64,000 nt of DNA from Asticcacaulis sp. ZE23SCel15 (GTDB lineage Bacteria; Pseudomonadota; Alphaproteobacteria; Caulobacterales; Caulobacteraceae), in NCBI RefSeq assembly GCF_030505395.1, contig NZ_CP130044.1, forward strand, positions 3,209,001-3,273,000, given 5' to 3'. How positions within the stretch are numbered: position 1 is the first letter of the stretch; the number at the start of each line of letters is the position of its first letter. The notes beneath the pieces were generated by a model. The model saw nothing but the letters and a program-made list of their open reading frames with translations, did no database searches and was not told where the DNA came from. Positions 1-64,000 of the stretch are shown in pieces. The position numbers were made by a program, and so were the translations under genes.

Positions 1-489
1 CCGGTTTATGATTCGCGCGCGCTCTATGAAAAGCTGGTGCTGGATGGTTTTCAGGCGGGACTGTCGTGGATCACGGTTTTGCGTAAGCGCGCTGCCCTGC
101 GTGAGGCGTTTCAGGGCTTCGATCCGGAAATTGTGGCCCGCTTTGATGAAGCCGATGTTGAGCGGTTGATGAATGACGCCCGTATCATCCGGTCGCGTAC
201 CAAGATCAACTCCGCCATCCATAATGCGCGGGTCACCCTGAAGTTGCGCGATCAGGGTATTGAGTTGTCAGACCTGATCTGGGCCCTTCAGGATTACAAA
301 CCGCAGGTCAATCATTATACCGAAAACACCCAAATTCCGGCGCAAACCGACGCCTCAGTTGCCCTATCGAATCTTTTGAAATCCAAAGGCTATAAGTTCT
401 GCGGCCCGACCATCGTCTATGCCTTCATGCAGGCGGTGGGCCTGGTCAATGATCACCTGATATCCTGTGATCGCCACCAGACCGTTTAG
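1..489 (+). CDS. tag: DNA-3-methyladenine glycosylase I (3' part)
   Basis: This base-excision repair enzyme removes 3-methyladenine from alkylated DNA. The open frame is in phase from base 1, so the true start lies before the window. A GTG at 37 is internal. The visible 162 residues match the Tag family: the segment LDGFQAGLSWITVLRKR, the KINSAIHNAR helix, and a C-terminal part with GPTIVYAFMQAVG and the Cys/His pair in SCDRH that belongs to the Tag zinc site. Only the N-terminal start and first zinc ligands are missing. The gene converges on the peptide transporter with 5 bases between stop codons. Identification is firm; the 5' end cannot be judged here. Confidence 0.93.
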   Translation, partial: PVYDSRALYEKLVLDGFQAGLSWITVLRKRAALREAFQGFDPEIVARFDEADVERLMNDARIIRSRTKINSAIHNARVTLKLRDQGIELSDLIWALQDYKPQVNHYTENTQIPAQTDASVALSNLLKSKGYKFCGPTIVYAFMQAVGLVNDHLISCDRHQTV

Positions 490-494
490 CCAGT

Positions 495-2375
495 TTAGTG
501 AGCGCTTTCACTAGTTGTGTCATTGGCACCGTAAGACCAGTGCTTGATGAAGAACGACAGCACAAACAGGCCCGCGCCCAAACCGACGCCCCACAGGCCA
601 ATCGTCCAGAATACATCCAGAGATGACTTAAGCGCCGCTTCCTGATCCAACACCTGCCCGCCCACGGTTTCGGTTGACGTCAGACCTGCGATGATTCCCG
701 CCAGATACTGAGCCGCCGATGAAGCCAGAAACCAGATCGCCATCATGGTCGAGACGATAACCGGCGGCGACAGCTTGGTGATCTGCGACAAGCCGACCGG
801 CGACAGGGCCAGTTCACCCCAGGTATGCAGCAGGTAGGTCAGGGCCAGGAACATCAGTGGCACCTGGAATGCGCCGTCGGCGAAATTCGCCCCCCACACC
901 AGCAGCATGAACCCTAAGCCCACATTGACCAGACCAAATGAGAATTTTTTGACCGGATCAGGGTCTGCCCCGCGACGACCAAGAAACGTGAAAACAGCCG
1001 CAAAGACCGGCGCAAATATCAGGATAAAGCCAGAGTTGAACGATTGTACCTGTGAGGCCGTCAGCGTCATATCGACAAAGATATAGCCCGTCGGGACTGT
1101 GAGGGCCGCCAGTTGCGCGGGCGTGGCCAGAACAACGCTTTGCCCCAAAAGGTTAAAAATTACCGGCGCATCAATCAAATTAAGGTTGGTATTACGGCCC
1201 GCAAACAGGTTAAGCGATGACCCCGCCTGCTCAAACAATGTAAAGAATATCACGGACGCAAAGATCAATACAAACGCCAGACCCAGCCGGAAATTCTCTT
1301 CTCTGGAGAATTTAGTGACCATCATCATAATGACATAACCAATGATAGCGACCGATGACGCCAGCAGCACCCATCCGACCAGCGTATTGCGCTGAACCAT
1401 GAAATAGATAACCGGCAAGGCCAGGATGGAAATCCCATAAATCAACCATTCCTGACTGATCGGGCCTGCGACCGGCTTTTTAAGTTGCTCTGGCACCGGT
1501 GGCTCTCCATTACCCTGAAGCCACGGTTTGCCGAGCACGAACACAACAAGACCGGCCAACATCCCAAGGCCGGCCAAACCGAAGCCATAGCCCCAGCCAT
1601 AGGTTTCTCCCAGCAAGCCACACAGAATGGCCGCCCAGAACCCACCCAGATTGATACCATAATAATAGAGCGTAAAGCCCGAATCGCGGCGGGGGTCCTT
1701 GTCGGGATAAAGTTGGCCGACGATCGAGGATATATTGGGCTTAAGGTAGCCGACCCCCATGATGATCAGCGAAATCGACAGGAAGAACGCATGTTCCGCC
1801 CACGGCGTGATTTTCTTGACACCGGTCTCAAACGATCCTGACTCAAGTACCGGCGGCAAGACCGAACCCGCAGGCAAGCCTACAATTTCAATCCCGCCCG
1901 ATTTGGTCGGGGCCACCGCATAAGCGTCATCCCCCACCTTCAGCAGCGGGTTGGACATATGGCTGCCTTCACGCACGAATTCATAGGTTGCCCCCTGATG
2001 GGTCAGGGTTTGCACGTTGGGTGAGCCTTCCAACGCCATGCCGCCATGCCCAAGCACCAGTAGAATAGCCCCGAACACAATCGCCTTACGGGTCCCCAAA
2101 TACTTATCGGCCATCAACCCACCGATCAGCGGCAAGAGATATACAAGAGTCGTGTATGAGGCGTATTGCTGGCTGGCCTTTTCGTCACTGAAGAGGAAAT
2201 GCTTGGTCAGATAAAAGATCAGCAACGCACGCATACCGTAGTAGGAAAAACGCTCCCACATTTCGGCGAAAAACAGCACAAACAAACCCTTCGGGTGGTT
2301 GCGCATCTGCATGACGACGGGAATCGCCGTCAAAATCGTAATAATAACGCCGGCGGCGATAACGATATTTATCAT
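495..2375 (-). CDS. Proton-dependent peptide transporter (POT/PTR2, MFS)
   Basis: This is an inner-membrane symporter that imports di- and tripeptides with protons. The POT signature ExxERFxYY lies at residues 38-46, and the second family signature (YYYGINLGG) is near residue 240. There are 12-14 hydrophobic segments. A hydrophilic insertion of about 80 residues (about 110-190) separates early helices; long inserts of this kind occur in alphaproteobacterial and xanthomonad POT proteins. At 626 residues it is longer than E. coli DtpA (about 500). The gene is monocistronic, convergent with tag, and transcribed away from an AT-rich promoter region that contains a TATACG/CGTATA dyad. Substrate range cannot be read from sequence. 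Confidence 0.9.
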   Translation of the reverse strand: MINIVIAAGVIITILTAIPVVMQMRNHPKGLFVLFFAEMWERFSYYGMRALLIFYLTKHFLFSDEKASQQYASYTTLVYLLPLIGGLMADKYLGTRKAIVFGAILLVLGHGGMALEGSPNVQTLTHQGATYEFVREGSHMSNPLLKVGDDAYAVAPTKSGGIEIVGLPAGSVLPPVLESGSFETGVKKITPWAEHAFFLSISLIIMGVGYLKPNISSIVGQLYPDKDPRRDSGFTLYYYGINLGGFWAAILCGLLGETYGWGYGFGLAGLGMLAGLVVFVLGKPWLQGNGEPPVPEQLKKPVAGPISQEWLIYGISILALPVIYFMVQRNTLVGWVLLASSVAIIGYVIMMMVTKFSREENFRLGLAFVLIFASVIFFTLFEQAGSSLNLFAGRNTNLNLIDAPVIFNLLGQSVVLATPAQLAALTVPTGYIFVDMTLTASQVQSFNSGFILIFAPVFAAVFTFLGRRGADPDPVKKFSFGLVNVGLGFMLLVWGANFADGAFQVPLMFLALTYLLHTWGELALSPVGLSQITKLSPPVIVSTMMAIWFLASSAAQYLAGIIAGLTSTETVGGQVLDQEAALKSSLDVFWTIGLWGVGLGAGLFVLSFFIKHWSYGANDTTSESAH

Positions 2376-2412
2376 TCTGCTTAGGTCTCTTTGTGAGGCT
2401 GACGCAACATTT

Positions 2413-2439
2413 TATACGGTATACTAAATATGTCGTATA
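2413..2439. promoter_or_regulatory. Dyad upstream of the peptide transporter
   Basis: TATACG (2413-2418) and CGTATA (2434-2439) form a 6-base inverted repeat with a 15-base spacer, about 40-65 bases upstream of the transporter start. The surrounding stretch is AT-rich. It could be an operator or simply promoter sequence; no regulator is identified. Confidence 0.25.
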
Positions 2440-2511
2440 TACGTCACGAAAAGAACAGCAAAATAAAATTTTGGCAAGTCAGATTGTTTCAAACGGGACA
2501 ATCCGAGGAAT

Positions 2512-3882
2512 TTAATAAGCATATTCCCCGTAGAGGTGGCTTACATCCCCGCCCCAGCGACCGTGGTATGCTTCCAGAAGACGCTCAGCGGGTGTGATGC
2601 CGCTTTCGGCGATCTCGAACAGTTCGCTCAGGTACCCGGTTTCATCGACCATGCCGCCCGACAGGCGATTCCGGCGTTTCAGGCCCTCACGGGCGATGTT
2701 CAGGGTCTCCAGGGCGATTTCCTGAACCGGACGCCCGGCAATCGTGCCTTTCAGGCCGGTTTTAGCCGCCATGCCGCGCAGGGTGTCGTGGTCTTCGCGG
2801 CTCCAGCCCTTGACCATATCCCACGCCGCTTCGAGCGAGGTCTGATCGTACAAAATGCCCGCCCACAGGGCTGGAAGTGCGCAAATCCGGCTCCACGGCC
2901 CACCATCGGCCCCGCGCATTTCAAGGTATTTCTTAAGGCGCACTTCCGGGAACAACGTCGTCAAATGATCAGCCCAGTCGTCGATATTTGGCAATTCACC
3001 GGGCAAGGCTGGCAGTTCGCCCTTCAGGAACGAGCGGAAACTCTGGCCCGACGCATCGATGTAGCCGCCATTGGGCGCACCATAGCGTTTGACGAAATAC
3101 ATAGGCACATCAAGGGCGTATTGCGCATACCTCTCAAACCCAAAGCCGTCCTCAAACACAAACCCCAGCATGCCCGTGCGGTCGGCATCGGTGTCGGTCC
3201 AGACATTGGCGCGGGCCGACAGGAAGCCATTGGGCTTGCCCTCAGTGAACGGCGAGCAGGCAAACAAGGCCGTCGCAATCGGTTGCAGCGCCAGCGACAC
3301 CCGGAACTTCAAAATCATATCCGCTTCGGACGAGTAGTCCAAATTAGCCTGAATGGTCGAGGTGCGCAGCATCATGTCCAGCCCCAGCCCACCGACCTTG
3401 GGCATATAACTGCGCATGATATTATAGCGCCCCTTGGGCATGACCGGGGTTTCTGCCCGCGTCCACAGGGGCGAAAAACCTACGCCTAAGAATCCCAAGC
3501 CGATTTCGGAGGCCACGGCCTTGACCTCTTCAAGGTGCTGACCCGTTTCATTACAAATATCGTGAACGGTCTCCAGCGGCGCACCGGACAGCTCGAACTG
3601 CCCGCCGGGTTCCAGAGACACCGAAGCGCCGTCCCGCAGCAGGGCAATGACATGGCCATCTTCGAATACCGGGGCCCAGCCAAACCGCTGAAGCCCCTCC
3701 AGCATGGCCTTGATACCGTATGGGCCTTCGTAGCTAGGGCGGCGCAGCGTTTTCAGATCAAAGACAAACTTTTCGTGCTCGGCACCAATGCGCCAGTCCT
3801 TGCGCGGTTTACAGCCGCTTTCGAAATAGGCGATCAGTTCGTCATGGCTCTCTATAGGCTTTGAAATTTCCTTTAAGGCCAT
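2512..3882 (-). CDS. gshA: Glutamate-cysteine ligase, plant/alphaproteobacterial type
   Basis: This cytoplasmic enzyme catalyses the first step of glutathione synthesis, the ATP-dependent joining of glutamate and cysteine. The hallmark GAEHEKF is at residues 33-39, followed by the class II ligase core including LEPGGQFELSG and LMLRTSTIQANLDYSSE. The length of 456 residues fits the family. The gene lies downstream of rsmE on the same strand, a pairing common in alphaproteobacteria, with a 231-base gap that holds a perfect 10-base inverted repeat. Glutathione reductase (11605-12978) and a glutathione peroxidase (42904-43446) elsewhere in the window use the product. Confidence 0.94.
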   Translation of the reverse strand: MALKEISKPIESHDELIAYFESGCKPRKDWRIGAEHEKFVFDLKTLRRPSYEGPYGIKAMLEGLQRFGWAPVFEDGHVIALLRDGASVSLEPGGQFELSGAPLETVHDICNETGQHLEEVKAVASEIGLGFLGVGFSPLWTRAETPVMPKGRYNIMRSYMPKVGGLGLDMMLRTSTIQANLDYSSEADMILKFRVSLALQPIATALFACSPFTEGKPNGFLSARANVWTDTDADRTGMLGFVFEDGFGFERYAQYALDVPMYFVKRYGAPNGGYIDASGQSFRSFLKGELPALPGELPNIDDWADHLTTLFPEVRLKKYLEMRGADGGPWSRICALPALWAGILYDQTSLEAAWDMVKGWSREDHDTLRGMAAKTGLKGTIAGRPVQEIALETLNIAREGLKRRNRLSGGMVDETGYLSELFEIAESGITPAERLLEAYHGRWGGDVSHLYGEYAY

Positions 3883-4113
3883 GAAACACCTGTATCTTTG
3901 TAAGTCTTTGAAACTGTAACCGGAAAGGTTCCGGCTCTATATGTGCGGGTCTTTGGATGAATACAAGCGCGCACGCGCATATTCTTTTGAGGCTAGAGTT
4001 ATTTATTCTGTCGCTCTTTCTGATCCATCAAATGAATCCATTTGATGGGAAAACGCTCTATGTGCATGAACCGCCGCAGGGCTTCAATAAAGCGAGAAAA
4101 TCTAAAGTGCCCC
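3883..4113. other. rsmE-gshA intergenic region
   Basis: I see no gene in these 231 bases. They contain the inverted repeat at 4025-4048 and an AT-rich stretch that probably holds a gshA promoter. Short plus-strand frames here have no ribosome site or recognisable product. Confidence 0.5.
4025..4048. repeat. Perfect 10-base inverted repeat upstream of gshA
   Basis: CCATCAAATG (4025-4034) and CATTTGATGG (4039-4048) are exact reverse complements separated by AATC. The site is about 145 bases upstream of the gshA start and 65 bases after the rsmE stop. No T-run follows on the minus strand, so a factor-independent terminator is less likely than an operator or an RNA hairpin. Confidence 0.55.
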
Positions 4114-4851
4114 TTACCGCCAGTCCCCGCATATGGCCTGATAGATGGTAAGCGCACTGATAGCCGCCGTATCCGCTCGCAATATACGTGGTCCCAGATT
4201 TACCGCGACGGCGTGCGGCAAGGCTTTTAACGTGGCGCGTTCAACCTCATCGAATCCCCCTTCCGGGCCGATGAGTATGGCCGCCGGGCCTGTGATGTCT
4301 TTCAGAGCAACCAGCATCGGCGGGATCGCATTGCCGTCATGGGTCGAATCTTCATCGCCATAGATAAGTGGGATGTCAGCCTCATCCATCAGCCATTTTT
4401 CAAGCTTTATTGGCTCCAGAACCTGCGGTACATCAAGGCGTTCAGTCTGTTCGGCCGCTTCCTGCGCAATCACTTGCAGGCGGCCAACATTAGTGTGGTC
4501 AGCATTGGTTCGGCGCGTAATCAATAGTTGAATTTGCGCGACACCCAGTTCGGTCGCTTTTTCGATAATGGTTTCCAGACGCGCCCGTTTGACCAACGCG
4601 ATCAGCAGCACCGGGCCGGACACATCGGGCTGCGGCCTGATGCGTTCGACCAGTTCCAGATGGCAGGCTTTCTTCGTCAGGGTGTGAATGCGCGTCCGCC
4701 ATTCGCCATCAACACCATTGAAAATGGCGACCTCATCCCCGACGCTGAGGCGCATAACCGCGCCCAGATAACGGCTCTGGTCAATATTGAGCGGAATGAC
4801 AAGTCCGGTGCTATAGGCCCCGTGCTGTTCCTGAATAAATAGTCGGATCAT
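4114..4851 (-). CDS. rsmE: 16S rRNA (uracil-1498-N3)-methyltransferase
   Basis: This SPOUT-class methyltransferase modifies U1498 of 16S rRNA using S-adenosylmethionine. The C-terminal knot that binds the cofactor is clear: GPEGG at residues 195-199 and LGPRILRADTA at 219-229. The N-terminal PUA-like domain (about 1-75) includes the DEVAIFNGVDGEW segment. At 245 residues it has the usual length. It is the probable upstream member of an rsmE-gshA pair. Start ATG at 4851 is the only good one. Confidence 0.95.
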   Translation of the reverse strand: MIRLFIQEQHGAYSTGLVIPLNIDQSRYLGAVMRLSVGDEVAIFNGVDGEWRTRIHTLTKKACHLELVERIRPQPDVSGPVLLIALVKRARLETIIEKATELGVAQIQLLITRRTNADHTNVGRLQVIAQEAAEQTERLDVPQVLEPIKLEKWLMDEADIPLIYGDEDSTHDGNAIPPMLVALKDITGPAAILIGPEGGFDEVERATLKALPHAVAVNLGPRILRADTAAISALTIYQAICGDWR

Positions 4852-4992
4852 AGCCGGTATTTAGCGATTTAAGGCGCGGGCTTCAATCAACTTGTCACAA
4901 AATTCCCGTTGATCTTATCACGGAAATTTGAATAGATAGCGACAGCAAAAGGCAAGGTTCAGGCCCTTGCCGCTTTGGGGGTAGAGTTTGCG

Positions 4993-5163
4993 ATGAAACT
5001 GACGGCGACCACGCTATTGCTATGCCTGCTGTCTGCAGCACTGGTGATCGGCAGCCTGTTCGGCTACGCCCGCCCCCTGCCCTTTTTAAGTGAGCATAAA
5101 TACTGGCTGATGAGTGGAGGCTGGGCCGTGCTGTTTTTGGGGTTTGTATTCAAGGGCGAGTGA
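4993..5163 (+). CDS. Small hydrophobic protein of unknown function
   Basis: I do not recognise this 56-residue protein. It has two hydrophobic stretches, about residues 5-25 and 39-52, which suggests a small inner-membrane protein with two helices or a hairpin. The ATG at 4993 is preferred over the in-frame TTG at 4975 because a GGGGGTAGAG purine run precedes it at a suitable distance. The gene stands alone, 3 bases before the convergent oxidoreductase stop. Reality as a gene is supported by position and ribosome site only. Confidence 0.55.
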   Translation: MKLTATTLLLCLLSAALVIGSLFGYARPLPFLSEHKYWLMSGGWAVLFLGFVFKGE

Positions 5164-5166
5164 GGA

Positions 5167-6105
5167 TTACGGTCCCACTGCCTCATCGATCGCCAGCGCC
5201 ACCTGCAGCGCCTTAAGGGCTTCTTCACCGCTCGCCAGCGGTTTGGCCCGCTCACCGCGCACAGTGTCCAGAAACCGGAACACGCTGGTGCCGAGCGGAT
5301 CTTTGGCAATCTCAGCCTCGGCAAAATCAGCATTCAGAGCAAAGGGCGTGGTGTTCTCGAACTTGCGCGTCAAGAAATCAATATTGACTTCCCCGCTTGG
5401 GTAGACCAGCCGCATGGTGCGCTCGCGGGCCTCGGCCATACGTGACGCCTTAAAGGTTGCCACAAAACCATCGTCAAATTTAACCTCAGCCGTCATCTCA
5501 TCGGCACCTGTGGCTTTGTAACCTTCTGCCTGACGATAGCGGGCGGCGGCTTCAACACCGCCCGCCTCCCCGTGCGCTAAGCTTAAGCCCAGATCGAGGT
5601 CGTGGATCATCAGATCAAGCACCACCGACACATCCAGATTACGCGCGCTTACCGTACCGTTTCGCACCGCCTCAAGGCTTAGCGGCGCTTCGGGAACATC
5701 ATAAAGGCCCATCGCCTCAAATACCGCCCGTTCCTGATGGCCGCAGGCCAGCACCAGTCCCTTTTCGGCAGCGAGGGCTACCATAGCCTCACCATCATCA
5801 ACATTGATAGCCAGCGGCTTTTCGACATATACATGCACCCCGGCCTCAAGCGCCTTAAGCGCTACCTTCGCATGGGCAAAGGCGGGCGTAGCAATCGTAA
5901 TCACATCAAGCTGCGCCAGAAATGCATCCAGTTCATCGCCGCCAAAGGCTTTGCAGCCTTGCGCCTGCGCCAAAGCCTGCGCGCGCGACTTATCGAGGTC
6001 ATATATGCCCACAAATTCAATATCGCTGGCCTGCTTATACTTACCGCTGTGATAACCGCCGAAAACACCGGCACCGGCCACACCGGCCTTCAAAATTCTG
6101 GACAT
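5167..6105 (-). CDS. Gfo/Idh/MocA family NAD(P)-dependent oxidoreductase
   Basis: This is a predicted cytoplasmic sugar or inositol dehydrogenase. The Rossmann motif GxGxxG is at residues 11-16, the nicotinamide-site EKP at 95-97, and an IHDLD segment with the usual catalytic His is near 168. The C-terminal substrate domain is complete at 312 residues total. The segment GHQER after the EKP strand resembles the nucleotide-sugar (GnnA-like) branch, but this is a weak hint. No partner aminotransferase or sugar operon lies beside it, so the substrate is unknown. Confidence 0.85.
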   Translation of the reverse strand: MSRILKAGVAGAGVFGGYHSGKYKQASDIEFVGIYDLDKSRAQALAQAQGCKAFGGDELDAFLAQLDVITIATPAFAHAKVALKALEAGVHVYVEKPLAINVDDGEAMVALAAEKGLVLACGHQERAVFEAMGLYDVPEAPLSLEAVRNGTVSARNLDVSVVLDLMIHDLDLGLSLAHGEAGGVEAAARYRQAEGYKATGADEMTAEVKFDDGFVATFKASRMAEARERTMRLVYPSGEVNIDFLTRKFENTTPFALNADFAEAEIAKDPLGTSVFRFLDTVRGERAKPLASGEEALKALQVALAIDEAVGP

Positions 6106-6304
6106 AAATTACCTCATCGGCCCCTGACCGTCCGGGTTTTTACACAGGTTCATCCACGGATTGGAAACACATTTTGCGTGAGGGCGGCACAAATTCACAA
6201 TTATGGGCTTTTTCCCCCTCCTTCATCAGGCTACAAGCGTCGCCTTGAATTCATGGCGCACCTAGACGCGCCGTTTCCCCAAGACTGTCCGCAGGAGTAT
6301 GCGC

Positions 6305-7222
6305 GTGTCCCGACTGTTTGGCGCCTATGTGATTTTGAGCTGGAGCGCAGCCGAAGGTAAAAAGACCGGCAAATCCTCGGTATGGATCGGCGTCATGAAA
6401 CGCGACGTGCGCTTTCGTCTGTCCTATGAGGCCCACAATCCAGCCACGCGCCAGTCGGCCATTGAACTGCTCAAAACTATTCTGGTTGACCTGCATAAGC
6501 GCGGCGACCGTATTTTCTTAGGGGTTGATTTTGGTCTGGGCCTGCCGCGCGGCACGTCTGAGCGCCTGAAACTGGAGGGCACGCCCTGGCAGGCTATCTG
6601 GAAATTCCTGGCCCAAAACATTGTCGATAAGGCCGACAACACCAATAACCGCTTTGCCGTCGCCGCCAAGATCAACCGCCTGATGACGGATGAAGCTTTC
6701 CCGTTCTGGGGCGCGCCTAAGTCCGCCGCGCAACGGTGGCTGTCGACATTGAAACCCAACTCGTTTGGCGATTTCCCTGAGTACCGCCTGACTGAGGCCG
6801 CGACCCACGCCTTGAAACCCAAGACCCTGCACGCCAAAAGCCAGTGGCAAATGCATGGTGCCGGTGTCGGCGGTGGTCAGACTTTCTTAGGGGTTCCTGC
6901 CCTGAAAGCGCTGATCGAAGCCTTGGGTGACAGCGCGAAATTGTGGCCGCTAGAGACCGGCTTTGGCAAATTGAGCGAGGCTGATCTTGAGGACGTTTCT
7001 ACCGTCATCGCCGAGGTCTATCCGCCTCTGTTTAAGGGCGAGGCGGAACCGGCTGAGGTCAAGGACGCCACCGCCACGCGTCTGACCGCCCAAGCCATCG
7101 CCGAGGTTGATGATAAGGGCGAACTGGGGGCGTGGTTTGCTGCACCCACCGGTTTGAGCGAGGCTGATCATGCCATCGCCGCCAGCGAAGAAGGCTGGAT
7201 GTTCGGACTGACCAAAACCTAG
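6305..7222 (+). CDS. Conserved protein, possible RNase H-fold (DUF429-like) family
   Basis: This 305-residue protein opens with a strand-like AYVILSWSAAE and then FLGVDFGLGLP (near residue 75), a pattern reminiscent of predicted RNase H-fold nucleases in which an early acidic residue binds metal. A central conserved-looking stretch is QWQMHGAGVGGGQTFLG (about 180-196). Relatives are sometimes annotated, without good basis, as cobalamin or molybdopterin proteins. I prefer GTG at 6305 because AGGAG (6293-6297) is 7 bases upstream; the ATG at 6299 is only one base from it. It converges on the MATE gene. The function is not established. Confidence 0.7.
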   Translation: MSRLFGAYVILSWSAAEGKKTGKSSVWIGVMKRDVRFRLSYEAHNPATRQSAIELLKTILVDLHKRGDRIFLGVDFGLGLPRGTSERLKLEGTPWQAIWKFLAQNIVDKADNTNNRFAVAAKINRLMTDEAFPFWGAPKSAAQRWLSTLKPNSFGDFPEYRLTEAATHALKPKTLHAKSQWQMHGAGVGGGQTFLGVPALKALIEALGDSAKLWPLETGFGKLSEADLEDVSTVIAEVYPPLFKGEAEPAEVKDATATRLTAQAIAEVDDKGELGAWFAAPTGLSEADHAIAASEEGWMFGLTKT

Positions 7223-7229
7223 CACATAT

Positions 7230-8606
7230 TTAAACCGCTGGCAGGGCGACCTGCCGGTGGTCCAGCCATATAAACCGCCCGACCAGAAAACTGCCGGACA
7301 TCAGGCTGGCAATAATGACGGCATAGATCAGGCCAGGCACGCCTAAGCCCATAACTTGCGAAAACAGGAAACCCAGCGGCAGCATGACCGCACCGTAGGA
7401 TATGTAGTGCAGCACGGTCGGCGTAACCACGTCACGCCGCGCCCGCAGAGCCTGAGCCGCCACGACCTGCACCCCATCAGGTATAAAGAACCCGCACGCC
7501 AGCAGCAGACACGCCTGAACACCGGCAATCAGGGCCGGATCAGACGTGTACCCCCGCGCCATAGCCCCTGAGAACAGCAATACCCCGACCACGACCAGTA
7601 CCATAAACGCCCCGGCGGCTGTGAAGCTGACGCGGCCCATGCGACGGATAGCATCACGGTCCCGTGCGCCGAACGCCCTGCCCACCAGCACCGAACAGCC
7701 GACCGCCAGCCCCATCGGCACCATGAACACCAGTGAGGCAAAATTGAGCACTATGGCCCATTGGGCGACGGCGACTTCGGATATCCGTCCGGCGAAAAAG
7801 GTCATGCCCGCAAAGGCCGTGACTTCGATAAAATATGACGCGCCCGCGGCGTAGCCGACATGGCGCTGCTCTTTGGCTGCCGCTGGATCTGCGGCATGTT
7901 TGCGTAATATGCCGTAGTCGCGGGCCTGTGGCAGACGAAGGACATAGATCAGCATCAGAACCATGATGAATATGCGCGCGATAAAGGTCGAGACCGCCGC
8001 TCCCATCGCGCCGTCAAAAGCCTCAAGCCCGGCAACCTGCCCCGGCACCAGCAGGATCAGAAGCGCCACATTGAGCACGTTGCCTGCCATGTTCATATAC
8101 ATGGTCTGGCGCGTCTTACCCAGGGCCTCCAAAAATTCCGAACAGCCGATGGAGACCATGTAAAACGGCATGGAGATCGCAAACAGAATCAGTGGATTAC
8201 GCGCGCCTTCGGCCAGAGATTGCGTGACCGTATGATCGAGCAGATACGGCCCGGCCAGCAGCAGCAGGATCATCGACCCCAGCCCAAGCGCCAGTGCATA
8301 ACCCATCCCACGCTGAAAGACAGCACCTATGCGGCCGGTTTCGCCCGCGCCCAGATAGTGGGAGGTCTTGACCTGCAAGCCCACCAAAAGCCCAATCGAA
8401 GTTACCAGAAATATGCTGGTCGGTGCCCAGGCCATCGAGTGATAGCCCAGCTCCTTTGATGAGTAATGCCCCACGATCACCGTATCGGCCAGTCCCATCA
8501 GCATGATCGACAGGCGCGAAATCACCACCGGCCACGCCAGGGTGTAAAGCTCAGTGAAGGCCGCTTTGTAGGAATGGAAGGTTGGTGTCGGCAGAAACGG
8601 TTTCAT
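7230..8606 (-). CDS. MATE family multidrug/metabolite exporter
   Basis: This is an inner-membrane antiporter of the NorM/DinF superfamily that expels cationic drugs or metabolites using H+ or Na+. About 12 hydrophobic segments arranged as two MatE halves are visible, with the family-typical LAWPVVISRLSIMLMGLADT at the N-terminus. The length of 458 residues is normal. It is a single gene, convergent with the unknown gene at 6305 by 7 bases. The substrate cannot be inferred. Confidence 0.9.
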   Translation of the reverse strand: MKPFLPTPTFHSYKAAFTELYTLAWPVVISRLSIMLMGLADTVIVGHYSSKELGYHSMAWAPTSIFLVTSIGLLVGLQVKTSHYLGAGETGRIGAVFQRGMGYALALGLGSMILLLLAGPYLLDHTVTQSLAEGARNPLILFAISMPFYMVSIGCSEFLEALGKTRQTMYMNMAGNVLNVALLILLVPGQVAGLEAFDGAMGAAVSTFIARIFIMVLMLIYVLRLPQARDYGILRKHAADPAAAKEQRHVGYAAGASYFIEVTAFAGMTFFAGRISEVAVAQWAIVLNFASLVFMVPMGLAVGCSVLVGRAFGARDRDAIRRMGRVSFTAAGAFMVLVVVGVLLFSGAMARGYTSDPALIAGVQACLLLACGFFIPDGVQVVAAQALRARRDVVTPTVLHYISYGAVMLPLGFLFSQVMGLGVPGLIYAVIIASLMSGSFLVGRFIWLDHRQVALPAV

Positions 8607-8684
8607 GCCGCGCTCATAGCCGAGTTTGGCACCCGCATCAATTAACGGCGAGACGGTTGCTGTCAGGAACTGTCAGCGGGCATG

Positions 8685-8712
8685 AAAAAGGACGGCGTGA
8701 GCCGTCCTTTTC
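8685..8712 (-). terminator. Factor-independent terminator of the DAHP synthase gene
   Basis: AAAAGGACGGC (8686-8696), loop GTGA, and GCCGTCCTTTT (8701-8711) form an 11-base perfect stem. Read on the minus strand it follows the DAHP synthase stop and ends in a T-run. Confidence 0.85.
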
Positions 8713-8730
8713 ACTTAATTACCAAAAGTA

Positions 8731-10119
8731 TCAGGCGGCCTTAGAGGCTTTTTGCTTGAGGCTGTGCATACGCTCGGCCACAAGGAACGACAACTCCAGC
8801 GCCTGATCGGCATTGAGCCGCGGATCGCAGTGGGTGTGGTAGCGGTCGCCCAGATCTTCTTCCGACAGGGCAAAGGCACCGCCGGTACACTCGGTGACGT
8901 TCTGACCCGTCATTTCCAGATGTAGGCCACCCGGATGAACGCCCTCAGCCGCCGCCACATCGATGAAGGAGCGGACTTCCGACAGAATGCGATCAAACGG
9001 ACGGGTCTTATAGCCATTATTGGCCTTAACGACATTGCCGTGCATCGGGTCAATCGACCAGACCACTGGCACGCCGTGGGCCTTGGTAGCCGCCATCAGG
9101 CGCGGCAGGCGGTCGCCGACCTTATCCGAACCGAACCGGCCAATCAGGGTCAGGCGGCCCGGAATGGCTTCGGGGCTGAGGGCATCGATCAGACGCTTAA
9201 GGTCATCAGGCTCCATCGTCGGGCCACATTTGACACCGATCGGGTTCTTGATGCCCTTCATGTAGTGGACGTGGGCGCCGTCCAGTTGGCGGGTGCGCTC
9301 ACCGATCCACAGCATGTGGGCCGACGTGTCGTACCAGTCGCCGGAGGTCGAATCGACGCGTGTCATGGCCTGCTCATAGTTCAGCAGCAAGGCTTCGTGC
9401 GAGGTGAAGAAATCGACCTGACGGATTTCCTGTGCCTTTTCCGATGTGATGCCGATGGCCGACATGAACGACAGGGTTTCACTGATCTTATCGGCCAGTT
9501 CGCGGTAACGCTCACCCTGCGGAGACCCCGAAACAAAGCCAAGCGTCCACTTGTGAATATTGTAGAGGTCGGCATAGCCGCCCGTTGCAAAGGCGCGCAG
9601 CAGGTTAAGGGTCGCCGACGACTGATGGTACGCCTTTAACAATCTTTGCGGATCGGGCAGACGCGCTTCGGGTGTGAACTCCATGCCGTTGATGTTGTCA
9701 CCGCGGTAAGACGGCAAGGTCACATCGCCGATGGTTTCAATCGACGACGAGCGCGGCTTACCAAACTGACCGGCGATACGACCAAGTTTAACCACCGGCT
9801 TACCACCGGCGAAGGTCAGCACGACCGCCATTTGCAGGATCAAACGGAAGGTGTCACGGATATTGTCGGCGGAAAACTCCTTAAAGCTTTCGGCGCAATC
9901 GCCCCCTTGCAGCAGGAAGGCCTCACCGGCCGCGACCTTACCCAGATGCGAGGTCAGGCGACGGGCCTCACCGGCAAACACCAGCGGCGGCAGGGTGCTG
10001 AGTTCGGCCTCCACAGCCGAAAGTGCCGCCTGATCCGGGTAGTCGTCCGGGATGTGAAGGGCGGGATGCGACCGCCAGCTTTGGGGAGACCAGTTCTTTA
10101 CCATATCCAACACTTTCAT
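8731..10119 (-). CDS. 3-deoxy-7-phosphoheptulonate synthase, class II
   Basis: This enzyme makes DAHP from phosphoenolpyruvate and erythrose 4-phosphate, the entry step of the shikimate pathway. It is the plant/actinobacterial class II type: QGGDCAESF at residues 71-79 carries the metal-binding Cys75, and [29 protein letters not shown] and [14 protein letters not shown] complete the active site. The length of 462 residues is typical. The start ATG at 10119 has an AAGGGG about 8 bases upstream. I looked for an aromatic leader peptide in the 5' region and did not find a convincing one. A clear terminator ends the unit. Confidence 0.95.
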
Positions 10120-10274
10120 GAAAATGTGCCCCTTGCGGCGAACCTTTTCATTTGTATTACGCTTAAAGAAAAAATATCCAGCGTCATGCCGGATGTTGTT
10201 TGAGAATTGCCGTATCCGTCTTTATGTATAACATCCGAACTTTAGCGAAGCAAATGTTCAGTAAAGTCAAATGT

Positions 10275-11600
10275 TTATAGTTTATTTTGATACATTATCA
10301 CCTGTAACGACGCTTTTTGCGCCATCAGGGCAATAAATACCGACATAGCCGCCAGCGCCAGAAACCATTCCTGCCACAGGCCAAAGCTCAGAAAAGCAAA
10401 GACAAAAAACGCCGTCATCGTCGCCAGCATATAGGGCTTAGGGTCGGTCCATAACAGGTGATCCGGGCTAATTATTTGCGCATCAGGTGCTTTACCGACA
10501 CGGCGGATGCTGACCAGCCACAGAACCGCTATCAGTACCAGCCCGACATAGCCCAGTTCAAGTGCTGCCTGAACCGGCATATTATGGGGGTGCAGCGGAA
10601 TGTGCGGGCTGAACATGCGGCTGGTATCAAAACCCCAGCCCATCAGCGGCTTTTCAAACAGGCGGTTGGCGGCATATTCCCAGATTTCAACCCGCGCCAG
10701 CCACGACGGCGGGAGGTAATTTTTCAAGGCGATCAGCCAGCCCTGCTCATGGGCAAACTTGATCAACAGTGGGAAGCCTAAAATCACGCCATAGACCATA
10801 ATGGCGATGTATTTTTCGATACCAACACCACGCAGGGTCGACCAACGGCGGGTGATCAAAAAGACAAGGGCTGAGGCTACCAGCGCCAGGGTCGGCGCAT
10901 TAGCCCCTGTAAAAAACGGCGCAATCGCGACGGATGCCGTCAGTAAAACGCGCGGCAGATTGGCGCCGGTCTGGTTGAAATATAGCATCATGGGCCAGTA
11001 GATCATCATCAGGCCATAGCTCATCAACGAGATCTTGACGACCGCCAGATCAGGCCGGATCGGCATGCCCAAGGCTTCGGCCAGTGCCATATAAACCCGC
11101 GCCTGCGTTAGGGCTTCAAATAGCGCCAGTCCCGCCAGAAACAACGCCCCCCATGTGAACCCCTTCATCAGACTTTGAGCATCCGGCAGGGACAGGCGAA
11201 ACCCGGCAATCACTACCGGTACATAACACACGGCCTGCAAACACGCCTTAAGCCAGACCAGCTTTTCATAGGTTTCATAGTCCGAAAAGTCGGCCCCTTC
11301 GGGCACGGACGCCCGATATAAAATCCATATCAGAGCCAGACCCAGGGCGATCACAGGCCCAAGGATCACCCCGGCATGTCGCCACAAACCGATGCAGAGC
11401 AAACCCGCAAAGGTCGCCGGCAGGATATAGCCCAAGGGCGAGACAAAAGTGCATAACAGAAATAGCGCCAGCATCCCACCCAACACGATGCGCATATAAA
11501 GGCTGGGTTTCAGACCCGTCACGGCTGCCGCCGGTGCGACCGCCTCTGCGCTTGGCGGGCGCAGCTCCATATCAATGGGGGTCAGGGCCTGTAACTTCAT
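10275..11600 (-). CDS. O-antigen ligase / Wzy-type polymerase family protein
   Basis: This is a polytopic inner-membrane protein with about 10-12 helices and a large periplasmic loop containing HPHN at residues 337-340, the hallmark of the Wzy_C/O-antigen ligase family, preceded by LMGWGFDTSR. Such proteins join or polymerise undecaprenyl-linked glycans outside the membrane. At 441 residues the size fits. The gene starts 4 bases after gor and is the last of the glmU-rpiA-gor operon, an unusual place for a ligase since no glycosyltransferases are adjacent. Ligase versus polymerase cannot be decided. Confidence 0.82.
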   Translation of the reverse strand: MKLQALTPIDMELRPPSAEAVAPAAAVTGLKPSLYMRIVLGGMLALFLLCTFVSPLGYILPATFAGLLCIGLWRHAGVILGPVIALGLALIWILYRASVPEGADFSDYETYEKLVWLKACLQAVCYVPVVIAGFRLSLPDAQSLMKGFTWGALFLAGLALFEALTQARVYMALAEALGMPIRPDLAVVKISLMSYGLMMIYWPMMLYFNQTGANLPRVLLTASVAIAPFFTGANAPTLALVASALVFLITRRWSTLRGVGIEKYIAIMVYGVILGFPLLIKFAHEQGWLIALKNYLPPSWLARVEIWEYAANRLFEKPLMGWGFDTSRMFSPHIPLHPHNMPVQAALELGYVGLVLIAVLWLVSIRRVGKAPDAQIISPDHLLWTDPKPYMLATMTAFFVFAFLSFGLWQEWFLALAAMSVFIALMAQKASLQVIMYQNKL

Positions 11601-11604
11601 GAGG

Positions 11605-12978
11605 TCAGACCCGTTTGTCCTTTAAGGTCACAAATTCCTCCGCAGCCGTCGGGTGCACCGCACAGGTCGCGTCCCACTGCGCCTTGGTCAGGCGCGCCTT
11701 GACGGCAATACCGGCCATCTGAATGATTTCGGCAGAATCGACGCCGACCATGTGGCATCCTAACACCACATCTGAGCCTTGCTCAACGATCAGTTTCATC
11801 AGCACGCGGGTTTCACCGCCGATGAAGGTCGTTTTCATCGCCCTGAAACGGGTGGTGTAGATATCGAATTTGATACCGGCCTCAATCGCCTGCTGTTCGC
11901 TTAAGCCAACCGTGCCGATCTGCGGCTGTGAAAACACCGCCGTCGGGATATTTTCGTAATCATAGGTCGTGGGATTATTCTTAAACGCAGTTTCAACAAA
12001 GGCCACGGCTTCGCGGATGGCCACCGGCGTCAGGTTCATGCGGTTGGTAACGTCGCCTACCGCCCAGATATGATCGACGCAGGTGCGCGAATAGTCATCG
12101 ACCTTAATTGCCCCGTGCAGTTCTATCTCACAGCCCGCGGCCTCAAGATTAAGGCCTTCGGTTTTGGGCTTGCGCCCGGAGGCATAGAGCACCTGATCAG
12201 CCATCAAATCTATGTCCGTATTGAGATGCACACGTATGCCATCGGGTGTTTTCTCAAGCTTTACCGGATCGGCGCGGGTAAGGATTTTGATACCGCGCGC
12301 CTGCATCTCCATCGCCAGATGGTCGCGCACCTCATCGTCAAAGCCACGCAGGATCTGCTCACCACGATAGACCAGGGTGACATCGACCCCAAGGCCGTTC
12401 AGCACACCGGCAAACTCAACCGAAATATAGCCCCCACCGACGATGATCACCGATTTTGGTAGTTCGGCCAGGTTGAACACTTCGTTCGAGGAAATCGCAT
12501 ATTCCTGAACGCCCTCGATATGGCGCGGCAGGAACGGCCACCCACCGACCGCGATCAGGATGGTTTTGGCCGTCACCTCGTAGGGGGCCGAGCCATCACT
12601 GGGGGTCAGGGTCAGGGTATGCGGGTCTTTGAACGCGGCATGGGCCGAGATAATCTCGACACCATTGCGCGTAAGGTTACCAGCATAGGCCTGCGACAAG
12701 CGGGTCAATTCTTTTTCGTTTGAGGCTTTGAAAGCGCTCCAGTCAAATTTCGCCTCACCGAGGTCCCAGCCAAACCCACGCGCATATTTTAGCTGTTCCG
12801 GCACTTCGGAGGCATAGACCATGAATTTTTTGGGCACGCAGCCGCGCAGGACGCAGGTGCCACCGGGCCGGTCTTCTTCGGCAATCGCGACCTTAAGGCC
12901 CAGATTGGCCGACAGGCGGGCCGCGCGGACACCACCGGAGCCTGCGCCGATCACAAACAAATCATAGTCGTAAGTCAT
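11605..12978 (-). CDS. gor: Glutathione-disulfide reductase
   Basis: This is an NADPH- and FAD-dependent disulfide reductase that regenerates glutathione. FAD-binding GAGSGG is at residues 11-16, the redox pair C42/C47 sits in GTCVLRGCVPKK, an NADPH-binding GGGYISVEFAG is mid-protein, and H442/E447 in the HPTAAEE motif complete the catalytic dyad. The length of 457 residues fits. The start overlaps the stop of the upstream hypothetical gene by four bases (ATGA), which suggests translational coupling. Confidence 0.95.
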   Translation of the reverse strand: MTYDYDLFVIGAGSGGVRAARLSANLGLKVAIAEEDRPGGTCVLRGCVPKKFMVYASEVPEQLKYARGFGWDLGEAKFDWSAFKASNEKELTRLSQAYAGNLTRNGVEIISAHAAFKDPHTLTLTPSDGSAPYEVTAKTILIAVGGWPFLPRHIEGVQEYAISSNEVFNLAELPKSVIIVGGGYISVEFAGVLNGLGVDVTLVYRGEQILRGFDDEVRDHLAMEMQARGIKILTRADPVKLEKTPDGIRVHLNTDIDLMADQVLYASGRKPKTEGLNLEAAGCEIELHGAIKVDDYSRTCVDHIWAVGDVTNRMNLTPVAIREAVAFVETAFKNNPTTYDYENIPTAVFSQPQIGTVGLSEQQAIEAGIKFDIYTTRFRAMKTTFIGGETRVLMKLIVEQGSDVVLGCHMVGVDSAEIIQMAGIAVKARLTKAQWDATCAVHPTAAEEFVTLKDKRV

Positions 12979-13337
12979 TTTTTTCTCACAAAAGTGCGCA
13001 CGCCCGGCGAACCTACCGACTGAGCCAGCGCCTCATCAATCTGCCAGCCATTGGCCCGCAACCAGTCGATCGCGTCACTAAAACCCCGCGCAGTGGCGCT
13101 CAGGGCAATCTCGCCCTCGCCTGAAAACAGCATGATACTGCGTAAATGCACCGCGTCTTTGGCGGTGAAAAATGTTTTCAGAAATGTTTTTTCAAGAAGC
13201 TTCGGGGCCTTGGCGGTGTCGTGCATCAGCACGCATTTCTCCAGCCCGCCTTTCGAGACATGAAAGCGCGCCTGTTTGCCCTCAAACACCGTCAGATCGC
13301 CGTCACAGACGATTTTATATTTCGAGAACAGGGACAA
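12975..13337 (-). CDS. Conserved hypothetical protein between rpiA and gor
   Basis: I do not recognise this 120-residue protein. It is soluble, with no signal peptide and no obvious motif; the composition is mixed alpha/beta, with one Cys at 10 or 11 and one near 35. It lies 12 bases after rpiA and overlaps gor by four bases, so it is almost certainly co-translated with glutathione reductase. A role linked to thiol metabolism is possible only by context. Confidence 0.7.
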   Translation of the reverse strand: MSLFSKYKIVCDGDLTVFEGKQARFHVSKGGLEKCVLMHDTAKAPKLLEKTFLKTFFTAKDAVHLRSIMLFSGEGEIALSATARGFSDAIDWLRANGWQIDEALAQSVGSPGVRTFVRKK

Positions 13338-13349
13338 ACACTTAGCTCC

Positions 13350-14042
13350 TTAAGGTTCAAGCACTTTCACGCCATCATCCGTCCCCAGCAGTGCAAATTC
13401 GGCCAGATCAAGGAACAGGCCATGATCAACCACGCCGGTCGTGGCTTTTAACGCGGCGGCCAGTCCCGTGGGGTCAAAAATCTGCCCGCACGGTACATCA
13501 AAAATAAGGTTCGAACCGTCAGTTATAAAGGGCTTACCGTCTTTTTTACGTAATGTCGGCACTTTCTGGATCTCAAATTCCGCCAACACATCACAAATCC
13601 GGTTGACCGTACCCTTATAGGCAAAGGGTTCAACCTCGATCGGCAGGGCAAAAGCACCTAAGGTCTTCACGTGCTTGGCGGCATCGGCAATAACGATACA
13701 GGTCTTGGCCTGCTCCCAGATCAGCTTTTCGCGCAGCAGCGCCCCGCCCCCGCCTTTGATCAGCGCCAGTCCCGGCCCGATTTCATCGGCCCCATCGACA
13801 CACAGATCCAGCGATCCGACATCATTGATATCAAGAATGGTCAGCCCCAGAGACTGCGCCAAGTTCGTTGTCTGCACTGAGGTCGAGACCAGCGTCAATT
13901 TCATACCGGCCTTGACTTTATCGGCAATCGCCTTGACGAAATGCGCGGCGGTGGAGCCTGTGCCCAGCCCCACCTTCATGCCGTCCTTGACATAGGCGAT
14001 GGCGGCAAGGCCCGATTGTTCTTTTTGCGTTTCGGCTGACAT
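13350..14042 (-). CDS. rpiA: Ribose-5-phosphate isomerase A
   Basis: This enzyme interconverts ribose 5-phosphate and ribulose 5-phosphate in the pentose phosphate pathway. Family motifs are intact: GLGTGSTA at residues 25-32, DGADE at 83-87 and KGGGGALLREK at 96-106, which include the catalytic acid and the lysine. The length of 230 residues is standard. It lies 8 bases downstream of glmU and 12 bases before the hypothetical gene. The pentose phosphate pathway feeds NADPH to the co-transcribed glutathione reductase, a plausible reason for the arrangement. Confidence 0.96.
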   Translation of the reverse strand: MSAETQKEQSGLAAIAYVKDGMKVGLGTGSTAAHFVKAIADKVKAGMKLTLVSTSVQTTNLAQSLGLTILDINDVGSLDLCVDGADEIGPGLALIKGGGGALLREKLIWEQAKTCIVIADAAKHVKTLGAFALPIEVEPFAYKGTVNRICDVLAEFEIQKVPTLRKKDGKPFITDGSNLIFDVPCGQIFDPTGLAAALKATTGVVDHGLFLDLAEFALLGTDDGVKVLEP

Positions 14043-14050
14043 GGGCTTCC

Positions 14051-15427
14051 CTACTTTTTGCTGGTTTTTTCAGCGGATTTGACGGCTCGGAAATTAGCGG
14101 CCCAGCCCGGTTTTTCAGACTGACGCGAGCGGGCAAAGGCCAGAGCGTCGGCACTGACGTCTTCGGTGATCACCGAGCCTGACCCGATCAAGGCCCCGGC
14201 ACCTATGGTCACGGGGGCGACCAGTGACGAATTGGAGCCGATAAACGCGCCGTCGCCAATAATGGTCTTATGCTTGAAGAAGCCATCATAGTTACAGAAA
14301 ATCGTCCCCGCGCCGATATTGACCTTAGCGCCGACCGCACCATCGCCCAGATAGGCCAGATGGTTGGCCTTGGCGCCATCACCGACGGTGACGTTCTTGA
14401 CCTCAACAAAGTTGCCGATATGCACGTCCTTGCCCAGCACGGCCCCCGGCCGCAAACGGGCATAGGGCCCGACCAGCGCGCCTTCGCCGACGACCGCCCC
14501 TTCAAGATGGCTAAACGCCCGAATAATGGCACCGGTATGCACCACTACCCCGTCACCAAAGACAACATTGGGTTCAATCGTGACACCCGGCGCAACCTTT
14601 GTATCCGACGAAAACCAAATCGTATCGGGCGCAGTCATGGTCACCCCATCGCGCAAGAATTTCTGCCGCGTGCGGGCCTGCCAGACCTGCTCCATAACCG
14701 CCAGTTCGCCCTGAGCATTGACGCCGCCGACATCCTGTTCGGACGCAAAGGTCACCTGCGGCATCAGATCACGCTTGCGCGCCAGTGCCACCACATCGGT
14801 CAGGTAATATTCGCCCTTGGCATTATCGTTGGTGACCTCAGCCAGCAGCGAAAACAGCAATTCACGGTCGCAGGCCAGCACACCCGAATTACAGGCGGAA
14901 ATGGCCAACTGCTCCTTATTGGCCTCCTTGGCTTCGACGATGGCGTATAGATTATGGTTCTGAGAAATCACCAACCGCCCATAGGCGCCGGGATCAGCCG
15001 CCTCAAAGCCCAGCACGACCATCTCAGTCGTTTGCGCCATTTCAAACACCGGCAGCAGCACCTCAGCCGACATCAGCGGGCAGTCGGCATAGGTGACAAT
15101 CACCTGACCTTCGAAATCAGCCAGCACATCCCGCGCCGCTAAAACCGCGTGCCCCGTCCCCAGCGGTGGGTCTTGGACAACCACGTTCTGAGCCCCCACC
15201 CGCGCACGGGCGGCGATCCCCACCGACGGGCTGTGGTTACCGACCACCACAACCACCCGGTCACAGCCCAAATCAAAGGCCGCATCAATGGCGCGGTCGA
15301 GCATAGTGCGACCACCGACCTTATGCAAAACCTTGGGCAAGGGCGATTTCATGCGCGTCCCCTGACCCGCCGCTAAAATCACCGCAGCCCGTTTGATGGT
15401 GGAATCTAAGCTCATATCGCAACTCAT
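14051..15427 (-). CDS. glmU: Bifunctional UDP-GlcNAc pyrophosphorylase / GlcN-1-P acetyltransferase
   Basis: This enzyme makes UDP-N-acetylglucosamine for peptidoglycan and lipid A. The N-terminal uridyltransferase domain has LAAGQGTRM at residues 18-26 and PKVLHKVGG just after. The C-terminal left-handed beta-helix has hexapeptide repeats and the [20 protein letters not shown] stretch. The length of 458 residues is normal. Start ATG 15427 is kept because AAGG lies about 10 bases upstream; ATG 15415 has no ribosome site. It is the first gene of a five-gene minus-strand operon. Confidence 0.95.
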
Positions 15428-15492
15428 CTGTTGCAGCCTTACCGGATTTAGCCCAAAGCAAGGTCAAACACCATTACCTGACAAGTCATTAT

Positions 15493-16179
15493 ATGCCTGC
15501 CCTGCCCGATTTACGCGATTATTGTCTGGCCTTCGATCTGGACGGAACCCTTGTGGATACCGCCCCAGACATCATCGGCACGCTGAATGACATCTTGAAA
15601 GAACACGGCGCGGACCCGTTCCCGACGGAGGCGGCGCGCGCACTGGTCGGCAAGGGTGCGCGTTCATTGATCCAGCGCGGATTTGCCGCCGCGGGCTTAT
15701 CTCTGACACCTGAACAGGAAGACGCGATGGTGCCGCACTTTCTGGCGCTTTACCGGGAACGCATCGACCATGAAAGCCAGCCGTTTGACGGTGTTTTTGA
15801 GGCGCTGGACACCCTTCGCACGGCGGGTGCGCATCTGGCCGTCTGCACCAATAAGCCCTATGATTTGTCAGTGTTGCTGCTGACCCGCCTTGGGATGATT
15901 GAGCATTTCAAAACCGTGGTCGGTGCCGACAGCGTAGCCAATAAAAAACCCGACCCGGAACACCTCAAGGCCTGCACCGATTTTGTGGGCTTACACCTCA
16001 ACCAGTCCATGCTGATCGGGGATTCAGGGACCGATTTTCTAACCGCGCGCAATGCCGGCGTGCCGTCGATACTAGTCAGCTTTGGCTATAACGACACGCC
16101 GGTGGCCGATCTTAAGCCCGACCGGCTTATCCACCATTTCCGCGAACTGCCCGATGCGGTCGCCGCCTGCCTGAGATAA
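15493..16179 (+). CDS. gph: Phosphoglycolate phosphatase (HAD family)
   Basis: This cytoplasmic phosphatase removes phosphate from 2-phosphoglycolate formed by DNA repair or oxygenase side reactions. HAD motif I FDLDGTLVDT (D15, D17), motif II TNKP and motif IV GDSGTDFLTARNAG are all present, with an alpha-helical cap between. The length of 228 residues fits Gph. Related HAD phosphatases with other substrates are possible. It diverges from glmU with 65 bases between the starts and is followed by tRNA-Val. Confidence 0.85.
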   Translation: MPALPDLRDYCLAFDLDGTLVDTAPDIIGTLNDILKEHGADPFPTEAARALVGKGARSLIQRGFAAAGLSLTPEQEDAMVPHFLALYRERIDHESQPFDGVFEALDTLRTAGAHLAVCTNKPYDLSVLLLTRLGMIEHFKTVVGADSVANKKPDPEHLKACTDFVGLHLNQSMLIGDSGTDFLTARNAGVPSILVSFGYNDTPVADLKPDRLIHHFRELPDAVAACLR

Positions 16180-16234
16180 AAGACTTGTCACCGGCGTTTT
16201 GAGCAGTTAAAGCACCGCTCCTCGCAATTGGTTC

Positions 16235-16309
16235 GGACTCGTAGCTCAGCGGGAGAGCATTCGCTTCACACGCGAAGGGTCACAGGTTCAATCCCTGTCG
16301 GGTCCACCA
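16235..16309 (+). tRNA. tRNA-Val (anticodon CAC)
   Basis: A complete cloverleaf of 75 bases including the encoded CCA end. The acceptor stem GGACTCG pairs with CGGGTCC (one T-G wobble), the D arm is GCTC/GAGC, the anticodon stem TTCGC/GCGAA encloses loop TTCACAC with anticodon CAC, and the T loop is GTTCAATC. CAC reads the valine codon GTG. Confidence 0.96.
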
Positions 16310-16324
16310 AAGCTATTTTCACTC

Positions 16325-16355
16325 CAAAGTCCTTCGCTTCGCTCAGTGTACTTTG
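16325..16355. repeat. Weak inverted repeat after tRNA-Val
   Basis: CAAAGT (16325-16330) and ACTTTG (16350-16355) can pair across a GC-containing loop, about 15 bases after the tRNA. It may help end tRNA transcription or processing; no T-run is present. Confidence 0.3.
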
Positions 16356-16426
16356 TCGTGTAGTCGACATTGAAACCCTATGCCGTAGACCGCATCTTAA
16401 GGTGAATAATCTTAGGAGGCTTGCCA

Positions 16427-16690
16427 ATGCCAAACGCATCAAATGTTATCGATAATACCGCCGAAAGCCGCTTTGAATTGTCGGTTGAGGGCGAAATCGC
16501 CTATGCTGATTATCATGTCACCGGCGACACGCTTTATATCGACTATGTATTTGCCCCGGATGCCTTGCGCGGTACGGGCGCGGCGGGGAAGCTGATGCAA
16601 GGGCTGGTCGATACCGTAAGCGACCGTCCGCAAAAAATCGTGCCTATCTGCGGATACGCCGTCGCGTGGCTGAAACGCCACCGGCTTTGA
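16427..16690 (+). CDS. Small GNAT-like N-acetyltransferase
   Basis: This 87-residue protein resembles the short YidJ/Gtn10-type acetyltransferases (N-acetyltransferase COG2388-like): IAYADYHVTGDTLYIDYVF, then a P-loop-like ALRGTGAAGKLMQGLVD that would bind acetyl-CoA, then a C-terminal ICGYAVAWLKRH. The ATG at 16427 is chosen because AGGAGG at 16414-16419 lies 7 bases upstream; the in-frame TTG at 16421 is too close to it. The target is unknown. Confidence 0.82.
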   Translation: MPNASNVIDNTAESRFELSVEGEIAYADYHVTGDTLYIDYVFAPDALRGTGAAGKLMQGLVDTVSDRPQKIVPICGYAVAWLKRHRL

Positions 16691-16868
16691 TTTTTAGCGT
16701 AATATGGGTGCGAAAAACCTCTAACACCTTTTCGCGCATCGTTTTAACGGCAAACACTTACCACGCAAGGTTTTGAAGCCTCTTTAAGTCCTTTTGGTTA
16801 ACCCTATAGTTACCACTGCGACCGATAGTCGCAGCATAGGTGAATCGTTTGATTATAAGGGACTCCGC

Positions 16869-18578
16869 GTGGCCAAAATTCTGTCGTCGCTCAAAGGTCG
16901 CATCCTGAGCGCAGTGTTTGTGTGTATCGCCGCCGCCGTCGTGGTCACAGCCTTGCTCGATTTCGTGGCCATGAAAGGCCGACTTGATGATCAGGTTCGC
17001 CAGCAACTGGAGTGGTCCTTAAGGGTCGCGGCCGATAAATATGCCGCCGTAGCGCCCGGCACACAAGTTGACACAAATGACGCCGGGATTGTTCAGGCGG
17101 TGCGCGCCGACAGCATCCCTGACTTCGCCGACAACAGTCTGGTCGATGAAATTGGGCAGATCAATAACGGCTATGTGACGGTTTTCAAAGCTGATGACGC
17201 CGCGGCCGATTTCGTGCGCCTGACCACCAATGTCATCAAACCCGACGGCGCCCGCGCGGTCGGCACCCCCTTGGGCAAGGACAGTGCCGCCTTCCCCGCC
17301 GTGTCTGAGGGTAAACCCTTTTTCGGTGTCGCCGCCATTGTCGGTGAAAAATACCAGACCGCCTACACGCCGGTCATCAATGCTGAGGGTAAGGTCATCG
17401 GCATTATCTTTGTCGGCGCGGCCAAGGTTGCCGATCTCAATGCCGCTCTGATCGGGCAAGCCCTGAAACTCGCGGGCATGGCGGTGATTATGCTGCTTGT
17501 GTCCTCCTTCGTGGTCTATAGCCTGTTGTCGAAAGAGCTGAAAAAGATCGATAAAATATCAAACGCCGCCCGCGATATCGCTCAGGGTCAACTGGATCGC
17601 GACATCCCGCATCAAAATGACAGCGACGAAATCGGCCTGATCGGGCGCGCGATTGCTAATCTTCGCGACGCAGCCCGTGAGCGCGAAACCCTGCGCGAAC
17701 AACAGGCCATTGAGGCCGCTCAGGCGCTCGCCCGTCGTGACAGTACCCAAACCGGCGTAGCCACATTTCTGAAAACCACACGCAGTCTGTTTGATATTTT
17801 AAGCAGTGATGTTCGTGCGCTTAGCCAGCTCTCCGGCGATATGCAATCCAGCGCCACAGACACGGAAAAATCAACGGGGGCCGCAGCCCACACCAGCGAT
17901 GAAGCGTCGCGCACCGTCGCCCATGTGGCCGAAGCCTCCCAGACCCTGGCGCGCGCGGTCGATGAAGTCTCAGCCTCGGTTCAAAGCACGTCCGAAGCCC
18001 TGCACAAGGCGACGGTCGAAGGCGATGCCGCCACGGTCAAGGTTGCCCAACTGGCCAATGCGGCTGAAAAAATCGATGATGTGGTGCGCCTGATCCGCCA
18101 GATTGCGGCCCAGACCAACCTGCTGGCCCTCAATGCCACTATTGAGGCCGCCCGCGCCGGTGAGGCTGGCAAAGGTTTTGCCGTCGTCGCCACCGAAGTC
18201 AAATCTCTGGCCAACCAGACCGCCAAGGCGACTGAGGACATCGTGGCCCAGATCAGCGAAATCCAGACCGCCACCCACGACACGGTTGACGCCATCACCA
18301 ACATCACGGCGGTGCTGGGTGAGGTGCAAAACCTGGCTTCGGCCATGTCAGGTGCCGTCGCGGACCAAAGCGTATCATCTTCGGCCATTTCCGATGGCGC
18401 AGCGTCGGCCGCCCGCAGTGCCGATGATACCCGTCAGGCCGTGGTCAGCGCGTCTGAGCGCGTCGCCGCTTCACGCCAAACCGCACAGGATTTAGCTACC
18501 GCCGCCGATCGTGTATCCGGAGCCCTGTCGCGCCTGTCGGATGCGGTCGAAACCTTCGCGTCTGACCGGGCCGCTTAA
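16869..18578 (+). CDS. Methyl-accepting chemotaxis protein with periplasmic Cache domain
   Basis: This transmembrane receptor controls CheA. From the GTG at 16869 (AAGGGA six bases upstream) it has TM1 at about 10-34, a periplasmic single-Cache-like domain to about 197 with the closing pattern [20 protein letters not shown]2 at about 200-222, a HAMP segment, and the signalling hairpin whose tip [20 protein letters not shown] lies near 410. No CheR-binding pentapeptide ends the protein. The in-frame start at 16794 would add 25 residues ahead of TM1 and lacks a ribosome site. The ligand is probably a small organic acid, by family only. It overlaps the convergent antiporter stop by 4 bases. Confidence 0.9.
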
Positions 18579-20422
18579 CGCAGGTTGGTGTTGATTTTTT
18601 CCGGGTCAGCGACATCTTCGCGCAGGATGCGCTCCAGTTCTTCGGCGCTCAGCTTGGACATATTGACCAGTTCAGGCTCATTGTCGAAGAACTCAAACGA
18701 TTTTTTGAGCGTCATGACGTCATGGGCCATAAACTTCTTGGCCTTACGCTCCATGTCCGCAGGCTTGAAGCCCAGGGCAATCATCACCTCACGCGCCATA
18801 TTCAGCGACAATTCAAAGGTCTCACGCCGAAAATGATCGGCCCCGGCCTTATCCAGTTCATAGGCATGGCGACGGTTACGGGCGCGGGCATAGATTTTCA
18901 GGTTCGGAAAATACTGTTTGGCCATGCGCACGATATTCAGGGCATCCTCGGCTCCATCGACCGCCACCACCAGAACTCGCGCCTGAGCGGCACCGGCGCC
19001 GCGCAACAGATCAAGCCTCGTCGCATCCCCGAAATAGGCCGTAGACCCGAATTTGCGCACCAGTTCGATCTGGTCGGGATTATTCTCAAGCACGGTGATA
19101 CCGACACCCTGATGGCGCAGAAACCGGCCAATGACCTGACCGTAACGCCCAAAGCCCGCGATGATGACGCTGTTGCGCTCATTGATTTCATCAAATTTTC
19201 GGTCCGGCAAAACCGTCAAAAACCGCGGCACAATATAGCGGGCGTACAACTCCATAATCAGCGGCGTACAGGCGATCGATATGGCCACGATCAGCATGAG
19301 CGAACGATACATCTCGCCGTCGATAATCCGTAAGCCATAGATCATCTGAAACAATACGAAGGCGAATTCCCCACCCTGCGCCAGCCCCAGTGCCAGCCCC
19401 AGGTTTTCCTCGCCGCTAAAGCCAAACCATTTGGCCAGAGCCATGATAACCACGGCCTTAACGGCAATCAGCCCAAGTACAGCCGCCATCAGACCAAACG
19501 GATTATCAAGCAGGACATCGAAATTCATGCCCATGCCGACCGAGATAAAAAACAGGCCCAGCAGCAAGCCCTTAAATGGCTCGATATCGGTTTCAATCGT
19601 GCGCTTATATTCAGAGTTGGCAAGGATCACCCCGCCGATAAAGGCCCCCAAGGCCGGTGACACGCCGACCATTTCCATCAGCACCGTCGTGCCCACCACC
19701 AGCGCCAGAGACGTCGCCGTAAACAATTCGCGCAGATTGGTCTTGGCCACCGCATGAAACAGTTTGGGCAGAATAAAGCGCGCGGCCATAACCATGGTGC
19801 CGAGCACCAGCACGACAGCCCCGGCCTGCATCCACGCCGGTAAATCCGCTAATAATCCGTCGGCATGGCCGGCCTCATTGGCGATCCGGCTTTCGGGCAC
19901 CCCAAGCGAGGCCGCCAGAAATGGCAACAGAATCAGAATAAAAATAACGGCTATGTCCTGAAACAACAGAACCGAGAACGAGGTCTGCCCCACATTGGTG
20001 TGCAGCAGCTTTTTCTCCTGCAACATCTGCATAACAAGGGCCGTCGACGACAATGACAGAGCCATGCCGACCGCCAGCGTTGTTTGCCAGTCATGGCCCA
20101 TAGCCATACCAATGAGCATGATCGCGACACTGGTGACCACGACCTGCAAGCCGCCCATGCCAATGATCGAGCGCCGTAACCGCCACAAGGTGTCAGGCTC
20201 AAGCTCAAGCCCAATCAGGAACAACATCATGATCACGCCAAATTCGGCAAAGCCCATGATCCGCTCCGGCTGGTCAATCAACCCCAGAGCAAATGGCCCG
20301 ATCAGAACACCGACAATCAGGTAACCCAGAACAGAGCCGAGCTTAAAACGCGACGCCAGCGGCACCACCACGCAGGCGGCCGCTAGAAAGATGAATATGT
20401 TGATCAGTAATTTCGATTCCAT
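18575..20422 (-). CDS. CPA2 family K+/H+ antiporter (KefB/KefC-like)
   Basis: This is an inner-membrane potassium efflux or monovalent cation/proton antiporter. Residues 1-390 form the 12-13 helix exchanger with [21 protein letters not shown] cytoplasmic RCK_N domain begins near 417 with [16 protein letters not shown], which binds nucleotide or glutathione conjugates in Kef proteins. At 615 residues it matches KefB/KefC. No ancillary KefF/KefG gene is adjacent. The C-terminus may also resemble YbaL-type antiporters. Gating by glutathione is inference. Confidence 0.88.
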
Positions 20423-20490
20423 GACGTGTCAGTAGATACCCCAACTCCGCCGCGCTTGACAGACATCAACGAACACGGCTCACATAAATC

Positions 20491-21324
20491 ATGGATGAAA
20501 CCACAGCCTCTGCGGATATGGCTATATTTGAACACCAGCCCGGCGACGGACCTTTGGTAATCGCCGCCCCACATGTCGGCACCCATCTGCCCGCCGATAT
20601 TGCCGCCCGCATGACACCGACGGGCCAAAGTGTGGGCGAAACCGATTTTCATGTTCACCGGCTTTACGATTTTGCCCGCAGTCTGGGCGCCAGTACGCTA
20701 TGGGCGACCCACAGTCGCTATGTCATCGATCTTAATCGTCCGCCTGATGGCGGCGCGCTATATCCTGGCAAATTCGAGACAGCCCTATGCCCGCTGACCG
20801 ATTTTGATCTCCAGCCGTTGTATATCGCAGGGCTGGAACCCGATGCCACTGAGGTTGAACACCGACGGATGCAGTATCACGCACCCTATCATCAACGGTT
20901 GACTGAGATTCTGGCCGCCACCCGTGCGCGGCATGGTTATGCGCTTTTGATCGACGCCCATTCGATCCGCAGCGCGATCCCCAGCCTGTTCAGCGGTCAG
21001 CTACCCGACATCAATCTGGGCAGCAATGACGGTCAAACTCTGACGCCGGAATTGCTTGGCACGATACGCGACTGGCAGGACACGCCATCACTCTTTTCCA
21101 GTGTGCTCGATGGCCGCTTCAAAGGTGGTTACACGACCCGCCATTATGGTCGGCCTGAAATCAACCAGTTCAGCCTTCAGACCGAGATCGTGCAGGATCG
21201 GTATCTCGACGCAGCCGACCCGCGCACATTCCATGCCGAGCGGGCGATGGCCATGTCAATGCGCCTGAAATCGCTGGTTGAGGCCTTGCTTTCTCACCTT
21301 GAGCGGTCTTATAGACCGGGTTAA
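20491..21324 (+). CDS. N-formylglutamate amidohydrolase family protein
   Basis: This predicted zinc hydrolase resembles HutG of the histidine pathway, which releases formate from N-formylglutamate. Visible family parts are [14 protein letters not shown] near the N-terminus, [46 protein letters not shown], and [11 protein letters not shown] near the C-terminus, which supply the metal ligands and substrate-binding residues. The length of 277 residues fits. No other hut gene is in the window, so a role outside histidine breakdown is open. folD follows after 26 bases; formate released here could link to one-carbon folate metabolism. Confidence 0.85.
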
Positions 21325-21350
21325 TTGCAACAACGCGTGAGCTTTTTTTT

Positions 21351-22274
21351 ATGACCGACACCAATCTGGGCAATATTATCGACGGCTTTGGCTATGCCAA
21401 GGGTCTGCGCGACCGACTGGCGGTTAAGGTGTCCGAGCTTAAGGCCGCTCACGGTATCACGCCCTGCTTGGTCGTGGTTATTGTCGGCGATGACCCCGCC
21501 AGCCAGATCTACGTCAAGAATAAGGGCGAAAGTACGCGCGCGATTGGCTTGGAATCGCGCACCATCACCTTGCCCGACACCACCACCGAAGATGAACTTC
21601 TCACACTGATTGCTGAACTGAATGCCGACAGCGCGGTCAATGGCATACTTGTGCAGTTGCCACTGCCAAAGCACATGTCTTCGCTCAAGGTGATTGACGC
21701 TATCAATCCGCTCAAAGACGTGGACGGTTTTCACATTGAAAACGCCGGGAAACTGGCCGTGGGTCTCGACGGCATTGTCCCCTGCACCCCGCTGGGCAGT
21801 TTGATGCTGCTGAAAGATGCCGTCAAAACCCACGGCGACGGGTCGCTTTCGGGGATGAATGCCGTCATCGTTGGGCGCTCGAATATTGTTGGCAAACCCA
21901 TGGCACAACTGCTGCTTAATCAGGATTGCACGGTAACCATAGCTCATTCAAAAACGAGAAATCTCAAAGACCTATGCCTCACGGCTGATATTCTGGTGGC
22001 GGCCGTCGGTCGTCCCAAATTTATTGCGGGCGATTGGGTCAAGGACGGCGCCTATGTCATTGATGTCGGTATCAACCGCATCGAGGTTGACGGACCGGAG
22101 GGTAAAAAGTCAAAGGTCGTTGGCGATGTTGATTTCGACGCCGCCAGACTGCGCGCCAAGGCGATTACACCGGTCCCGCGCGGCGTCGGGCCCATGACCA
22201 TCGCCTGCCTGTTGAACAACACCCTGCATGCTGCCTGCCTGCAACACGGTTTGCCTGCGCCTGAAGGGCTATAG
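21351..22274 (+). CDS. folD: Bifunctional methylenetetrahydrofolate dehydrogenase/cyclohydrolase
   Basis: This enzyme interconverts 5,10-methylene- and 10-formyl-tetrahydrofolate with NADP. The Y54-x3-K58 catalytic pair, [34 protein letters not shown] (dinucleotide site) and [15 protein letters not shown] are all present. The length of 307 residues is slightly above the typical 285-300. It lies between the formylglutamate amidohydrolase and the ferredoxin reductase-like gene with gaps of 26 and 3 bases, so the three probably form one transcript. Confidence 0.96.
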
Positions 22275-22277
22275 CAC

Positions 22278-23501
22278 ATGGGCGTAGTGATCATCGGTGC
22301 GGGCCATGCCGGCGGCAGTGCGACGGCCTTTCTGCGGCAATATGGCTATGACGGTGACATCACCCTGATCGGGGCGGAAGCCTACCTGCCCTATCAGCGC
22401 CCGCCCCTTTCCAAGGCCTGGCTTAAAGGCGAAGCCGAAGAAGAAGATCTTTATCTGCGTCCGGCCAGTTTTTACGCTGAAAAAAACATCACGCTGCGCC
22501 TGAACACCCGCGTATCAATGATTGACCGCGATACTCAGCAGATCGAATTGAGCGATGGCGAAAGCATTTCCTACGACCATTTGATCCTTGCCACCGGCTC
22601 AACCGCTCGCCCGTTCAATACCGAAGGCGCCGATATTACGCCCTATCACCGCCTGCACACGCTGGCCCATGCTGAGGCGCTGAAATCCGCGTTTCGTGAC
22701 GGCTTACGGGTCGGATTAATCGGTGCCGGCTATGTCGGACTTGAGGTCGCCGCCTCGGCCCGCAAACTGGGTTGCCAGGTCACCGTTTTTGAGCGTGAGC
22801 CCCGCGTTCTGGCTCGCGTCGCCTCCAAGGCCTTGTCGGCTTTTTTTGAGACTACGCATGAGCAAAATGGTGTATCTTTCTGTTTGAATGCTGAAATTTC
22901 TAAATTCAGTCCCTCCGGCCACGGTGCCATGGTTCATTATGTCGGCGGCAACCAAACCGAATTTGACCTGCTGCTGGTCGGTATTGGCGCCTTGCCGTGT
23001 GATGATCTGGCGCGCGCTTGCGGCCTGCCTTGCGAAAACGGAGTGCAGGTCGATCATGAGGCCCGAACTAACGATCCCCATATCTTTGCCATCGGCGATG
23101 TCACGTCGCGCATGGTGCAACCCTATTACGAAGGCCGCTACCGTCTGGAGAGCGTTCCCAATGCGCTGGAGCAAGCCAAACAAGCCGCCGCAGCCATTGC
23201 AGGCTCCAAACCGCCCGCCCCGGAAGTGCCGTGGTTTTGGTCCGATCAATATGACTATAAGCTGCAGATCGCGGGCCTGATCCCGCCGGTGTCAAACACG
23301 GTTGTGCGCGGTGATCCTGATGATGGGGCGTTCAGTGTATTCCATCTCGATGATGACCACCGTTTGCGCGCCGCCGAATGCGTCAATCGCCCCGCCGATT
23401 TCATGGCCGCCAAGCAACTGATTGCCAAGGGTGTGCCGCTCGATCCGTCCGTCGTGGCCGACGCTGCGGCGTCGCTCAAACCATTTCTGACGGCAGGGTA
23501 A
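22278..23501 (+). CDS. FAD-dependent ferredoxin reductase-like oxidoreductase
   Basis: This NAD(P)H-dependent flavoprotein belongs to the rhodocoxin/putidaredoxin reductase group. FAD-binding GxGxxG is at residues 7-12, the substrate-face YQRPPLSK is near 38-45, the second dinucleotide site GLIGAGYVGLEVA is near 150, and a reductase C-terminal domain begins after PWFWSDQYDYKLQIAG. The length of 407 residues fits. It starts 3 bases after folD. No ferredoxin or P450 gene is adjacent, so the electron acceptor is unknown. Confidence 0.9.
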   Translation: MGVVIIGAGHAGGSATAFLRQYGYDGDITLIGAEAYLPYQRPPLSKAWLKGEAEEEDLYLRPASFYAEKNITLRLNTRVSMIDRDTQQIELSDGESISYDHLILATGSTARPFNTEGADITPYHRLHTLAHAEALKSAFRDGLRVGLIGAGYVGLEVAASARKLGCQVTVFEREPRVLARVASKALSAFFETTHEQNGVSFCLNAEISKFSPSGHGAMVHYVGGNQTEFDLLLVGIGALPCDDLARACGLPCENGVQVDHEARTNDPHIFAIGDVTSRMVQPYYEGRYRLESVPNALEQAKQAAAAIAGSKPPAPEVPWFWSDQYDYKLQIAGLIPPVSNTVVRGDPDDGAFSVFHLDDDHRLRAAECVNRPADFMAAKQLIAKGVPLDPSVVADAAASLKPFLTAG

Positions 23502-23603
23502 ATCACATAATTTTGCCGCAGCGCAGCGTATTTGCGCGTGACAAATCAAGCCGATATGGCATAGCCTCGCCCCAACATAAACGCACCAGGGCGAGGCACG
23601 CAC

Positions 23604-24317
23604 ATGACATCGGCCAGCAAGGTTTACACAGACGCCAAAGGCGCACTTGACGGGCTGCTGTTCGACGGCATGACCATCATGTCCGGCGGATTTGGTCTCT
23701 GCGGCATCCCGGAAAACCTGATCGCCGCCGTGCGTGATGCGGGCACCAAAGATCTTACCGTCATTTCCAATAATGCCGGGGTTGATGGATTTGGCTTAGG
23801 GATGCTGCTCAATACCCGTCAGATCAAAAAGATGATCTCGTCATACGTCGGGGAAAACAAAGAGTTTGAGCGGCAGTATCTGGCCGGTGAGCTTGAACTG
23901 GAGTTCAACCCGCAAGGGACGCTGGCTGAGCGCATCCGTGCGGGTGGTGCGGGCATTCCGGGGTTTTATACCGCGACCGGTTACGGCACCCTAGTGGCAG
24001 AGGGCAAAGAAACCAAAGACTTTAACGGCAAGAACTATGTGCTGGAAACGGGTCTTGTTGCCGATCTCTCGATCATCAAGGCGTGGAAGGGTGATGCGCG
24101 CGGCAATCTTATTTTCCGCAAAACCGCACGTAACTTCAACCCGATGATGGCGACCGCCGGGAAAATCTGCGTGGCCGAGGTCGAGGAAATAGTCCCTGTA
24201 GGCGCGCTCGATCCTGACAACATCCACACGCCAGGCATCTATGTTGACCGCATCGTGCAGGGCACTTTTGAAAAACGCATCGAGCAGCGGACTATCCGCC
24301 AAGCTGAGGGAGTTTAA
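23604..24317 (+). CDS. 3-oxoacid CoA-transferase subunit A
   Basis: This is the alpha subunit of a succinyl-CoA:3-ketoacid (or acetate) CoA-transferase used in ketone-body or short-chain acid metabolism. [15 protein letters not shown] near residue 29 and the [16 protein letters not shown] stretch are typical. The length of 237 residues fits ScoA/AtoD. The beta subunit follows after 71 bases, which contain a short GGGGC-AA-GCCCC hairpin. Acceptor specificity cannot be assigned. Confidence 0.93.
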
Positions 24318-24388
24318 GCAAGGGGCAAGCCCCCTGCACCCTAAACTTGGTAACGGCTGCACTGTTTGTACTAGATAGGAAAATACAT

Positions 24389-25030
24389 ATGCCCTGGACA
24401 AGAGATCAGTTAGCTGAGCGCGCCGCCAAGGAATTACAGGACGGCTACTATGTAAATCTGGGTATCGGCATCCCGACCCTGGTGGCCAACCATATTCCGG
24501 CAGGCATGACGGTCACCCTGCAATCGGAAAACGGGATGCTGGGCATGGGCCCCTTCCCGACCGAGGCTGAGATCGACGCCGACCTGATTAATGCGGGTAA
24601 GCAGACGATTACCGAACTGGATGAAACCGCTTATTTCTCGTCATCGGATTCGTTTGCGATGATCCGCGGCGGCCATATCGATCTGACCATTTTGGGGGCT
24701 ATGGAAGTCGCGCAAAATGGCGACATCGCCAACTGGATGATACCGGGTAAGCTGGTCAAGGGCATGGGCGGGGCTATGGACCTGGTGGCCGGAGTCAAGC
24801 GCGTGGTCGTGGTCATGGAACACGCCAATAAGCACGGCGAGTCCAAGGTGCTCAAGGCCTGCACCCTGCCGCTGACCGGCACGCAGGTGGTCAATCTGAT
24901 TATCTCGACGCTGGGCGTATTTGAGGTCAAACCGGACGGCTCCGGCCTGATCCTCAAAGAGTTAGCACCCGATGTGACGCTGGACGACGTGGCCCGCCTG
25001 ACCGATGCCGATTACGAGGTCGGGCTCTGA
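24389..25030 (+). CDS. 3-oxoacid CoA-transferase subunit B
   Basis: This is the beta subunit of the same CoA-transferase. The catalytic glutamate is E47 in [12 protein letters not shown], preceded by [15 protein letters not shown]. The length of 213 residues matches ScoB/AtoA. The ATG at 24389 follows TAGGAAAA; the longer in-frame start at 24347 has no ribosome site. The 3' end overlaps the convergent lipoprotein gene by 19 bases. Confidence 0.93.
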
Positions 25031-25692
25031 ACCACCAGCATCTGCGCCTTCACCTTCTCCTCGGCAAAGGCCACGATATCGGCAATCATCAGGGTCGTGG
25101 CCTCTTCGTAAGCCGGGACAATCTCGCCGACGCGGTTGCTGCCCGCCTTGACCTCTCTGGACAGATATTTATGCGCCACCGCCGTGCGGTTCGACAAGCG
25201 CACCATTGTCACATCCAGCGCGATCACGACGGTCGGCTGACGCTTGGCATAGGCGGTTTCAAAACGGCGCACCTGAATGTCCAGACGGTACTTAGCTGCC
25301 CCACGCCCGCGATCTGACAGCCGAACATGTTTAGCCACCCGGTCAAAGCCTTCGGACACAGCGCTTTCAAACAGGGTATCAGCCGGCGATGCCCAGCGCG
25401 CGCCTTCGATATAGGACACCAGTGAATTTTCGGTCGTAAGGATGCCATCCCCCGCCGCTGCCTTGGGCAGATTAATGCCGGAGATGTAGACCTCAGCCGC
25501 TTCACCACCTGTGACGGGCTCAGACGCGACCTCATTGCCATTTTTAAGCAAATCGGCATTGAACCCAAAGCGATATAGCTGCACCGGATCGGTACTAGGC
25601 AGCAGGGTGATACAGCCACCGAGCGCGGTTGACGCGGTCAAAACCGCCCCAAGGGTCAGTAACTGGCGGCGGGAAACCATATGACGGTTCAT
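25012..25692 (-). CDS. ABC-type transport auxiliary lipoprotein (Mla/Pqi-linked)
   Basis: This predicted outer- or inner-membrane lipoprotein works with an MCE-type lipid transporter. The signal peptide ends in lipobox LGGC with Cys27. The body matches the ABC_trans_aux (PqiC/YmbA-like) domain: YRFG near 42, then segments such as [18 protein letters not shown] and [11 protein letters not shown]. It is 226 residues long, overlaps the MCE gene by four bases, and is the last gene of the mla-type operon. Its frame is intact even though the two genes upstream are broken. Confidence 0.85.
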
Positions 25693-26628
25693 TCTTTGAC
25701 CTTTCTGTCCTTGGCGACGGGTTTGCTGATCAAGCCCTGCGGGCTTGAGCGGGCCTCTTCGACCAGTTGTTCCAGCGACCGGGTCGCCTCATTAAGGTTT
25801 TGCAGGGTTTCCTGAATGTCCGGCAAGGTGGTCTCCGACACCTCCGTCGCCGGTGCCTCTAAGGCGACCGCCAGCTTTGCCAGTTCATCCGACGCCTTAC
25901 CAAACCGCTCAGCCGCATCTTCCATCTTAGCCAGAGTCTGAGGTGCCCGCTCACCCACTAGGGCGTCGGTAGACTTGGCCAGACGCGCTACCTCATCGGC
26001 AGCCAGCCCCGCACTGACGATCGCCTCATGGGTATCGTTGAGCATCTGCTCGCGATCTTTGAGGTCGGCGGTGAAATTTTCAATATTCTCAAGGCTTTTG
26101 GTCAGAAGTCATCAGGTTCTTATCCGACAAAAGCCGGTTGACGCGATCAAGGGTCGTATAGGCGTTCTGGATCACCGAGCCGCCTCCTTGCAGCAGCAAA
26201 TCAAGCGCGCCGGGCTTCCCCTTAATCACCGGATTAGGGCCCGACAGGCTCTTGCGCACCAGATAGGGCGATTTATTTCCGCCGGGCGTGATCTGGATAT
26301 AGTTGAGACCGGTGACGCCCATCGGCTCTAAGGTCGCCGTCGAATCCACCCGAACCGGCGTTTCCCCGTCAAGACGCACCGTCGCAATCACCTGCTTGTT
26401 GTCGACCTTACCCAGACGCAGATCGGTCACTTCACCGACCTTGATGCCGTTGAAGTGCACCTCCCCGCCTTCGACCAGACCGCTGACCGAAGAGGTAAAG
26501 ACGACATCATAGGTGTCATAGCTCTGGTTAAAGTCAAAGCGAACCAGCCAGAACGTGAAGGCCAGCCCCGCCGCCAGCAGCAGCAGGGTCACGAGGCCCA
26601 CAAAGGCATAATGAGCTTGTCTTTCCAT
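25689..26628 (-). pseudogene. MCE family lipid-transport protein (MlaD-like), frameshifted
   Basis: The product would be the periplasmic MCE subunit of a phospholipid transporter: an N-terminal membrane anchor (about 8-30) and an MCE domain (about 40-118, including VHFNGIKVGEV) followed by a helical tail. The frame from 26628 ends early at 26089 after 179 residues. The tail continues in another frame, with LTKSLENIENF and onward to 25689. The total of 940 bases is one more than a multiple of three. An extra A on the plus strand near 26106-26107 explains the break: removing it restores a 312-residue protein. The MCE domain itself lies before the lesion, so a truncated protein missing the C-terminal helices could still be made. 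Confidence 0.85.
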
Positions 26629-26632
26629 CGTC

Positions 26633-27455
26633 TCAGCTTTCCTGATCGCCAGAAGGGGTATGATCGCGCATCTTTCCGCCTAAGCGGCCGCGCGGACCAT
26701 GAAAATATTCGTGTATCCACGGATGGTCTGATTTTTCCAGCTCCAGCGGCGGGGCCTTGGCCACCACATGCTTGTCGGCCAGAACCGCCACCTCATCCGT
26801 AATGGTGTAAAGGCTGTCGAGGTCATGGGTGATCATAAAGACCGTAAGCCCCAGACTTGACGCCAGTTCTTTAATCAAGGCATCGAAGGCGGCTGCCGAA
26901 ATCGGGTCAAGTCCGGCCGTCGGTTCATCCAGAAACAAGAGTTCAGGATCGAGCGCCAGTGACCGCGCAAGTGCGGCCCGCTTGATCATCCCGCCGGACA
27001 GTTCCGATGGCATCAGGTCAGCCGCATTGAGCGGCAGCCCCGCCAGCGACATTTTCAACAGGCCGATGCGCTTGGACTTCGCGCCGGTTCAGCTTTGTGA
27101 ACTCAGCCATCGGCACCATGATATTTTCCAGCACCGTCAGCGAAGAAAACAACGCGCCTGATTGGAACAACACACCGCTGCGAGACTGGACATCAAGTTT
27201 CTGTTTTTTCGAAGCCGTCGCAATATCCTGACCGAAGATATTGATCTGACCGGATTTGAACCGTAAAAGCCCCAGAATGGATTTCAGCAACACAGTCTTG
27301 CCAGAGCCAGACCCGCCAACCACGCCCAGGATTTTACCACGCTCAACTGTCAGGTCGAGATCCTGATGGATGACGCGGTCACCGAACTGATTGACAAGCC
27401 CACGGATTTCTATCGGCGGCCCATCATTGCGGGGGTTAAGTTCATACGCACTCAT
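26633..27455 (-). pseudogene. MlaF-like ABC ATPase, frameshifted
   Basis: The product would be the cytoplasmic ATPase of the MCE lipid transporter. Walker A GGSGSGKT (residues 47-54) is in the first part, which stops at 27018 after 145 residues. The signature LSGGM, Walker B LLFLDEPTAGLDP and the switch His in MITHDLDSLY are in the second frame down to 26633. The 823 bases are one over a multiple of three. Removing the A at about 27076 (plus strand) joins REAKRIGLLKMSLAGL in frame and gives 273 residues, the normal size. As written no single polypeptide carries both Walker A and Walker B, so the ATPase should be inactive. Confidence 0.88.
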
Positions 27456-28612
27456 TGGGCGGGAATTCCCTGTAACAGAATGGCGAATACCGCATCAATG
27501 ACAAATATCGCAAAAATCGCCTGCACCACGGCGCGCGTCACCTGACGGCCCAGGGATATGACATCCTCGGTCACCGTCATGCCCATGTGGCAGCCGATGA
27601 TGGCAATGGCGGCTGCATAGAACGGTGTTTTGACCATGCCAACAAAGAAATGACTGATATCAACATAGTCGAGCGTGCGTTGCAGGATCATCGGCGGGCC
27701 GTAATCCAGCGTCGTCCAGATGATGCCAAAACCACCGATCATACCGGCCATCGACCCCACAAAAGTAATCAGGGGGATCATCAGAACAAGTCCGATCAGG
27801 CGCGGCAGCACCAGCGCTTCGTAAGGATCGATGCCCATGACCCGCATGGCGTCGATTTCCTGGTTCATCTTCATGGCACCGATTTCGGCGGCAAAGCTGG
27901 AGGCGCTGCGCCCGGCCAGCAGCACCGCCGTGATCAGCGGCCCCAGTTCACGCAACTCGGCAATACCGACCAGTTCAATGCTAAAGACCTGCGCCCCGAA
28001 CTGGCTCAACTGCATAGCCCCCAGAAAGGCAATGACGGCACCGATAAAGAGGTTTGAGGCGACTACGATAGGGATCGCTTCGAGTCCGGCCCGCTGCATC
28101 AGGCTCACCAGCGGTGTCAGCCTTAGCTTCAAAGGATTAAAGATCGTCGCGATCAGCGTAACCACCGTGCGCCCGATAAAGGACAGCAGGGCGGTAAAAA
28201 TCGCCAGATTGACCGCAACCCCTGCCCCCAGCTTGGCCAGACCACGGATAATCGGGTTTTCGCTTTCTTCGCGGCGGACGTGGTCTTCGTGGAACTCATC
28301 AACCGTCAGGTCGCGTCCGCTGACCAGATCATAAAGCCCACGGAAATTGTCCTGCCCGGCGAATATCTCTCCGCGCACCCGATCACCAATGACCGCGCTC
28401 AAAAGATAAGCGCCGGCGGTATCAAGCTGCTCTAAGGCACCAAAATCAACCTCGATGGAGCTAAAGGCCTTCAGATCGCCTTTAAGGCGCGGTGCGATGC
28501 CGCCTATATTGCCTATGCGCCAGTCACCGCTGAGCGTGAGCCGACCATAGCCGTCTTGCGCCCCCACAGGTTCGATGCGGTATTTTGCTTTGTCGTTGCG
28601 CTTGTTGGCCAT
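27452..28612 (-). CDS. MlaE-family ABC permease with N-terminal STAS domain
   Basis: This is the membrane subunit of the MCE lipid transporter. Residues about 15-110 resemble a STAS domain (LTLSGDWRIGN, then LEQLDTAGAYLLSAV), a fusion seen in alphaproteobacterial MlaE proteins where E. coli has separate MlaB. The C-terminal permease contains ELRELGPLITAVLLAGRSASSFAAE split over about 230-255 and the EIDAMRVMGIDPYEALVLPR stretch. The length of 386 residues fits the fused form. The stop overlaps the ATPase start by four bases. It is first in the operon, with a Fur-box-like palindrome 114 bases upstream. Confidence 0.9.
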   Translation of the reverse strand: MANKRNDKAKYRIEPVGAQDGYGRLTLSGDWRIGNIGGIAPRLKGDLKAFSSIEVDFGALEQLDTAGAYLLSAVIGDRVRGEIFAGQDNFRGLYDLVSGRDLTVDEFHEDHVRREESENPIIRGLAKLGAGVAVNLAIFTALLSFIGRTVVTLIATIFNPLKLRLTPLVSLMQRAGLEAIPIVVASNLFIGAVIAFLGAMQLSQFGAQVFSIELVGIAELRELGPLITAVLLAGRSASSFAAEIGAMKMNQEIDAMRVMGIDPYEALVLPRLIGLVLMIPLITFVGSMAGMIGGFGIIWTTLDYGPPMILQRTLDYVDISHFFVGMVKTPFYAAAIAIIGCHMGMTVTEDVISLGRQVTRAVVQAIFAIFVIDAVFAILLQGIPAQ

Positions 28613-29010
28613 AAAGACTGTTGAAATACCTAAGTAATTTAAAAATCATAAATATGACCGCCAAAAGCGCAGACACATATTTTAGAACACACCGGATTTA
28701 ACCGGACAAACGACCGATACAAAAATGAGAATGATCGTTCATTCTCACGTATACCACCTACCGCTCAACCCTATTCAGGTCAAGTGCCTATGATTAACCT
28801 GAAAATGAAGGGATGACAAAATAAGGGCTCCATTTATTTTCTGACGCGTCGTTTATACCACGCCATAATTTGTAAAAATGGAATGCGAAGCCTATACCGT
28901 ATCTCAATTCATTCATAAAAATCCGGCAAATGCCGCCATCGCGCTTGCGAATAATTCTCATACATGCCAAACAGGCGCACTTAAATGGTATGCGTGAAAG
29001 GTTTGTAGTC
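28613..29010. other. Divergent promoter region between mla-type and iron operons
   Basis: These 398 bases hold no supported gene. They are AT-rich and contain the palindrome at 28726-28747. Promoters for the minus-strand lipid-transport operon and the plus-strand iron importer must lie here. Confidence 0.5.
28726..28747. promoter_or_regulatory. Fur-box-like palindrome
   Basis: TGAGAATGA (28726-28734) and TCATTCTCA (28739-28747) are exact reverse complements around TCGT. The GAGAATGA/TCATTCTC halves resemble Fur/Irr-type iron operators. It lies 264 bases upstream of the ferric-binding protein start and 114 bases upstream of the permease start. Confidence 0.65.
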
Positions 29011-30069
29011 ATGACTTTGATTTCCGCCCGTTTTCTAGCCCTTGCCGCCGTTATCGGACTGTCGGCATGTGGCAAACCCGCCGAAGACACCAAACCGGCA
29101 GCACCTGTCGCAACCAAAGGCCAGGTCAATGTCTATACCGCCCGCCATTACGATGCCGACAATCTGATCTATGAAGCCTTCACCAAAGAGACCGGCATCA
29201 AGGTTAATCGTCTGGAGATACAGCCCGACCAGTTGGTTGAGCGCATGAAGGCCGAAGGCGAAGGCTCGCCGGCCGATGTCATCCTGATGGCCGATGCGGG
29301 TGCTTTGTGGAAGGCGTCGGACGCGGGACTGTTCCAGCCGTTGGAATCGCCGGTCATTAATGCGGCCGTGCCGGAAAACCTGCGCGAGCCCAATCATCTG
29401 TGGTTTGGCTTCTCCAAGCGGGCGCGCGTGATCGTGTACGATAAGGCCAAGGTCAAGCCCGAAGAGGTCGCCACTTATGAGGCCTTGGCCAGCCCGCGCT
29501 TTAAGGGCAAGGTGTGCGTGCGCTCATCGGATAACGTCTATAACCTGTCGTTGATGGCGGCGTTCATTCAGCACTGGGGCCCGAAAAAGTCACTGGACTG
29601 GGCCAAGGGCGTGGTCGCCAACATGGCCCGCGATCCGCAAGGCGGCGATATTGATCAGATCAAAGCCGTCAGCGTCGGGGCCTGCGAAGTCGCTTTGTCC
29701 AACTCCTATTACTACATGCGTCTGCTGCACCACGAAGGCGAAATCGACCCGAAGGTGGCGCAGACCACCGCCTTAAGTTTCCCCGATGTCGCAGGGCAAG
29801 GCACTCACGTCAATATTTCCGGCGGCGGCATGGCCAAATACGCTACCAACAAAAAAGAAGCTCAAGCCTTCCTTGAGTACATGACCTCCAAAAAAGCCCA
29901 GACCATCTTTGCTCAGGCCAATGGCGAATATCCGGTCGTGCCGTCAGATGAGACCCCGGCCTATATTCAGGCGATTTCCAGCTTCAAGGCCGATCCGTTA
30001 TCGGTCACGACCTATGGTGCCAACCAGTCTGAGGCCCAAAAAATCTACGATAAAGCGGGGTGGAAATAA
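29011..30069 (+). CDS. Ferric iron ABC transporter, substrate-binding lipoprotein
   Basis: This extracytoplasmic Fe3+-binding protein belongs to the FbpA/FutA/IdiA group. From ATG 29011 a signal peptide ends in lipobox LSAC with Cys20, which would tether it to the membrane. The mature part opens with VNVYTARHYDADNLIYEAF, and near residue 230 NSYYYMRLL carries the adjacent tyrosines that coordinate iron in this family. It is 352 residues long. The longer in-frame start at 28930 would bury the signal peptide. It is followed after 9 bases by the permease. Iron control is suggested by the palindrome upstream. Confidence 0.92.
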   Translation: MTLISARFLALAAVIGLSACGKPAEDTKPAAPVATKGQVNVYTARHYDADNLIYEAFTKETGIKVNRLEIQPDQLVERMKAEGEGSPADVILMADAGALWKASDAGLFQPLESPVINAAVPENLREPNHLWFGFSKRARVIVYDKAKVKPEEVATYEALASPRFKGKVCVRSSDNVYNLSLMAAFIQHWGPKKSLDWAKGVVANMARDPQGGDIDQIKAVSVGACEVALSNSYYYMRLLHHEGEIDPKVAQTTALSFPDVAGQGTHVNISGGGMAKYATNKKEAQAFLEYMTSKKAQTIFAQANGEYPVVPSDETPAYIQAISSFKADPLSVTTYGANQSEAQKIYDKAGWK

Positions 30070-30078
30070 TCCCCCTCC

Positions 30079-31701
30079 ATGCCTGACGCTGCCGCACCTT
30101 CTCCGGTTTCTACGTCCGGGCGCCCTGAGCGCACCGACTGGAGCGGTGCGGCCTTTAAGGCAGGCGCGATCCTTGCGGTCTGCGTGACCTTGCTGCCCAT
30201 TCTGGCGGTGGCCTATAAGGCGTTTGAGTCCGGTCAGTCGCTTAATCTGCCGGACTTTCCGGTGGCGCGCTATGCCCTAACCAGTGCCGCGCTGGTGACC
30301 TGGGTGGCCGTCATTACGGTGGCGCTGGGTACGGTCGCCGCATGGCTTGTGGCCATGCATGAGTTTCCGGGCCGTCGCTTCTTTTCATGGGCGCTGGTGC
30401 TGCCGCTCGCCTGTCCGGCCTTTGTGCTGGCCTATGGCTGGAGCGATTTTTTGGATGTCGCTTCACCATTCCGGGCATGGCTTTACGCCACATTGGGTTA
30501 TGATGTCCCGCTCAATATGCGCAATTTTTACGGTGCCGTTTTCGTCTTAAGCTTTGCCTATTTTCCCTATATCTATCTGACCATTAAAACCGCTTTCTTA
30601 AACCAGTCTGTGTGCGCGATTGAAACGGCGCGAATGCTGGGGGTAAGGTCGAACGACATCTTCCTGCGCCTGTCACTGCCGATATGCCGTCCGGCTCTGA
30701 TCGCTGGCATGGCGCTGGTGATCATGGAATGTTTGGCTGATTATGGCGCGGTCAATTTCTTAGGGGTGCAGACCCTGACCACCGGCGTCGTGCGGGCGTG
30801 GTCGATCTTTGGCTCGACCGAACTGGCGGCGCGTCTGGCGCTGTGCCTGATCGGGGCGACAGCGTTTTTGCTGCTGATCGAGCGCACCCAGCGCCATAAC
30901 CGTAGCTACTCCGCCGCCTCGGCACGTTGGCGTGAATTGAACGCCCTGCCCTTGAGCCGCCCCAAGCAATGGCTGGCAACGGTCTATTGTGCGCTGCTGC
31001 TGGCGTTTGGGGTTGTCATCCCCGTAGCGTGGCTGATCTACCGCGCCATCAAGACCTCACCGGATGTTCAACGTCTGCTGGACGCTGCCGTCAGCACATT
31101 GGGCCTGAGCCTTGCGGGGGCGGTTATCACCCTTGTGCTTGCCACTCTAGTGGCCTTTGGGTTTAGAAAAAGCCGTGCCATTTCCAACCTGATGAGCATC
31201 GGCTACGCTACGCCGGGCGCGGTCATAGCCATCGGATTGTTAGTGCCAGCCGCGATCCTGTGGCAAGGTTTTGCCATTCAGAACAGCTTTTGGATCGGCA
31301 TTGCCCTGCTGCTGATCGCCTATGCTGCCCGCCTGATGGCGTCCGCGTTTGAGCCGATCAAGGCCGGACTTACCCGCATCCAGCCCAATCTGGCGCTGGC
31401 CAGCCGTACCCTTGGTGCCACCAAGACCGAGGCTATCCGGCGCGTGGAACTGCCGCTGGTGCGCGGCACCTTTATGGCCGCAGCCCTTTTAGTATTTGTC
31501 GATATCGCCAAGGAACTGCCCGCCACCCTTATCCTGCGGCCTTTCCAGTTGGAAAGCCTCGCCGTGCTGGCTGACCGCTACGCCAGTGATGAAAGATTGT
31601 CACAGGCCGCCTGGCCCAGCCTGTTGATCCTTGCGGTATCGCTCATTCCATCGCTATACCTGTCTTTACGCATTGATGCTTCGCGTACCGGAAAAGAATA
31701 A
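30079..31701 (+). CDS. Ferric iron ABC transporter, permease (fused two-domain)
   Basis: This inner-membrane permease of the FbpB type has two repeated transport domains with about 12 helices in 540 residues. Each half carries an EAA-like loop: around IETARMLGVRSNDIFLRLSLP in the first (split near residues 178-198) and ASRTLGATKTEAIRRVELP in the second (near 440-458). The start lies 9 bases after the binding-protein stop and the ATPase follows 3 bases later. Confidence 0.92.
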   Translation: MPDAAAPSPVSTSGRPERTDWSGAAFKAGAILAVCVTLLPILAVAYKAFESGQSLNLPDFPVARYALTSAALVTWVAVITVALGTVAAWLVAMHEFPGRRFFSWALVLPLACPAFVLAYGWSDFLDVASPFRAWLYATLGYDVPLNMRNFYGAVFVLSFAYFPYIYLTIKTAFLNQSVCAIETARMLGVRSNDIFLRLSLPICRPALIAGMALVIMECLADYGAVNFLGVQTLTTGVVRAWSIFGSTELAARLALCLIGATAFLLLIERTQRHNRSYSAASARWRELNALPLSRPKQWLATVYCALLLAFGVVIPVAWLIYRAIKTSPDVQRLLDAAVSTLGLSLAGAVITLVLATLVAFGFRKSRAISNLMSIGYATPGAVIAIGLLVPAAILWQGFAIQNSFWIGIALLLIAYAARLMASAFEPIKAGLTRIQPNLALASRTLGATKTEAIRRVELPLVRGTFMAAALLVFVDIAKELPATLILRPFQLESLAVLADRYASDERLSQAAWPSLLILAVSLIPSLYLSLRIDASRTGKE

Positions 31702-31704
31702 CTC

Positions 31705-32736
31705 ATGGCCGCCCTGCTGGAAATTACCGATGTCAAACGCGCCTTTGGCGGCCATAAGGCGGTCGATGGCGTGTCCTTGTCGCTCAATGAAGGCGAAATC
31801 ACCTGTCTTTTGGGGCCATCGGGCTGTGGGAAATCGACCCTGTTGCGGTTAATTTCAGGGCTTGAAACGATCGAAGGCGGCACCATCGCCGCAAACGGCG
31901 CTGTCCTTTCAGGCAAGGGCACCCATGTGCCGCCGGAAAAGCGCGACATGGGCTTTGTGTTTCAGGACTACGCCCTGTTTCCGCACCTGAGCGTGCGTGA
32001 CAATATCGGCTTTGGCCTCAAGCACTTAAGCGCCGCGGAACGGGATGAGCGCATCAATAGTCTGCTGGCCACTGTGCGCCTGAGCGACAAGGCCAAACTG
32101 TATCCATCCTCCCTATCGGGCGGTGAGCAGCAGCGCATCGCACTGGCGCGTGCTCTGGCCCGCCATCCGCGGTTGATCCTGCTCGATGAGCCGTTTTCCG
32201 GCCTTGATGCCCACCTGAAATCCGAGGTGCGCGAAGCCACGCTCAATATTCTGGAAACCACCGGCACCACCGCCATCATGGTCACCCACGACGCCGAAGA
32301 AGCCCTCAGCATGGGCCATGCTCTGGCGCTGATGAACGAAGGCAAGATCATCCAGACCGGCACGCCCGAAGACTGTTATTTCAATCCGGCGTCACTGGTC
32401 GCGGCGCGTTTATTGGGAGAGACTAATCTGGTGCCGGGTAAGCACATGGGCGATCACATCACCTCCGGCTTTGGCAGCATCCCGGCCAAGGGTCCGGCGG
32501 CGATCAAGCTGACCCTGTGCATCCGCCCCGAAGCCTTTGTGGTCGAAGATAGCCCAACCGACCTGACGTCAGAGGTTTCGGTCACCGCCTATCGTTATCA
32601 CGGTGCCTATTGCGATCTGGTGCTTAAAGCGCCGAACGGCGACGAAGCCCACGCCCATGTGTCATCGCTTCGGCCCTATACGGTCGGGCAAACTGTCCAT
32701 GTCCGACTGGAGCCGAAGCTGGTCGCGGTGTTTTAG
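31705..32736 (+). CDS. Ferric iron ABC transporter, ATP-binding protein
   Basis: This ATPase energises Fe3+ import (FbpC type). Walker A GPSGCGKST is at residues 37-45, the signature LSGGEQQRIALARAL near 137, Walker B LILLDEPFSGLD near 160 and the switch His in MVTHDAEEAL. A C-terminal TOBE-like extension runs from about 250 to 343. It is the last gene of the iron operon and is followed by a repeat element whose hairpins probably end transcription. Confidence 0.93.
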   Translation: MAALLEITDVKRAFGGHKAVDGVSLSLNEGEITCLLGPSGCGKSTLLRLISGLETIEGGTIAANGAVLSGKGTHVPPEKRDMGFVFQDYALFPHLSVRDNIGFGLKHLSAAERDERINSLLATVRLSDKAKLYPSSLSGGEQQRIALARALARHPRLILLDEPFSGLDAHLKSEVREATLNILETTGTTAIMVTHDAEEALSMGHALALMNEGKIIQTGTPEDCYFNPASLVAARLLGETNLVPGKHMGDHITSGFGSIPAKGPAAIKLTLCIRPEAFVVEDSPTDLTSEVSVTAYRYHGAYCDLVLKAPNGDEAHAHVSSLRPYTVGQTVHVRLEPKLVAVF

Positions 32737-32742
32737 CTTTTT

Positions 32743-32858
32743 AAGAACTCCCCCTGTTGCAGGGGGAGTTGATTTAAACGCTCGCGTTTAGATCAGAGGG
32801 GGTAACAACCCCACCTCCCGGCCTAACGGCCTCCTTCCTCCCCTCCTTGAGGGGAGGT
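32743..32858. repeat. Dispersed G/C-run hairpin repeat, copy 1
   Basis: Three hairpins lie in a row: AACTCCCCCT/AGGGGGAGTT (32746-32770), TAAACG/CGTTTA (32775-32790), and CCTCCCCTC/GAGGGGAGG (32837-32857). The order, with AGAGGGGGTA between, matches the element at 38783-38947. It fills the gap between the iron ATPase and DUF3253 genes and may act as a bidirectional terminator. Confidence 0.75.
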
Positions 32859-32859
32859 T

Positions 32860-33111
32860 CTACTCGCCCTCAACCGGCAACCGTAGCCGGTAAATACCCT
32901 TGAACGTATTCGGATCGGCAGGCTTTCCTTTACGCAGCACTTCAATCTTGCCCTGCCGCGCCAGGCCCACCACCGTGGTGCGCACTTTCGGCAGTTGACG
33001 CCGCCACATTTCCGGGTCTACAGCCTGAGCCACCTGGTTGGGATTGATACTTTCCCCCGGCGCCGCCTTCGATAGCAGGTCGAAAATAGCATCTTCTATG
33101 GATAGCGACAT
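32860..33111 (-). CDS. DUF3253 domain protein
   Basis: This 83-residue protein matches the small DUF3253 family: IEDAIFDLLSKAAPG at the N-terminus, then the PNQVAQAV and WRRQLPKVR segments, and a C-terminal GRP-like GKPADPNTFKGIYRLRLP. The predicted fold is a small winged helix, suggesting nucleic-acid binding, but no function is known. It diverges from the thioesterase gene with 30 bases between starts. Confidence 0.8.
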   Translation of the reverse strand: MSLSIEDAIFDLLSKAAPGESINPNQVAQAVDPEMWRRQLPKVRTTVVGLARQGKIEVLRKGKPADPNTFKGIYRLRLPVEGE

Positions 33112-33141
33112 ATCATAAGTCCGATGTGCAGGAGTAAGCCC

Positions 33142-33579
33142 GTGGCCGATAATTTAAGTCTTGAACCGGTAATGATTGAAGACGGCGAATTCAAGGGCTG
33201 GTTCCTGTCGCCTAAACAAGACCCCTATGTCAAGCTGATCGGGCCGTTTTATTATCAGTTCGATGACGCTGGCCATATGCGCGTCGCCATGAAGGTCGAT
33301 GAGCGCCATATGAACGGCGGCGGTATCATGCACGGCGGGTCTATGCTGTCACTGGCCGATACGGCGCTGTTTGCCTTTGCGGTCGGTGACCTCGAAGGCT
33401 CGCGCGGGGTGACGATGCAACTGGATTCGCAGTTTCTAAACCCCGGAAATGTCGGCGATATCGTGATTGCCACCGGCGAAGTCGTTCGCTCAGGACGCAC
33501 CACGATCTTTGCGCGCGGCATGCTGCATGTCGGGGATAAGCCGATCATGGCCTTTTCGGGTGTGATTAGAAAGTTCTAG
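33142..33579 (+). CDS. PaaI-family hotdog thioesterase
   Basis: This is a predicted acyl-CoA thioesterase of 145 residues. The hotdog core motif HMNGGGIMHGGSMLSLADTA (near 53-72) carries the HGG signature with the catalytic acid following, and the TMQLDSQFLNPGNVGD strand completes the fold. The GTG at 33142 is preferred because AGGAG at 33130-33134 is 7 bases upstream; the ATG at 33124 precedes that site. The stop overlaps the convergent nucleoside transporter by 4 bases. The substrate is unknown. Confidence 0.87.
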   Translation: MADNLSLEPVMIEDGEFKGWFLSPKQDPYVKLIGPFYYQFDDAGHMRVAMKVDERHMNGGGIMHGGSMLSLADTALFAFAVGDLEGSRGVTMQLDSQFLNPGNVGDIVIATGEVVRSGRTTIFARGMLHVGDKPIMAFSGVIRKF

Positions 33580-34856
33580 CGAACGAACAGATCAGACGGC
33601 AGAGCGCCCACCACCGCGGCGGTCAGACAGGTGGCGACAAAGCCTGCGAACAGCGCTTTCCACACAAGGCCAAGCACCTCTTCGCGCCGCTCTGGCATAA
33701 GCACACTCAGGCCCGTCACCGTGATACCGACCGAACCGATATTGGCAAAGCCGCAGATGGCATAGGTCAGCAGCATGCGTGTGCGCTCGCTCATTTCGGT
33801 GGCTGGAATAGCCCCCAGCTTAAGGAAGGCCACAAACTCGGTCAGTGTCAATTTCACACCTAAAATCCACCCGGCCTTTTGCGCCTCTTCCCACGGCACG
33901 CCGATCAGCCAGGCCAGAGGGGAGAAAGCGATCCCTAATATACGCTCCAGCGTGACGGCTTCACCGCCAACCAGCGGCAGGCCCGACAGCATGACATTGA
34001 CCAGCGACACCAGGGCCACAAACACGATCAGGATGGCGGAGATATTCATCACCACCATCAGGCCGTCGCTGGTGCCCTTAACGATGGCATCGATGGCGGA
34101 ATCGTACTTCAGTGAGCTGTCGTAGTCGGCGTAATACCCACCCTCGCCATCCTTTTCCGGCACGATCACCCGCGACAACAGAACACCGGCGGGAGCGGAC
34201 AGGATCGACGCCACCAGCACATGGCCCGCGGCATTCGGCAGCACATCCCGCAGGATCAGCGCATAGGCGACCATAGTTGACCCGGCAACCGTCGCCAGAC
34301 CCACCACCATCATCATGAACACTTCGGAGCGTGATAACTTCGACAGATACGCCTTAATAACAATCGGGCTTTCGATCATGCCTAAGAATATGTTGGTGGC
34401 CACAGCCAGCGCCGACGCCCCACCCAGGCCCATCGTCTTTTGGAACAGGAATCCGAACGCCTGCGTGATCCATTTCAGGATATGCCAGTGCCACAACAGC
34501 GCCGACAGGGCCGAAATCACCAGAATGAGCGGTAAAACTTCAAAGGCAAAAACGAACAATCCGCCCTGATTGACGACCTGATAGGGCTGATTACCACCAC
34601 CCAGATAGCCGAACACGAACTGTGTGCCCTGACGGGTAGCCAGCGCCAGACCATCCACGGCTGAATTGACGGCATCCAGCACAATTTGAGCCTGTGGCAC
34701 GCCAAAAAACAGCAGGATCAGACCAACCTGAACGCCGATCGCGCCGATGGTCAGCACAAAGGGAAACTTTCGTTTATTCTCCGACAATAACCAGCAGGCA
34801 AATAACATGACGGCAATGCCGATCAGGCTCTGGATATTGTGAAAACCGTAGGTCAT
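33576..34856 (-). CDS. Concentrative nucleoside transporter (CNT/NupC family)
   Basis: This inner-membrane symporter imports nucleosides with H+ or Na+. The order of domains is typical: an N-terminal Nucleos_tra2_N part, a central gate domain (EVLPLILVISALSALLWHW), and the C-terminal core with VATNIFLGMIESPIVIKAYL and ICGFANIGSVGI. It is 426 residues long. A strong hairpin sits directly in front of the start codon (34866-34893), and its 3' arm contains the only purine-rich candidate for a ribosome site. Confidence 0.92.
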   Translation of the reverse strand: MTYGFHNIQSLIGIAVMLFACWLLSENKRKFPFVLTIGAIGVQVGLILLFFGVPQAQIVLDAVNSAVDGLALATRQGTQFVFGYLGGGNQPYQVVNQGGLFVFAFEVLPLILVISALSALLWHWHILKWITQAFGFLFQKTMGLGGASALAVATNIFLGMIESPIVIKAYLSKLSRSEVFMMMVVGLATVAGSTMVAYALILRDVLPNAAGHVLVASILSAPAGVLLSRVIVPEKDGEGGYYADYDSSLKYDSAIDAIVKGTSDGLMVVMNISAILIVFVALVSLVNVMLSGLPLVGGEAVTLERILGIAFSPLAWLIGVPWEEAQKAGWILGVKLTLTEFVAFLKLGAIPATEMSERTRMLLTYAICGFANIGSVGITVTGLSVLMPERREEVLGLVWKALFAGFVATCLTAAVVGALPSDLFVR

Positions 34857-34865
34857 GAACGGAAA

Positions 34866-34893
34866 AGGCCTTTGAAAAAACTATCAAAGGCCT
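34866..34893 (-). promoter_or_regulatory. Hairpin in the 5' leader of the nucleoside transporter gene
   Basis: AGGCCTTTGA (34866-34875) and TCAAAGGCCT (34884-34893) are exact complements with an 8-base loop. On the minus strand the 3' arm is followed by TTTCC and then the ATG about 9 bases on. The CAAAGG that could serve as ribosome site is inside the stem. It is either a translational switch or the OsmC-gene terminator. Confidence 0.6.
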
Positions 34894-35000
34894 CTATCCG
34901 ATAACATGTGAAACCAAGGCAAGCGCTTTTTTGAAACGCACCCGTAAATGGCCGTAAATTGCGCCTGTACTGGTAAAAAGGCGACAAAATCGCGCTTAAA

Positions 35001-35435
35001 TTATGCCAGCACGGCCTCAAGCGTGATCGGCACTGCCGATAAGGCTTTTGAGATCGGGCAATTAGCCTTGGCACCGGCGGCCACTTCCTGAAACTGTTCA
35101 TCAGAAATGCCGGGGATGGTGGCTTTCAGTTTCAGCTTGATACCCGCAATGGCAAACCCGCCATCGGCCTGCTGAAGATCGACTTCGGCATCGGTCGACA
35201 TATGGTCAGCCGTAAAGCCCGCCTTCCCCAAAGCAAACGCCAAAGCCATCGTGAAACAGCCCGAATGAGCCGCCGCGATCAGTTCTTCAGGGTTAGTCCC
35301 CGCCTTGCCGTCGGTGTTTTCAAAGCGCAGTTTGAACGAATAGGGCTGATCGGTGAATACCCCGCTCTGGGTCGTCAGACCGCCCTGACCTGTGGCGCCG
35401 TCGCCGCTCCATTTTGCCGTAGCCGTGCGTAACAT
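35001..35435 (-). CDS. osmC: OsmC-family peroxiredoxin
   Basis: This thiol peroxidase detoxifies organic hydroperoxides. The two catalytic cysteines are in HSGCFTMALAFAL (near residue 60) and AGAKANCPISKAL (near 125), and NPEELIAAAHSGC is the family signature. The length of 144 residues is right. It is closer to OsmC than to Ohr by the TNPEELIAA context. Single gene; a hairpin between it and the downstream nucleoside transporter may terminate it. Confidence 0.9.
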   Translation of the reverse strand: MLRTATAKWSGDGATGQGGLTTQSGVFTDQPYSFKLRFENTDGKAGTNPEELIAAAHSGCFTMALAFALGKAGFTADHMSTDAEVDLQQADGGFAIAGIKLKLKATIPGISDEQFQEVAAGAKANCPISKALSAVPITLEAVLA

Positions 35436-35632
35436 GGGATGACCTTTCCTGTTTCGGTGAATGTGAGACTAAAACGCTAACCCATAGTCCGCCCGCGTGA
35501 CAGTAAATTTATCATCAGGCGGCGCATCAGAGACGAAAGGTAATTCTATTCCGCAATCAGTGGCTTTTTGAATAGTTTCCGTTGACACCATATGCTAAAT
35601 ACCCAGCGAAAAGTTTCACCGGATACTGTTAC

Positions 35633-36823
35633 ATGACCGATGCCGCCACCGCCCAGCGCGACCCGTTTGCCGCCCTCAAGGATCAGCCCGCCGATGGCCT
35701 GCTGGCCCTGATCGGTATGTACCGCAATGATCCGCGCACCTCTAAGATTGATCTGGGCGTCGGCGTCTATCGCAATGCGGATGGGGCCACGCCGGTCATG
35801 GCGGCGGTCAAGGCCGCCGAGCAGCGCCTGCTGACGGAACAAACCTCCAAGTCCTATCTGGGGCCGGAAGGCGATCCGGTCTATGTGGAGTTGTTAAAGC
35901 CTCTGGCTTTTGGTGAGCCCCTCGCCGCGTCGAAACGCCTGATCGGGGTACAGACCCCCGGCGGCACCGGTGCGTTGAAACTGATTGCGGAACTCCTGAA
36001 ACTGACCGGTTCGCGCGTCTTTGTCGGCACCCCGACCTGGCCCAACCACGGCCCGATTTTTAAGTCTGCGGGCGTTGAGGTCATTGAGCATCCGTTCTTT
36101 GACAAGGCCACCCAGACCGTCCTGTTCGATGAGATGATGGCGGCTTTGAAGGCGGCGCGGGCCGGTGATGCGGTCCTGCTGCATGGCTGCTGCCACAATC
36201 CGGCGGGTGCTGAGTTCACGGAGGCCCAATGGCAGATTTTAAGCGATTTCATCGTTGAGCGCGGCCTGCTGCCGATCATTGATCTGGCCTATCAGGGGCT
36301 GGGCAACGGCCTTGAAGATGATGCCAAGGCCACGCGCACGCTGCTGGCCGCTGTACCTAACGCCCTGATAGCCTATTCGTGCGATAAGAATTTTGGCCTT
36401 TACCGCGAACGGGTCGGCGCGATTTATGCGCTGGCAGAGACGGAAGCTCTGGCTCAGCGCGTGCTTGGCAATATTCTGGTGATTGCGCGGACACATTGGT
36501 CGATGCCGCCCGATCATGGCGGGGCCATTGTGCGTAACATCTTACAGGATGCCGAACTGACCCAGATCTGGAAGGACGAACTGGCCGAAACTCAAGGCCG
36601 TCTGGTGGAGTTGCGTATGCTTTTGGCTGCCGCCCATCCGCGACTGGCCCCTATGGCCGCCCAGACCGGCATGTTCTCGCTTCTGCCGCTGTCGCCGGAT
36701 CAGGTCACAGCACTTCGCGAAGACAACGGCATCTATATGGCCGGTTCCGGTCGCATCAATATTGCGGGCTTAACGATCGAAAACATCCCCGTCCTGAGTG
36801 CAGCTTTAAGCCGCTATCTCTAA
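35633..36823 (+). CDS. Aromatic/aspartate aminotransferase (class I)
   Basis: This PLP enzyme transfers amino groups between aromatic amino acids or aspartate and 2-oxoglutarate. The PLP lysine is K252 in SCDKNFGLYRERVG, GVGVYRN lies near 45, and HGCCHNPAG near 186 is the family cofactor-contact motif. ATG 35633 gives 396 residues, the TyrB/AspC size; the in-frame 35582 start adds 17 residues absent from relatives. Relative position upstream of leuA is suggestive of amino-acid synthesis but the 279-base gap holds its own regulatory leader. Confidence 0.9.
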   Translation: MTDAATAQRDPFAALKDQPADGLLALIGMYRNDPRTSKIDLGVGVYRNADGATPVMAAVKAAEQRLLTEQTSKSYLGPEGDPVYVELLKPLAFGEPLAASKRLIGVQTPGGTGALKLIAELLKLTGSRVFVGTPTWPNHGPIFKSAGVEVIEHPFFDKATQTVLFDEMMAALKAARAGDAVLLHGCCHNPAGAEFTEAQWQILSDFIVERGLLPIIDLAYQGLGNGLEDDAKATRTLLAAVPNALIAYSCDKNFGLYRERVGAIYALAETEALAQRVLGNILVIARTHWSMPPDHGGAIVRNILQDAELTQIWKDELAETQGRLVELRMLLAAAHPRLAPMAAQTGMFSLLPLSPDQVTALREDNGIYMAGSGRINIAGLTIENIPVLSAALSRYL

Positions 36824-36887
36824 GCTTCGTCCTTAACTTTTATTGACCTCACCGGACGGGTGTGAGATAGGGTGCGCCTCAGATTCA

Positions 36888-36906
36888 GCGCCAACCTGAT
36901 TGGCGC
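36888..36906. repeat. Hairpin after the aminotransferase gene
   Basis: GCGCCAA (36888-36894) and TTGGCGC (36900-36906) pair perfectly around CCTGA, 65 bases after the aminotransferase stop. No T-run follows. It may end that transcript or belong to the leuA leader. Confidence 0.45.
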
Positions 36907-36927
36907 GGATGTCGTTACGGGTGTGAT

Positions 36928-37026
36928 ATGTTGACGGATCAAACGTCTAAACTCAGTGAGCCTGAAACCTGCGCCACCGCGCGGGCAATGCTCATTATCC
37001 GACTTATGCTCTGGCGTCGGGACTGA
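36928..37026 (+). CDS. Probable leuA leader peptide
   Basis: A 32-residue frame starts with ATG at 36928; an in-frame ATG at 36988 would give 12 residues, MLIIRLMLWRRD. Both end at TGA 37024-37026. The last dozen codons are dense in Leu and Ile (CTC ATT ATC, CTT, CTC) and run straight into the paired arms at 37005-37056, as expected of a branched-chain amino-acid leader. Neither start has a strong ribosome site. I judge it a leader by position, codon content and overlap with the stems. Confidence 0.6.
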   Translation: MLTDQTSKLSEPETCATARAMLIIRLMLWRRD

Positions 37027-37056
37027 CGGCGACCCGACGGCTTGAGCATATCGCCG
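37005..37056 (+). promoter_or_regulatory. Candidate leuA attenuator
   Basis: TATGCTC (37005-37011) pairs with GAGCATA (37044-37050), and inside it CGTCGGG (37015-37021) pairs with CCCGACG (37033-37039). A competing stem is CGGCGA (37027-37032) with TCGCCG (37051-37056). Ribosome stalling at the leader Leu codons would mask TATGCTC. No long T-run follows, so termination may be factor-dependent or control may act on translation. Confidence 0.55.
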
Positions 37057-37102
37057 TAGTCACATGTTTTGATCTATCCGTATTTTGTGGTGTACCACCC
37101 CT

Positions 37103-38776
37103 ATGATGTTAAAAAATCCTGCCGATAAATACCGCCCTTTTGACCTGGGCGTCGATATGTCCGACCGGACATGGCCGTCGAAATCCATCACTGTCGCCCC
37201 GCGCTGGCTGTCGACCGATCTGCGCGACGGCAATCAGGCGCTGGCCGATCCAATGGACGTCGAAAAGAAGATGCGCTTCTGGAACAAGCTGATGGAAGTT
37301 GGCCTCAAAGAAGTCGAGGTCGGCTTTCCGTCGGCGTCACAGATCGAGTTCGATTTTGTGCGCAAACTGATCGAAGGCGGCCATATCCCTGATGATGTCG
37401 CCGTTCAGGTGCTGGTGCAGTCACGCGAAGACCTGATTGCGCGCACCTTTGAGTTGCTGAAAGGCGCTAAGCAAGCGATCGTTCACCTCTATAATGCCAC
37501 CTCGCCCTTGTTCCGCCGCGTCGTGTTCGGTCTGGAAAAGGCCGATGTCATCGCTCTGGCCGTCAAAGGGGCCACCGCCATTATGGCTGAGGCCGCCAAA
37601 CAGCCCGACACCAAGTGGATGTTTGAATATTCGCCGGAGACGTTTTCGGCAACGGAACTTGATTTCGCCGTTGAGGTCTGTGAGCGCGTCATGGACGTGT
37701 TTGGGGCTACACCGGAAAATCCGGTGATCCTGAACCTGCCTGCCACGGTTGAGGTTTCCATGCCCAACCTCTATGCCGATCAGATCGAGTATTTCTGCCG
37801 TAAGCTGTCGCGCCGGGATGCGGCCATCATCTCGATCCACCCGCATAATGACCGCGGCACCGGCATTGCGGCGGCTGAGTTGTCGCTGCTAGCCGGGGCT
37901 GACCGGATCGAAGGCTGTCTGTTTGGCAATGGTGAGCGTACCGGCAATGTCGATCTGGTGACACTGGCGCTTAATCTTTACACGCAGGGCATCACGCCCA
38001 ATCTTGATTTCTCTGATATCCGCAGCGTCGTGCGCACAGTCGAGTACTGTAATGCCCTGCCCGTCCACCCGCGTCACCCCTATGCCGGTGAATTGGTATT
38101 CACGGCTTTTTCTGGATCGCACCAAGACGCGATCCGCAAGGGCTTTGCCGCCCACGAACAGCGCAATGACGGCATTTGGGAAATGCCCTATCTGCCAATT
38201 GATCCGGCCGATCTGGGCGAAAGCTATGAGGCGGTCATCCGCGTCAATTCTCAGTCGGGTAAGGGCGGCATCGCCTGGATACTGGAGCAGGATAAGGGCT
38301 TGAAACTGCCGCGTCGGTTTCAGGTAGATTTCTCCCGCAAGATTCAGGAAATCGCCGATGCGACGGGCAAGGAAATGCACGCCGAAGACATCTGGCATGC
38401 GTTTGAAGGTGCCTATCACCTGAACGGCGAACAGAAATATGAACTGCTCGAATATGCGGATTCCGGTATTTTACGTACCGGCGGAGAGCGCCTGTTTGCC
38501 GGCCGTATCCGCCATGACGGCGTCGAAGTGCCGGTCAATGGGCGCGGCAACGGTTTGATATCCTCGGCGGTCAATGCGCTCAACGACAGCTACGGCTTAG
38601 GGTTGGAGGTCGTCGATTTTCACGAGCATGCGCTTTACAAAGGCACGGACGCCAAGGCCGTAGCCTATGTCGAATGCAAAACCCCCGATGACCGGAAGGT
38701 GTTCGGCGTGGGTATAGATTCTGATACGGCCACGGCGTCGGTAAAAGCAATCCTCAGCGCCGCAAACGCATTGTAA
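37103..38776 (+). CDS. leuA: 2-isopropylmalate synthase
   Basis: This enzyme condenses acetyl-CoA with 2-oxoisovalerate in the first committed step of leucine synthesis. [11 protein letters not shown] lies at residues 37-47, the metal-binding HPHNDRGTG near 247, and the C-terminal LeuA allosteric domain ends the protein, which should confer leucine feedback. From ATG 37103 it has 557 residues, the length of the longer LeuA type. A GTGGT/ACCAC palindrome lies immediately before the start and no standard ribosome site is seen. Regulation by attenuation is proposed from the leader. Confidence 0.93.
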
Positions 38777-38782
38777 CCCCTA

Positions 38783-38947
38783 GAACTCCCCCGTCTGCGC
38801 TCAAGCAGCGAACCGGTAGCGCTCTAAATATGCAGGGGGAGGTGGATTTTGCGTAAGCAAAAGACGGAGGGGGTATTTTTTGGCCGTTTTTACCCCCTCT
38901 TTCATTTGGCACGCCAAATAAAAGCTCCCCCTCCAAGAGGGGGAGTT
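38783..38947. repeat. Dispersed G/C-run hairpin repeat, copy 2
   Basis: It opens with AACTCCCCC and later AGGGGGAGGTGGATTTTGC, then the hairpin TTTTGC/GCAAAA, AGACGGAGGGGGTA, the hairpin ATTTGGC/GCCAAAT, and ends with CTCCCCCTC/GAGGGGGAG (38925-38945). The plan matches 32743-32858. It separates leuA and ung, which converge here, and could terminate both. Confidence 0.75.
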
Positions 38948-38948
38948 C

Positions 38949-39641
38949 TTAAGGTATCGGCGGCAATTGCCAATCGATGGGGTTGAGGCCTTTTGACTTA
39001 AGAAACTCATTAGTCTTTGAAAACGGCTTCGAGCCCAGAAACCCATTGTGGGCCGAAAGCGGCGACGGGTGGGCCGATTTGATCACCAGATGTTTATCGG
39101 CGTTCACAAAGGCCGCCTTTTTCTGCGCATAAGCCCCCCACAGAATAAACACAACCGGATGCGGCAGATCATTGACTGCCCGGATAACGGCGTCGGTGAA
39201 TTTTTCCCAGCCCTTGCCCTGATGGGAGGCCGCCTGCGCCATCTCAACCGTCAGCACCGCATTCAGCAGCAGCACGCCTTGCTTCGCCCAGTGCTCTAAG
39301 AACCCATGACGGGCGGGTGGGATGCCGAGATCGGCCTGTAATTCCTTATAGATATTGACTAGCGACGGCGGCGTCTTCACGCCCGGTTTGACGCTGAAAC
39401 TCAAACCATGCGCTTGACCTTCGCCGTGATAGGGGTCCTGCCCCAAAATCACTACTCTCACCTGATCCAACGGTGTCAGGTTCAGGGCCGCGAAATATTC
39501 CGAACCCTTGGGGAATATACGTTTGCCCGCCGCCCTCTCCACCGTCAAAAAGGTTTTCAGCGCCTGCATATAGGGGGCTGAAAACTCTGCCGTCAGAGCC
39601 GTTTTCCAACTGTCATCAAGGGCAATCTCGGCCACGGCCAC
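38949..39641 (-). CDS. ung: Uracil-DNA glycosylase, family 1
   Basis: This repair enzyme excises uracil from DNA. The water-activating loop GQDPYHG carries D69, and the minor-groove loop [18 protein letters not shown] near residue 190 is intact. The length of 230 residues is standard. It is a single gene whose 3' end abuts the repeat element that separates it from leuA. Confidence 0.95.
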
Positions 39642-39691
39642 CTCCGAAGTTATGCACGCCAGAACAGCGTGACTCCTATCCGAAGGTCAAG

Positions 39692-39723
39692 AAAAAAGGC
39701 CCCGCCAGACTGACGGGGCCTTT
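39692..39723 (-). terminator. Terminator of the alcohol dehydrogenase gene
   Basis: AAAGGCCCCG (39695-39704) and CGGGGCCTTT (39714-39723) form a 10-base stem. On the minus strand it follows the dehydrogenase stop and ends in TTTTTT. Confidence 0.88.
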
Positions 39724-39729
39724 AAATCT

Positions 39730-40773
39730 TTATGCTTTCAGCGTCGCCATATCGATGACAAAGCGATAGCGAACATCGGATTTGATCACCCGCTCATAGG
39801 CGGCGTTGATGTCTTTGATATCAATCACTTCGATGTCTGAGACGATGTTGTGCTCACCGCAGAAATCGAGCATTTCCTGCGTCTCTTTGATCGAGCCGAT
39901 CATCGAACCCGCCAGTGATTTACGCCCGGCAATCAGGGCAAAGGCGCTGACCGGCACAGGGTTATCCGGCACACCGACCAGCACCATGGTGCCATCGACC
40001 TTGACGAGGCCAAGGTAAGCATTCCAGTCGATCGGGGCCGAGACGGTATTGATAATCAGGTCAAATGTCCCCGCCAAGGCCTCAAAGGTTTTCGGATCAT
40101 TGGTCGGGTAATAGTGATCGGCCCCCAGACGCAGGGCATCGTCCTTCTTAGCCATCGACTGGCTCAGCACGGTAACTTCGGCACCTAAAGCATGGGCCAG
40201 TTTCACGCCCATGTGGCCCAGACCGCCCAGACCGATGATGGCGACTTTCTTGCCCGGTCCGGCGTTCCAGTGCTTGAGCGGCGACCACAGGGTGATGCCG
40301 GCGCACAACAAGGGTGCGGCCCCATCCAGCGGCAGATTGTCCGGCACCGACAGGACATAGCCTTCCTTGACGACGATATGGTCGGAATAGCCGCCGTAGG
40401 TCGGCTGGCCGCTGGCGTCACGGTCGTTATAGGTCTGGGTCAGTCCCGGCAGATATTGCTCATCATCCTCATCACGCGTCTGGCAGTGGACGCAGGAATT
40501 GACAAAACAGCCGACACCTACGCGGTCGCCTTCCTTGAATTTGCTGACCTTGGCGCCAACCTTGGTCACGACGCCGACGACTTCATGGCCAGGAACCTGC
40601 GGATAGATGCCGGGGAACCATTCGTCGCGGACCTGGTGGATATCGGAATGGCAAACGCCGCAGAACTGGATGTCGATGACCACATCGTCATCATTCGGTT
40701 CACGGCGCTCGAACGAAAACGCTTGCAACGGCGCTTTAGGCGCAAGGGCGGCATAGCCTTTGGCGGTGCTCAT
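39730..40773 (-). CDS. Zinc-dependent NAD(P) alcohol dehydrogenase (YahK/cinnamyl type)
   Basis: This medium-chain dehydrogenase reduces aldehydes or oxidises alcohols. Catalytic zinc residues are in CGVCHSDIH (38-46) and GHE (62-64); the Rossmann GLGGLGHMG is near 180. The structural zinc site normally has four Cys; here C95 and C98 remain while the last two positions are R101 and L109 in a segment ending DEQYLPG. I recall a subfamily of proteobacterial enzymes with this change, so it is not necessarily damage. The length of 347 residues is normal. A strong terminator follows. Confidence 0.9.
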
Positions 40774-40847
40774 GGGAATGTCCTTATTGTTTGGGTTACA
40801 GATGCCATATAGGCATTGCCGGGATAAGGTTTAAGGGCATCAGCGCC

Positions 40848-41498
40848 CTAAAACTTGACCGCAGAGAAATAATCCACAGGCTGTTGAGTGTCTGGGTGCG
40901 GTAGTCGCAAAAACTGCGCATGCAGCAGCAGGCGCGCACTCAAGGCGCGCACCTCATCTGTGGCGTAAAACTCATCGCCGACAATGGGATGACCAATCGC
41001 CATCATATGCACCCGTAATTGATGTGACCGGCCGGTTACGGGCTCTAACTCCACCCGCGTCCGGTCTGCGGCGCGCTCTAGGACGCGGTAGCGGGTCAGG
41101 CTGGGCTTACCGATGTCATGATCAACCCTCTGGCGCGGCCGGTTGGGCCAGTCGGTGATCAGGGGCAGGTCAACCTCGCCGTCATCGTCCACCATGCGCC
41201 CGGCCACCACCGCAATATAGCGTTTATCGACCTGGCGTGCCTCAAACGCCATCGACAGGCTGCGGTGAGCCACCTTACCGCGGGCCATGACCATCAGACC
41301 GGAGGTCGCCATATCAAGACGGTGTACGATCAGGGCATCAGGAAACGCTGTCTGCACGCGCACCGCCACACAGTCCTGATTGGCCTCACCCCGGCCCGGC
41401 ACACTGAGCAAGCCTGCGGGTTTATCGACGACAACCAGATAATCATCGCTATATATAATCGGCGGTAAGGACATGGGTGTCTCATACCCCATAGCCAT
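40848..41498 (-). CDS. RluA-family pseudouridine synthase
   Basis: This enzyme isomerises uridine to pseudouridine in rRNA or tRNA. The catalytic aspartate is D62 in HRLDMATSG, and the C-terminal GRSHQLRVHMMAIGHPIVGDE motif is typical of RluA. The length of 216 residues fits RluA itself (the 23S rRNA/tRNA enzyme) and lacks an S4 domain. The start is uncertain: ATG at 41498, 41492 and 41474 are all in frame before the conserved part. Confidence 0.9.
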   Translation of the reverse strand: MAMGYETPMSLPPIIYSDDYLVVVDKPAGLLSVPGRGEANQDCVAVRVQTAFPDALIVHRLDMATSGLMVMARGKVAHRSLSMAFEARQVDKRYIAVVAGRMVDDDGEVDLPLITDWPNRPRQRVDHDIGKPSLTRYRVLERAADRTRVELEPVTGRSHQLRVHMMAIGHPIVGDEFYATDEVRALSARLLLHAQFLRLPHPDTQQPVDYFSAVKF

Positions 41499-41548
41499 TT
41501 CCGTTCAAGCCGGGAATTGTTTTAAGTCTGCAGGGTACGGAGATTGAT

Positions 41549-42895
41549 ATGAACGATGTATGGGAAGAGCGTCAGAAACCGGAGCGCAAGGCCGACGACG
41601 ACGCCCGCTCACCGTTCGATGTCGATTATGCCCGCATCATTCATTCGGCCTCGTTCCGGCGGTTACAGGGTAAGACCCAGATCCTCAATCTTGGCGACAG
41701 TGATTTTTACCGCACCCGCCTGACCCATTCGCTGGAGGTCGCCCAAATCGCCGGCGGTCTGGTGCGCCAGTTTCAGACCTTTTTCAAAGACCACCCCGCC
41801 TGCCCGCACCTGCCGCCGATCAGTCTGGTGCAGACGCTTGGCTTTGCCCATGACCTCGGCCATCCGCCGTTTGGACATGGCGGGGAAACCGCGCTGAATT
41901 ATTGTATGCGCAACGATGGCGGCTTTGAAGGCAATGGCCAGACTTTGCGGATACTCACCAAACTGGAGAACTTCTCGAAGGCCAACGGGGCCAATTTGAC
42001 ACGGCGGTCGCTGCTGGGGATTTTAAAATATCCGGTGGCTTATAGTTCCGCTCGCAGTCCTGAAATTGTCCCGATCATAAAGGACGGCCCATCAGCGATC
42101 CGTATCATTGACCGGCATGCGTCTGAGCCGCCTAAATCCTATTTTGATTGCGAAACGCAAGTTGTTGAGTGGGCGCTCGCGCCCCTGTCGATTGCAGATC
42201 GCAACCAATTCCAAGCCTTTGATATTAAATACGGAAAGCACGCCAAAACGCGCCACAAATCGCTCGATTGCTCGATCATGGATATTGCCGACGACATCGC
42301 TTACGGCGTCCATGATTTCGAGGATGCGATAGCCTTGGGCCTGATCCGCGAAGGCGATTTCAGGCGCGCGGTGTTAGAGCCCGACTGCGCGGTGTTCCTG
42401 AATTACCTCAACGAAAAATACCCGGATAAATGTGGCAACGATGTCTATGAGCACTTTGTCCGCAGCCTGTTCTCAGATTCCAACACCCGCAAGATGTTCA
42501 TCAATATTCTGGTGCGCTTCCTTATGGCCAATGTCCGGCTGGAGGATAACGGCCTGTTTGACGAACCGCTGTTGCGTTACCGCGCGGGCATGACCGGCGC
42601 GCACCACCATTTCCTTAAGGCCCTGAAAGACATCGTGTTCGATAAGGTCATCAAAAGCCCGCAGGTTCAGCATCTGGAATTCAAGGGCCAGAACATGGTT
42701 GTGGCTGTCTTTGAAACTTTCGAGAGCGACCCGAAAGCCTTTTTACCCACTGATGCCTATGAGAAATTTGCGGCCTCAGGGGGTGACAAACGCATCATAT
42801 GCGACCACATTTCAGGCATGACCGACGGCCACCTCATGAAAACCTATGAGCGCCTGTTCAGCCCGCGCATGGGGTCGGTATTTGATAAATTGTAA
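41549..42895 (+). CDS. dgt: Deoxyguanosinetriphosphate triphosphohydrolase (dGTPase-like, HD domain)
   Basis: This enzyme cleaves dGTP (or other dNTPs) to deoxynucleoside and triphosphate. HD-domain metal ligands are H60 in RLTHSLEVAQIA and the HD of GFAHDLGHPPFGHGGE near 107, with DIADDIAYGVHDFEDA supplying the distal Asp. The length of 448 residues matches the bacterial dGTPase-like group. Related HD dNTPases deplete nucleotides during phage infection, but no defence genes surround this copy. It is 8 bases ahead of the glutathione peroxidase gene and probably co-transcribed with it. Confidence 0.92.
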   Translation: MNDVWEERQKPERKADDDARSPFDVDYARIIHSASFRRLQGKTQILNLGDSDFYRTRLTHSLEVAQIAGGLVRQFQTFFKDHPACPHLPPISLVQTLGFAHDLGHPPFGHGGETALNYCMRNDGGFEGNGQTLRILTKLENFSKANGANLTRRSLLGILKYPVAYSSARSPEIVPIIKDGPSAIRIIDRHASEPPKSYFDCETQVVEWALAPLSIADRNQFQAFDIKYGKHAKTRHKSLDCSIMDIADDIAYGVHDFEDAIALGLIREGDFRRAVLEPDCAVFLNYLNEKYPDKCGNDVYEHFVRSLFSDSNTRKMFINILVRFLMANVRLEDNGLFDEPLLRYRAGMTGAHHHFLKALKDIVFDKVIKSPQVQHLEFKGQNMVVAVFETFESDPKAFLPTDAYEKFAASGGDKRIICDHISGMTDGHLMKTYERLFSPRMGSVFDKL

Positions 42896-42903
42896 GGACG
42901 CGT

Positions 42904-43446
42904 ATGACCGACATTGCCAATATTCCGCTCACCACCATTGAGGGGGCGCCCGCAAGTTTGCACGATTACGCAGGCAAAGTCGTCCTGCTGGTCAATGTCG
43001 CGTCTAAATGCGGCCTGACCCCGCAATATGAGGGGCTGGAGGCGCTGTACCGTGCCCGCAAGGATGACGGGCTGGTCGTGCTGGGTTTTCCGGCCAACAA
43101 CTTCATGGGCCAGGAACCGGGCAGCGAGGAGGACATCGCCAGTTTCTGTTCGCTAACCTATGACGTGACCTTTCCGATGTTTGCCAAACTGAGCGTCAAG
43201 GGTGAGGATCAGCATCCGCTCTATACCGCTTTGACTGAGGCCGCCCCCGTCACCACCGGCGATGAGATTATGAAGGCCAAGCTGCAATCCTATGGTCTGG
43301 CATCGCCTGCGCCTGGTGAGGTTCTGTGGAATTTCGAGAAGTTCCTGATTGGCCGCGACGGCCAGGTTAAGGGCCGGTTTTCGCCCGATGTTACTGCCGA
43401 CGACAAACGGTTGCAAAACGCCATTAATGCGGAACTTGCTGTATAG
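42904..43446 (+). CDS. Glutathione peroxidase family protein (Cys type)
   Basis: This thiol peroxidase reduces hydrogen or lipid peroxides using thioredoxin or glutathione. The peroxidatic residue is C36 in NVASKCGLT, in place of selenocysteine, and a second Cys in ASFCSLTYDV suggests the two-Cys thioredoxin-dependent mode. GFPANNFMGQEPG and the WNFEKFLIGRDG strand are conserved. The length of 180 residues is slightly longer than usual because of an insert near 100-120. The MOSC gene starts immediately after its stop codon. Confidence 0.93.
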   Translation: MTDIANIPLTTIEGAPASLHDYAGKVVLLVNVASKCGLTPQYEGLEALYRARKDDGLVVLGFPANNFMGQEPGSEEDIASFCSLTYDVTFPMFAKLSVKGEDQHPLYTALTEAAPVTTGDEIMKAKLQSYGLASPAPGEVLWNFEKFLIGRDGQVKGRFSPDVTADDKRLQNAINAELAV

Positions 43447-43956
43447 ATGGCGTTTAACCGCTCATCACCTCTGGCGCAACTGATGCAGGCCCCGGTGCGC
43501 CTTGGCCGTGTCGAATGGATCGGCATCCGTCCGGCACGCAGGGCGGCCATGCTCACGCCGGAGCGGATCGAGCTTAATCCACAGGACGGCATTATCGGTG
43601 ACCGCTATCACAGCAAGACCACCGGCAACCGCCATGTCACCCTGATCCAGAGCGAACATCTGTTGGCCATCGCCAGCTATCTGGGCCGCGATCAGATCGC
43701 CCCCGAAGACCTGCGCCGTAATATTGTCGTGTCGGGCCTGAACCTGCTGGCACTTAAGGACCGCGAGTTTCACCTCGGCAGTGCGGTGCTCAAAATGACC
43801 GGCGACTGCCATCCCTGTTCGCGGATGGAGGAAACCTTTGGTGAAGGCGGATATAACGCCGTGCGCGGCCACGGCGGCATCACCGCACGGGTGATCGTTG
43901 CGGGCAACGTGTCGATTGGCGACGCTATATTTCCCGTAGAGGCCCCGCTTCTATGA
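43447..43956 (+). CDS. MOSC domain protein
   Basis: This 169-residue protein has a lone MOSC domain, the fold of the molybdenum-cofactor sulfurase C-terminus. The conserved cysteine motif is in GDCHPCSRMEE near residue 120, and GIIGDRYHSKTTGNRHVTLIQSE near 50-72 is the N-terminal signature. Such stand-alone proteins are thought to carry activated sulfur or bind molybdenum cofactor, or to detoxify hydroxylamine analogues. It abuts the peroxidase gene and overlaps the DUF6445 gene by four bases. Confidence 0.88.
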   Translation: MAFNRSSPLAQLMQAPVRLGRVEWIGIRPARRAAMLTPERIELNPQDGIIGDRYHSKTTGNRHVTLIQSEHLLAIASYLGRDQIAPEDLRRNIVVSGLNLLALKDREFHLGSAVLKMTGDCHPCSRMEETFGEGGYNAVRGHGGITARVIVAGNVSIGDAIFPVEAPLL

Positions 43957-44645
43957 CCCTGCGCCTCAACCGAAATGCCCGTCCGCAAAAGCTGGAGGTT
44001 GGCCACAGTCGGTCACGGATTGTCGTTATTGATGACGCCTTGCTGAATCCGCAAGTGCTGGTGAATGCGGCCCGTGTGGCTGACTTTCAACGCCCGACCA
44101 CGCTTTATCCCGGCCTGAACGCCCTACTGCCGCCTGAACTGGCTAATGTCATCGTTGCCGGTGTGCGCCCGCTGCTCGACAAAGCCTACGGCATGCCGAT
44201 GGACGCCGCTATCGGTGGCAGCGGTTATTTTGGGCTGGTTACCGACGCCCCCGCCGATCTGCATCCCATGCAAACCATTCCGCATTATGACGTGGCTGAC
44301 AGCGACGCCTTGGCGGTTCTGGTCTATCTGTGCGGACCTGAGCATGGCGCTACCGGCTTTTATCGTCATAATGTCAGCGGGCTGGAAACCCTGACGCCTG
44401 CCGATGCCGATAGCTACAACCGTCACATAAGCGCTGGCCTCCCCCGGCTTGAGGCCCGCCCACGCCGTTATTTTGAGAGCTCGGATGCCGACTTCACGCT
44501 GATAGGCAAGGTCGAGGCACAGTACAACCGGCTGGTGATCTACAATTCTAACCTGCTGCACTCGGCCATAGTTGACCCTTTGAGGCTGTCCGCTGATCCC
44601 GTTCAGGGCCGCCTGACTGCCAATATGTTCGTCACGCGGGCTTAG
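43953..44645 (+). CDS. DUF6445 family protein, possible Fe(II)/2-oxoglutarate dioxygenase
   Basis: This 230-residue protein fits the DUF6445 family often found near tryptophan halogenase and TonB receptor genes in Caulobacterales and xanthomonads. An H111-x-D113 pair in IPHYDV, a later H203 in YNSNLLHSA, and R220 in the following GRLTANMF strand give the spacing of the metal triad and 2-oxoglutarate arginine of cupin-fold dioxygenases. The assignment is by motif. It is translationally coupled to the MOSC gene, and its stop overlaps the GH16 stop, 4.8 kb from the halogenases. Confidence 0.72.
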   Translation: MTLRLNRNARPQKLEVGHSRSRIVVIDDALLNPQVLVNAARVADFQRPTTLYPGLNALLPPELANVIVAGVRPLLDKAYGMPMDAAIGGSGYFGLVTDAPADLHPMQTIPHYDVADSDALAVLVYLCGPEHGATGFYRHNVSGLETLTPADADSYNRHISAGLPRLEARPRRYFESSDADFTLIGKVEAQYNRLVIYNSNLLHSAIVDPLRLSADPVQGRLTANMFVTRA

Positions 44646-45433
44646 TTGGGTTTCTGATACACCCGCACATAGTCGATGTGAAATTCTGCCGGCAAGACCG
44701 CGTCATCGACCTCTCCGGCCATAGCGCCACCAATCGCCAGGTTGAGCAACAAATACTGCGCTTTAGCGAACGGCCACTGGGCAGCACCAGTGCCTTCATT
44801 TTTGTAAGTGTGGTATTTGCGGCCATCAACGAAGAAGTCGATTTTATCGGCCGTCCATTCGATCTGGTAATCATGAAAGGCCGAGCAGGCATCCGGCATG
44901 TGAATACTGCTGCCTTTGCCGAACGTACCGGCGGTCGAACGGTTATGAACGGTGCCGTGAATAGTCTCAGGGTCTTTGCCCACATGCTCCATGATGTCGA
45001 TTTCGCCGCCATCAGGCCAGCCCGCGGTTTCCCCCAACATCCAGATCGCGGGCCAAGTGCCTTTGCCGCACGGCATCCTGGCGCGGATATCAAAGAAGCC
45101 ATAGGTAAAGGCACGCTTGCCCTTTGAAATCAATCGCGCTGATGAATAGGCTTGGCCGCCATAGTCAGCCATGTCTTTAAGCTGTTCCTTACGGGCGGTG
45201 ATGATCAGCTTGCCACCGTCCTGACGGGCATTTTCAGGGCGGTTAGCCGAATAGTACTGAAGTTCATTATTATACCAGCCGCTCTTATTGGCATGGGTGT
45301 CATCGCTCCAGTTGGCCGGATCGGGCAAACCGTCCACGGTGAACTCATCGGCCCAGACCAGCTTGTAACCCGCAGGTGCCTCAGCCTGAGCCGTGCCAGC
45401 CATTAGTGCGGCAATGGCAATCACTATACGCAT
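44642..45433 (-). CDS. Glycoside hydrolase family 16 (beta-glucanase-like), secreted
   Basis: This is a predicted endo-beta-1,3(4)-glucanase or related GH16 enzyme. From ATG 45433 a signal peptide ends near AQA (residues 1-17). The catalytic motif E144-I-D146-I-M-E149 sits in GEIDIMEHVG with nucleophile and acid/base glutamates intact. It is 263 residues with no accessory domain. It starts 1 base after the GH20 stop, so the two are one transcript. Substrate may be laminarin-type glucan, as in fungal walls. Confidence 0.88.
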   Translation of the reverse strand: MRIVIAIAALMAGTAQAEAPAGYKLVWADEFTVDGLPDPANWSDDTHANKSGWYNNELQYYSANRPENARQDGGKLIITARKEQLKDMADYGGQAYSSARLISKGKRAFTYGFFDIRARMPCGKGTWPAIWMLGETAGWPDGGEIDIMEHVGKDPETIHGTVHNRSTAGTFGKGSSIHMPDACSAFHDYQIEWTADKIDFFVDGRKYHTYKNEGTGAAQWPFAKAQYLLLNLAIGGAMAGEVDDAVLPAEFHIDYVRVYQKPN

Positions 45434-45434
45434 A

Positions 45435-47999
45435 TTATTCCCCCACCTTTGATGAGCGTCCGGCGCGTTTGCCGTCAAACGTCCGCGCACGGACTTCGAC
45501 CACACCCATCACAGCCACCGGCCCGGTGTAGCTCTGCCATGCCCCGCCCGCCATACGGTATTCAACCGGATGGGCAAACTCGGTGTTGACCTCCAGTTTG
45601 CCGCCTACGATCCGCGCCCCCGGTGGCGCGATCCTGTATTCGACACCGGCTGCCTCAAGGGCTGCCAAATGCACCGGCATCTTATCGCGAAAGGTCTGCC
45701 AGTCTTTGGCTTGGGCTACCCGATCAACCTTACCGTCATCATAGGTGTAGGTTTCGCCCGCCTTATAGGCCGGTTCCCACGCTGACTTGTGCCACGCACG
45801 CTCGGCCAGACCCAGCACGCGCGGGAACAGCATGTAATCAACTTGGGCATCGCTGCGCACGGTTTCCGACCACAACTGCCCTTGCAGGCCCTTGAATGTC
45901 AGACCGGCCTTGAGCGGGGTCGCATCCTCGATCTTGCCGGGTTGGTGCCTGATAGTCTTGAGCCACGAGGCATTGGCCGGGATATTTTCAGGGATAAAGC
46001 TGAACACCTCATAGGTATCGGTCACCCGTGACGGCCAGTCGTAGCCTCGCTCCATCGGATCAACACTTTGGGGGATATCGAAATAGAAGGTGTCGGGGAT
46101 TGAAATCACCACATCCCAGCCGCGATTTGCATGATTGTGGGCCTCAGCCGCAGCACCCGTAAACAGGCCGCTCCAGATATTGGACTGCACGGCTTTGGGC
46201 ATCCTGGCGGCATCGGTATGACCCATGCCGTCGCTCCAGCCGGCGGCCTCGATGCCGCGTTCGGCCAGACGGTTTGAGACCTTTTCGATAAAATAGGCCG
46301 ACAGTTGTTTGGCCTCCAGCTTTTCCGCCGCCATCAGCTTTTGACAGGCCGGAGACTTAGACCATGCCCCGGCCGTTTCATCAGCGCCGATATGATATTT
46401 GATGAGCGGCACACCGGCGGCGGCGTGCATGGCTGCCACTTCATCAATCACCGTGTCCAGAAAACGGTAGGTCGCGGGGATACAGACATTGAGCGTGTTG
46501 TCATTATAGTGCTGGATGCTGTCGTAAACCGTGGTGTCTTCGGGCTCGACCAGCCGGTAAAGACTGGCCTCATCCGGTTTGCCCTCGGCCATCAGGCGGC
46601 GATAGCGTGCCTCCATTGACCGCACCGCCGCGCGCGAATGTCCCGGCATGTCAAAGGATGGAATAACCTCGATATGGCGTGCCTTAGCGTGGTTTAGAAT
46701 TTCGATGTAATCAGCTTGGCTGTAGTATCCATTGACTGGCGTATCCGCATCCGGCCCGGCCCCCAGTTGCGGCAAAAGGCAAACGTCCTCATTCGGGTCA
46801 TGGCAGCGCGTGCCGCCAACGGTCGCCAGTTCCGGCAGGGCCTTGATCTCAACGCGCCAGCCTTCGTCCTCGCCCAGATGGAAATGCAGCTTATTCAGCT
46901 TATATGCCGCCATCTGGTCGATGATTTTCAGCATTTCGGCTTTGGAATGGAAGTTACGCGCCACATCGACATGCAACCCGCGGAACGGCAGACGCGGCGC
47001 ATCCTCGATCAGGACGGGCTTGAGTTTACCCTTGTCATGGGCCGCCTGCTGAGCCAGTGAGGTCAGCGCGTAAGCCGCACCCGCCGCATCCGAAGCGGTG
47101 ATCGTAATCGCTCCGTTTTCGATCCTCAGCCCAGAGCCTTCCGGCGCGACACCCGATTTGGCATCGACGTTTACCATCACTTTCGGGCCCGACTTAAAGC
47201 CCATCACCCCAGCGTATTTAAGGTCATCTAACGCAACCTGAACCTGCGCCTGATCCACACCCTTGAGAGTTAGCTTAACCCCAGCAGACAGATCCACCGC
47301 CGCCCCTTTGAGCCAGATGACCTTGGTAGGCGTTGGCAGAATGACGATGTCGGGCTTGGCCTGCACCACTGTGCGCGCCGCGTTCTGCGCAAACGCCCGC
47401 TCTGGCGTCAGCCATTGGGTCAGGTCATCGGCATGTTTGGTGGCAAGTTTCGCCTCATCCGTCATCGGCGCCACAAACGGCAGGCTCTCAAGCCCGGTTT
47501 CGGGATCGATAACCGGCTTGGTAGCCGCGATGGTCGCCGCTTTCAGACCGCCCGACACCGCATAGACATTGGGCATGGGATAATAGGCCGAATAAAACTG
47601 CCCCTCGCCCCAGACCTTGATCTTGATCGTTTGCCCGGCTTGCAGCTTAACGCCCGCCTTTGGCGTCAGGGTATAAAGATCGCCGTTGATGAATTTGAGA
47701 TCAAACTGATCGCTCTCGATGCCCAACAACCGCGTGACGAAACTGGCGTAAAGCGTGAACCGCCCTGCCGCCAGATCATCCGGCAGGGTTTGCGGCAATC
47801 GCACCTCAATTTCCGACAGGAAACAGCCATTGCCGCCTTGCGGACAAGCCGGCTTATTGTCCTGAATGGTGTAACGGTAACCCAGATCAGCCGTGAAACG
47901 ATCCAACTCGCCTTGCGAGAGCTTCACAGGCGCTCCTTGCGCCCATGCCGCCCCACTCATCATCGCCGCCGCAACCCCTGCCAATAGCCATGTTTTCAT
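45435..47999 (-). CDS. Secreted beta-N-acetylhexosaminidase, GH20 (chitobiase type)
   Basis: This enzyme releases GlcNAc from chitooligosaccharides. A signal peptide (1-20, ending AWAQG) is followed by a CHB_HEX carbohydrate-binding domain to about 180, a GH20b domain to about 330, and the GH20 barrel starting at GLHVDVARNFHSK. The catalytic pair D540-E541 is in HIGADETAGAW. A C-terminal domain of about 100 residues closes it. At 854 residues it matches the four-domain chitobiase. The ATG at 47999 is chosen because the longer in-frame start hides the signal peptide. It leads an operon with GH16. Confidence 0.93.
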   Translation of the reverse strand: MKTWLLAGVAAAMMSGAAWAQGAPVKLSQGELDRFTADLGYRYTIQDNKPACPQGGNGCFLSEIEVRLPQTLPDDLAAGRFTLYASFVTRLLGIESDQFDLKFINGDLYTLTPKAGVKLQAGQTIKIKVWGEGQFYSAYYPMPNVYAVSGGLKAATIAATKPVIDPETGLESLPFVAPMTDEAKLATKHADDLTQWLTPERAFAQNAARTVVQAKPDIVILPTPTKVIWLKGAAVDLSAGVKLTLKGVDQAQVQVALDDLKYAGVMGFKSGPKVMVNVDAKSGVAPEGSGLRIENGAITITASDAAGAAYALTSLAQQAAHDKGKLKPVLIEDAPRLPFRGLHVDVARNFHSKAEMLKIIDQMAAYKLNKLHFHLGEDEGWRVEIKALPELATVGGTRCHDPNEDVCLLPQLGAGPDADTPVNGYYSQADYIEILNHAKARHIEVIPSFDMPGHSRAAVRSMEARYRRLMAEGKPDEASLYRLVEPEDTTVYDSIQHYNDNTLNVCIPATYRFLDTVIDEVAAMHAAAGVPLIKYHIGADETAGAWSKSPACQKLMAAEKLEAKQLSAYFIEKVSNRLAERGIEAAGWSDGMGHTDAARMPKAVQSNIWSGLFTGAAAEAHNHANRGWDVVISIPDTFYFDIPQSVDPMERGYDWPSRVTDTYEVFSFIPENIPANASWLKTIRHQPGKIEDATPLKAGLTFKGLQGQLWSETVRSDAQVDYMLFPRVLGLAERAWHKSAWEPAYKAGETYTYDDGKVDRVAQAKDWQTFRDKMPVHLAALEAAGVEYRIAPPGARIVGGKLEVNTEFAHPVEYRMAGGAWQSYTGPVAVMGVVEVRARTFDGKRAGRSSKVGE

Positions 48000-48393
48000 G
48001 ATCCGCTCCCGTTGCCCCAAATCTGTAAAAAACGGAGCGCGCCGCGACCATACCACAGCGGGCGCGCTCCGGAAGTCGGCTTACCGAGGGAAGGAAAGCC
48101 CTTTAAGGTTAGGCCTCGCCGACATGTCCTGCGGCGCGCCCGATGGGAAGTCTTTCGCGTTTTCACGCTGATATCAAGCTAAAAATGATTTTTTGGTCTA
48201 TATTGGTATTTATTTTGATATATTCTTTTTTCACATTGTTATTCCGCGCATCTCACCCACATTTTTACGCATTAATTTCAATATATTATATTAAATTAGA
48301 CGATTTTTCAAAAAATGAATATTGCAAATGTGTAGCTTTTGACGCCATCATTCACCAAACACAGATATAAATATCGGGGATAAAACAATACCA
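48000..48393. other. Divergent region between GH20 and GH18 genes, with AT-rich core
   Basis: I see no convincing gene. Bases 48000-48170 have normal composition; about 48180-48390 are strongly AT-rich, with long A and T runs, unlike the surroundings. The region must hold divergent promoters for the hexosaminidase and the GH18 gene. Confidence 0.5.
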
Positions 48394-49416
48394 ATGAATA
48401 CCAATCATGCAATCCTGATCGCGACCTTGCTGGCCACTCAGCCCGCGATCGCGCAACCCAAAGCTCCGGTCGTTATTGGTTATGTTCCGGCCTTCAAAGG
48501 TATGGGCCCGATCATGGCCAAAACCGACCTCACCCAATACACTCACCTCAACCTGTCGTTCGTCAATCCTGATCCGACCGGCGCTGTGGCGCTCAACGGG
48601 GCCATGACCTGCATGCCGGATGGTGCCGGCGCACAGGTCACGGGCGAATCCTTACGCACCGCGGTTACACTGGCCCACGCCAAAGGTGCCAAGGTTTTGG
48701 TCTCCCTGGGTGGCGGGATCATTCCCCAGTGCTCCGGCGACTGGCGGGTGATGTTAGAGCCCCAAAACGTCAGTGTCGTTGTGGCCGACCTGATCAAGCT
48801 GGTTGATGATTACGGCCTTGACGGCCTCGATGTTGATATCGAAGGCGCACTCCTGACCGAAATCGACAAGGCAGGCAATTATACGCCGTTTATCAAAGCC
48901 TTGAGCGAAGCTCTTAAGGCGCGTGGTAAGCTTTTGACCTGTGCTACGGCCTCCTACGAAGGCGGCATGATTCCGGTATCGTCGATCCCCTATTTCGATT
49001 TAGTCAATGTCATGGCCTATGACGCCATCGGCCCAAGCTGGGGCACGCCAGGCGATGAACACTCGCCGCTTGCCCAAGCCAAACGCGATATGGATCTGTG
49101 GCGCGCACGCGGGGTCCCCAAAGACAAGCTGGTTCTGGGCGTGCCGTTTTATGGTTACGGCTTTGGCGATTATAAGGACGGTTACGGAGGGATGCGCGAC
49201 CTGATTGCCCGCTATGGCGACGATATTCTCAAAACCGATGTGATCGGCAAACGCTGCGGCGGATGTTCATATATCACCTATAATGGTCTGGAAACCTTAC
49301 AGAAAAAGGCAAACCTGGCCGCCGATAAAGGTGCCGGGATTATGGTGTGGGAAATATCCCAGGACACCGACGATCACCGCCTGATCAAAACTGCTAAGGC
49401 CGCACTTAAGGAGTGA
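48394..49416 (+). CDS. Glycoside hydrolase family 18 (chitinase-like), secreted
   Basis: This predicted chitinase or endo-N-acetylglucosaminidase has a signal peptide (about 1-20, ending IAQ) and a single GH18 barrel. The catalytic DxxDxDxE motif is D143-E150 in LDGLDVDIEG, and SLGGG near 110 is the family strand-3 motif. It is 340 residues with no chitin-binding domain, so it may act on soluble oligomers or glycoprotein glycans. Its last 11 bases overlap the convergent halogenase gene. The substrate link to the GH20 enzymes is by context. Confidence 0.9.
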   Translation: MNTNHAILIATLLATQPAIAQPKAPVVIGYVPAFKGMGPIMAKTDLTQYTHLNLSFVNPDPTGAVALNGAMTCMPDGAGAQVTGESLRTAVTLAHAKGAKVLVSLGGGIIPQCSGDWRVMLEPQNVSVVVADLIKLVDDYGLDGLDVDIEGALLTEIDKAGNYTPFIKALSEALKARGKLLTCATASYEGGMIPVSSIPYFDLVNVMAYDAIGPSWGTPGDEHSPLAQAKRDMDLWRARGVPKDKLVLGVPFYGYGFGDYKDGYGGMRDLIARYGDDILKTDVIGKRCGGCSYITYNGLETLQKKANLAADKGAGIMVWEISQDTDDHRLIKTAKAALKE

Positions 49417-50890
49417 TGATTTTGGCGATGTAGCCTGCGTGATGCGGCAGATCCGCCAATCTCGCCGCCACCTGACGACGCACCTCATCCAGCCGTAAGC
49501 GCAGTTCATCGTCCGGCAGACGGTCAGCGATGGTGTGATAATCATCGGGCACAAGCCCCTGCCCCATAAGTATGGCGAACCAATTGGTGTCCTTAAACAG
49601 CTCAAGCACCGTCGGCATGACCTGCCCACACGACCTGTAAAGTTCCAGCCGGGCTTTGAGGCTATCGGGAATTTCATAGTTGCGGCAATAGGCCCAGAAC
49701 GGCGTGTCGTCACGCTCAGTCACATGATAGTGGCCGATCAGGAAATCCTTGACGGTGGTATAGTCGGCTTCCATTTCCCGGTTAAAACGGTCTATGGCAG
49801 CGGGCACAAAACCAGATTTGGGATACATGCCCAACAGCCGGATAACAGCTGCATGGATCAGATGAATACTGGTCGATTCCAATGGCTCAAGGAAACCGCT
49901 CGACAGCCCCAACGCCACGCAGTTTTTGACCCAGCTTTGCCGCCTACGGCCGGTCACAAACTTCAGCACGCGCGGTTCGGCCAGCGCTTCGCCATCCAGA
50001 TTGGCCATCAGGGCGTCGGTGGCCGCCCCTTCTGAGATAAAGGCGCTGGAGAAAACATAGCCATTGCCAATCCGGTGCTGAAGCGGGATGCGCCACTGCC
50101 AGCCGGCGTCGCGCGCCGTTGAACGGGTATAGGGCAGGATATCGCTTGAGGGGGCGCTACACGGCACCGCCACGGCCCGGTCGGCAGGCAGCCATTTCGA
50201 CCAGTCCTCATAACCGGTTTTCAGCGCCTGCTCGATCAGCAGCCCGCGAAAGCCAGAGCAGTCAATAAAGAAATCGCCCGTCACCACCGTGCCATTTTTC
50301 AGTGTCACCGACCGGATAAACCCATCATCTGGCTTTAACGTGACATCGGTAATTTCACCTTCGATCCGCTTAACGCCGCGCCTCTCGGCATAGCGGCGCA
50401 GGTAATTGGCATATAACCCGGCATCGAAATGATAGGCATAGCCGACGGTCTGTCCTTTGGCGGTGCGCGCAAATGTCCCCGCCCGCGCCGCCACAGTCTC
50501 CAGATTATAAAGCCCATAGTCTGCGGCCACGCCGTCCTTCAATCCCCTGAGCATAAAGTGCTGAAACGGTATACCGTCGAAATCGCGGCCATAAACGCCA
50601 AACGGATGGAAATAGCTGTGCCCCGGCGCACGCCAGTTCACAAACTCTATCCCTAGCTTGAACGTCGCCTTGGTCTCACGGATAAAGTCGTCTTCGTCGA
50701 TGCCCAGAAAGGCATTGAAATCCTGAATGGGCGGGATAGTAGCTTCGCCCACCCCGACCGTGCCAATCGCGTCCGACTCGATCAGGCAGACTTCGTGATG
50801 TTCGGTACCAATGGCGCGCGCGATCGCCGCGGCGGCCATCCAGCCTGCGGTTCCGCCGCCGACAATAACGGTTTTACGCACCCCCGTCAT
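49406..50890 (-). CDS. Flavin-dependent tryptophan halogenase-like protein, distal copy
   Basis: This predicted FADH2-dependent halogenase has all key features: the dinucleotide motif GGGTAG at 11-16, VGVGEAT at 45-51, catalytic lysine K78 in FKLGIEF (K79 of PrnA), the WxWxIP signature in GWQWRIP near 265, and EPLEST near 337 with the second catalytic glutamate. The length of 494 residues fits. It is the third gene of a halogenase operon, overlapping the middle copy by four bases. In such loci the substrate is not known; free indoles were accepted by some related enzymes in vitro. Confidence 0.92.
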   Translation of the reverse strand: MTGVRKTVIVGGGTAGWMAAAAIARAIGTEHHEVCLIESDAIGTVGVGEATIPPIQDFNAFLGIDEDDFIRETKATFKLGIEFVNWRAPGHSYFHPFGVYGRDFDGIPFQHFMLRGLKDGVAADYGLYNLETVAARAGTFARTAKGQTVGYAYHFDAGLYANYLRRYAERRGVKRIEGEITDVTLKPDDGFIRSVTLKNGTVVTGDFFIDCSGFRGLLIEQALKTGYEDWSKWLPADRAVAVPCSAPSSDILPYTRSTARDAGWQWRIPLQHRIGNGYVFSSAFISEGAATDALMANLDGEALAEPRVLKFVTGRRRQSWVKNCVALGLSSGFLEPLESTSIHLIHAAVIRLLGMYPKSGFVPAAIDRFNREMEADYTTVKDFLIGHYHVTERDDTPFWAYCRNYEIPDSLKARLELYRSCGQVMPTVLELFKDTNWFAILMGQGLVPDDYHTIADRLPDDELRLRLDEVRRQVAARLADLPHHAGYIAKIITP

Positions 50891-52395
50891 GCCGGAGCGG
50901 TCGCCTGCACCGTGGCCATCAAAGCCTCTTCGTGGGGCGTCATAATGCCGATCTGCTGCTTGATGGACGCCAGATGGTTCTGGAAGGTGCGGATAGTGGC
51001 GGCGTCATCGGCATGGTCGATCTGCGGATCATAGGACTTCGGGATCAGGCCATGACCAATGGCCAGCATCTGCCAGCTATCCTCATTGAAACTTTCATGG
51101 TCATAGCGCACCATCAGGCCGCGCGCTTCAAACACCTTAAGCTTATAGGCCAGGGCGTCGGGTGTCGTCATGACACGCGCCCTATCCCACAGCGGATCAT
51201 CAAAACGCCGGTTAAGCCGGTAGCGCACCAACTGGTAATCACGCAGGCGGCGGTAATGATCAGACACGGTTTCATTATAGATTTCGCGCTCAATCGCCAT
51301 GTCTGCCGTCACCGGATAGAGCGCCACCAGATGGCTCAAGGCGATCTGAAGGGCCTGTAGTGGCGCTGCGTCCAGCGGGTCAAACCGTGCCGCCGCCTCA
51401 CCCACCGCCAGACAGTTTTTCACCCACGGCTGCGGGCGTATCCCCTGCGCCATGTCCCGCACGGTGGCACCCGACAGGTCTTGCCCCGACAGGCTGCGCG
51501 CGGCTTCAAGCGCCTCATCGTCACTCAGCCGTTCACTATCAAAGGCCATCTGAAGCGTGGTCTGGCTTCGTTGCGGGTATAGCCCCCACCAGCCATGACG
51601 GCTGGCCGACACCTGAGCATAGAGCGGCAAGGGTCGGAACACACCCGTTGCCGCCGTCAGCAACCGGTTGCACGGATAGAGATCGCGCCAGGTTTCCGTA
51701 TCCGGCGCCTCAAGCGCACCGATTAACCGGCCTTGTGGGCCCGTCGCGTCGATAAACAAATCCCCTTCGATGACCGTGCCATCGCTGGCCAAAACCGCTG
51801 AGATGGCCCCGTCTTGCGCCCGTTTCAGCCCAAAATGCTCACCGGCATAGACCCTGGTCCCACGGCGCATGGCAACGGTTTTCAGAAACGAAGCCAGTCC
51901 GGCCGCCATCAGATGATAGCCGTATTCGCTTGGGCTCGTCCCCGCCACCGCCCGCGCAGGCATCAGCACATGCCCGGTCTGAGCCGCCATAGCGGTCAGG
52001 TTGAAGGTTTCAAACTCAGCGGGCAGACCCATCTGCCGCGCCCGCACCCAATGCTGCACGAAATTGGTACTCAAAGACGTGGGCCCCGTTGGACCATAAG
52101 CGTTCATGAACGCGCCCTTGCCCGAAAAATTGGCAAAGCGCTGCCCCAGACTGAACGCTCCGGCTCCCGATTGCAGCACCGCCGCTTCGGGCAGGTTCAG
52201 CAGCCGCATGAATTTACGAAACTCCGGCAGGGCCTCGCACACATCCGAAGGCGTCAGGGTCGAGCGGGTCTCGACCACAGTGACCTCAACGCCGTGGGTC
52301 GCCAAGGCCCGAAGCACCGTATTGGCACTTAACCAGGCATCGATATCACTGCCGACGATAACGACCCGTTTAGGCGGCACAGGCGACGCAATCAT
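50887..52395 (-). CDS. Degenerate tryptophan halogenase paralogue, likely non-halogenating
   Basis: This 502-residue protein aligns end to end with the halogenases on both sides but lacks their catalytic parts. The flavin motif GGGTxGW is GSDIDAW (15-21), VGVGEAT is missing, the catalytic lysine position is S82 in AFSLGQRF, WxWxIP has become GWWGLYP near 272, and EPLEST is DPLDAAP near 341, with Glu to Asp and Ser to Ala. The rest of the fold (DLFIDATGPQGRL, QPWVKNCLAVGEAAARFDPL) remains and the frame is open, so it is maintained rather than decaying. Four-base overlaps on both sides suggest stoichiometric co-translation. Confidence 0.88.
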   Translation of the reverse strand: MIASPVPPKRVVIVGSDIDAWLSANTVLRALATHGVEVTVVETRSTLTPSDVCEALPEFRKFMRLLNLPEAAVLQSGAGAFSLGQRFANFSGKGAFMNAYGPTGPTSLSTNFVQHWVRARQMGLPAEFETFNLTAMAAQTGHVLMPARAVAGTSPSEYGYHLMAAGLASFLKTVAMRRGTRVYAGEHFGLKRAQDGAISAVLASDGTVIEGDLFIDATGPQGRLIGALEAPDTETWRDLYPCNRLLTAATGVFRPLPLYAQVSASRHGWWGLYPQRSQTTLQMAFDSERLSDDEALEAARSLSGQDLSGATVRDMAQGIRPQPWVKNCLAVGEAAARFDPLDAAPLQALQIALSHLVALYPVTADMAIEREIYNETVSDHYRRLRDYQLVRYRLNRRFDDPLWDRARVMTTPDALAYKLKVFEARGLMVRYDHESFNEDSWQMLAIGHGLIPKSYDPQIDHADDAATIRTFQNHLASIKQQIGIMTPHEEALMATVQATAPA

Positions 52396-53915
52396 CGCAC
52401 GGCCTCCATCGCCTTACCGGCATCACAATAGCTGCGGATAAAGTCATCATGACCCGGCATGGTGGCCACGCCCTCACGGATCAGGGTTTGCAGATCCGTC
52501 ATGCGCGTCATCAGCGCCTCACGGTCCATAGCCTCAGCCAGCGCGTCATAGCGTTCCGGCACAATGTCCTGACCGAAGAACACCGCCTGCCAGCTTGGCG
52601 GCGCGAACAGGCCGTCAGCATAGGCATGGATATAGCCGCGATGCTTAAAGCGGGCGATCTTGTCACGCAGACTGTCGGGGATGTCCATGTCCCGGCAGTA
52701 TTGCCACATCGGCACGTCGGTGCGGGTATTGGCATGATAGTGCAGGATCAGGAAGTCACGCACCCGCTCATATTCAACATCGATCAGGCGGTTGAATTCG
52801 TCCTCCAGCGTCTGATCTATTACGCGGTCGCGGGGAAGCAATCGCAGCAGGAAAGTGATCGCCATCTGCACCAGATAGATGCTGGTCGATTCCAGCGGCT
52901 CAAGGAACCCGCTGGCCAGACCGATGGCTATACAGTTTTTATGCCAACACTTTTCGCGCCGCCCCGCGGTAAAGCGCAAGGGGCGCGGATCGGCCTGCGC
53001 AACTCCGTCCAGATTGGCAAGCAAGGTCGCGGCGGCTTCGTCGTCCGAGATAAACCGGCTGGAATAGACATAACCATTGCCGGTGCGGTGCTGGAGCGGG
53101 ATGCGCCACTGCCAGCCAGCGGCGCGGGCGGTCGAGCGGGTATAGGGTGTAATCTCGTTTGCGGCTCGGTCACAAGGCACCGCCACCGCCCGGTCGCACG
53201 GCAGCCACCCCGTCCAGTCCTCATAACCGACCTTCAGCGCACCGGAAATCAGCAGCCCCCTGAACCCCGAACAGTCGATAAACAGATCGCCCGTAACCAC
53301 CTCGCCCGACGCCAGAGTGACCGACCGGATATCACCACTATGCTGATTAAGCGTCACATCGGTGATTTTGCCCTCGATGCGCACAATGCCGCGCGCTTCT
53401 GAAAACTCCCGCAGGAACCGCGCATACAGAAACGCATCGAAATGGTAGGCATAGGCATAGGACGCCTTGACCGAATTGCCATCGCGCGACGGAAATTCAA
53501 ACCGGTTTTGCTTTGAGGCCACTATGGCGTAGCAGAAATCCTCCAGCGGCGTCTCAAGGCCCTCAGCCCGCGCCCGCAACCACATCTGGAAAAAGTCAGT
53601 CGCCCCCATCGGCGCACCGAACTTTCCGAACGGATGAAAATAGCGGTTGCCGATCTTGCCCCAGTCGACAAACTCAATGCCCAACTTAATCGTCGCCTGG
53701 GTCTTGCGCATAAACTCGGCCTCATTGATGCCGATATAGTCGTTGAAATCCTTGATGTGAGGCAGGGTCGCCTCACCGACGCCGACGGTGCCGATTTCGT
53801 CAGATTCGATCAGTTGCACCTCGACCTGCTCGCGCCGCGTGACCCCGGCAAAGGCCGCCGCACACATCCAGCCCGACGTTCCGCCCCCGACAATGACGAC
53901 TTTCAGTTTATGCAT
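52392..53915 (-). CDS. Flavin-dependent tryptophan halogenase-like protein, proximal copy
   Basis: This is the first gene of the three-halogenase operon. GGGTSGW (10-16), VGVGEAT (44-50), the catalytic lysine K77 in IKLGIEF, GWQWRIPLQHR near 265, and EPLESTSIYLV near 345 are all intact, so it should bind FAD and form the lysine haloamine or bound hypohalous acid. The length of 507 residues fits. The protein is close to the distal copy over its whole length, suggesting duplication. A hairpin terminator lies between it and the TonB receptor gene upstream. Confidence 0.92.
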   Translation of the reverse strand: MHKLKVVIVGGGTSGWMCAAAFAGVTRREQVEVQLIESDEIGTVGVGEATLPHIKDFNDYIGINEAEFMRKTQATIKLGIEFVDWGKIGNRYFHPFGKFGAPMGATDFFQMWLRARAEGLETPLEDFCYAIVASKQNRFEFPSRDGNSVKASYAYAYHFDAFLYARFLREFSEARGIVRIEGKITDVTLNQHSGDIRSVTLASGEVVTGDLFIDCSGFRGLLISGALKVGYEDWTGWLPCDRAVAVPCDRAANEITPYTRSTARAAGWQWRIPLQHRTGNGYVYSSRFISDDEAAATLLANLDGVAQADPRPLRFTAGRREKCWHKNCIAIGLASGFLEPLESTSIYLVQMAITFLLRLLPRDRVIDQTLEDEFNRLIDVEYERVRDFLILHYHANTRTDVPMWQYCRDMDIPDSLRDKIARFKHRGYIHAYADGLFAPPSWQAVFFGQDIVPERYDALAEAMDREALMTRMTDLQTLIREGVATMPGHDDFIRSYCDAGKAMEAVR

Positions 53916-54012
53916 GACGCCCTCACCTTTTGGTCAGGATGATTACAGACAAATCATAAGTCCACAAGCGTTCAGGAAAATAATTTAGTCATGAAAATCA
54001 ATTTATTACATA

Positions 54013-54048
54013 AAAATGGCGCACCACCGATCAAGGTGACGCGCCATA
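54013..54048 (-). terminator. Hairpin terminator between receptor and halogenase genes
   Basis: ATGGCGC (54017-54023) and GCGCCAT (54042-54048) pair, with inner ACC/GGT pairing. On the minus strand it comes 22 bases after the receptor stop and is followed by TTTTTAT. Confidence 0.75.
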
Positions 54049-54069
54049 TTCCAAACCGCTAAGGATGGC

Positions 54070-57000
54070 TTAGAACTTAAGTCTCAGGCCCACCTGCGCT
54101 CGGCGGTCGTTCTTAAACCAGGCGTTAGGCTTGAGCGTGCCGTTATTATCCACCTGCTGGAACAGAACCGTGTCCGTACCGAGGAGGTTGGAACCTTCGA
54201 GGCTGAGTTCGACCTTATCCGTGAGGCGATACCGCACCGAGCCATCAAGGAAGCCCGCGTCATCCTGCCACACCGGTAAGCCGACGCAGCAATCCACCGC
54301 CGTGACCAGGAACTTCGAGCGCCAGCTATAAGCCAGACGCATCGACAGCTTATTCTTTTCGTACATGGCAATCAGGTTATACGAACGTGGCGATATGCCC
54401 TCAAGAGCGTCTGGCTTCACAGCCGTTTCATCATAGGATACGCCGCCGCCCGCGGTTCCAGTTGAGCCATCGGCGGACTCGCTAATAAGCTGGCTGGTCG
54501 TTATCCCTTTATTGCTGACATAGGTATAGTTAGCCTGCATACCCAGACCATCAAATGGCGCCGGCAGGAAGTCGAAGAAGCGTTGATAGGCGAATTCGAC
54601 GCCCTCAATCTCAGCCCCGTCACCGTTCATTGGCATCTTGACCAGAACGTCACGTTCCACGCCGTTATTGACGACTTCGCGTACTAAGGTACCGCTTTGG
54701 ACATAATCATAGAATTTTTTCTTGAAAACCGTGACTGTCATCGAACCGACGGAAGCAAAATAGTGCTCTAAGGCCAGATCGAACTGATCCGCAGTCATGG
54801 GCTTCAGATAAGGGTTACCCGCTTGAATTTTGTAAGTATATGTGGTGTTGGCCACTTCATCGGCGTAGATAACCGCGGGTGCAATGCGCGTCACAACTGT
54901 ATAGTTTTTAAGCAAACCAATATCGGGACGAGCCATGGCCTTGGAGGCCGCGAAACGCAAAACCCATTTATCAGTCAGATCAAACTTAACGTTGAAACTT
55001 GGCAACCAGTTGTCATGCTTAGCGTTGGCGGTCGACAAGAAGAAGCTGCCATCGTTAAAAGCGATTTCGTCAGGTGTGATAATACACCCCTGCGATACCG
55101 TTGCCCGCCCCCCTACATCTGGTCCCGGATCACAAATTGGGGCACCACGCTCAACAACTGGCGTAGTCGGGTCAAGATCCACAAACAAACTATCGTCAAA
55201 GGGTATAGAGTTAGTGAAGGACCCTTAAGTCATGTCCTCAGTGTGAACATACCGAATACCGATATTACCCGACACGCCGATACTACCAAAGATACGCGCA
55301 TCCGGGCCGCCAAACTTCATCATAAGGTAAGCGGCTTGAGTTTCTTCGTTTACCTTAAGAATTTCATTTGGCTTATAGCAGCCAAAGTCGCCCGTATAGA
55401 CTTCACCTGCGCGGTACCCCGTATTGGAACAGACCGGCATATATTCACCAAAACCCAGAGACGGATTGCCCAAAGCCTCAGCCATTGAGTCGCGGTTCAT
55501 CAAAGAATCCATCTTAAAGAAGACGAACTTGCTTTGATCCATCTGGCCGCCATCGAAGAAATCACCGCCGAAATCAAATGTTTCGTAGTGCCCTTCGGGG
55601 TAAGCCGCGCTGTCGATATTGTAGTACGCGGCATTAGCCGCCCATGTATTCGCAATATTTGCCCAGTTGTAAGCGCCCCAACGCACGGTCTGATCGCGCT
55701 CAGCATAGCGGACGCCGACCTTGAGAGAGTCAAGCCAGGTACTGCCAAAACTATATTGCAGATCGGCACGCGCCGCCAATTCTGTGCCTTCTGAGTCTTC
55801 GGTGTGATCGGTGACCGCGTAGTAGGAATAGTTATTGGCGTTCAGTATGCCGCCAGGCGACAGATTGACGAGTTCAGCACTATCAGGCGCTATTTGCAGG
55901 GTCGGGTACTCGCCCGTTGCGTCAATAAAGGTGTCAGCAAAGGTGCGCGTTGTGACCGACGCGTTGTAGTTCTTGATTTCGGATTCGACATACTGAACAT
56001 CAAAGTTCAAGCGAATGCGATCGGTCGGGTCCCATTTGAAATTAAGCGAGGCATCCTGTGTATACTGTTTGTTTTTGAAGCGATTAACCGCGCTATCGAT
56101 TTGCGAAGCCTTGCGTCCCACACAGCCTTCCCAAGAATAGCACTTCTGAAAGAACGCATCACCCGCAGCATTAACCGCAACGGCCTTATCCGAGTCAGGG
56201 GTTTCGCCTAGATAAAGATAAGAGTTCGACCATTGACCGGTCAGGAAATTACCATTGCTATCAAAGGTAAAATCAGGCGTTCCGGTCGCCGGCGCGACCA
56301 CCCCCGCACCGGTTATTATGTAATCTGTTGGCTCGCCATAAATGGAATAACCGCTGGAATAGATCGAGTGCTCCTGCCAAGAGTTGTCATAGCCCGAGCG
56401 ATTAAATTGTCCGGTCAGTAACATGCTGCCGTCATTTGAGCGCCATTGTGCCGCAAGCGCTATGCCTTGGCGGCGACGGTCATACAGATTGTCGCGTAAG
56501 TAGATACCAGATGGAATATAGGCCAGGCCCTCTGTGCCAAAAACAGCGGGATCGAAAATCCCCATGCGGTCGTACTGAACGCCTTGAGATGCCGTCATGA
56601 CCTTGGAGTAGGCAAGGTTGGCCATGACCCCAAACTCACCCAGTTCGGTCTGCCAGCGATTGGTATAAATACCCGAAACCGCAGGCGCCCATTCTTTGGC
56701 GATGTCGCCATAGCTATAGTCAAGTGACAGCGCCGCTGTCTGCCCCTTTACATCGAAGGGCAAGCGGGTCCGCAGATCAACCGTGCCCGCGATACCACCT
56801 TCAATAAGATCCGCAGACTGGTTTTTATAAACATCGATCCGGCTCATCAGTTCCGGAGAAATATCCCCCCAGCTTAGGCCTCGATCTGAGTTGGCGGAGA
56901 ATGTATCCCGGCCGTTAAATTCAGAGCGCACCTGATTAAGACCACGCACGATGACGCCCGACGGCTCTGCCGAAAAGTGTGATGTATCGTCAGACCCATT

Positions 57001-57300
57001 GAAGCGCGTCACCGTAATACCGGCCACCCGTTGCAGGGCTTCGGCCACCGACTTATCCGGAAAGGAGCCAATATCCTCAGACGTGATCGAATCGACGACC
57101 GTATCGGCGTTACGCTTGATCTGCTGCGCCGATTGCAGGTTTTTACGCGCGCCAACCACCACGACCTCGGTCGTATCCGTATCGGCAGCAGCCTCCTGAG
57201 CCAGCACAGGCCCCGCAAAGGCCAGAACGGCCGCGCTCGCCAGCACAGATCCCGCCAAGAGACGGCGACGTGTGCGCGACATCTTAGGTAAACTCTTCAT
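54070..57300 (-). pseudogene. TonB-dependent receptor interrupted by an in-frame stop
   Basis: The full frame of 1077 codons is one TonB-dependent outer-membrane receptor of the Xanthomonas/Caulobacter type. It has a signal peptide (about 1-34), a TonB-box-like region TTEVVVVGA, a plug with SVAEALQRVAGITV, and a beta-barrel ending in LRLKF with C-terminal Phe. Codon 692 (55225-55227) is TAA; reading on in the same frame gives GSFTNSIPFDDSLFVDLDP and the rest of the barrel to 54070. No frameshift is needed. The 691-residue product would lack the last part of the barrel and its C-terminal phenylalanine, so it should not insert. Start ATG 57300 has GGAGGG about 10 bases upstream. Confidence 0.88.
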
Positions 57301-57764
57301 ACCCTGAAACCCTCCAATTTATCCCCGGCCGCCACTTCCCCTGAATGAAAGTGACTTTGGCCCATAAAGTCCGCGATAACGCCGATAAAGACGGCTGCCG
57401 GATAGTTCCCCAACGACATTGCCACCCGCCTGACGCATCCATACCACTTGGACATTTCAACCCGCGTAAGCGGCTTTTCAAAATCACATCGGCATTACCA
57501 ATTAAATATTGGCATTATCAACAAAACACAGTTCCCAAAGACTGTCTACACAAAAACGACACAATGTCAGACCATTGCAAATTCCGAATTTATTTCGTTG
57601 TTTTATATAAATATTTTCAACATAAATAAAAATAACACACTCGCAATACGGCTTTATATTACCGCAAACGCAGGGGGCGGTATAAAATTACATTGACAGC
57701 GTGTTATATTTAACCCCCTAATTTAGGCGTGAAAAACCACACAAAATCGCTCAAAGGTATTTAA
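57301..57764. other. Divergent regulatory region between TonB receptor and GH20 genes
   Basis: These 464 bases hold no supported gene. They are AT-rich in the middle, contain the dyad at 57498-57512, and have TTGACA at 57693-57698 on the plus strand as a possible -35 element for the GH20 gene, although a good -10 at 17 bases is not seen. Confidence 0.5.
57498..57512. promoter_or_regulatory. CCAAT-N5-ATTGG dyad, candidate operator
   Basis: CCAAT and ATTGG are exact complements around TAAAT. On the minus strand TAATGCC flanks the site on both sides as a direct repeat. The site is about 200 bases upstream of the receptor start and may bind a sugar-responsive regulator. Confidence 0.4.
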
Positions 57765-60128
57765 TTGGTAGCAATGAAAAACGAGCAAAAAGGCACAATT
57801 AGCACTCTGGCGAGAAACCAATACCGTATAGCCGTAGGCTTTGGGCTTTTGCTTGCCGGGGTATTTACAGGATTATATGCGCCTGCGGCTCGCAGCGCTG
57901 AGGCTGTGCAAGCGGTTCACATCACGCCGGCACCCGCTGACCTCGCCACCAGAGACGGCCACTTCCGGCTGGCTTCCGGCATGGTCATAGCGACCGCAGC
58001 CGATGATATAGAAGCCTATGGTGTCGCCCGGCAGTTTCAAACCCTGCTCATGCAGACAACCGGGGTTCGCCTAACGCTCGTTAACACCTCTCAAACCCCA
58101 TCCGCTATTCGCTTTCAGCGCGGCGACGTCGAAAGCTCTGCTATCGAAGCCTACAGGCTTGATATCACCCGCGACGGCATCACCGTAACCGCCCCCCATC
58201 GCGAAGGGCTGTTTTACGGCGCCATGACCTTATGGCAATTGGCCCAGCAGAACCCGACCCTACCTGCCCTCACTATAAGGGATCAGCCCCGCTATGGCTG
58301 GCGTGGACTGATGCTCGATTCGGCCCGTCATTACCAAAGCCCATCCGATATCCGCCGCCTGATCGACGCTATGGCCGCCCATAAGCTCAATGTCCTGCAC
58401 TGGCACCTGACCAACGATCAGGCATGGCGGCTGGAGATCAAGCGCTACCCCAAACTGACTAAGGCCTCCGCCTATCGCCAGCTTGCCGGAGCGCAAGGGT
58501 TTGACACTAAAGGTCGCCCGCTACGCTACGGTGGTTTCTACTCTCAGGATGAGGTGCGCGAACTGGTGGCCTATGCCAGAGCCCGTAATATTACTATCGT
58601 TCCTGAAATCGAAATGCCGGGCCATGCGCTGGCGGCCATCAATGCCTATCCGGAATTTGGCGTCACAGGCCAACCGCCCAATGAGAGTATGAACAAATGG
58701 GGCGTCTACCCCTATCTCTTTAATATAGACGATGCGACGTTCCAGTTTCTGACCGATGTGCTGGATGAGGTCATGGATCTGTTCCCGTCTGATTACATCC
58801 ATATCGGTGGCGATGAGGCCATCAAGAACCAATGGCGGGACAGCCCCTATATCCAGCAGCGCATCAAAGAGCTTGGCCTGAAAGATGAGGACGAACTGCA
58901 AAGCTGGTTTGTAACCCGTATCGGCCAGCATATTGCCAAACGCGGACGGCGTATGATCGGCTGGGATGAAATCCTCGAAGGCGGTCTGGCGCCCGACGCC
59001 ACGGTCATGAGCTGGCGCGGCCTTGATGGCGCCGTCGCCGCGGCAAGTCTGGGGCACGACACGGTTTTGTCGCCGGAGCCCGTGCTTTATCTCGACAGCG
59101 CCCAAAGCGCCTCCCCGGATGAGCCGCCGGGCCGCGGACGGATCGCAAGCCTGCGCGATGTCTATGACTTCAATTCCACACCCGAAGGCATAACGCCGGA
59201 ACGCGAAGCCCACATCATCGGCGTTCAGGCCAATGTCTGGACCGAGCACATGCGCCATGCCCGCCGCATTGAGACCATGGTGTTCCCGCGACTGGTCGCC
59301 CTGTCGGAAGTGGGCTGGTCTCCGCAGGGCAAACGCGACTGGAGCCGTTTCAGCGCAGGCATGCCCGTTACGCTGAACCGACTTGATGCGCTGAGGGTGA
59401 CCTATGATACCGTACCGTTCGAGCCTGATATAGCGTTTGAGCGTGCAGGCGATACCACCAAGGTCACCGTGATCAACCATCTGGGGATTGGTGAGATACG
59501 CTATCGCCTGAATGGCGCAGCCCCAACGCCTTATGGCGCGCCGCTGAATGTGAATATGCCCGCCCAAATTACGGCACAGACCTATATCAATGGCACGCCT
59601 CTGGGCCGGGAACGCACCTACACCATTTCCGCCGATACGGTCGCCACCCGGAAAAGCCATCAGTTGCAGAGCTGCGGCGAGCCCTTCCCCCACCATCTTG
59701 AGGACGACGCCCCCGGCGAAGACCGGGCCGTGTTTGCCATCAATGTCTATCAGTCCTGCTGGCTGTGGCCGCAGATTGATTTGTCCCACGGGCTCGATAT
59801 CCGCGCAGTCGTCGGTCAGGTGCCGTTCAATTTCCTGACCGTAAATGGTCGTCGTAAAGTCAGCTTTGAGCCACCCGCCACAGCCTACGGTGAACTATTC
59901 ATCCGCAAACGCACCGGTAATGCTCCAACCTGCGAAGGCGAAACCTTGGCCACCTTAGCCTTGCCCTCCACGATCATAACCAACCCACGCCTGACGACCC
60001 TCACCGGCGCAGTGCCCGCTCAAGGTGGCCATCACGACCTGTGCATCGGATTTACCCGTCCGTCTCTTGATCCGGTCTTTGCGATCGATCAGATTACCCT
60101 CAAACCCGCTTCGGATTCCCAACCATGA
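57765..60128 (+). CDS. Secreted beta-N-acetylhexosaminidase, GH20 (second copy)
   Basis: This second hexosaminidase has 787 residues. After a signal anchor or signal peptide (about 20-45, ending ARSAEA) come a GH20b domain (about 50-170), the GH20 barrel from GWRGLMLDSARHYQSP, with catalytic D350-E351 in HIGGDEAIKNQW, and a C-terminal part from about 590 that may bind sugar. Unlike the copy at 45435 it has no CHB_HEX domain. AAAGG lies 7 bases before TTG 57765; ATG 57774 is the alternative start. It overlaps the NagX-like gene by four bases, linking GlcNAc release to membrane processing. Confidence 0.9.
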   Translation: MVAMKNEQKGTISTLARNQYRIAVGFGLLLAGVFTGLYAPAARSAEAVQAVHITPAPADLATRDGHFRLASGMVIATAADDIEAYGVARQFQTLLMQTTGVRLTLVNTSQTPSAIRFQRGDVESSAIEAYRLDITRDGITVTAPHREGLFYGAMTLWQLAQQNPTLPALTIRDQPRYGWRGLMLDSARHYQSPSDIRRLIDAMAAHKLNVLHWHLTNDQAWRLEIKRYPKLTKASAYRQLAGAQGFDTKGRPLRYGGFYSQDEVRELVAYARARNITIVPEIEMPGHALAAINAYPEFGVTGQPPNESMNKWGVYPYLFNIDDATFQFLTDVLDEVMDLFPSDYIHIGGDEAIKNQWRDSPYIQQRIKELGLKDEDELQSWFVTRIGQHIAKRGRRMIGWDEILEGGLAPDATVMSWRGLDGAVAAASLGHDTVLSPEPVLYLDSAQSASPDEPPGRGRIASLRDVYDFNSTPEGITPEREAHIIGVQANVWTEHMRHARRIETMVFPRLVALSEVGWSPQGKRDWSRFSAGMPVTLNRLDALRVTYDTVPFEPDIAFERAGDTTKVTVINHLGIGEIRYRLNGAAPTPYGAPLNVNMPAQITAQTYINGTPLGRERTYTISADTVATRKSHQLQSCGEPFPHHLEDDAPGEDRAVFAINVYQSCWLWPQIDLSHGLDIRAVVGQVPFNFLTVNGRRKVSFEPPATAYGELFIRKRTGNAPTCEGETLATLALPSTIITNPRLTTLTGAVPAQGGHHDLCIGFTRPSLDPVFAIDQITLKPASDSQP

Positions 60129-61258
60129 CCGATACCGCAAAACCGCCCCGCCTGATCTCGCTCGATGTGCTGCGCGGATTGACCGTCATAGGCATGATAT
60201 TGGTCAATGCCACCGCCGGCATGAAATATGGCCAGAATGCCGAGGTTTATCCGCTGCTGCTGCATGCCCATTGGGACGGGCTAATGATCGCCGATGTCGT
60301 GTTTCCGGCCTTTCTGATGATGGTCGGGGTATCGATTCCCATGGCCCTTGATCGTACCCGCCAATTGAGCGGCCTTAACCGCGATCAGGCTCTCAAGATT
60401 TTCTGGCGCACATTCCGCCTGTTTCTGATCGGATTCATTTTGGCCAATCTGTGGTGGTTTTCGGCTCTGTCGGAAACGACCTGGCGGTTCTGGGGCGTGC
60501 TTCAGCGTATCGGTCTGGTCTATGGCGGATGCGCGGTTCTGTTTTTCCTATGCAGTCCCAAGGTTCGCATTGGTATTATCGTTGCCATCTTGGCACTATA
60601 CTGGCCGCTAACACTTGCCCCCGCCCTTGATGGCCTGCCGAACGACATATGGCAGCGCGGCCATAATTTCGTGGCCTCGGTCGACCGGATCATGTTCGGC
60701 GCGGGCAATCACAACTATGTCAAAGGCCCGGAAGGCTATGACCCCGAAGGGCTTCTGGGCACCCTGCCCGCACTGGCGCATGGCTTGATCGGGGTGGCGA
60801 TCGGTGAATATCTGCTGGGCCGTAAGGGTAAAAACTCAGCCCTGCCTTTGCTGGGGGCCGGTGTGGCCATGCTGGCGGTCGGTATCGGCTGGGCGTTTGT
60901 ATTTCCGGTTATCAAGGACATCTGGTCCAGCACCTTTGTGCTAGTCACCTGCGGCATCACCACCATCTGTCTGGCAGGGATTCATGCCGTACTTGATACC
61001 GACGCCAAACCTAATGCGGCAGGCACCGCACTTGTCAACATTCCGCTGGCCTTTGGTATTAACGCCATCGCCTCCTATGTGCTGCATGATCTGGCGGCGG
61101 GCATGGTCGGCTGGCAACTGACATTATTGCCCTATCATGCGGCTAAACCGTTGATCGGCGAAGCCGCCGCCGCCCTGATCCCGGTCATTCTGTTCATCGC
61201 CTTCATCTGGCTGTGCATGGACTATCTGCGCCGCAAAAAATGGATCATCAAGGTTTGA
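60125..61258 (+). CDS. NagX-like inner-membrane acyltransferase (HGSNAT/DUF5009 family)
   Basis: This polytopic membrane protein of 377 residues has about 10 helices and the family N-terminus RLISLDVLRGLTVIGMILVN followed by HAHWDGLMIADVVFPAFLMM. The His in HAHWDG corresponds to the conserved region of human heparan-alpha-glucosaminide N-acetyltransferase. In GlcNAc or chitin regulons relatives are called NagX and are proposed to carry or modify amino sugars at the membrane; the biochemical role is not proven. Overlap with the GH20 gene by four bases places it in the same pathway here. Confidence 0.87.
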   Translation: MTDTAKPPRLISLDVLRGLTVIGMILVNATAGMKYGQNAEVYPLLLHAHWDGLMIADVVFPAFLMMVGVSIPMALDRTRQLSGLNRDQALKIFWRTFRLFLIGFILANLWWFSALSETTWRFWGVLQRIGLVYGGCAVLFFLCSPKVRIGIIVAILALYWPLTLAPALDGLPNDIWQRGHNFVASVDRIMFGAGNHNYVKGPEGYDPEGLLGTLPALAHGLIGVAIGEYLLGRKGKNSALPLLGAGVAMLAVGIGWAFVFPVIKDIWSSTFVLVTCGITTICLAGIHAVLDTDAKPNAAGTALVNIPLAFGINAIASYVLHDLAAGMVGWQLTLLPYHAAKPLIGEAAAALIPVILFIAFIWLCMDYLRRKKWIIKV

Positions 61259-61268
61259 TCCTGCTGAA

Positions 61269-61307
61269 TTCAGGCCCGCCTTGCCATCAAAGCAAGCCGG
61301 GCCTGAA
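61269..61307. terminator. Long stem-loop between convergent nagX-like and DUF2807 genes
   Basis: TTCAGGCCCG-c-CTTGC (61269-61284) pairs with GCAAG-c-CGGGCCTGAA (61292-61307), 15 base pairs with one mismatch. No T-run on either side, but the position between two stop codons suggests a shared end signal. Confidence 0.6.
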
Positions 61308-61316
61308 AGTATGGAT

Positions 61317-62087
61317 CTACTCCTGATCGACGCTGCCGAGGCCGGATATATCCGTGCTGACACTGGCGGGCTTGCCTTTCAGGTCGACATTGCCGGTTCC
61401 GGAGACCGAGACATTGACCTTGCCAGTGGCGGCAATTGTGGCATCACCGGCTCCGCTGACATCGATATTGGCATCGACGGTTTGCAGGCCCTCAAGTTCG
61501 GCATCCCCCATGCCGGAAATGTCGACATTCAGCGCCTGAGTGCGACCCGCAACCTCAGCCTGACCGGCCCCTGATATATCCAGATCAAGCTTTGGCTGGT
61601 CGTAATTGATCACCTCAAGATCGCCAATGCCGGAAATACCAAAGCTGGTGACCGAAGGGGCCGTGATTTCGACCGTAAGGTGGCCGTTGTTCGGCCGGAA
61701 CTTACCGCCGTTCCAATTGAAATTGATGCGCTTTTCATTGTCAGCGCCATCCTTCATCGCAAGGCGGCCACCGTCGAGCACCACCTGATCGACCATAGTC
61801 TTGTCACCGGTGATTTTCACCGACGCCACCGGCCCCTGCGTATAGATCACATCCGCTGGTATGTTGATGTCGAGCCGGTCACCACCCGTCCAGGTCAGGG
61901 TGCGGGTGGTGGTTTCCGTGGCCTTGGTGGTACTGCGGACGACGACGCTGTGGTCACCATCTTCGAACCGCGCCCAGTTCCATCCGTCTGCGGCCATGTC
62001 GCGGCTGAACAGGGCGGCGGCAATGCCTAGGCTGACCACCGACAGGACAAGGCCAGCACCCGCGACGATAAAGAGTTTGCGTATCAT
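61317..62087 (-). CDS. DUF2807 (GIN domain) repeat protein, exported
   Basis: This 256-residue protein has an N-terminal signal or anchor (about 5-28) and a C-terminal beta-helix made of short repeats such as ISGIGDLEV, ISGAGQAEV, ISGMGDAEL, VSGAGDATI and VSGTGNVDL, spaced about 20-22 residues. This is the head-GIN/DUF2807 pattern. These proteins are often encoded with PadR and HAAS proteins, as here, and are thought to act at the envelope; the role is unknown. It is the last gene of that three-gene unit. Confidence 0.85.
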   Translation of the reverse strand: MIRKLFIVAGAGLVLSVVSLGIAAALFSRDMAADGWNWARFEDGDHSVVVRSTTKATETTTRTLTWTGGDRLDINIPADVIYTQGPVASVKITGDKTMVDQVVLDGGRLAMKDGADNEKRINFNWNGGKFRPNNGHLTVEITAPSVTSFGISGIGDLEVINYDQPKLDLDISGAGQAEVAGRTQALNVDISGMGDAELEGLQTVDANIDVSGAGDATIAATGKVNVSVSGTGNVDLKGKPASVSTDISGLGSVDQE

Positions 62088-62114
62088 GATAAAATCTCCT
62101 TCAGAGGGGCCGGA

Positions 62115-62684
62115 TCAGGCCGACTGAACATTCAGGGCGGGTTTCAGGAGGCGGTAGTGCAGGCGCGCATACCAGACGATGCCATTGACGAACCAGATGG
62201 TCACGGCGGCCGTCAGAGCGGCAACCGTAACCGATGCGGCCATCAGGCCAAGCCCGCCCAGCAATGAGGCCGCAGCCCCGCCCGGCAAGCCCATGAACGG
62301 TCCGGCGGCAAACAGCGCGCCGCCGCCAATGAAGGCGCCAACGGCTCCGAAAAAGAACCCGACGAGGGTTCCGGCAATCGCCATAACTATGGGCAAAAGC
62401 ACCAGAATATCGAGCGCCCCCAGACCAATAACCGCAAAGACGGCGGTCACCGCTGACGACGGCGTTTTGGAGTCTTCCCAGCGCTTCATGCCGGCTTCGG
62501 TGCGCAGTTCGCGGGCCAGACGCTCCGGATCACCCAAAGCCTGAGCCACTTCGGCTTCGGTACGGCCCGCGGCGGCCCCATCGGCAAAGTGGGTTTCGTA
62601 ATCGGCCACAATATCGGCAATGGCGCTGGCCGGAAGGTCCGACAGACCGGCCTTAAGTTTAGTGAGAAATTCAGTACGGGTCAT
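62115..62684 (-). CDS. HAAS domain membrane protein (DUF1700-like)
   Basis: Residues 1-75 form an all-helical HAAS signalling domain (TRTEFLTKLKAGLSDLP, then DYETHF and ALGDPERLARELR). After it come four or so hydrophobic segments (about 80-180) in an inner-membrane domain. Its 189 residues match the DUF1700 family. It starts 3 bases after the PadR stop. The pairing with PadR suggests it transduces an envelope signal or is the target of PadR control. Confidence 0.86.
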   Translation of the reverse strand: MTRTEFLTKLKAGLSDLPASAIADIVADYETHFADGAAAGRTEAEVAQALGDPERLARELRTEAGMKRWEDSKTPSSAVTAVFAVIGLGALDILVLLPIVMAIAGTLVGFFFGAVGAFIGGGALFAAGPFMGLPGGAAASLLGGLGLMAASVTVAALTAAVTIWFVNGIVWYARLHYRLLKPALNVQSA

Positions 62685-62687
62685 GGA

Positions 62688-63047
62688 TCAGGCCTCGTTT
62701 ACGGGTTGCGGTTCGGCGGGCTCAGCTATGGGCTCAAGCAGGGCGTCAACAGCGCGGGCAAACCCGCGCCATTCGTCGCTTTGCGCCTTAAGCGCCTGAT
62801 GACCCGCCAGGGTCAGGCGGTAGTATTTACGCGACGGACCGGAGGAGGATTCGACCAGATAGGTTTCCACCAGACCGTCCGTCTGCATGCGCCGCATCAG
62901 GGGGTATATCGTCCCTTCACCCATGCCGATCGCGCCTGACAACAGGCTGGCGATCTCATAGGCATAGTTTTCGCTGCGGGCGAGCACGGCCAGTACACAT
63001 AGTCCCAGCACGCCCTTTTTAAGTTGTATATCAATAGGTTCAGGCAT
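62688..63047 (-). CDS. PadR family transcriptional regulator
   Basis: This 119-residue winged-helix repressor has the PadR core: KKGVLGLCVLAVLARSENYAYEI, GTIYPLMRRMQTDGLV and the wing RKYYRLTLAGHQAL. A short C-terminal dimerisation helix follows. The ATG at 63047 is chosen because GGAAGGATGGG lies just upstream; an in-frame start at 63095 adds 16 residues before the fold. It probably represses its own operon with the HAAS and DUF2807 genes. Confidence 0.9.
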   Translation of the reverse strand: MPEPIDIQLKKGVLGLCVLAVLARSENYAYEIASLLSGAIGMGEGTIYPLMRRMQTDGLVETYLVESSSGPSRKYYRLTLAGHQALKAQSDEWRGFARAVDALLEPIAEPAEPQPVNEA

Positions 63048-63183
63048 TTTCCCATCCTTCCGCCGAAGCGTTCGGGCTGCGGTGATCAATCTCACCGCCT
63101 GACTACCTATTTATAGCAAGCTACCATTTATTACAAGATACCTATCTATACATAACACATTTGTAATGTTCACCTCAAAACAG

Positions 63184-63211
63184 AAAAAAGCCCGCCGGTG
63201 TGGCGAGCTTT
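63184..63211 (-). terminator. Terminator of the ArsC/Spx-like gene
   Basis: AAAGCCCGCC (63187-63196) and GGCGAGCTTT (63202-63211) pair with one mismatch around a 5-base loop. On the minus strand it comes 4 bases after the stop and ends in TTTTTT. Confidence 0.8.
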
Positions 63212-63215
63212 GGGG

Positions 63216-63563
63216 TTACTTGAAGACGTTCTCGTAAATATCCGGCTTGAACCCGGCAATCAGTTGATCCCCGGTATCGAGTATGGGCCGCCGGATCATC
63301 GACGGCTGGGCCTGCATCAACCGCAACGCCTTGGCCTCATCCAGATCAGCGCGATCTTCGTCCGGCAATTTCCGAAATGTCTGACCGGAGGTATTGATCA
63401 GCTTTTGCCAGCCGATGCGATCAGCCCAGCCCTTAAGCACTAAGGCCTCAATGCCCAGTGCCTTATAGTCATGGAAAACAGCCTCAACACCACGCGCCTC
63501 CAGCCAGCGGCGGGCCTTGGCCATAGTGTCGCAATTCTTGATGCCATAGATTTTCACGGCCAC
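63216..63563 (-). CDS. ArsC/Spx family protein (YffB-like)
   Basis: This thioredoxin-fold protein of 115 residues starts with KIYGIKNCDTMAKARRWL, with Cys11 at the active-site position. The family-typical MIRRPILDTGD near 90 follows. It lacks the additional cysteines of thiol arsenate reductases and resembles YffB, which may act as a glutathione-dependent thiol reductase. Single gene with its own terminator. Confidence 0.88.
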   Translation of the reverse strand: MAVKIYGIKNCDTMAKARRWLEARGVEAVFHDYKALGIEALVLKGWADRIGWQKLINTSGQTFRKLPDEDRADLDEAKALRLMQAQPSMIRRPILDTGDQLIAGFKPDIYENVFK

Positions 63564-63616
63564 GAGTCACTCCTGAGCAATGTATGTCTGCTCATAACCG
63601 TCCTGCGGACAGGGTT

Positions 63617-63796
63617 TCAACCTGGCATCAGTTCCTCAAGCAACTCTTTCCACGGCAGGTCTTCATAGCGCGGGGTGAACCCTGCCGCTTCGTAGGATTT
63701 TCGCGTGGTGATAAAATCCACGTCGCCATTGCCGTAGACCACCAGTTCTTCGCGGTTAAGGCCACACCCGCGATATAAGCCATACATCTCAACCAT
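63617..63796 (-). CDS. Small conserved-looking protein, 59 residues
   Basis: Read on the minus strand, ATG 63796 has GGGAGG 7-8 bases upstream and encodes a soluble 59-residue protein that starts MVEMYGLYRGCGLNREELVV and ends with LPWKELLEELMPG. It contains a VYGNGDVDF segment and two charged helices. I do not recognise a family. The strong ribosome site, balanced acidic composition and fit between neighbours favour this frame over the overlapping one that spans 63628-63867. Confidence 0.65.
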   Translation of the reverse strand: MVEMYGLYRGCGLNREELVVYGNGDVDFITTRKSYEAAGFTPRYEDLPWKELLEELMPG

Positions 63797-63871
63797 GCAC
63801 TGCCTCCCGATGTCCCGGTCAGGTTCTCACCGAAACATATCCCCTGATGCGCGAATTTTCCATTCACCTCC

Positions 63872-63916
63872 CGGTAAACTTACCGCGAGCAGACATTCAT
63901 AAGGCTCGCCTTATGA
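63872..63916. promoter_or_regulatory. Two adjacent short-spacer palindromes upstream of the next gene
   Basis: CGGTAA-AC-TTACCG occupies 63872-63885 and TCATAAGGC-TC-GCCTTATGA occupies 63897-63916, both perfect. They lie in the divergent space between the 59-residue gene and the gene that starts just past 64000, a likely place for operators. Confidence 0.5.
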
Positions 63917-63993
63917 GCGAAATGCGCCCAATGGTTAACTTGCCAATTGCTCTCTTATGTCCTTTGCCGGACAGTAAGGTACCCCACAATCAT

Positions 63994-64000
63994 AAGGAGG
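63994..64000 (+). promoter_or_regulatory. Shine-Dalgarno at the window edge
   Basis: AAGGAGG ends exactly at base 64000. A plus-strand gene should start 5-10 bases beyond the window. Confidence 0.75.

Follow-up and report, generated by a model that had tools for sequence, protein, structure and literature searches.

The enteric leuL leader is the classical ribosome-mediated attenuator of the leu operon. A different arrangement, the LEU element, was described in 2005 by Seliverstov et al. upstream of leuA in most Actinobacteria, where an open reading frame with a run of Leu codons is combined with a pseudoknot, an alternative hairpin and a base stem that pairs the Leu codons with the leuA ribosome-binding site (PMC1262725). 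The same paper recalls leader-codon mutations in Streptomyces leuA that were at odds with classical attenuation, and proposes as binder of the element the DEAD-box helicase ML1624, for which it gives no homologues outside Actinobacteria at its cut-off (PMC1262725). A leader peptide with four consecutive Leu codons was also reported before leuA of Corynebacterium glutamicum by RNA sequencing (PMC4046766). Indirect support for leaders of this kind in Proteobacteria comes from P. putida lacking the tRNA-modifying enzyme TruA, where LeuA was reported to be up 4.2-fold (PMC7822408), as would be expected of a leader read by tRNA-Leu.

In the open-access literature, we found no paper naming an alphaproteobacterial leuA leader of such a kind. 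Here, we analyzed a leuA locus of Asticcacaulis sp. ZE23SCel15 within a window of 64,000 nucleotides (the whole stretch of DNA analyzed), for which an earlier note, made from the sequence, had proposed a leucine leader peptide and attenuator. We establish the anatomy of this leader and its linkage to leuA, together with the conservation of its peptide end, of a stop codon lying in a hairpin loop and of two RNA helices.

Sequence sets and searches

A TIGR00970-type leuA was present at E<=1e-200 in 88 of the 387 alphaproteobacterial genomes of our class-wide draw, and up to 450 bases upstream of the gene were read at 87 loci, the window being excluded. An upstream region was counted as carrying an L-R-L codon triple when at least one was found within 10 codons of the stop in an open reading frame of 8-60 codons. 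The proximal leader was studied in 117 upstream regions; in 52 of these, the last leader spans 8 or 9 codons, counted from CGA up to the stop, and the 42 distinct proximal leaders of 8 codons were tabulated. The alignment used for pair counts holds 26 of these 42, picked by eye as alignable; L037, L041 and G719 were left out as near-duplicates, and 13 others (G670, G420, G441, G540, G737, G528, G609, G395, G561, G526, G607, G543 and G468) mostly for longer or shifted loops. A covariance model, R1, was built from the 26 aligned leaders and run on the 387 genomes.

The leuA locus and its leader peptide

The features of the locus, in window coordinates, are the following:

36843-36871, + strand: probable promoter TTGACC-17-GATAGG, inferred from a box common to leaderless members of the genus
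36886-36909, + strand: 5' hairpin GCGCCAA/TTGGCGC, from the folds of five genomes; relatives have AATTCC/GGAATT there
36928-37026, + strand: leader peptide ORF of 32 codons, conserved in its C-terminal portion ..RLMxxxRD-stop
36933-36943 with 37068-37078, + strand: possible long-range closing helix GACGGATCAAA/TTTGATCTATC, with seven perfect pairs GATCAAA/TTTGATC
37000-37005, + strand: rare codons CGA-CTT (Arg-Leu), a conserved pair at which leucine is presumably sensed
37005-37050, + strand: outer stem TATGCTC (37005-37011)/GAGCATA (37044-37050), lineage-specific, intact in two of five genomes
37015-37039, + strand: hairpin A, CGTCGGG (37015-37021)/CCCGACG (37033-37039), with the stop codon 37024-37026 in its loop
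37026-37057, + strand: helix B, ACGGCGA (37026-37032)/TCGCCGT (37051-37057), a pseudoknot or alternative pairing
37087-37098, + strand: small hairpin GTGG-TGTA-CCAC abutting the leuA start codon, invariant in five genomes
37103-38776, + strand: leuA, TIGR00970-type 2-isopropylmalate synthase (NCBIfam TIGR00970), ATG start at 37103

The leuA product scores 796.6 bits against TIGR00970 of NCBIfam (cut-off 697.4) and 165.1 bits against TIGR00973, far below the cut-off of 598.7. Its start at ATG 37103 is read as MMLKNP in near relatives and, across most of the genus, as either MMLKNP or MLxNP; against this conserved ATG, the TTG at 37085, which opens the longer leuA frame of the ORF list, is an unlikely start. 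Positions 37083-37110 (TTTTGTGGTGTACCACCCCTATGATGTT), up to and into leuA, are invariant in five genomes, yet without a visible Shine-Dalgarno box. In leaderless members of the genus, TTGACC and a downstream GTGCG lie 30-45 nt 5' of leuA, and the transcription start in the window would fall near 36877-36881; a sigma-70 scan gave no promoter at its threshold. The frame 36872-36934 (VRLRFSANLIGADVVTGVIC) was considered as a second leader and dropped, being unconserved in relatives and starting before the presumed transcription start.

The short frame ending at 37026 that the earlier note had pointed out is present as ORF 36928-37026, encodes MLTDQTSKLSEPETCATARAMLIIRLMLWRRD and has 32 codons in all five genomes that carry it (G000, G014, G018, G005 and G008). 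Substitutions in its N-terminal part are mostly amino-acid-changing within the genus, so the peptide sequence itself is under no visible selection there, and the end L-I-x-R-L-M-x-x-x-R-D-stop is retained in the five genomes. The window peptide ends in ..LIIRLMLWRRD and those of relatives in LIKRLMGRCRD, with no Leu run in either. Leucine makes up 5 of its 32 residues, and the only Leu codons retained in all five genomes are CTT 37003, next to CGA, and CTC 36991, further upstream. Control by the Leu/Ile codons, as the earlier note had it, is not what these comparisons favor: the peptide is not leucine-rich, and the conserved control codons are the pair CGA-CTT at 37000-37005. Both codons are rare, CTT accounting for 12.5% of Leu codons and CGA for 3.9% of Arg codons in the long ORFs of the window.

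Conservation across Alphaproteobacteria and linkage to leuA

The last third of the leader (36997-37063) recurs directly 5' of TIGR00970-type leuA across Alphaproteobacteria. A family search gave weak matches (E about 4e-4) to window positions 37000-37041 just before leuA in seven genomes of another genus, and the same block lies 5' of leuA in Phenylobacterium (L133), Faunimonas, Shinella and others. The motif CGACTTA is present in 60/87 leuA upstream regions, against 1/87 on the reverse strand, and an L-R-L codon triple stands near a stop in 58/87 (57/87 when counted slightly differently), against 4/87 on the reverse strand and 1-5/87 in 20 base shuffles; by the criterion used, 20 of the 87 loci lack any CGACTN leader. 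Shared across the class is a frame that closes with ..L-R-L-x(2-6)-stop and uses the rare codons CGA-CTT, which encode the Arg-Leu of the L-R-L triples in 66 of 75 cases. CTT follows CGA in 38 of the 42 distinct proximal leaders, CGA itself being a requirement of the search for these leaders and not a result. Their stop codon falls at one position, as TGA (33), TAA (5) or TAG (4). The occurrence of all three stop codons at one place, taken with the choice of CGA-CTT, points to translation of the frame. Typical proximal leaders end in LRLIGGRRA, LRLIGCRRD or LARLTGGRRI, and that of the window in IIRLMLWRRD.

Run on the 387 genomes, R1 gave 28 matches at E<=1e-4, about 20 of them independent, as eight R1 rows derive from the same genomes and match by construction; in 27 of the 28 cases a listed leuA follows closely, and in the remaining one (G493) the match precedes an apparent additional LeuA frame of the same type. 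Of 46 matches at E<=0.01, 36 have a listed leuA beginning no more than 500 bases downstream. The only match in the strain's own genome is the window segment 36997-37063, and a search of that genome with the leader DNA likewise returned nothing above chance except the leader itself. A TIGR00970-type leuA was found at E<=1e-100 in only 5/57 sampled Caulobacteraceae outside the genus. Since R1 matches sit before leuA and few Caulobacteraceae carry this leuA, the distribution of the leader appears, on these comparisons, to be tied to this type of leuA and not to lineage. A contig labeled Bacillus subtilis (L085) has this leader in front of a leuA of alphaproteobacterial appearance (64% identical), and is probably a mislabeled or contaminated assembly.

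Within Asticcacaulis, a full-length TIGR00970-type leuA is present in 24 of 25 genomes and the whole leader is recognizable by DNA similarity in five (those named above), beyond which the part outside 36997-37063 was not found. Eight other loci (L006-L013) lack such a leader and have the promoter-like TTGACC box, which is followed by leuA either at short distance or beyond an inserted repeat. Different leaders lie 5' of leuA in L019 and L021-L024; there, the peptide reads MITSKALxxLLIGTLxA-stop (MIAHLRHIALICCLIA-stop in L019) and is accompanied by a hairpin such as CCCCGTTTCGGG, then T-rich sequence, after which L019, L021 and L022 have a second frame with LLLL. Judged from these loci, leader types turn over inside one genus.

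Tandem leaders and leaders in other groups

At 26 of the 87 class loci (e.g. G402, G420, G468, G528 and G743), CGA-CT[T/G] leaders occur as a pair separated by more than 60 bases; those of G402 end in ALLRLPNPLS and VRLRLIGGRRA. At such loci, the distal leader ends ..LLRLxxPxx-stop and the proximal one ..LRLxGGRRA-stop, and both stop codons are located within a hairpin loop or beside it. The window has the proximal leader only, with no tandem copy.

Many pseudomonad leuA upstream regions, among L078-L147 and as read from the DNA, encode ..LRLVSPRLRG-stop or similar, and at six sphingomonad loci (L119, L127, L129, L131, L138 and L147) the peptide ends ..LRL[SI]RP-stop. In most of these six sphingomonad loci, CCCTTAG at the stop faces a complementary downstream CTAAGGG or CTGAGGG. 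On a Rhizobium leguminosarum plasmid, a segment 3' of leuA (L249, positions 2405-2584) matches the Brucella sRNA CI27 at 42.9 bits, below the Rfam gathering threshold of 59.8.

RNA helices of the leader

All stems named in the earlier note exist exactly where it had placed them, and its nested stem proved to be of two kinds: the inner CGTCGGG/CCCGACG is conserved, and the outer TATGCTC/GAGCATA, broken in G018, G005 and G008, is complete in just the window and G014. ATGCTCA at 36988-36994 can also pair with TGAGCAT at 37043-37049, which gives the 3' arm of the outer stem a choice of two partners upstream; in four of five genomes, the GCTCA/TGAGC core of this additional pairing is retained. The competition proposed between CGTCGGG/CCCGACG and CGGCGA/TCGCCG also allows, from the sequence, a pseudoknot reading with A and B coexisting.

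In the 26 aligned leaders, the consensus of hairpin A comprises 12 pairs (7 in the window), with 89.7% of cells paired and two-sided change at 6 pairs, and helix B comprises 7 pairs, with 78.6% of cells paired and two-sided change at 4/7. For the two helices together, two-sided change affects 10 of 19 pairs (6.0 in shuffles) and 33 cells (13.2 in shuffles); these pair counts, like the codon counts above, come from related sequences, and the numbers are not probabilities. With slid partners as a control, at most 58.8% of cells are paired, versus 85.6% for A and B. Taken singly and compared with shuffled flanks, helix B reaches p<0.05 in 10 of 42 sequences (median p 0.218), so it rests on the alignment and not on each sequence. 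The earlier note had looked to relatives for conservation of leader codons and stems, and they retain the leader end and both helices, with two-sided pair changes in each.

Fold energies of the window leader (z of -1.29 for 36985-37060, -0.22 for 36985-37110 and -1.97 for 36878-37120) are barely better than those of shuffled sequence, so structure alone is unconvincing and conservation is what exceeds chance. RNAalifold on five close relatives showed little covariation (two pairs), the signal appearing only with distant relatives. The 5' strand of the closing helix is invariant in five genomes and its 3' strand has one change (TATC to TGTC in G008); this helix could be of chance origin. As the earlier note had remarked on the missing U-run, so a terminator scan and the sequence itself revealed no intrinsic terminator (GC hairpin plus U-run) in the window leader, and a U-run right after hairpin A or helix B is absent from the window and most relatives. 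Rfam covariance models gave no relevant match in the window region, 20 class loci or 8 named loci.

Comparison with described leucine leaders

Like enteric leuL, the window leader places a short peptide with rare Leu codons before leuA; unlike it, it has neither a U-run terminator nor a run of Leu codons, and its leuA is of a different type. The C. glutamicum leader, likened here by its peptide alone, is likewise a putative leucine attenuator before leuA, and differs in being actinobacterial and in having a Leu run. With the LEU element as described, the window leader has in common its place 5' of leuA, a short ORF whose end overlaps the structure, a pseudoknot (putative in the window), an alternative pairing and the lack of a terminator (PMC1262725). 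It differs in ending RLMLWRRD without a Leu run and in having no base stem to a leuA Shine-Dalgarno box (p=0.905 in the window); a base stem to the leuA ribosome-binding site reaches p<0.05 in 10 of 94 leaders, for instance GGAGCGACT/AGTCGCTCC in G504.

Four actinobacterial and two rhizobial leuA loci (plasmid records) have leader peptides with Leu runs, ending in ALLLGRRDGV, ALLLGCRGGV, LLLLSCRDESSD, LLLSCRGGGL, SLLLLGLIRGCRVR and SLLLLGLTRGCRVL. In all six, a long hairpin carries the stop codon in its loop, which pairs with downstream sequence (p 0.007-0.307); the four actinobacterial loci resemble the window in that the loop of hairpin A contains the stop codon and pairs with the 3' flank. 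R1 recovers the rhizobial Leu-run leaders L243 (E 5.4e-4) and L249 (1.5e-3) as well as an Ochrobactrum leader (6.3e-13), and gave no match at the four actinobacterial leuA loci; the six leaders from plasmid records aligned too unevenly for a covariance model. The plan is shared between the window leader and the actinobacterial LEU element, which may but need not reflect common descent. Because the window has neither Leu run nor base stem, it is best read as a variant that would work like the LEU element, not as a strict member.

Proposed mechanism and alternatives

We consider it probable that 36928-37057 is a leucine leader of leuA, sensed by the ribosome, in which a pause at the rare CTT would shift the RNA pairing with no intrinsic terminator involved; its type is best read as a proteobacterial variant of the LEU type. 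The earlier note's leader peptide with alternative RNA pairing before leuA is borne out by a peptide end, a hairpin with the stop in its loop and a competing helix that are conserved beyond the genus. Its ribosome-mediated logic stands as far as peptide and pairing go, the closer model being the actinobacterial LEU element and not the enteric attenuator.

A ribosome covers roughly the next 12 bases downstream of the codon it reads. A ribosome translating the peptide ..R-L-M-L-W-R-R-D-stop would run into hairpin A: at CTT 37003-37005 it would reach the foot of A or, in the window, the lineage-specific outer stem that starts at CTT, and at the stop codon it would cover the loop and both 5' arms. 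With plentiful leucine, it would pass CGA-CTT, reach the stop in the loop of A and leave, upon which hairpin A and helix B would fold into what we infer to be the off state. When charged tRNA-Leu is scarce, a pause at the rare CTT would hold the lower part of A open and shift the pairing, and more leuA would be made. Leucine, which the leader is presumed to sense, would in this way determine which fold exists as the leuA start region is synthesized. There being no intrinsic terminator, the leader would most likely act through leuA translation initiation or through access of Rho; with neither U-run nor C-rich spacer in the window, translation initiation is slightly favored. A Rho signature found no support, C exceeding G in the spacer of 26/42 loci versus 23/42 upstream, and the window spacer being T-rich with G above C.

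Other readings of the locus were weighed against this ribosome-sensed leader. The conserved helices A and B would also suit an RNA element whose pseudoknot binds a regulator, as proposed for LEU with helicase ML1624, the frame mattering little; Seliverstov et al. indeed favored a protein over classical attenuation (PMC1262725). We regard this as unlikely, since the choice of CGA-CTT and the fixed place of a stop that may be TGA, TAA or TAG point to translation, and since homologues of ML1624, at the cut-off of that paper, are given for Actinobacteria only (PMC1262725), yet the architecture is also alphaproteobacterial. A transcription attenuator of the enteric leu type, its terminator having escaped detection, is improbable: the leader peptide and alternative stems agree with it, TTTT occurs in the stretch separating the leader stop from leuA at 9 of 42 loci (4.3 expected) and members of another clade of the genus have a leader peptide followed by CCCCGTTTCGGGTTTT, but the window leader offers no terminator-like site, nor does a U-run directly follow A or B there or in most relatives.

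That the whole 220-nt structure, with its closing helix, binds a metabolite like a riboswitch is very unlikely; the closing helix and 5' hairpin are retained in five genomes, but everything outside 36997-37063 is confined to those five, for which the 220-nt riboswitch was dropped, and there is neither an Rfam match nor a large unpaired conserved core besides the codons. The near-shuffled fold energies are what one would expect of a chance ORF across an inverted repeat with no role, a reading to which the class-wide conservation and the R1 matches leave practically no credit.

Beyond this locus, we tentatively suggest that leucine control of TIGR00970-type leuA in Alphaproteobacteria may rest on a gene-bound leader class built on the actinobacterial LEU plan, with CGA-CTT replacing the Leu run, two leaders in series as a doubled sensor in about one third of the loci examined, and a window copy that is single and derived.

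The LEU element had been described as actinobacterial and tied to a phylum-restricted helicase (PMC1262725). Finding an equivalent plan ahead of this leuA type in Alphaproteobacteria casts doubt on the attribution to the helicase and favors leader translation. The actinobacterial and alphaproteobacterial leader classes could be compared side by side in easy hosts such as Caulobacter and Sinorhizobium, and the tandem copies with their fixed CGA-CTT dicodon yield clear predictions on rare-codon stalling without an intrinsic terminator.
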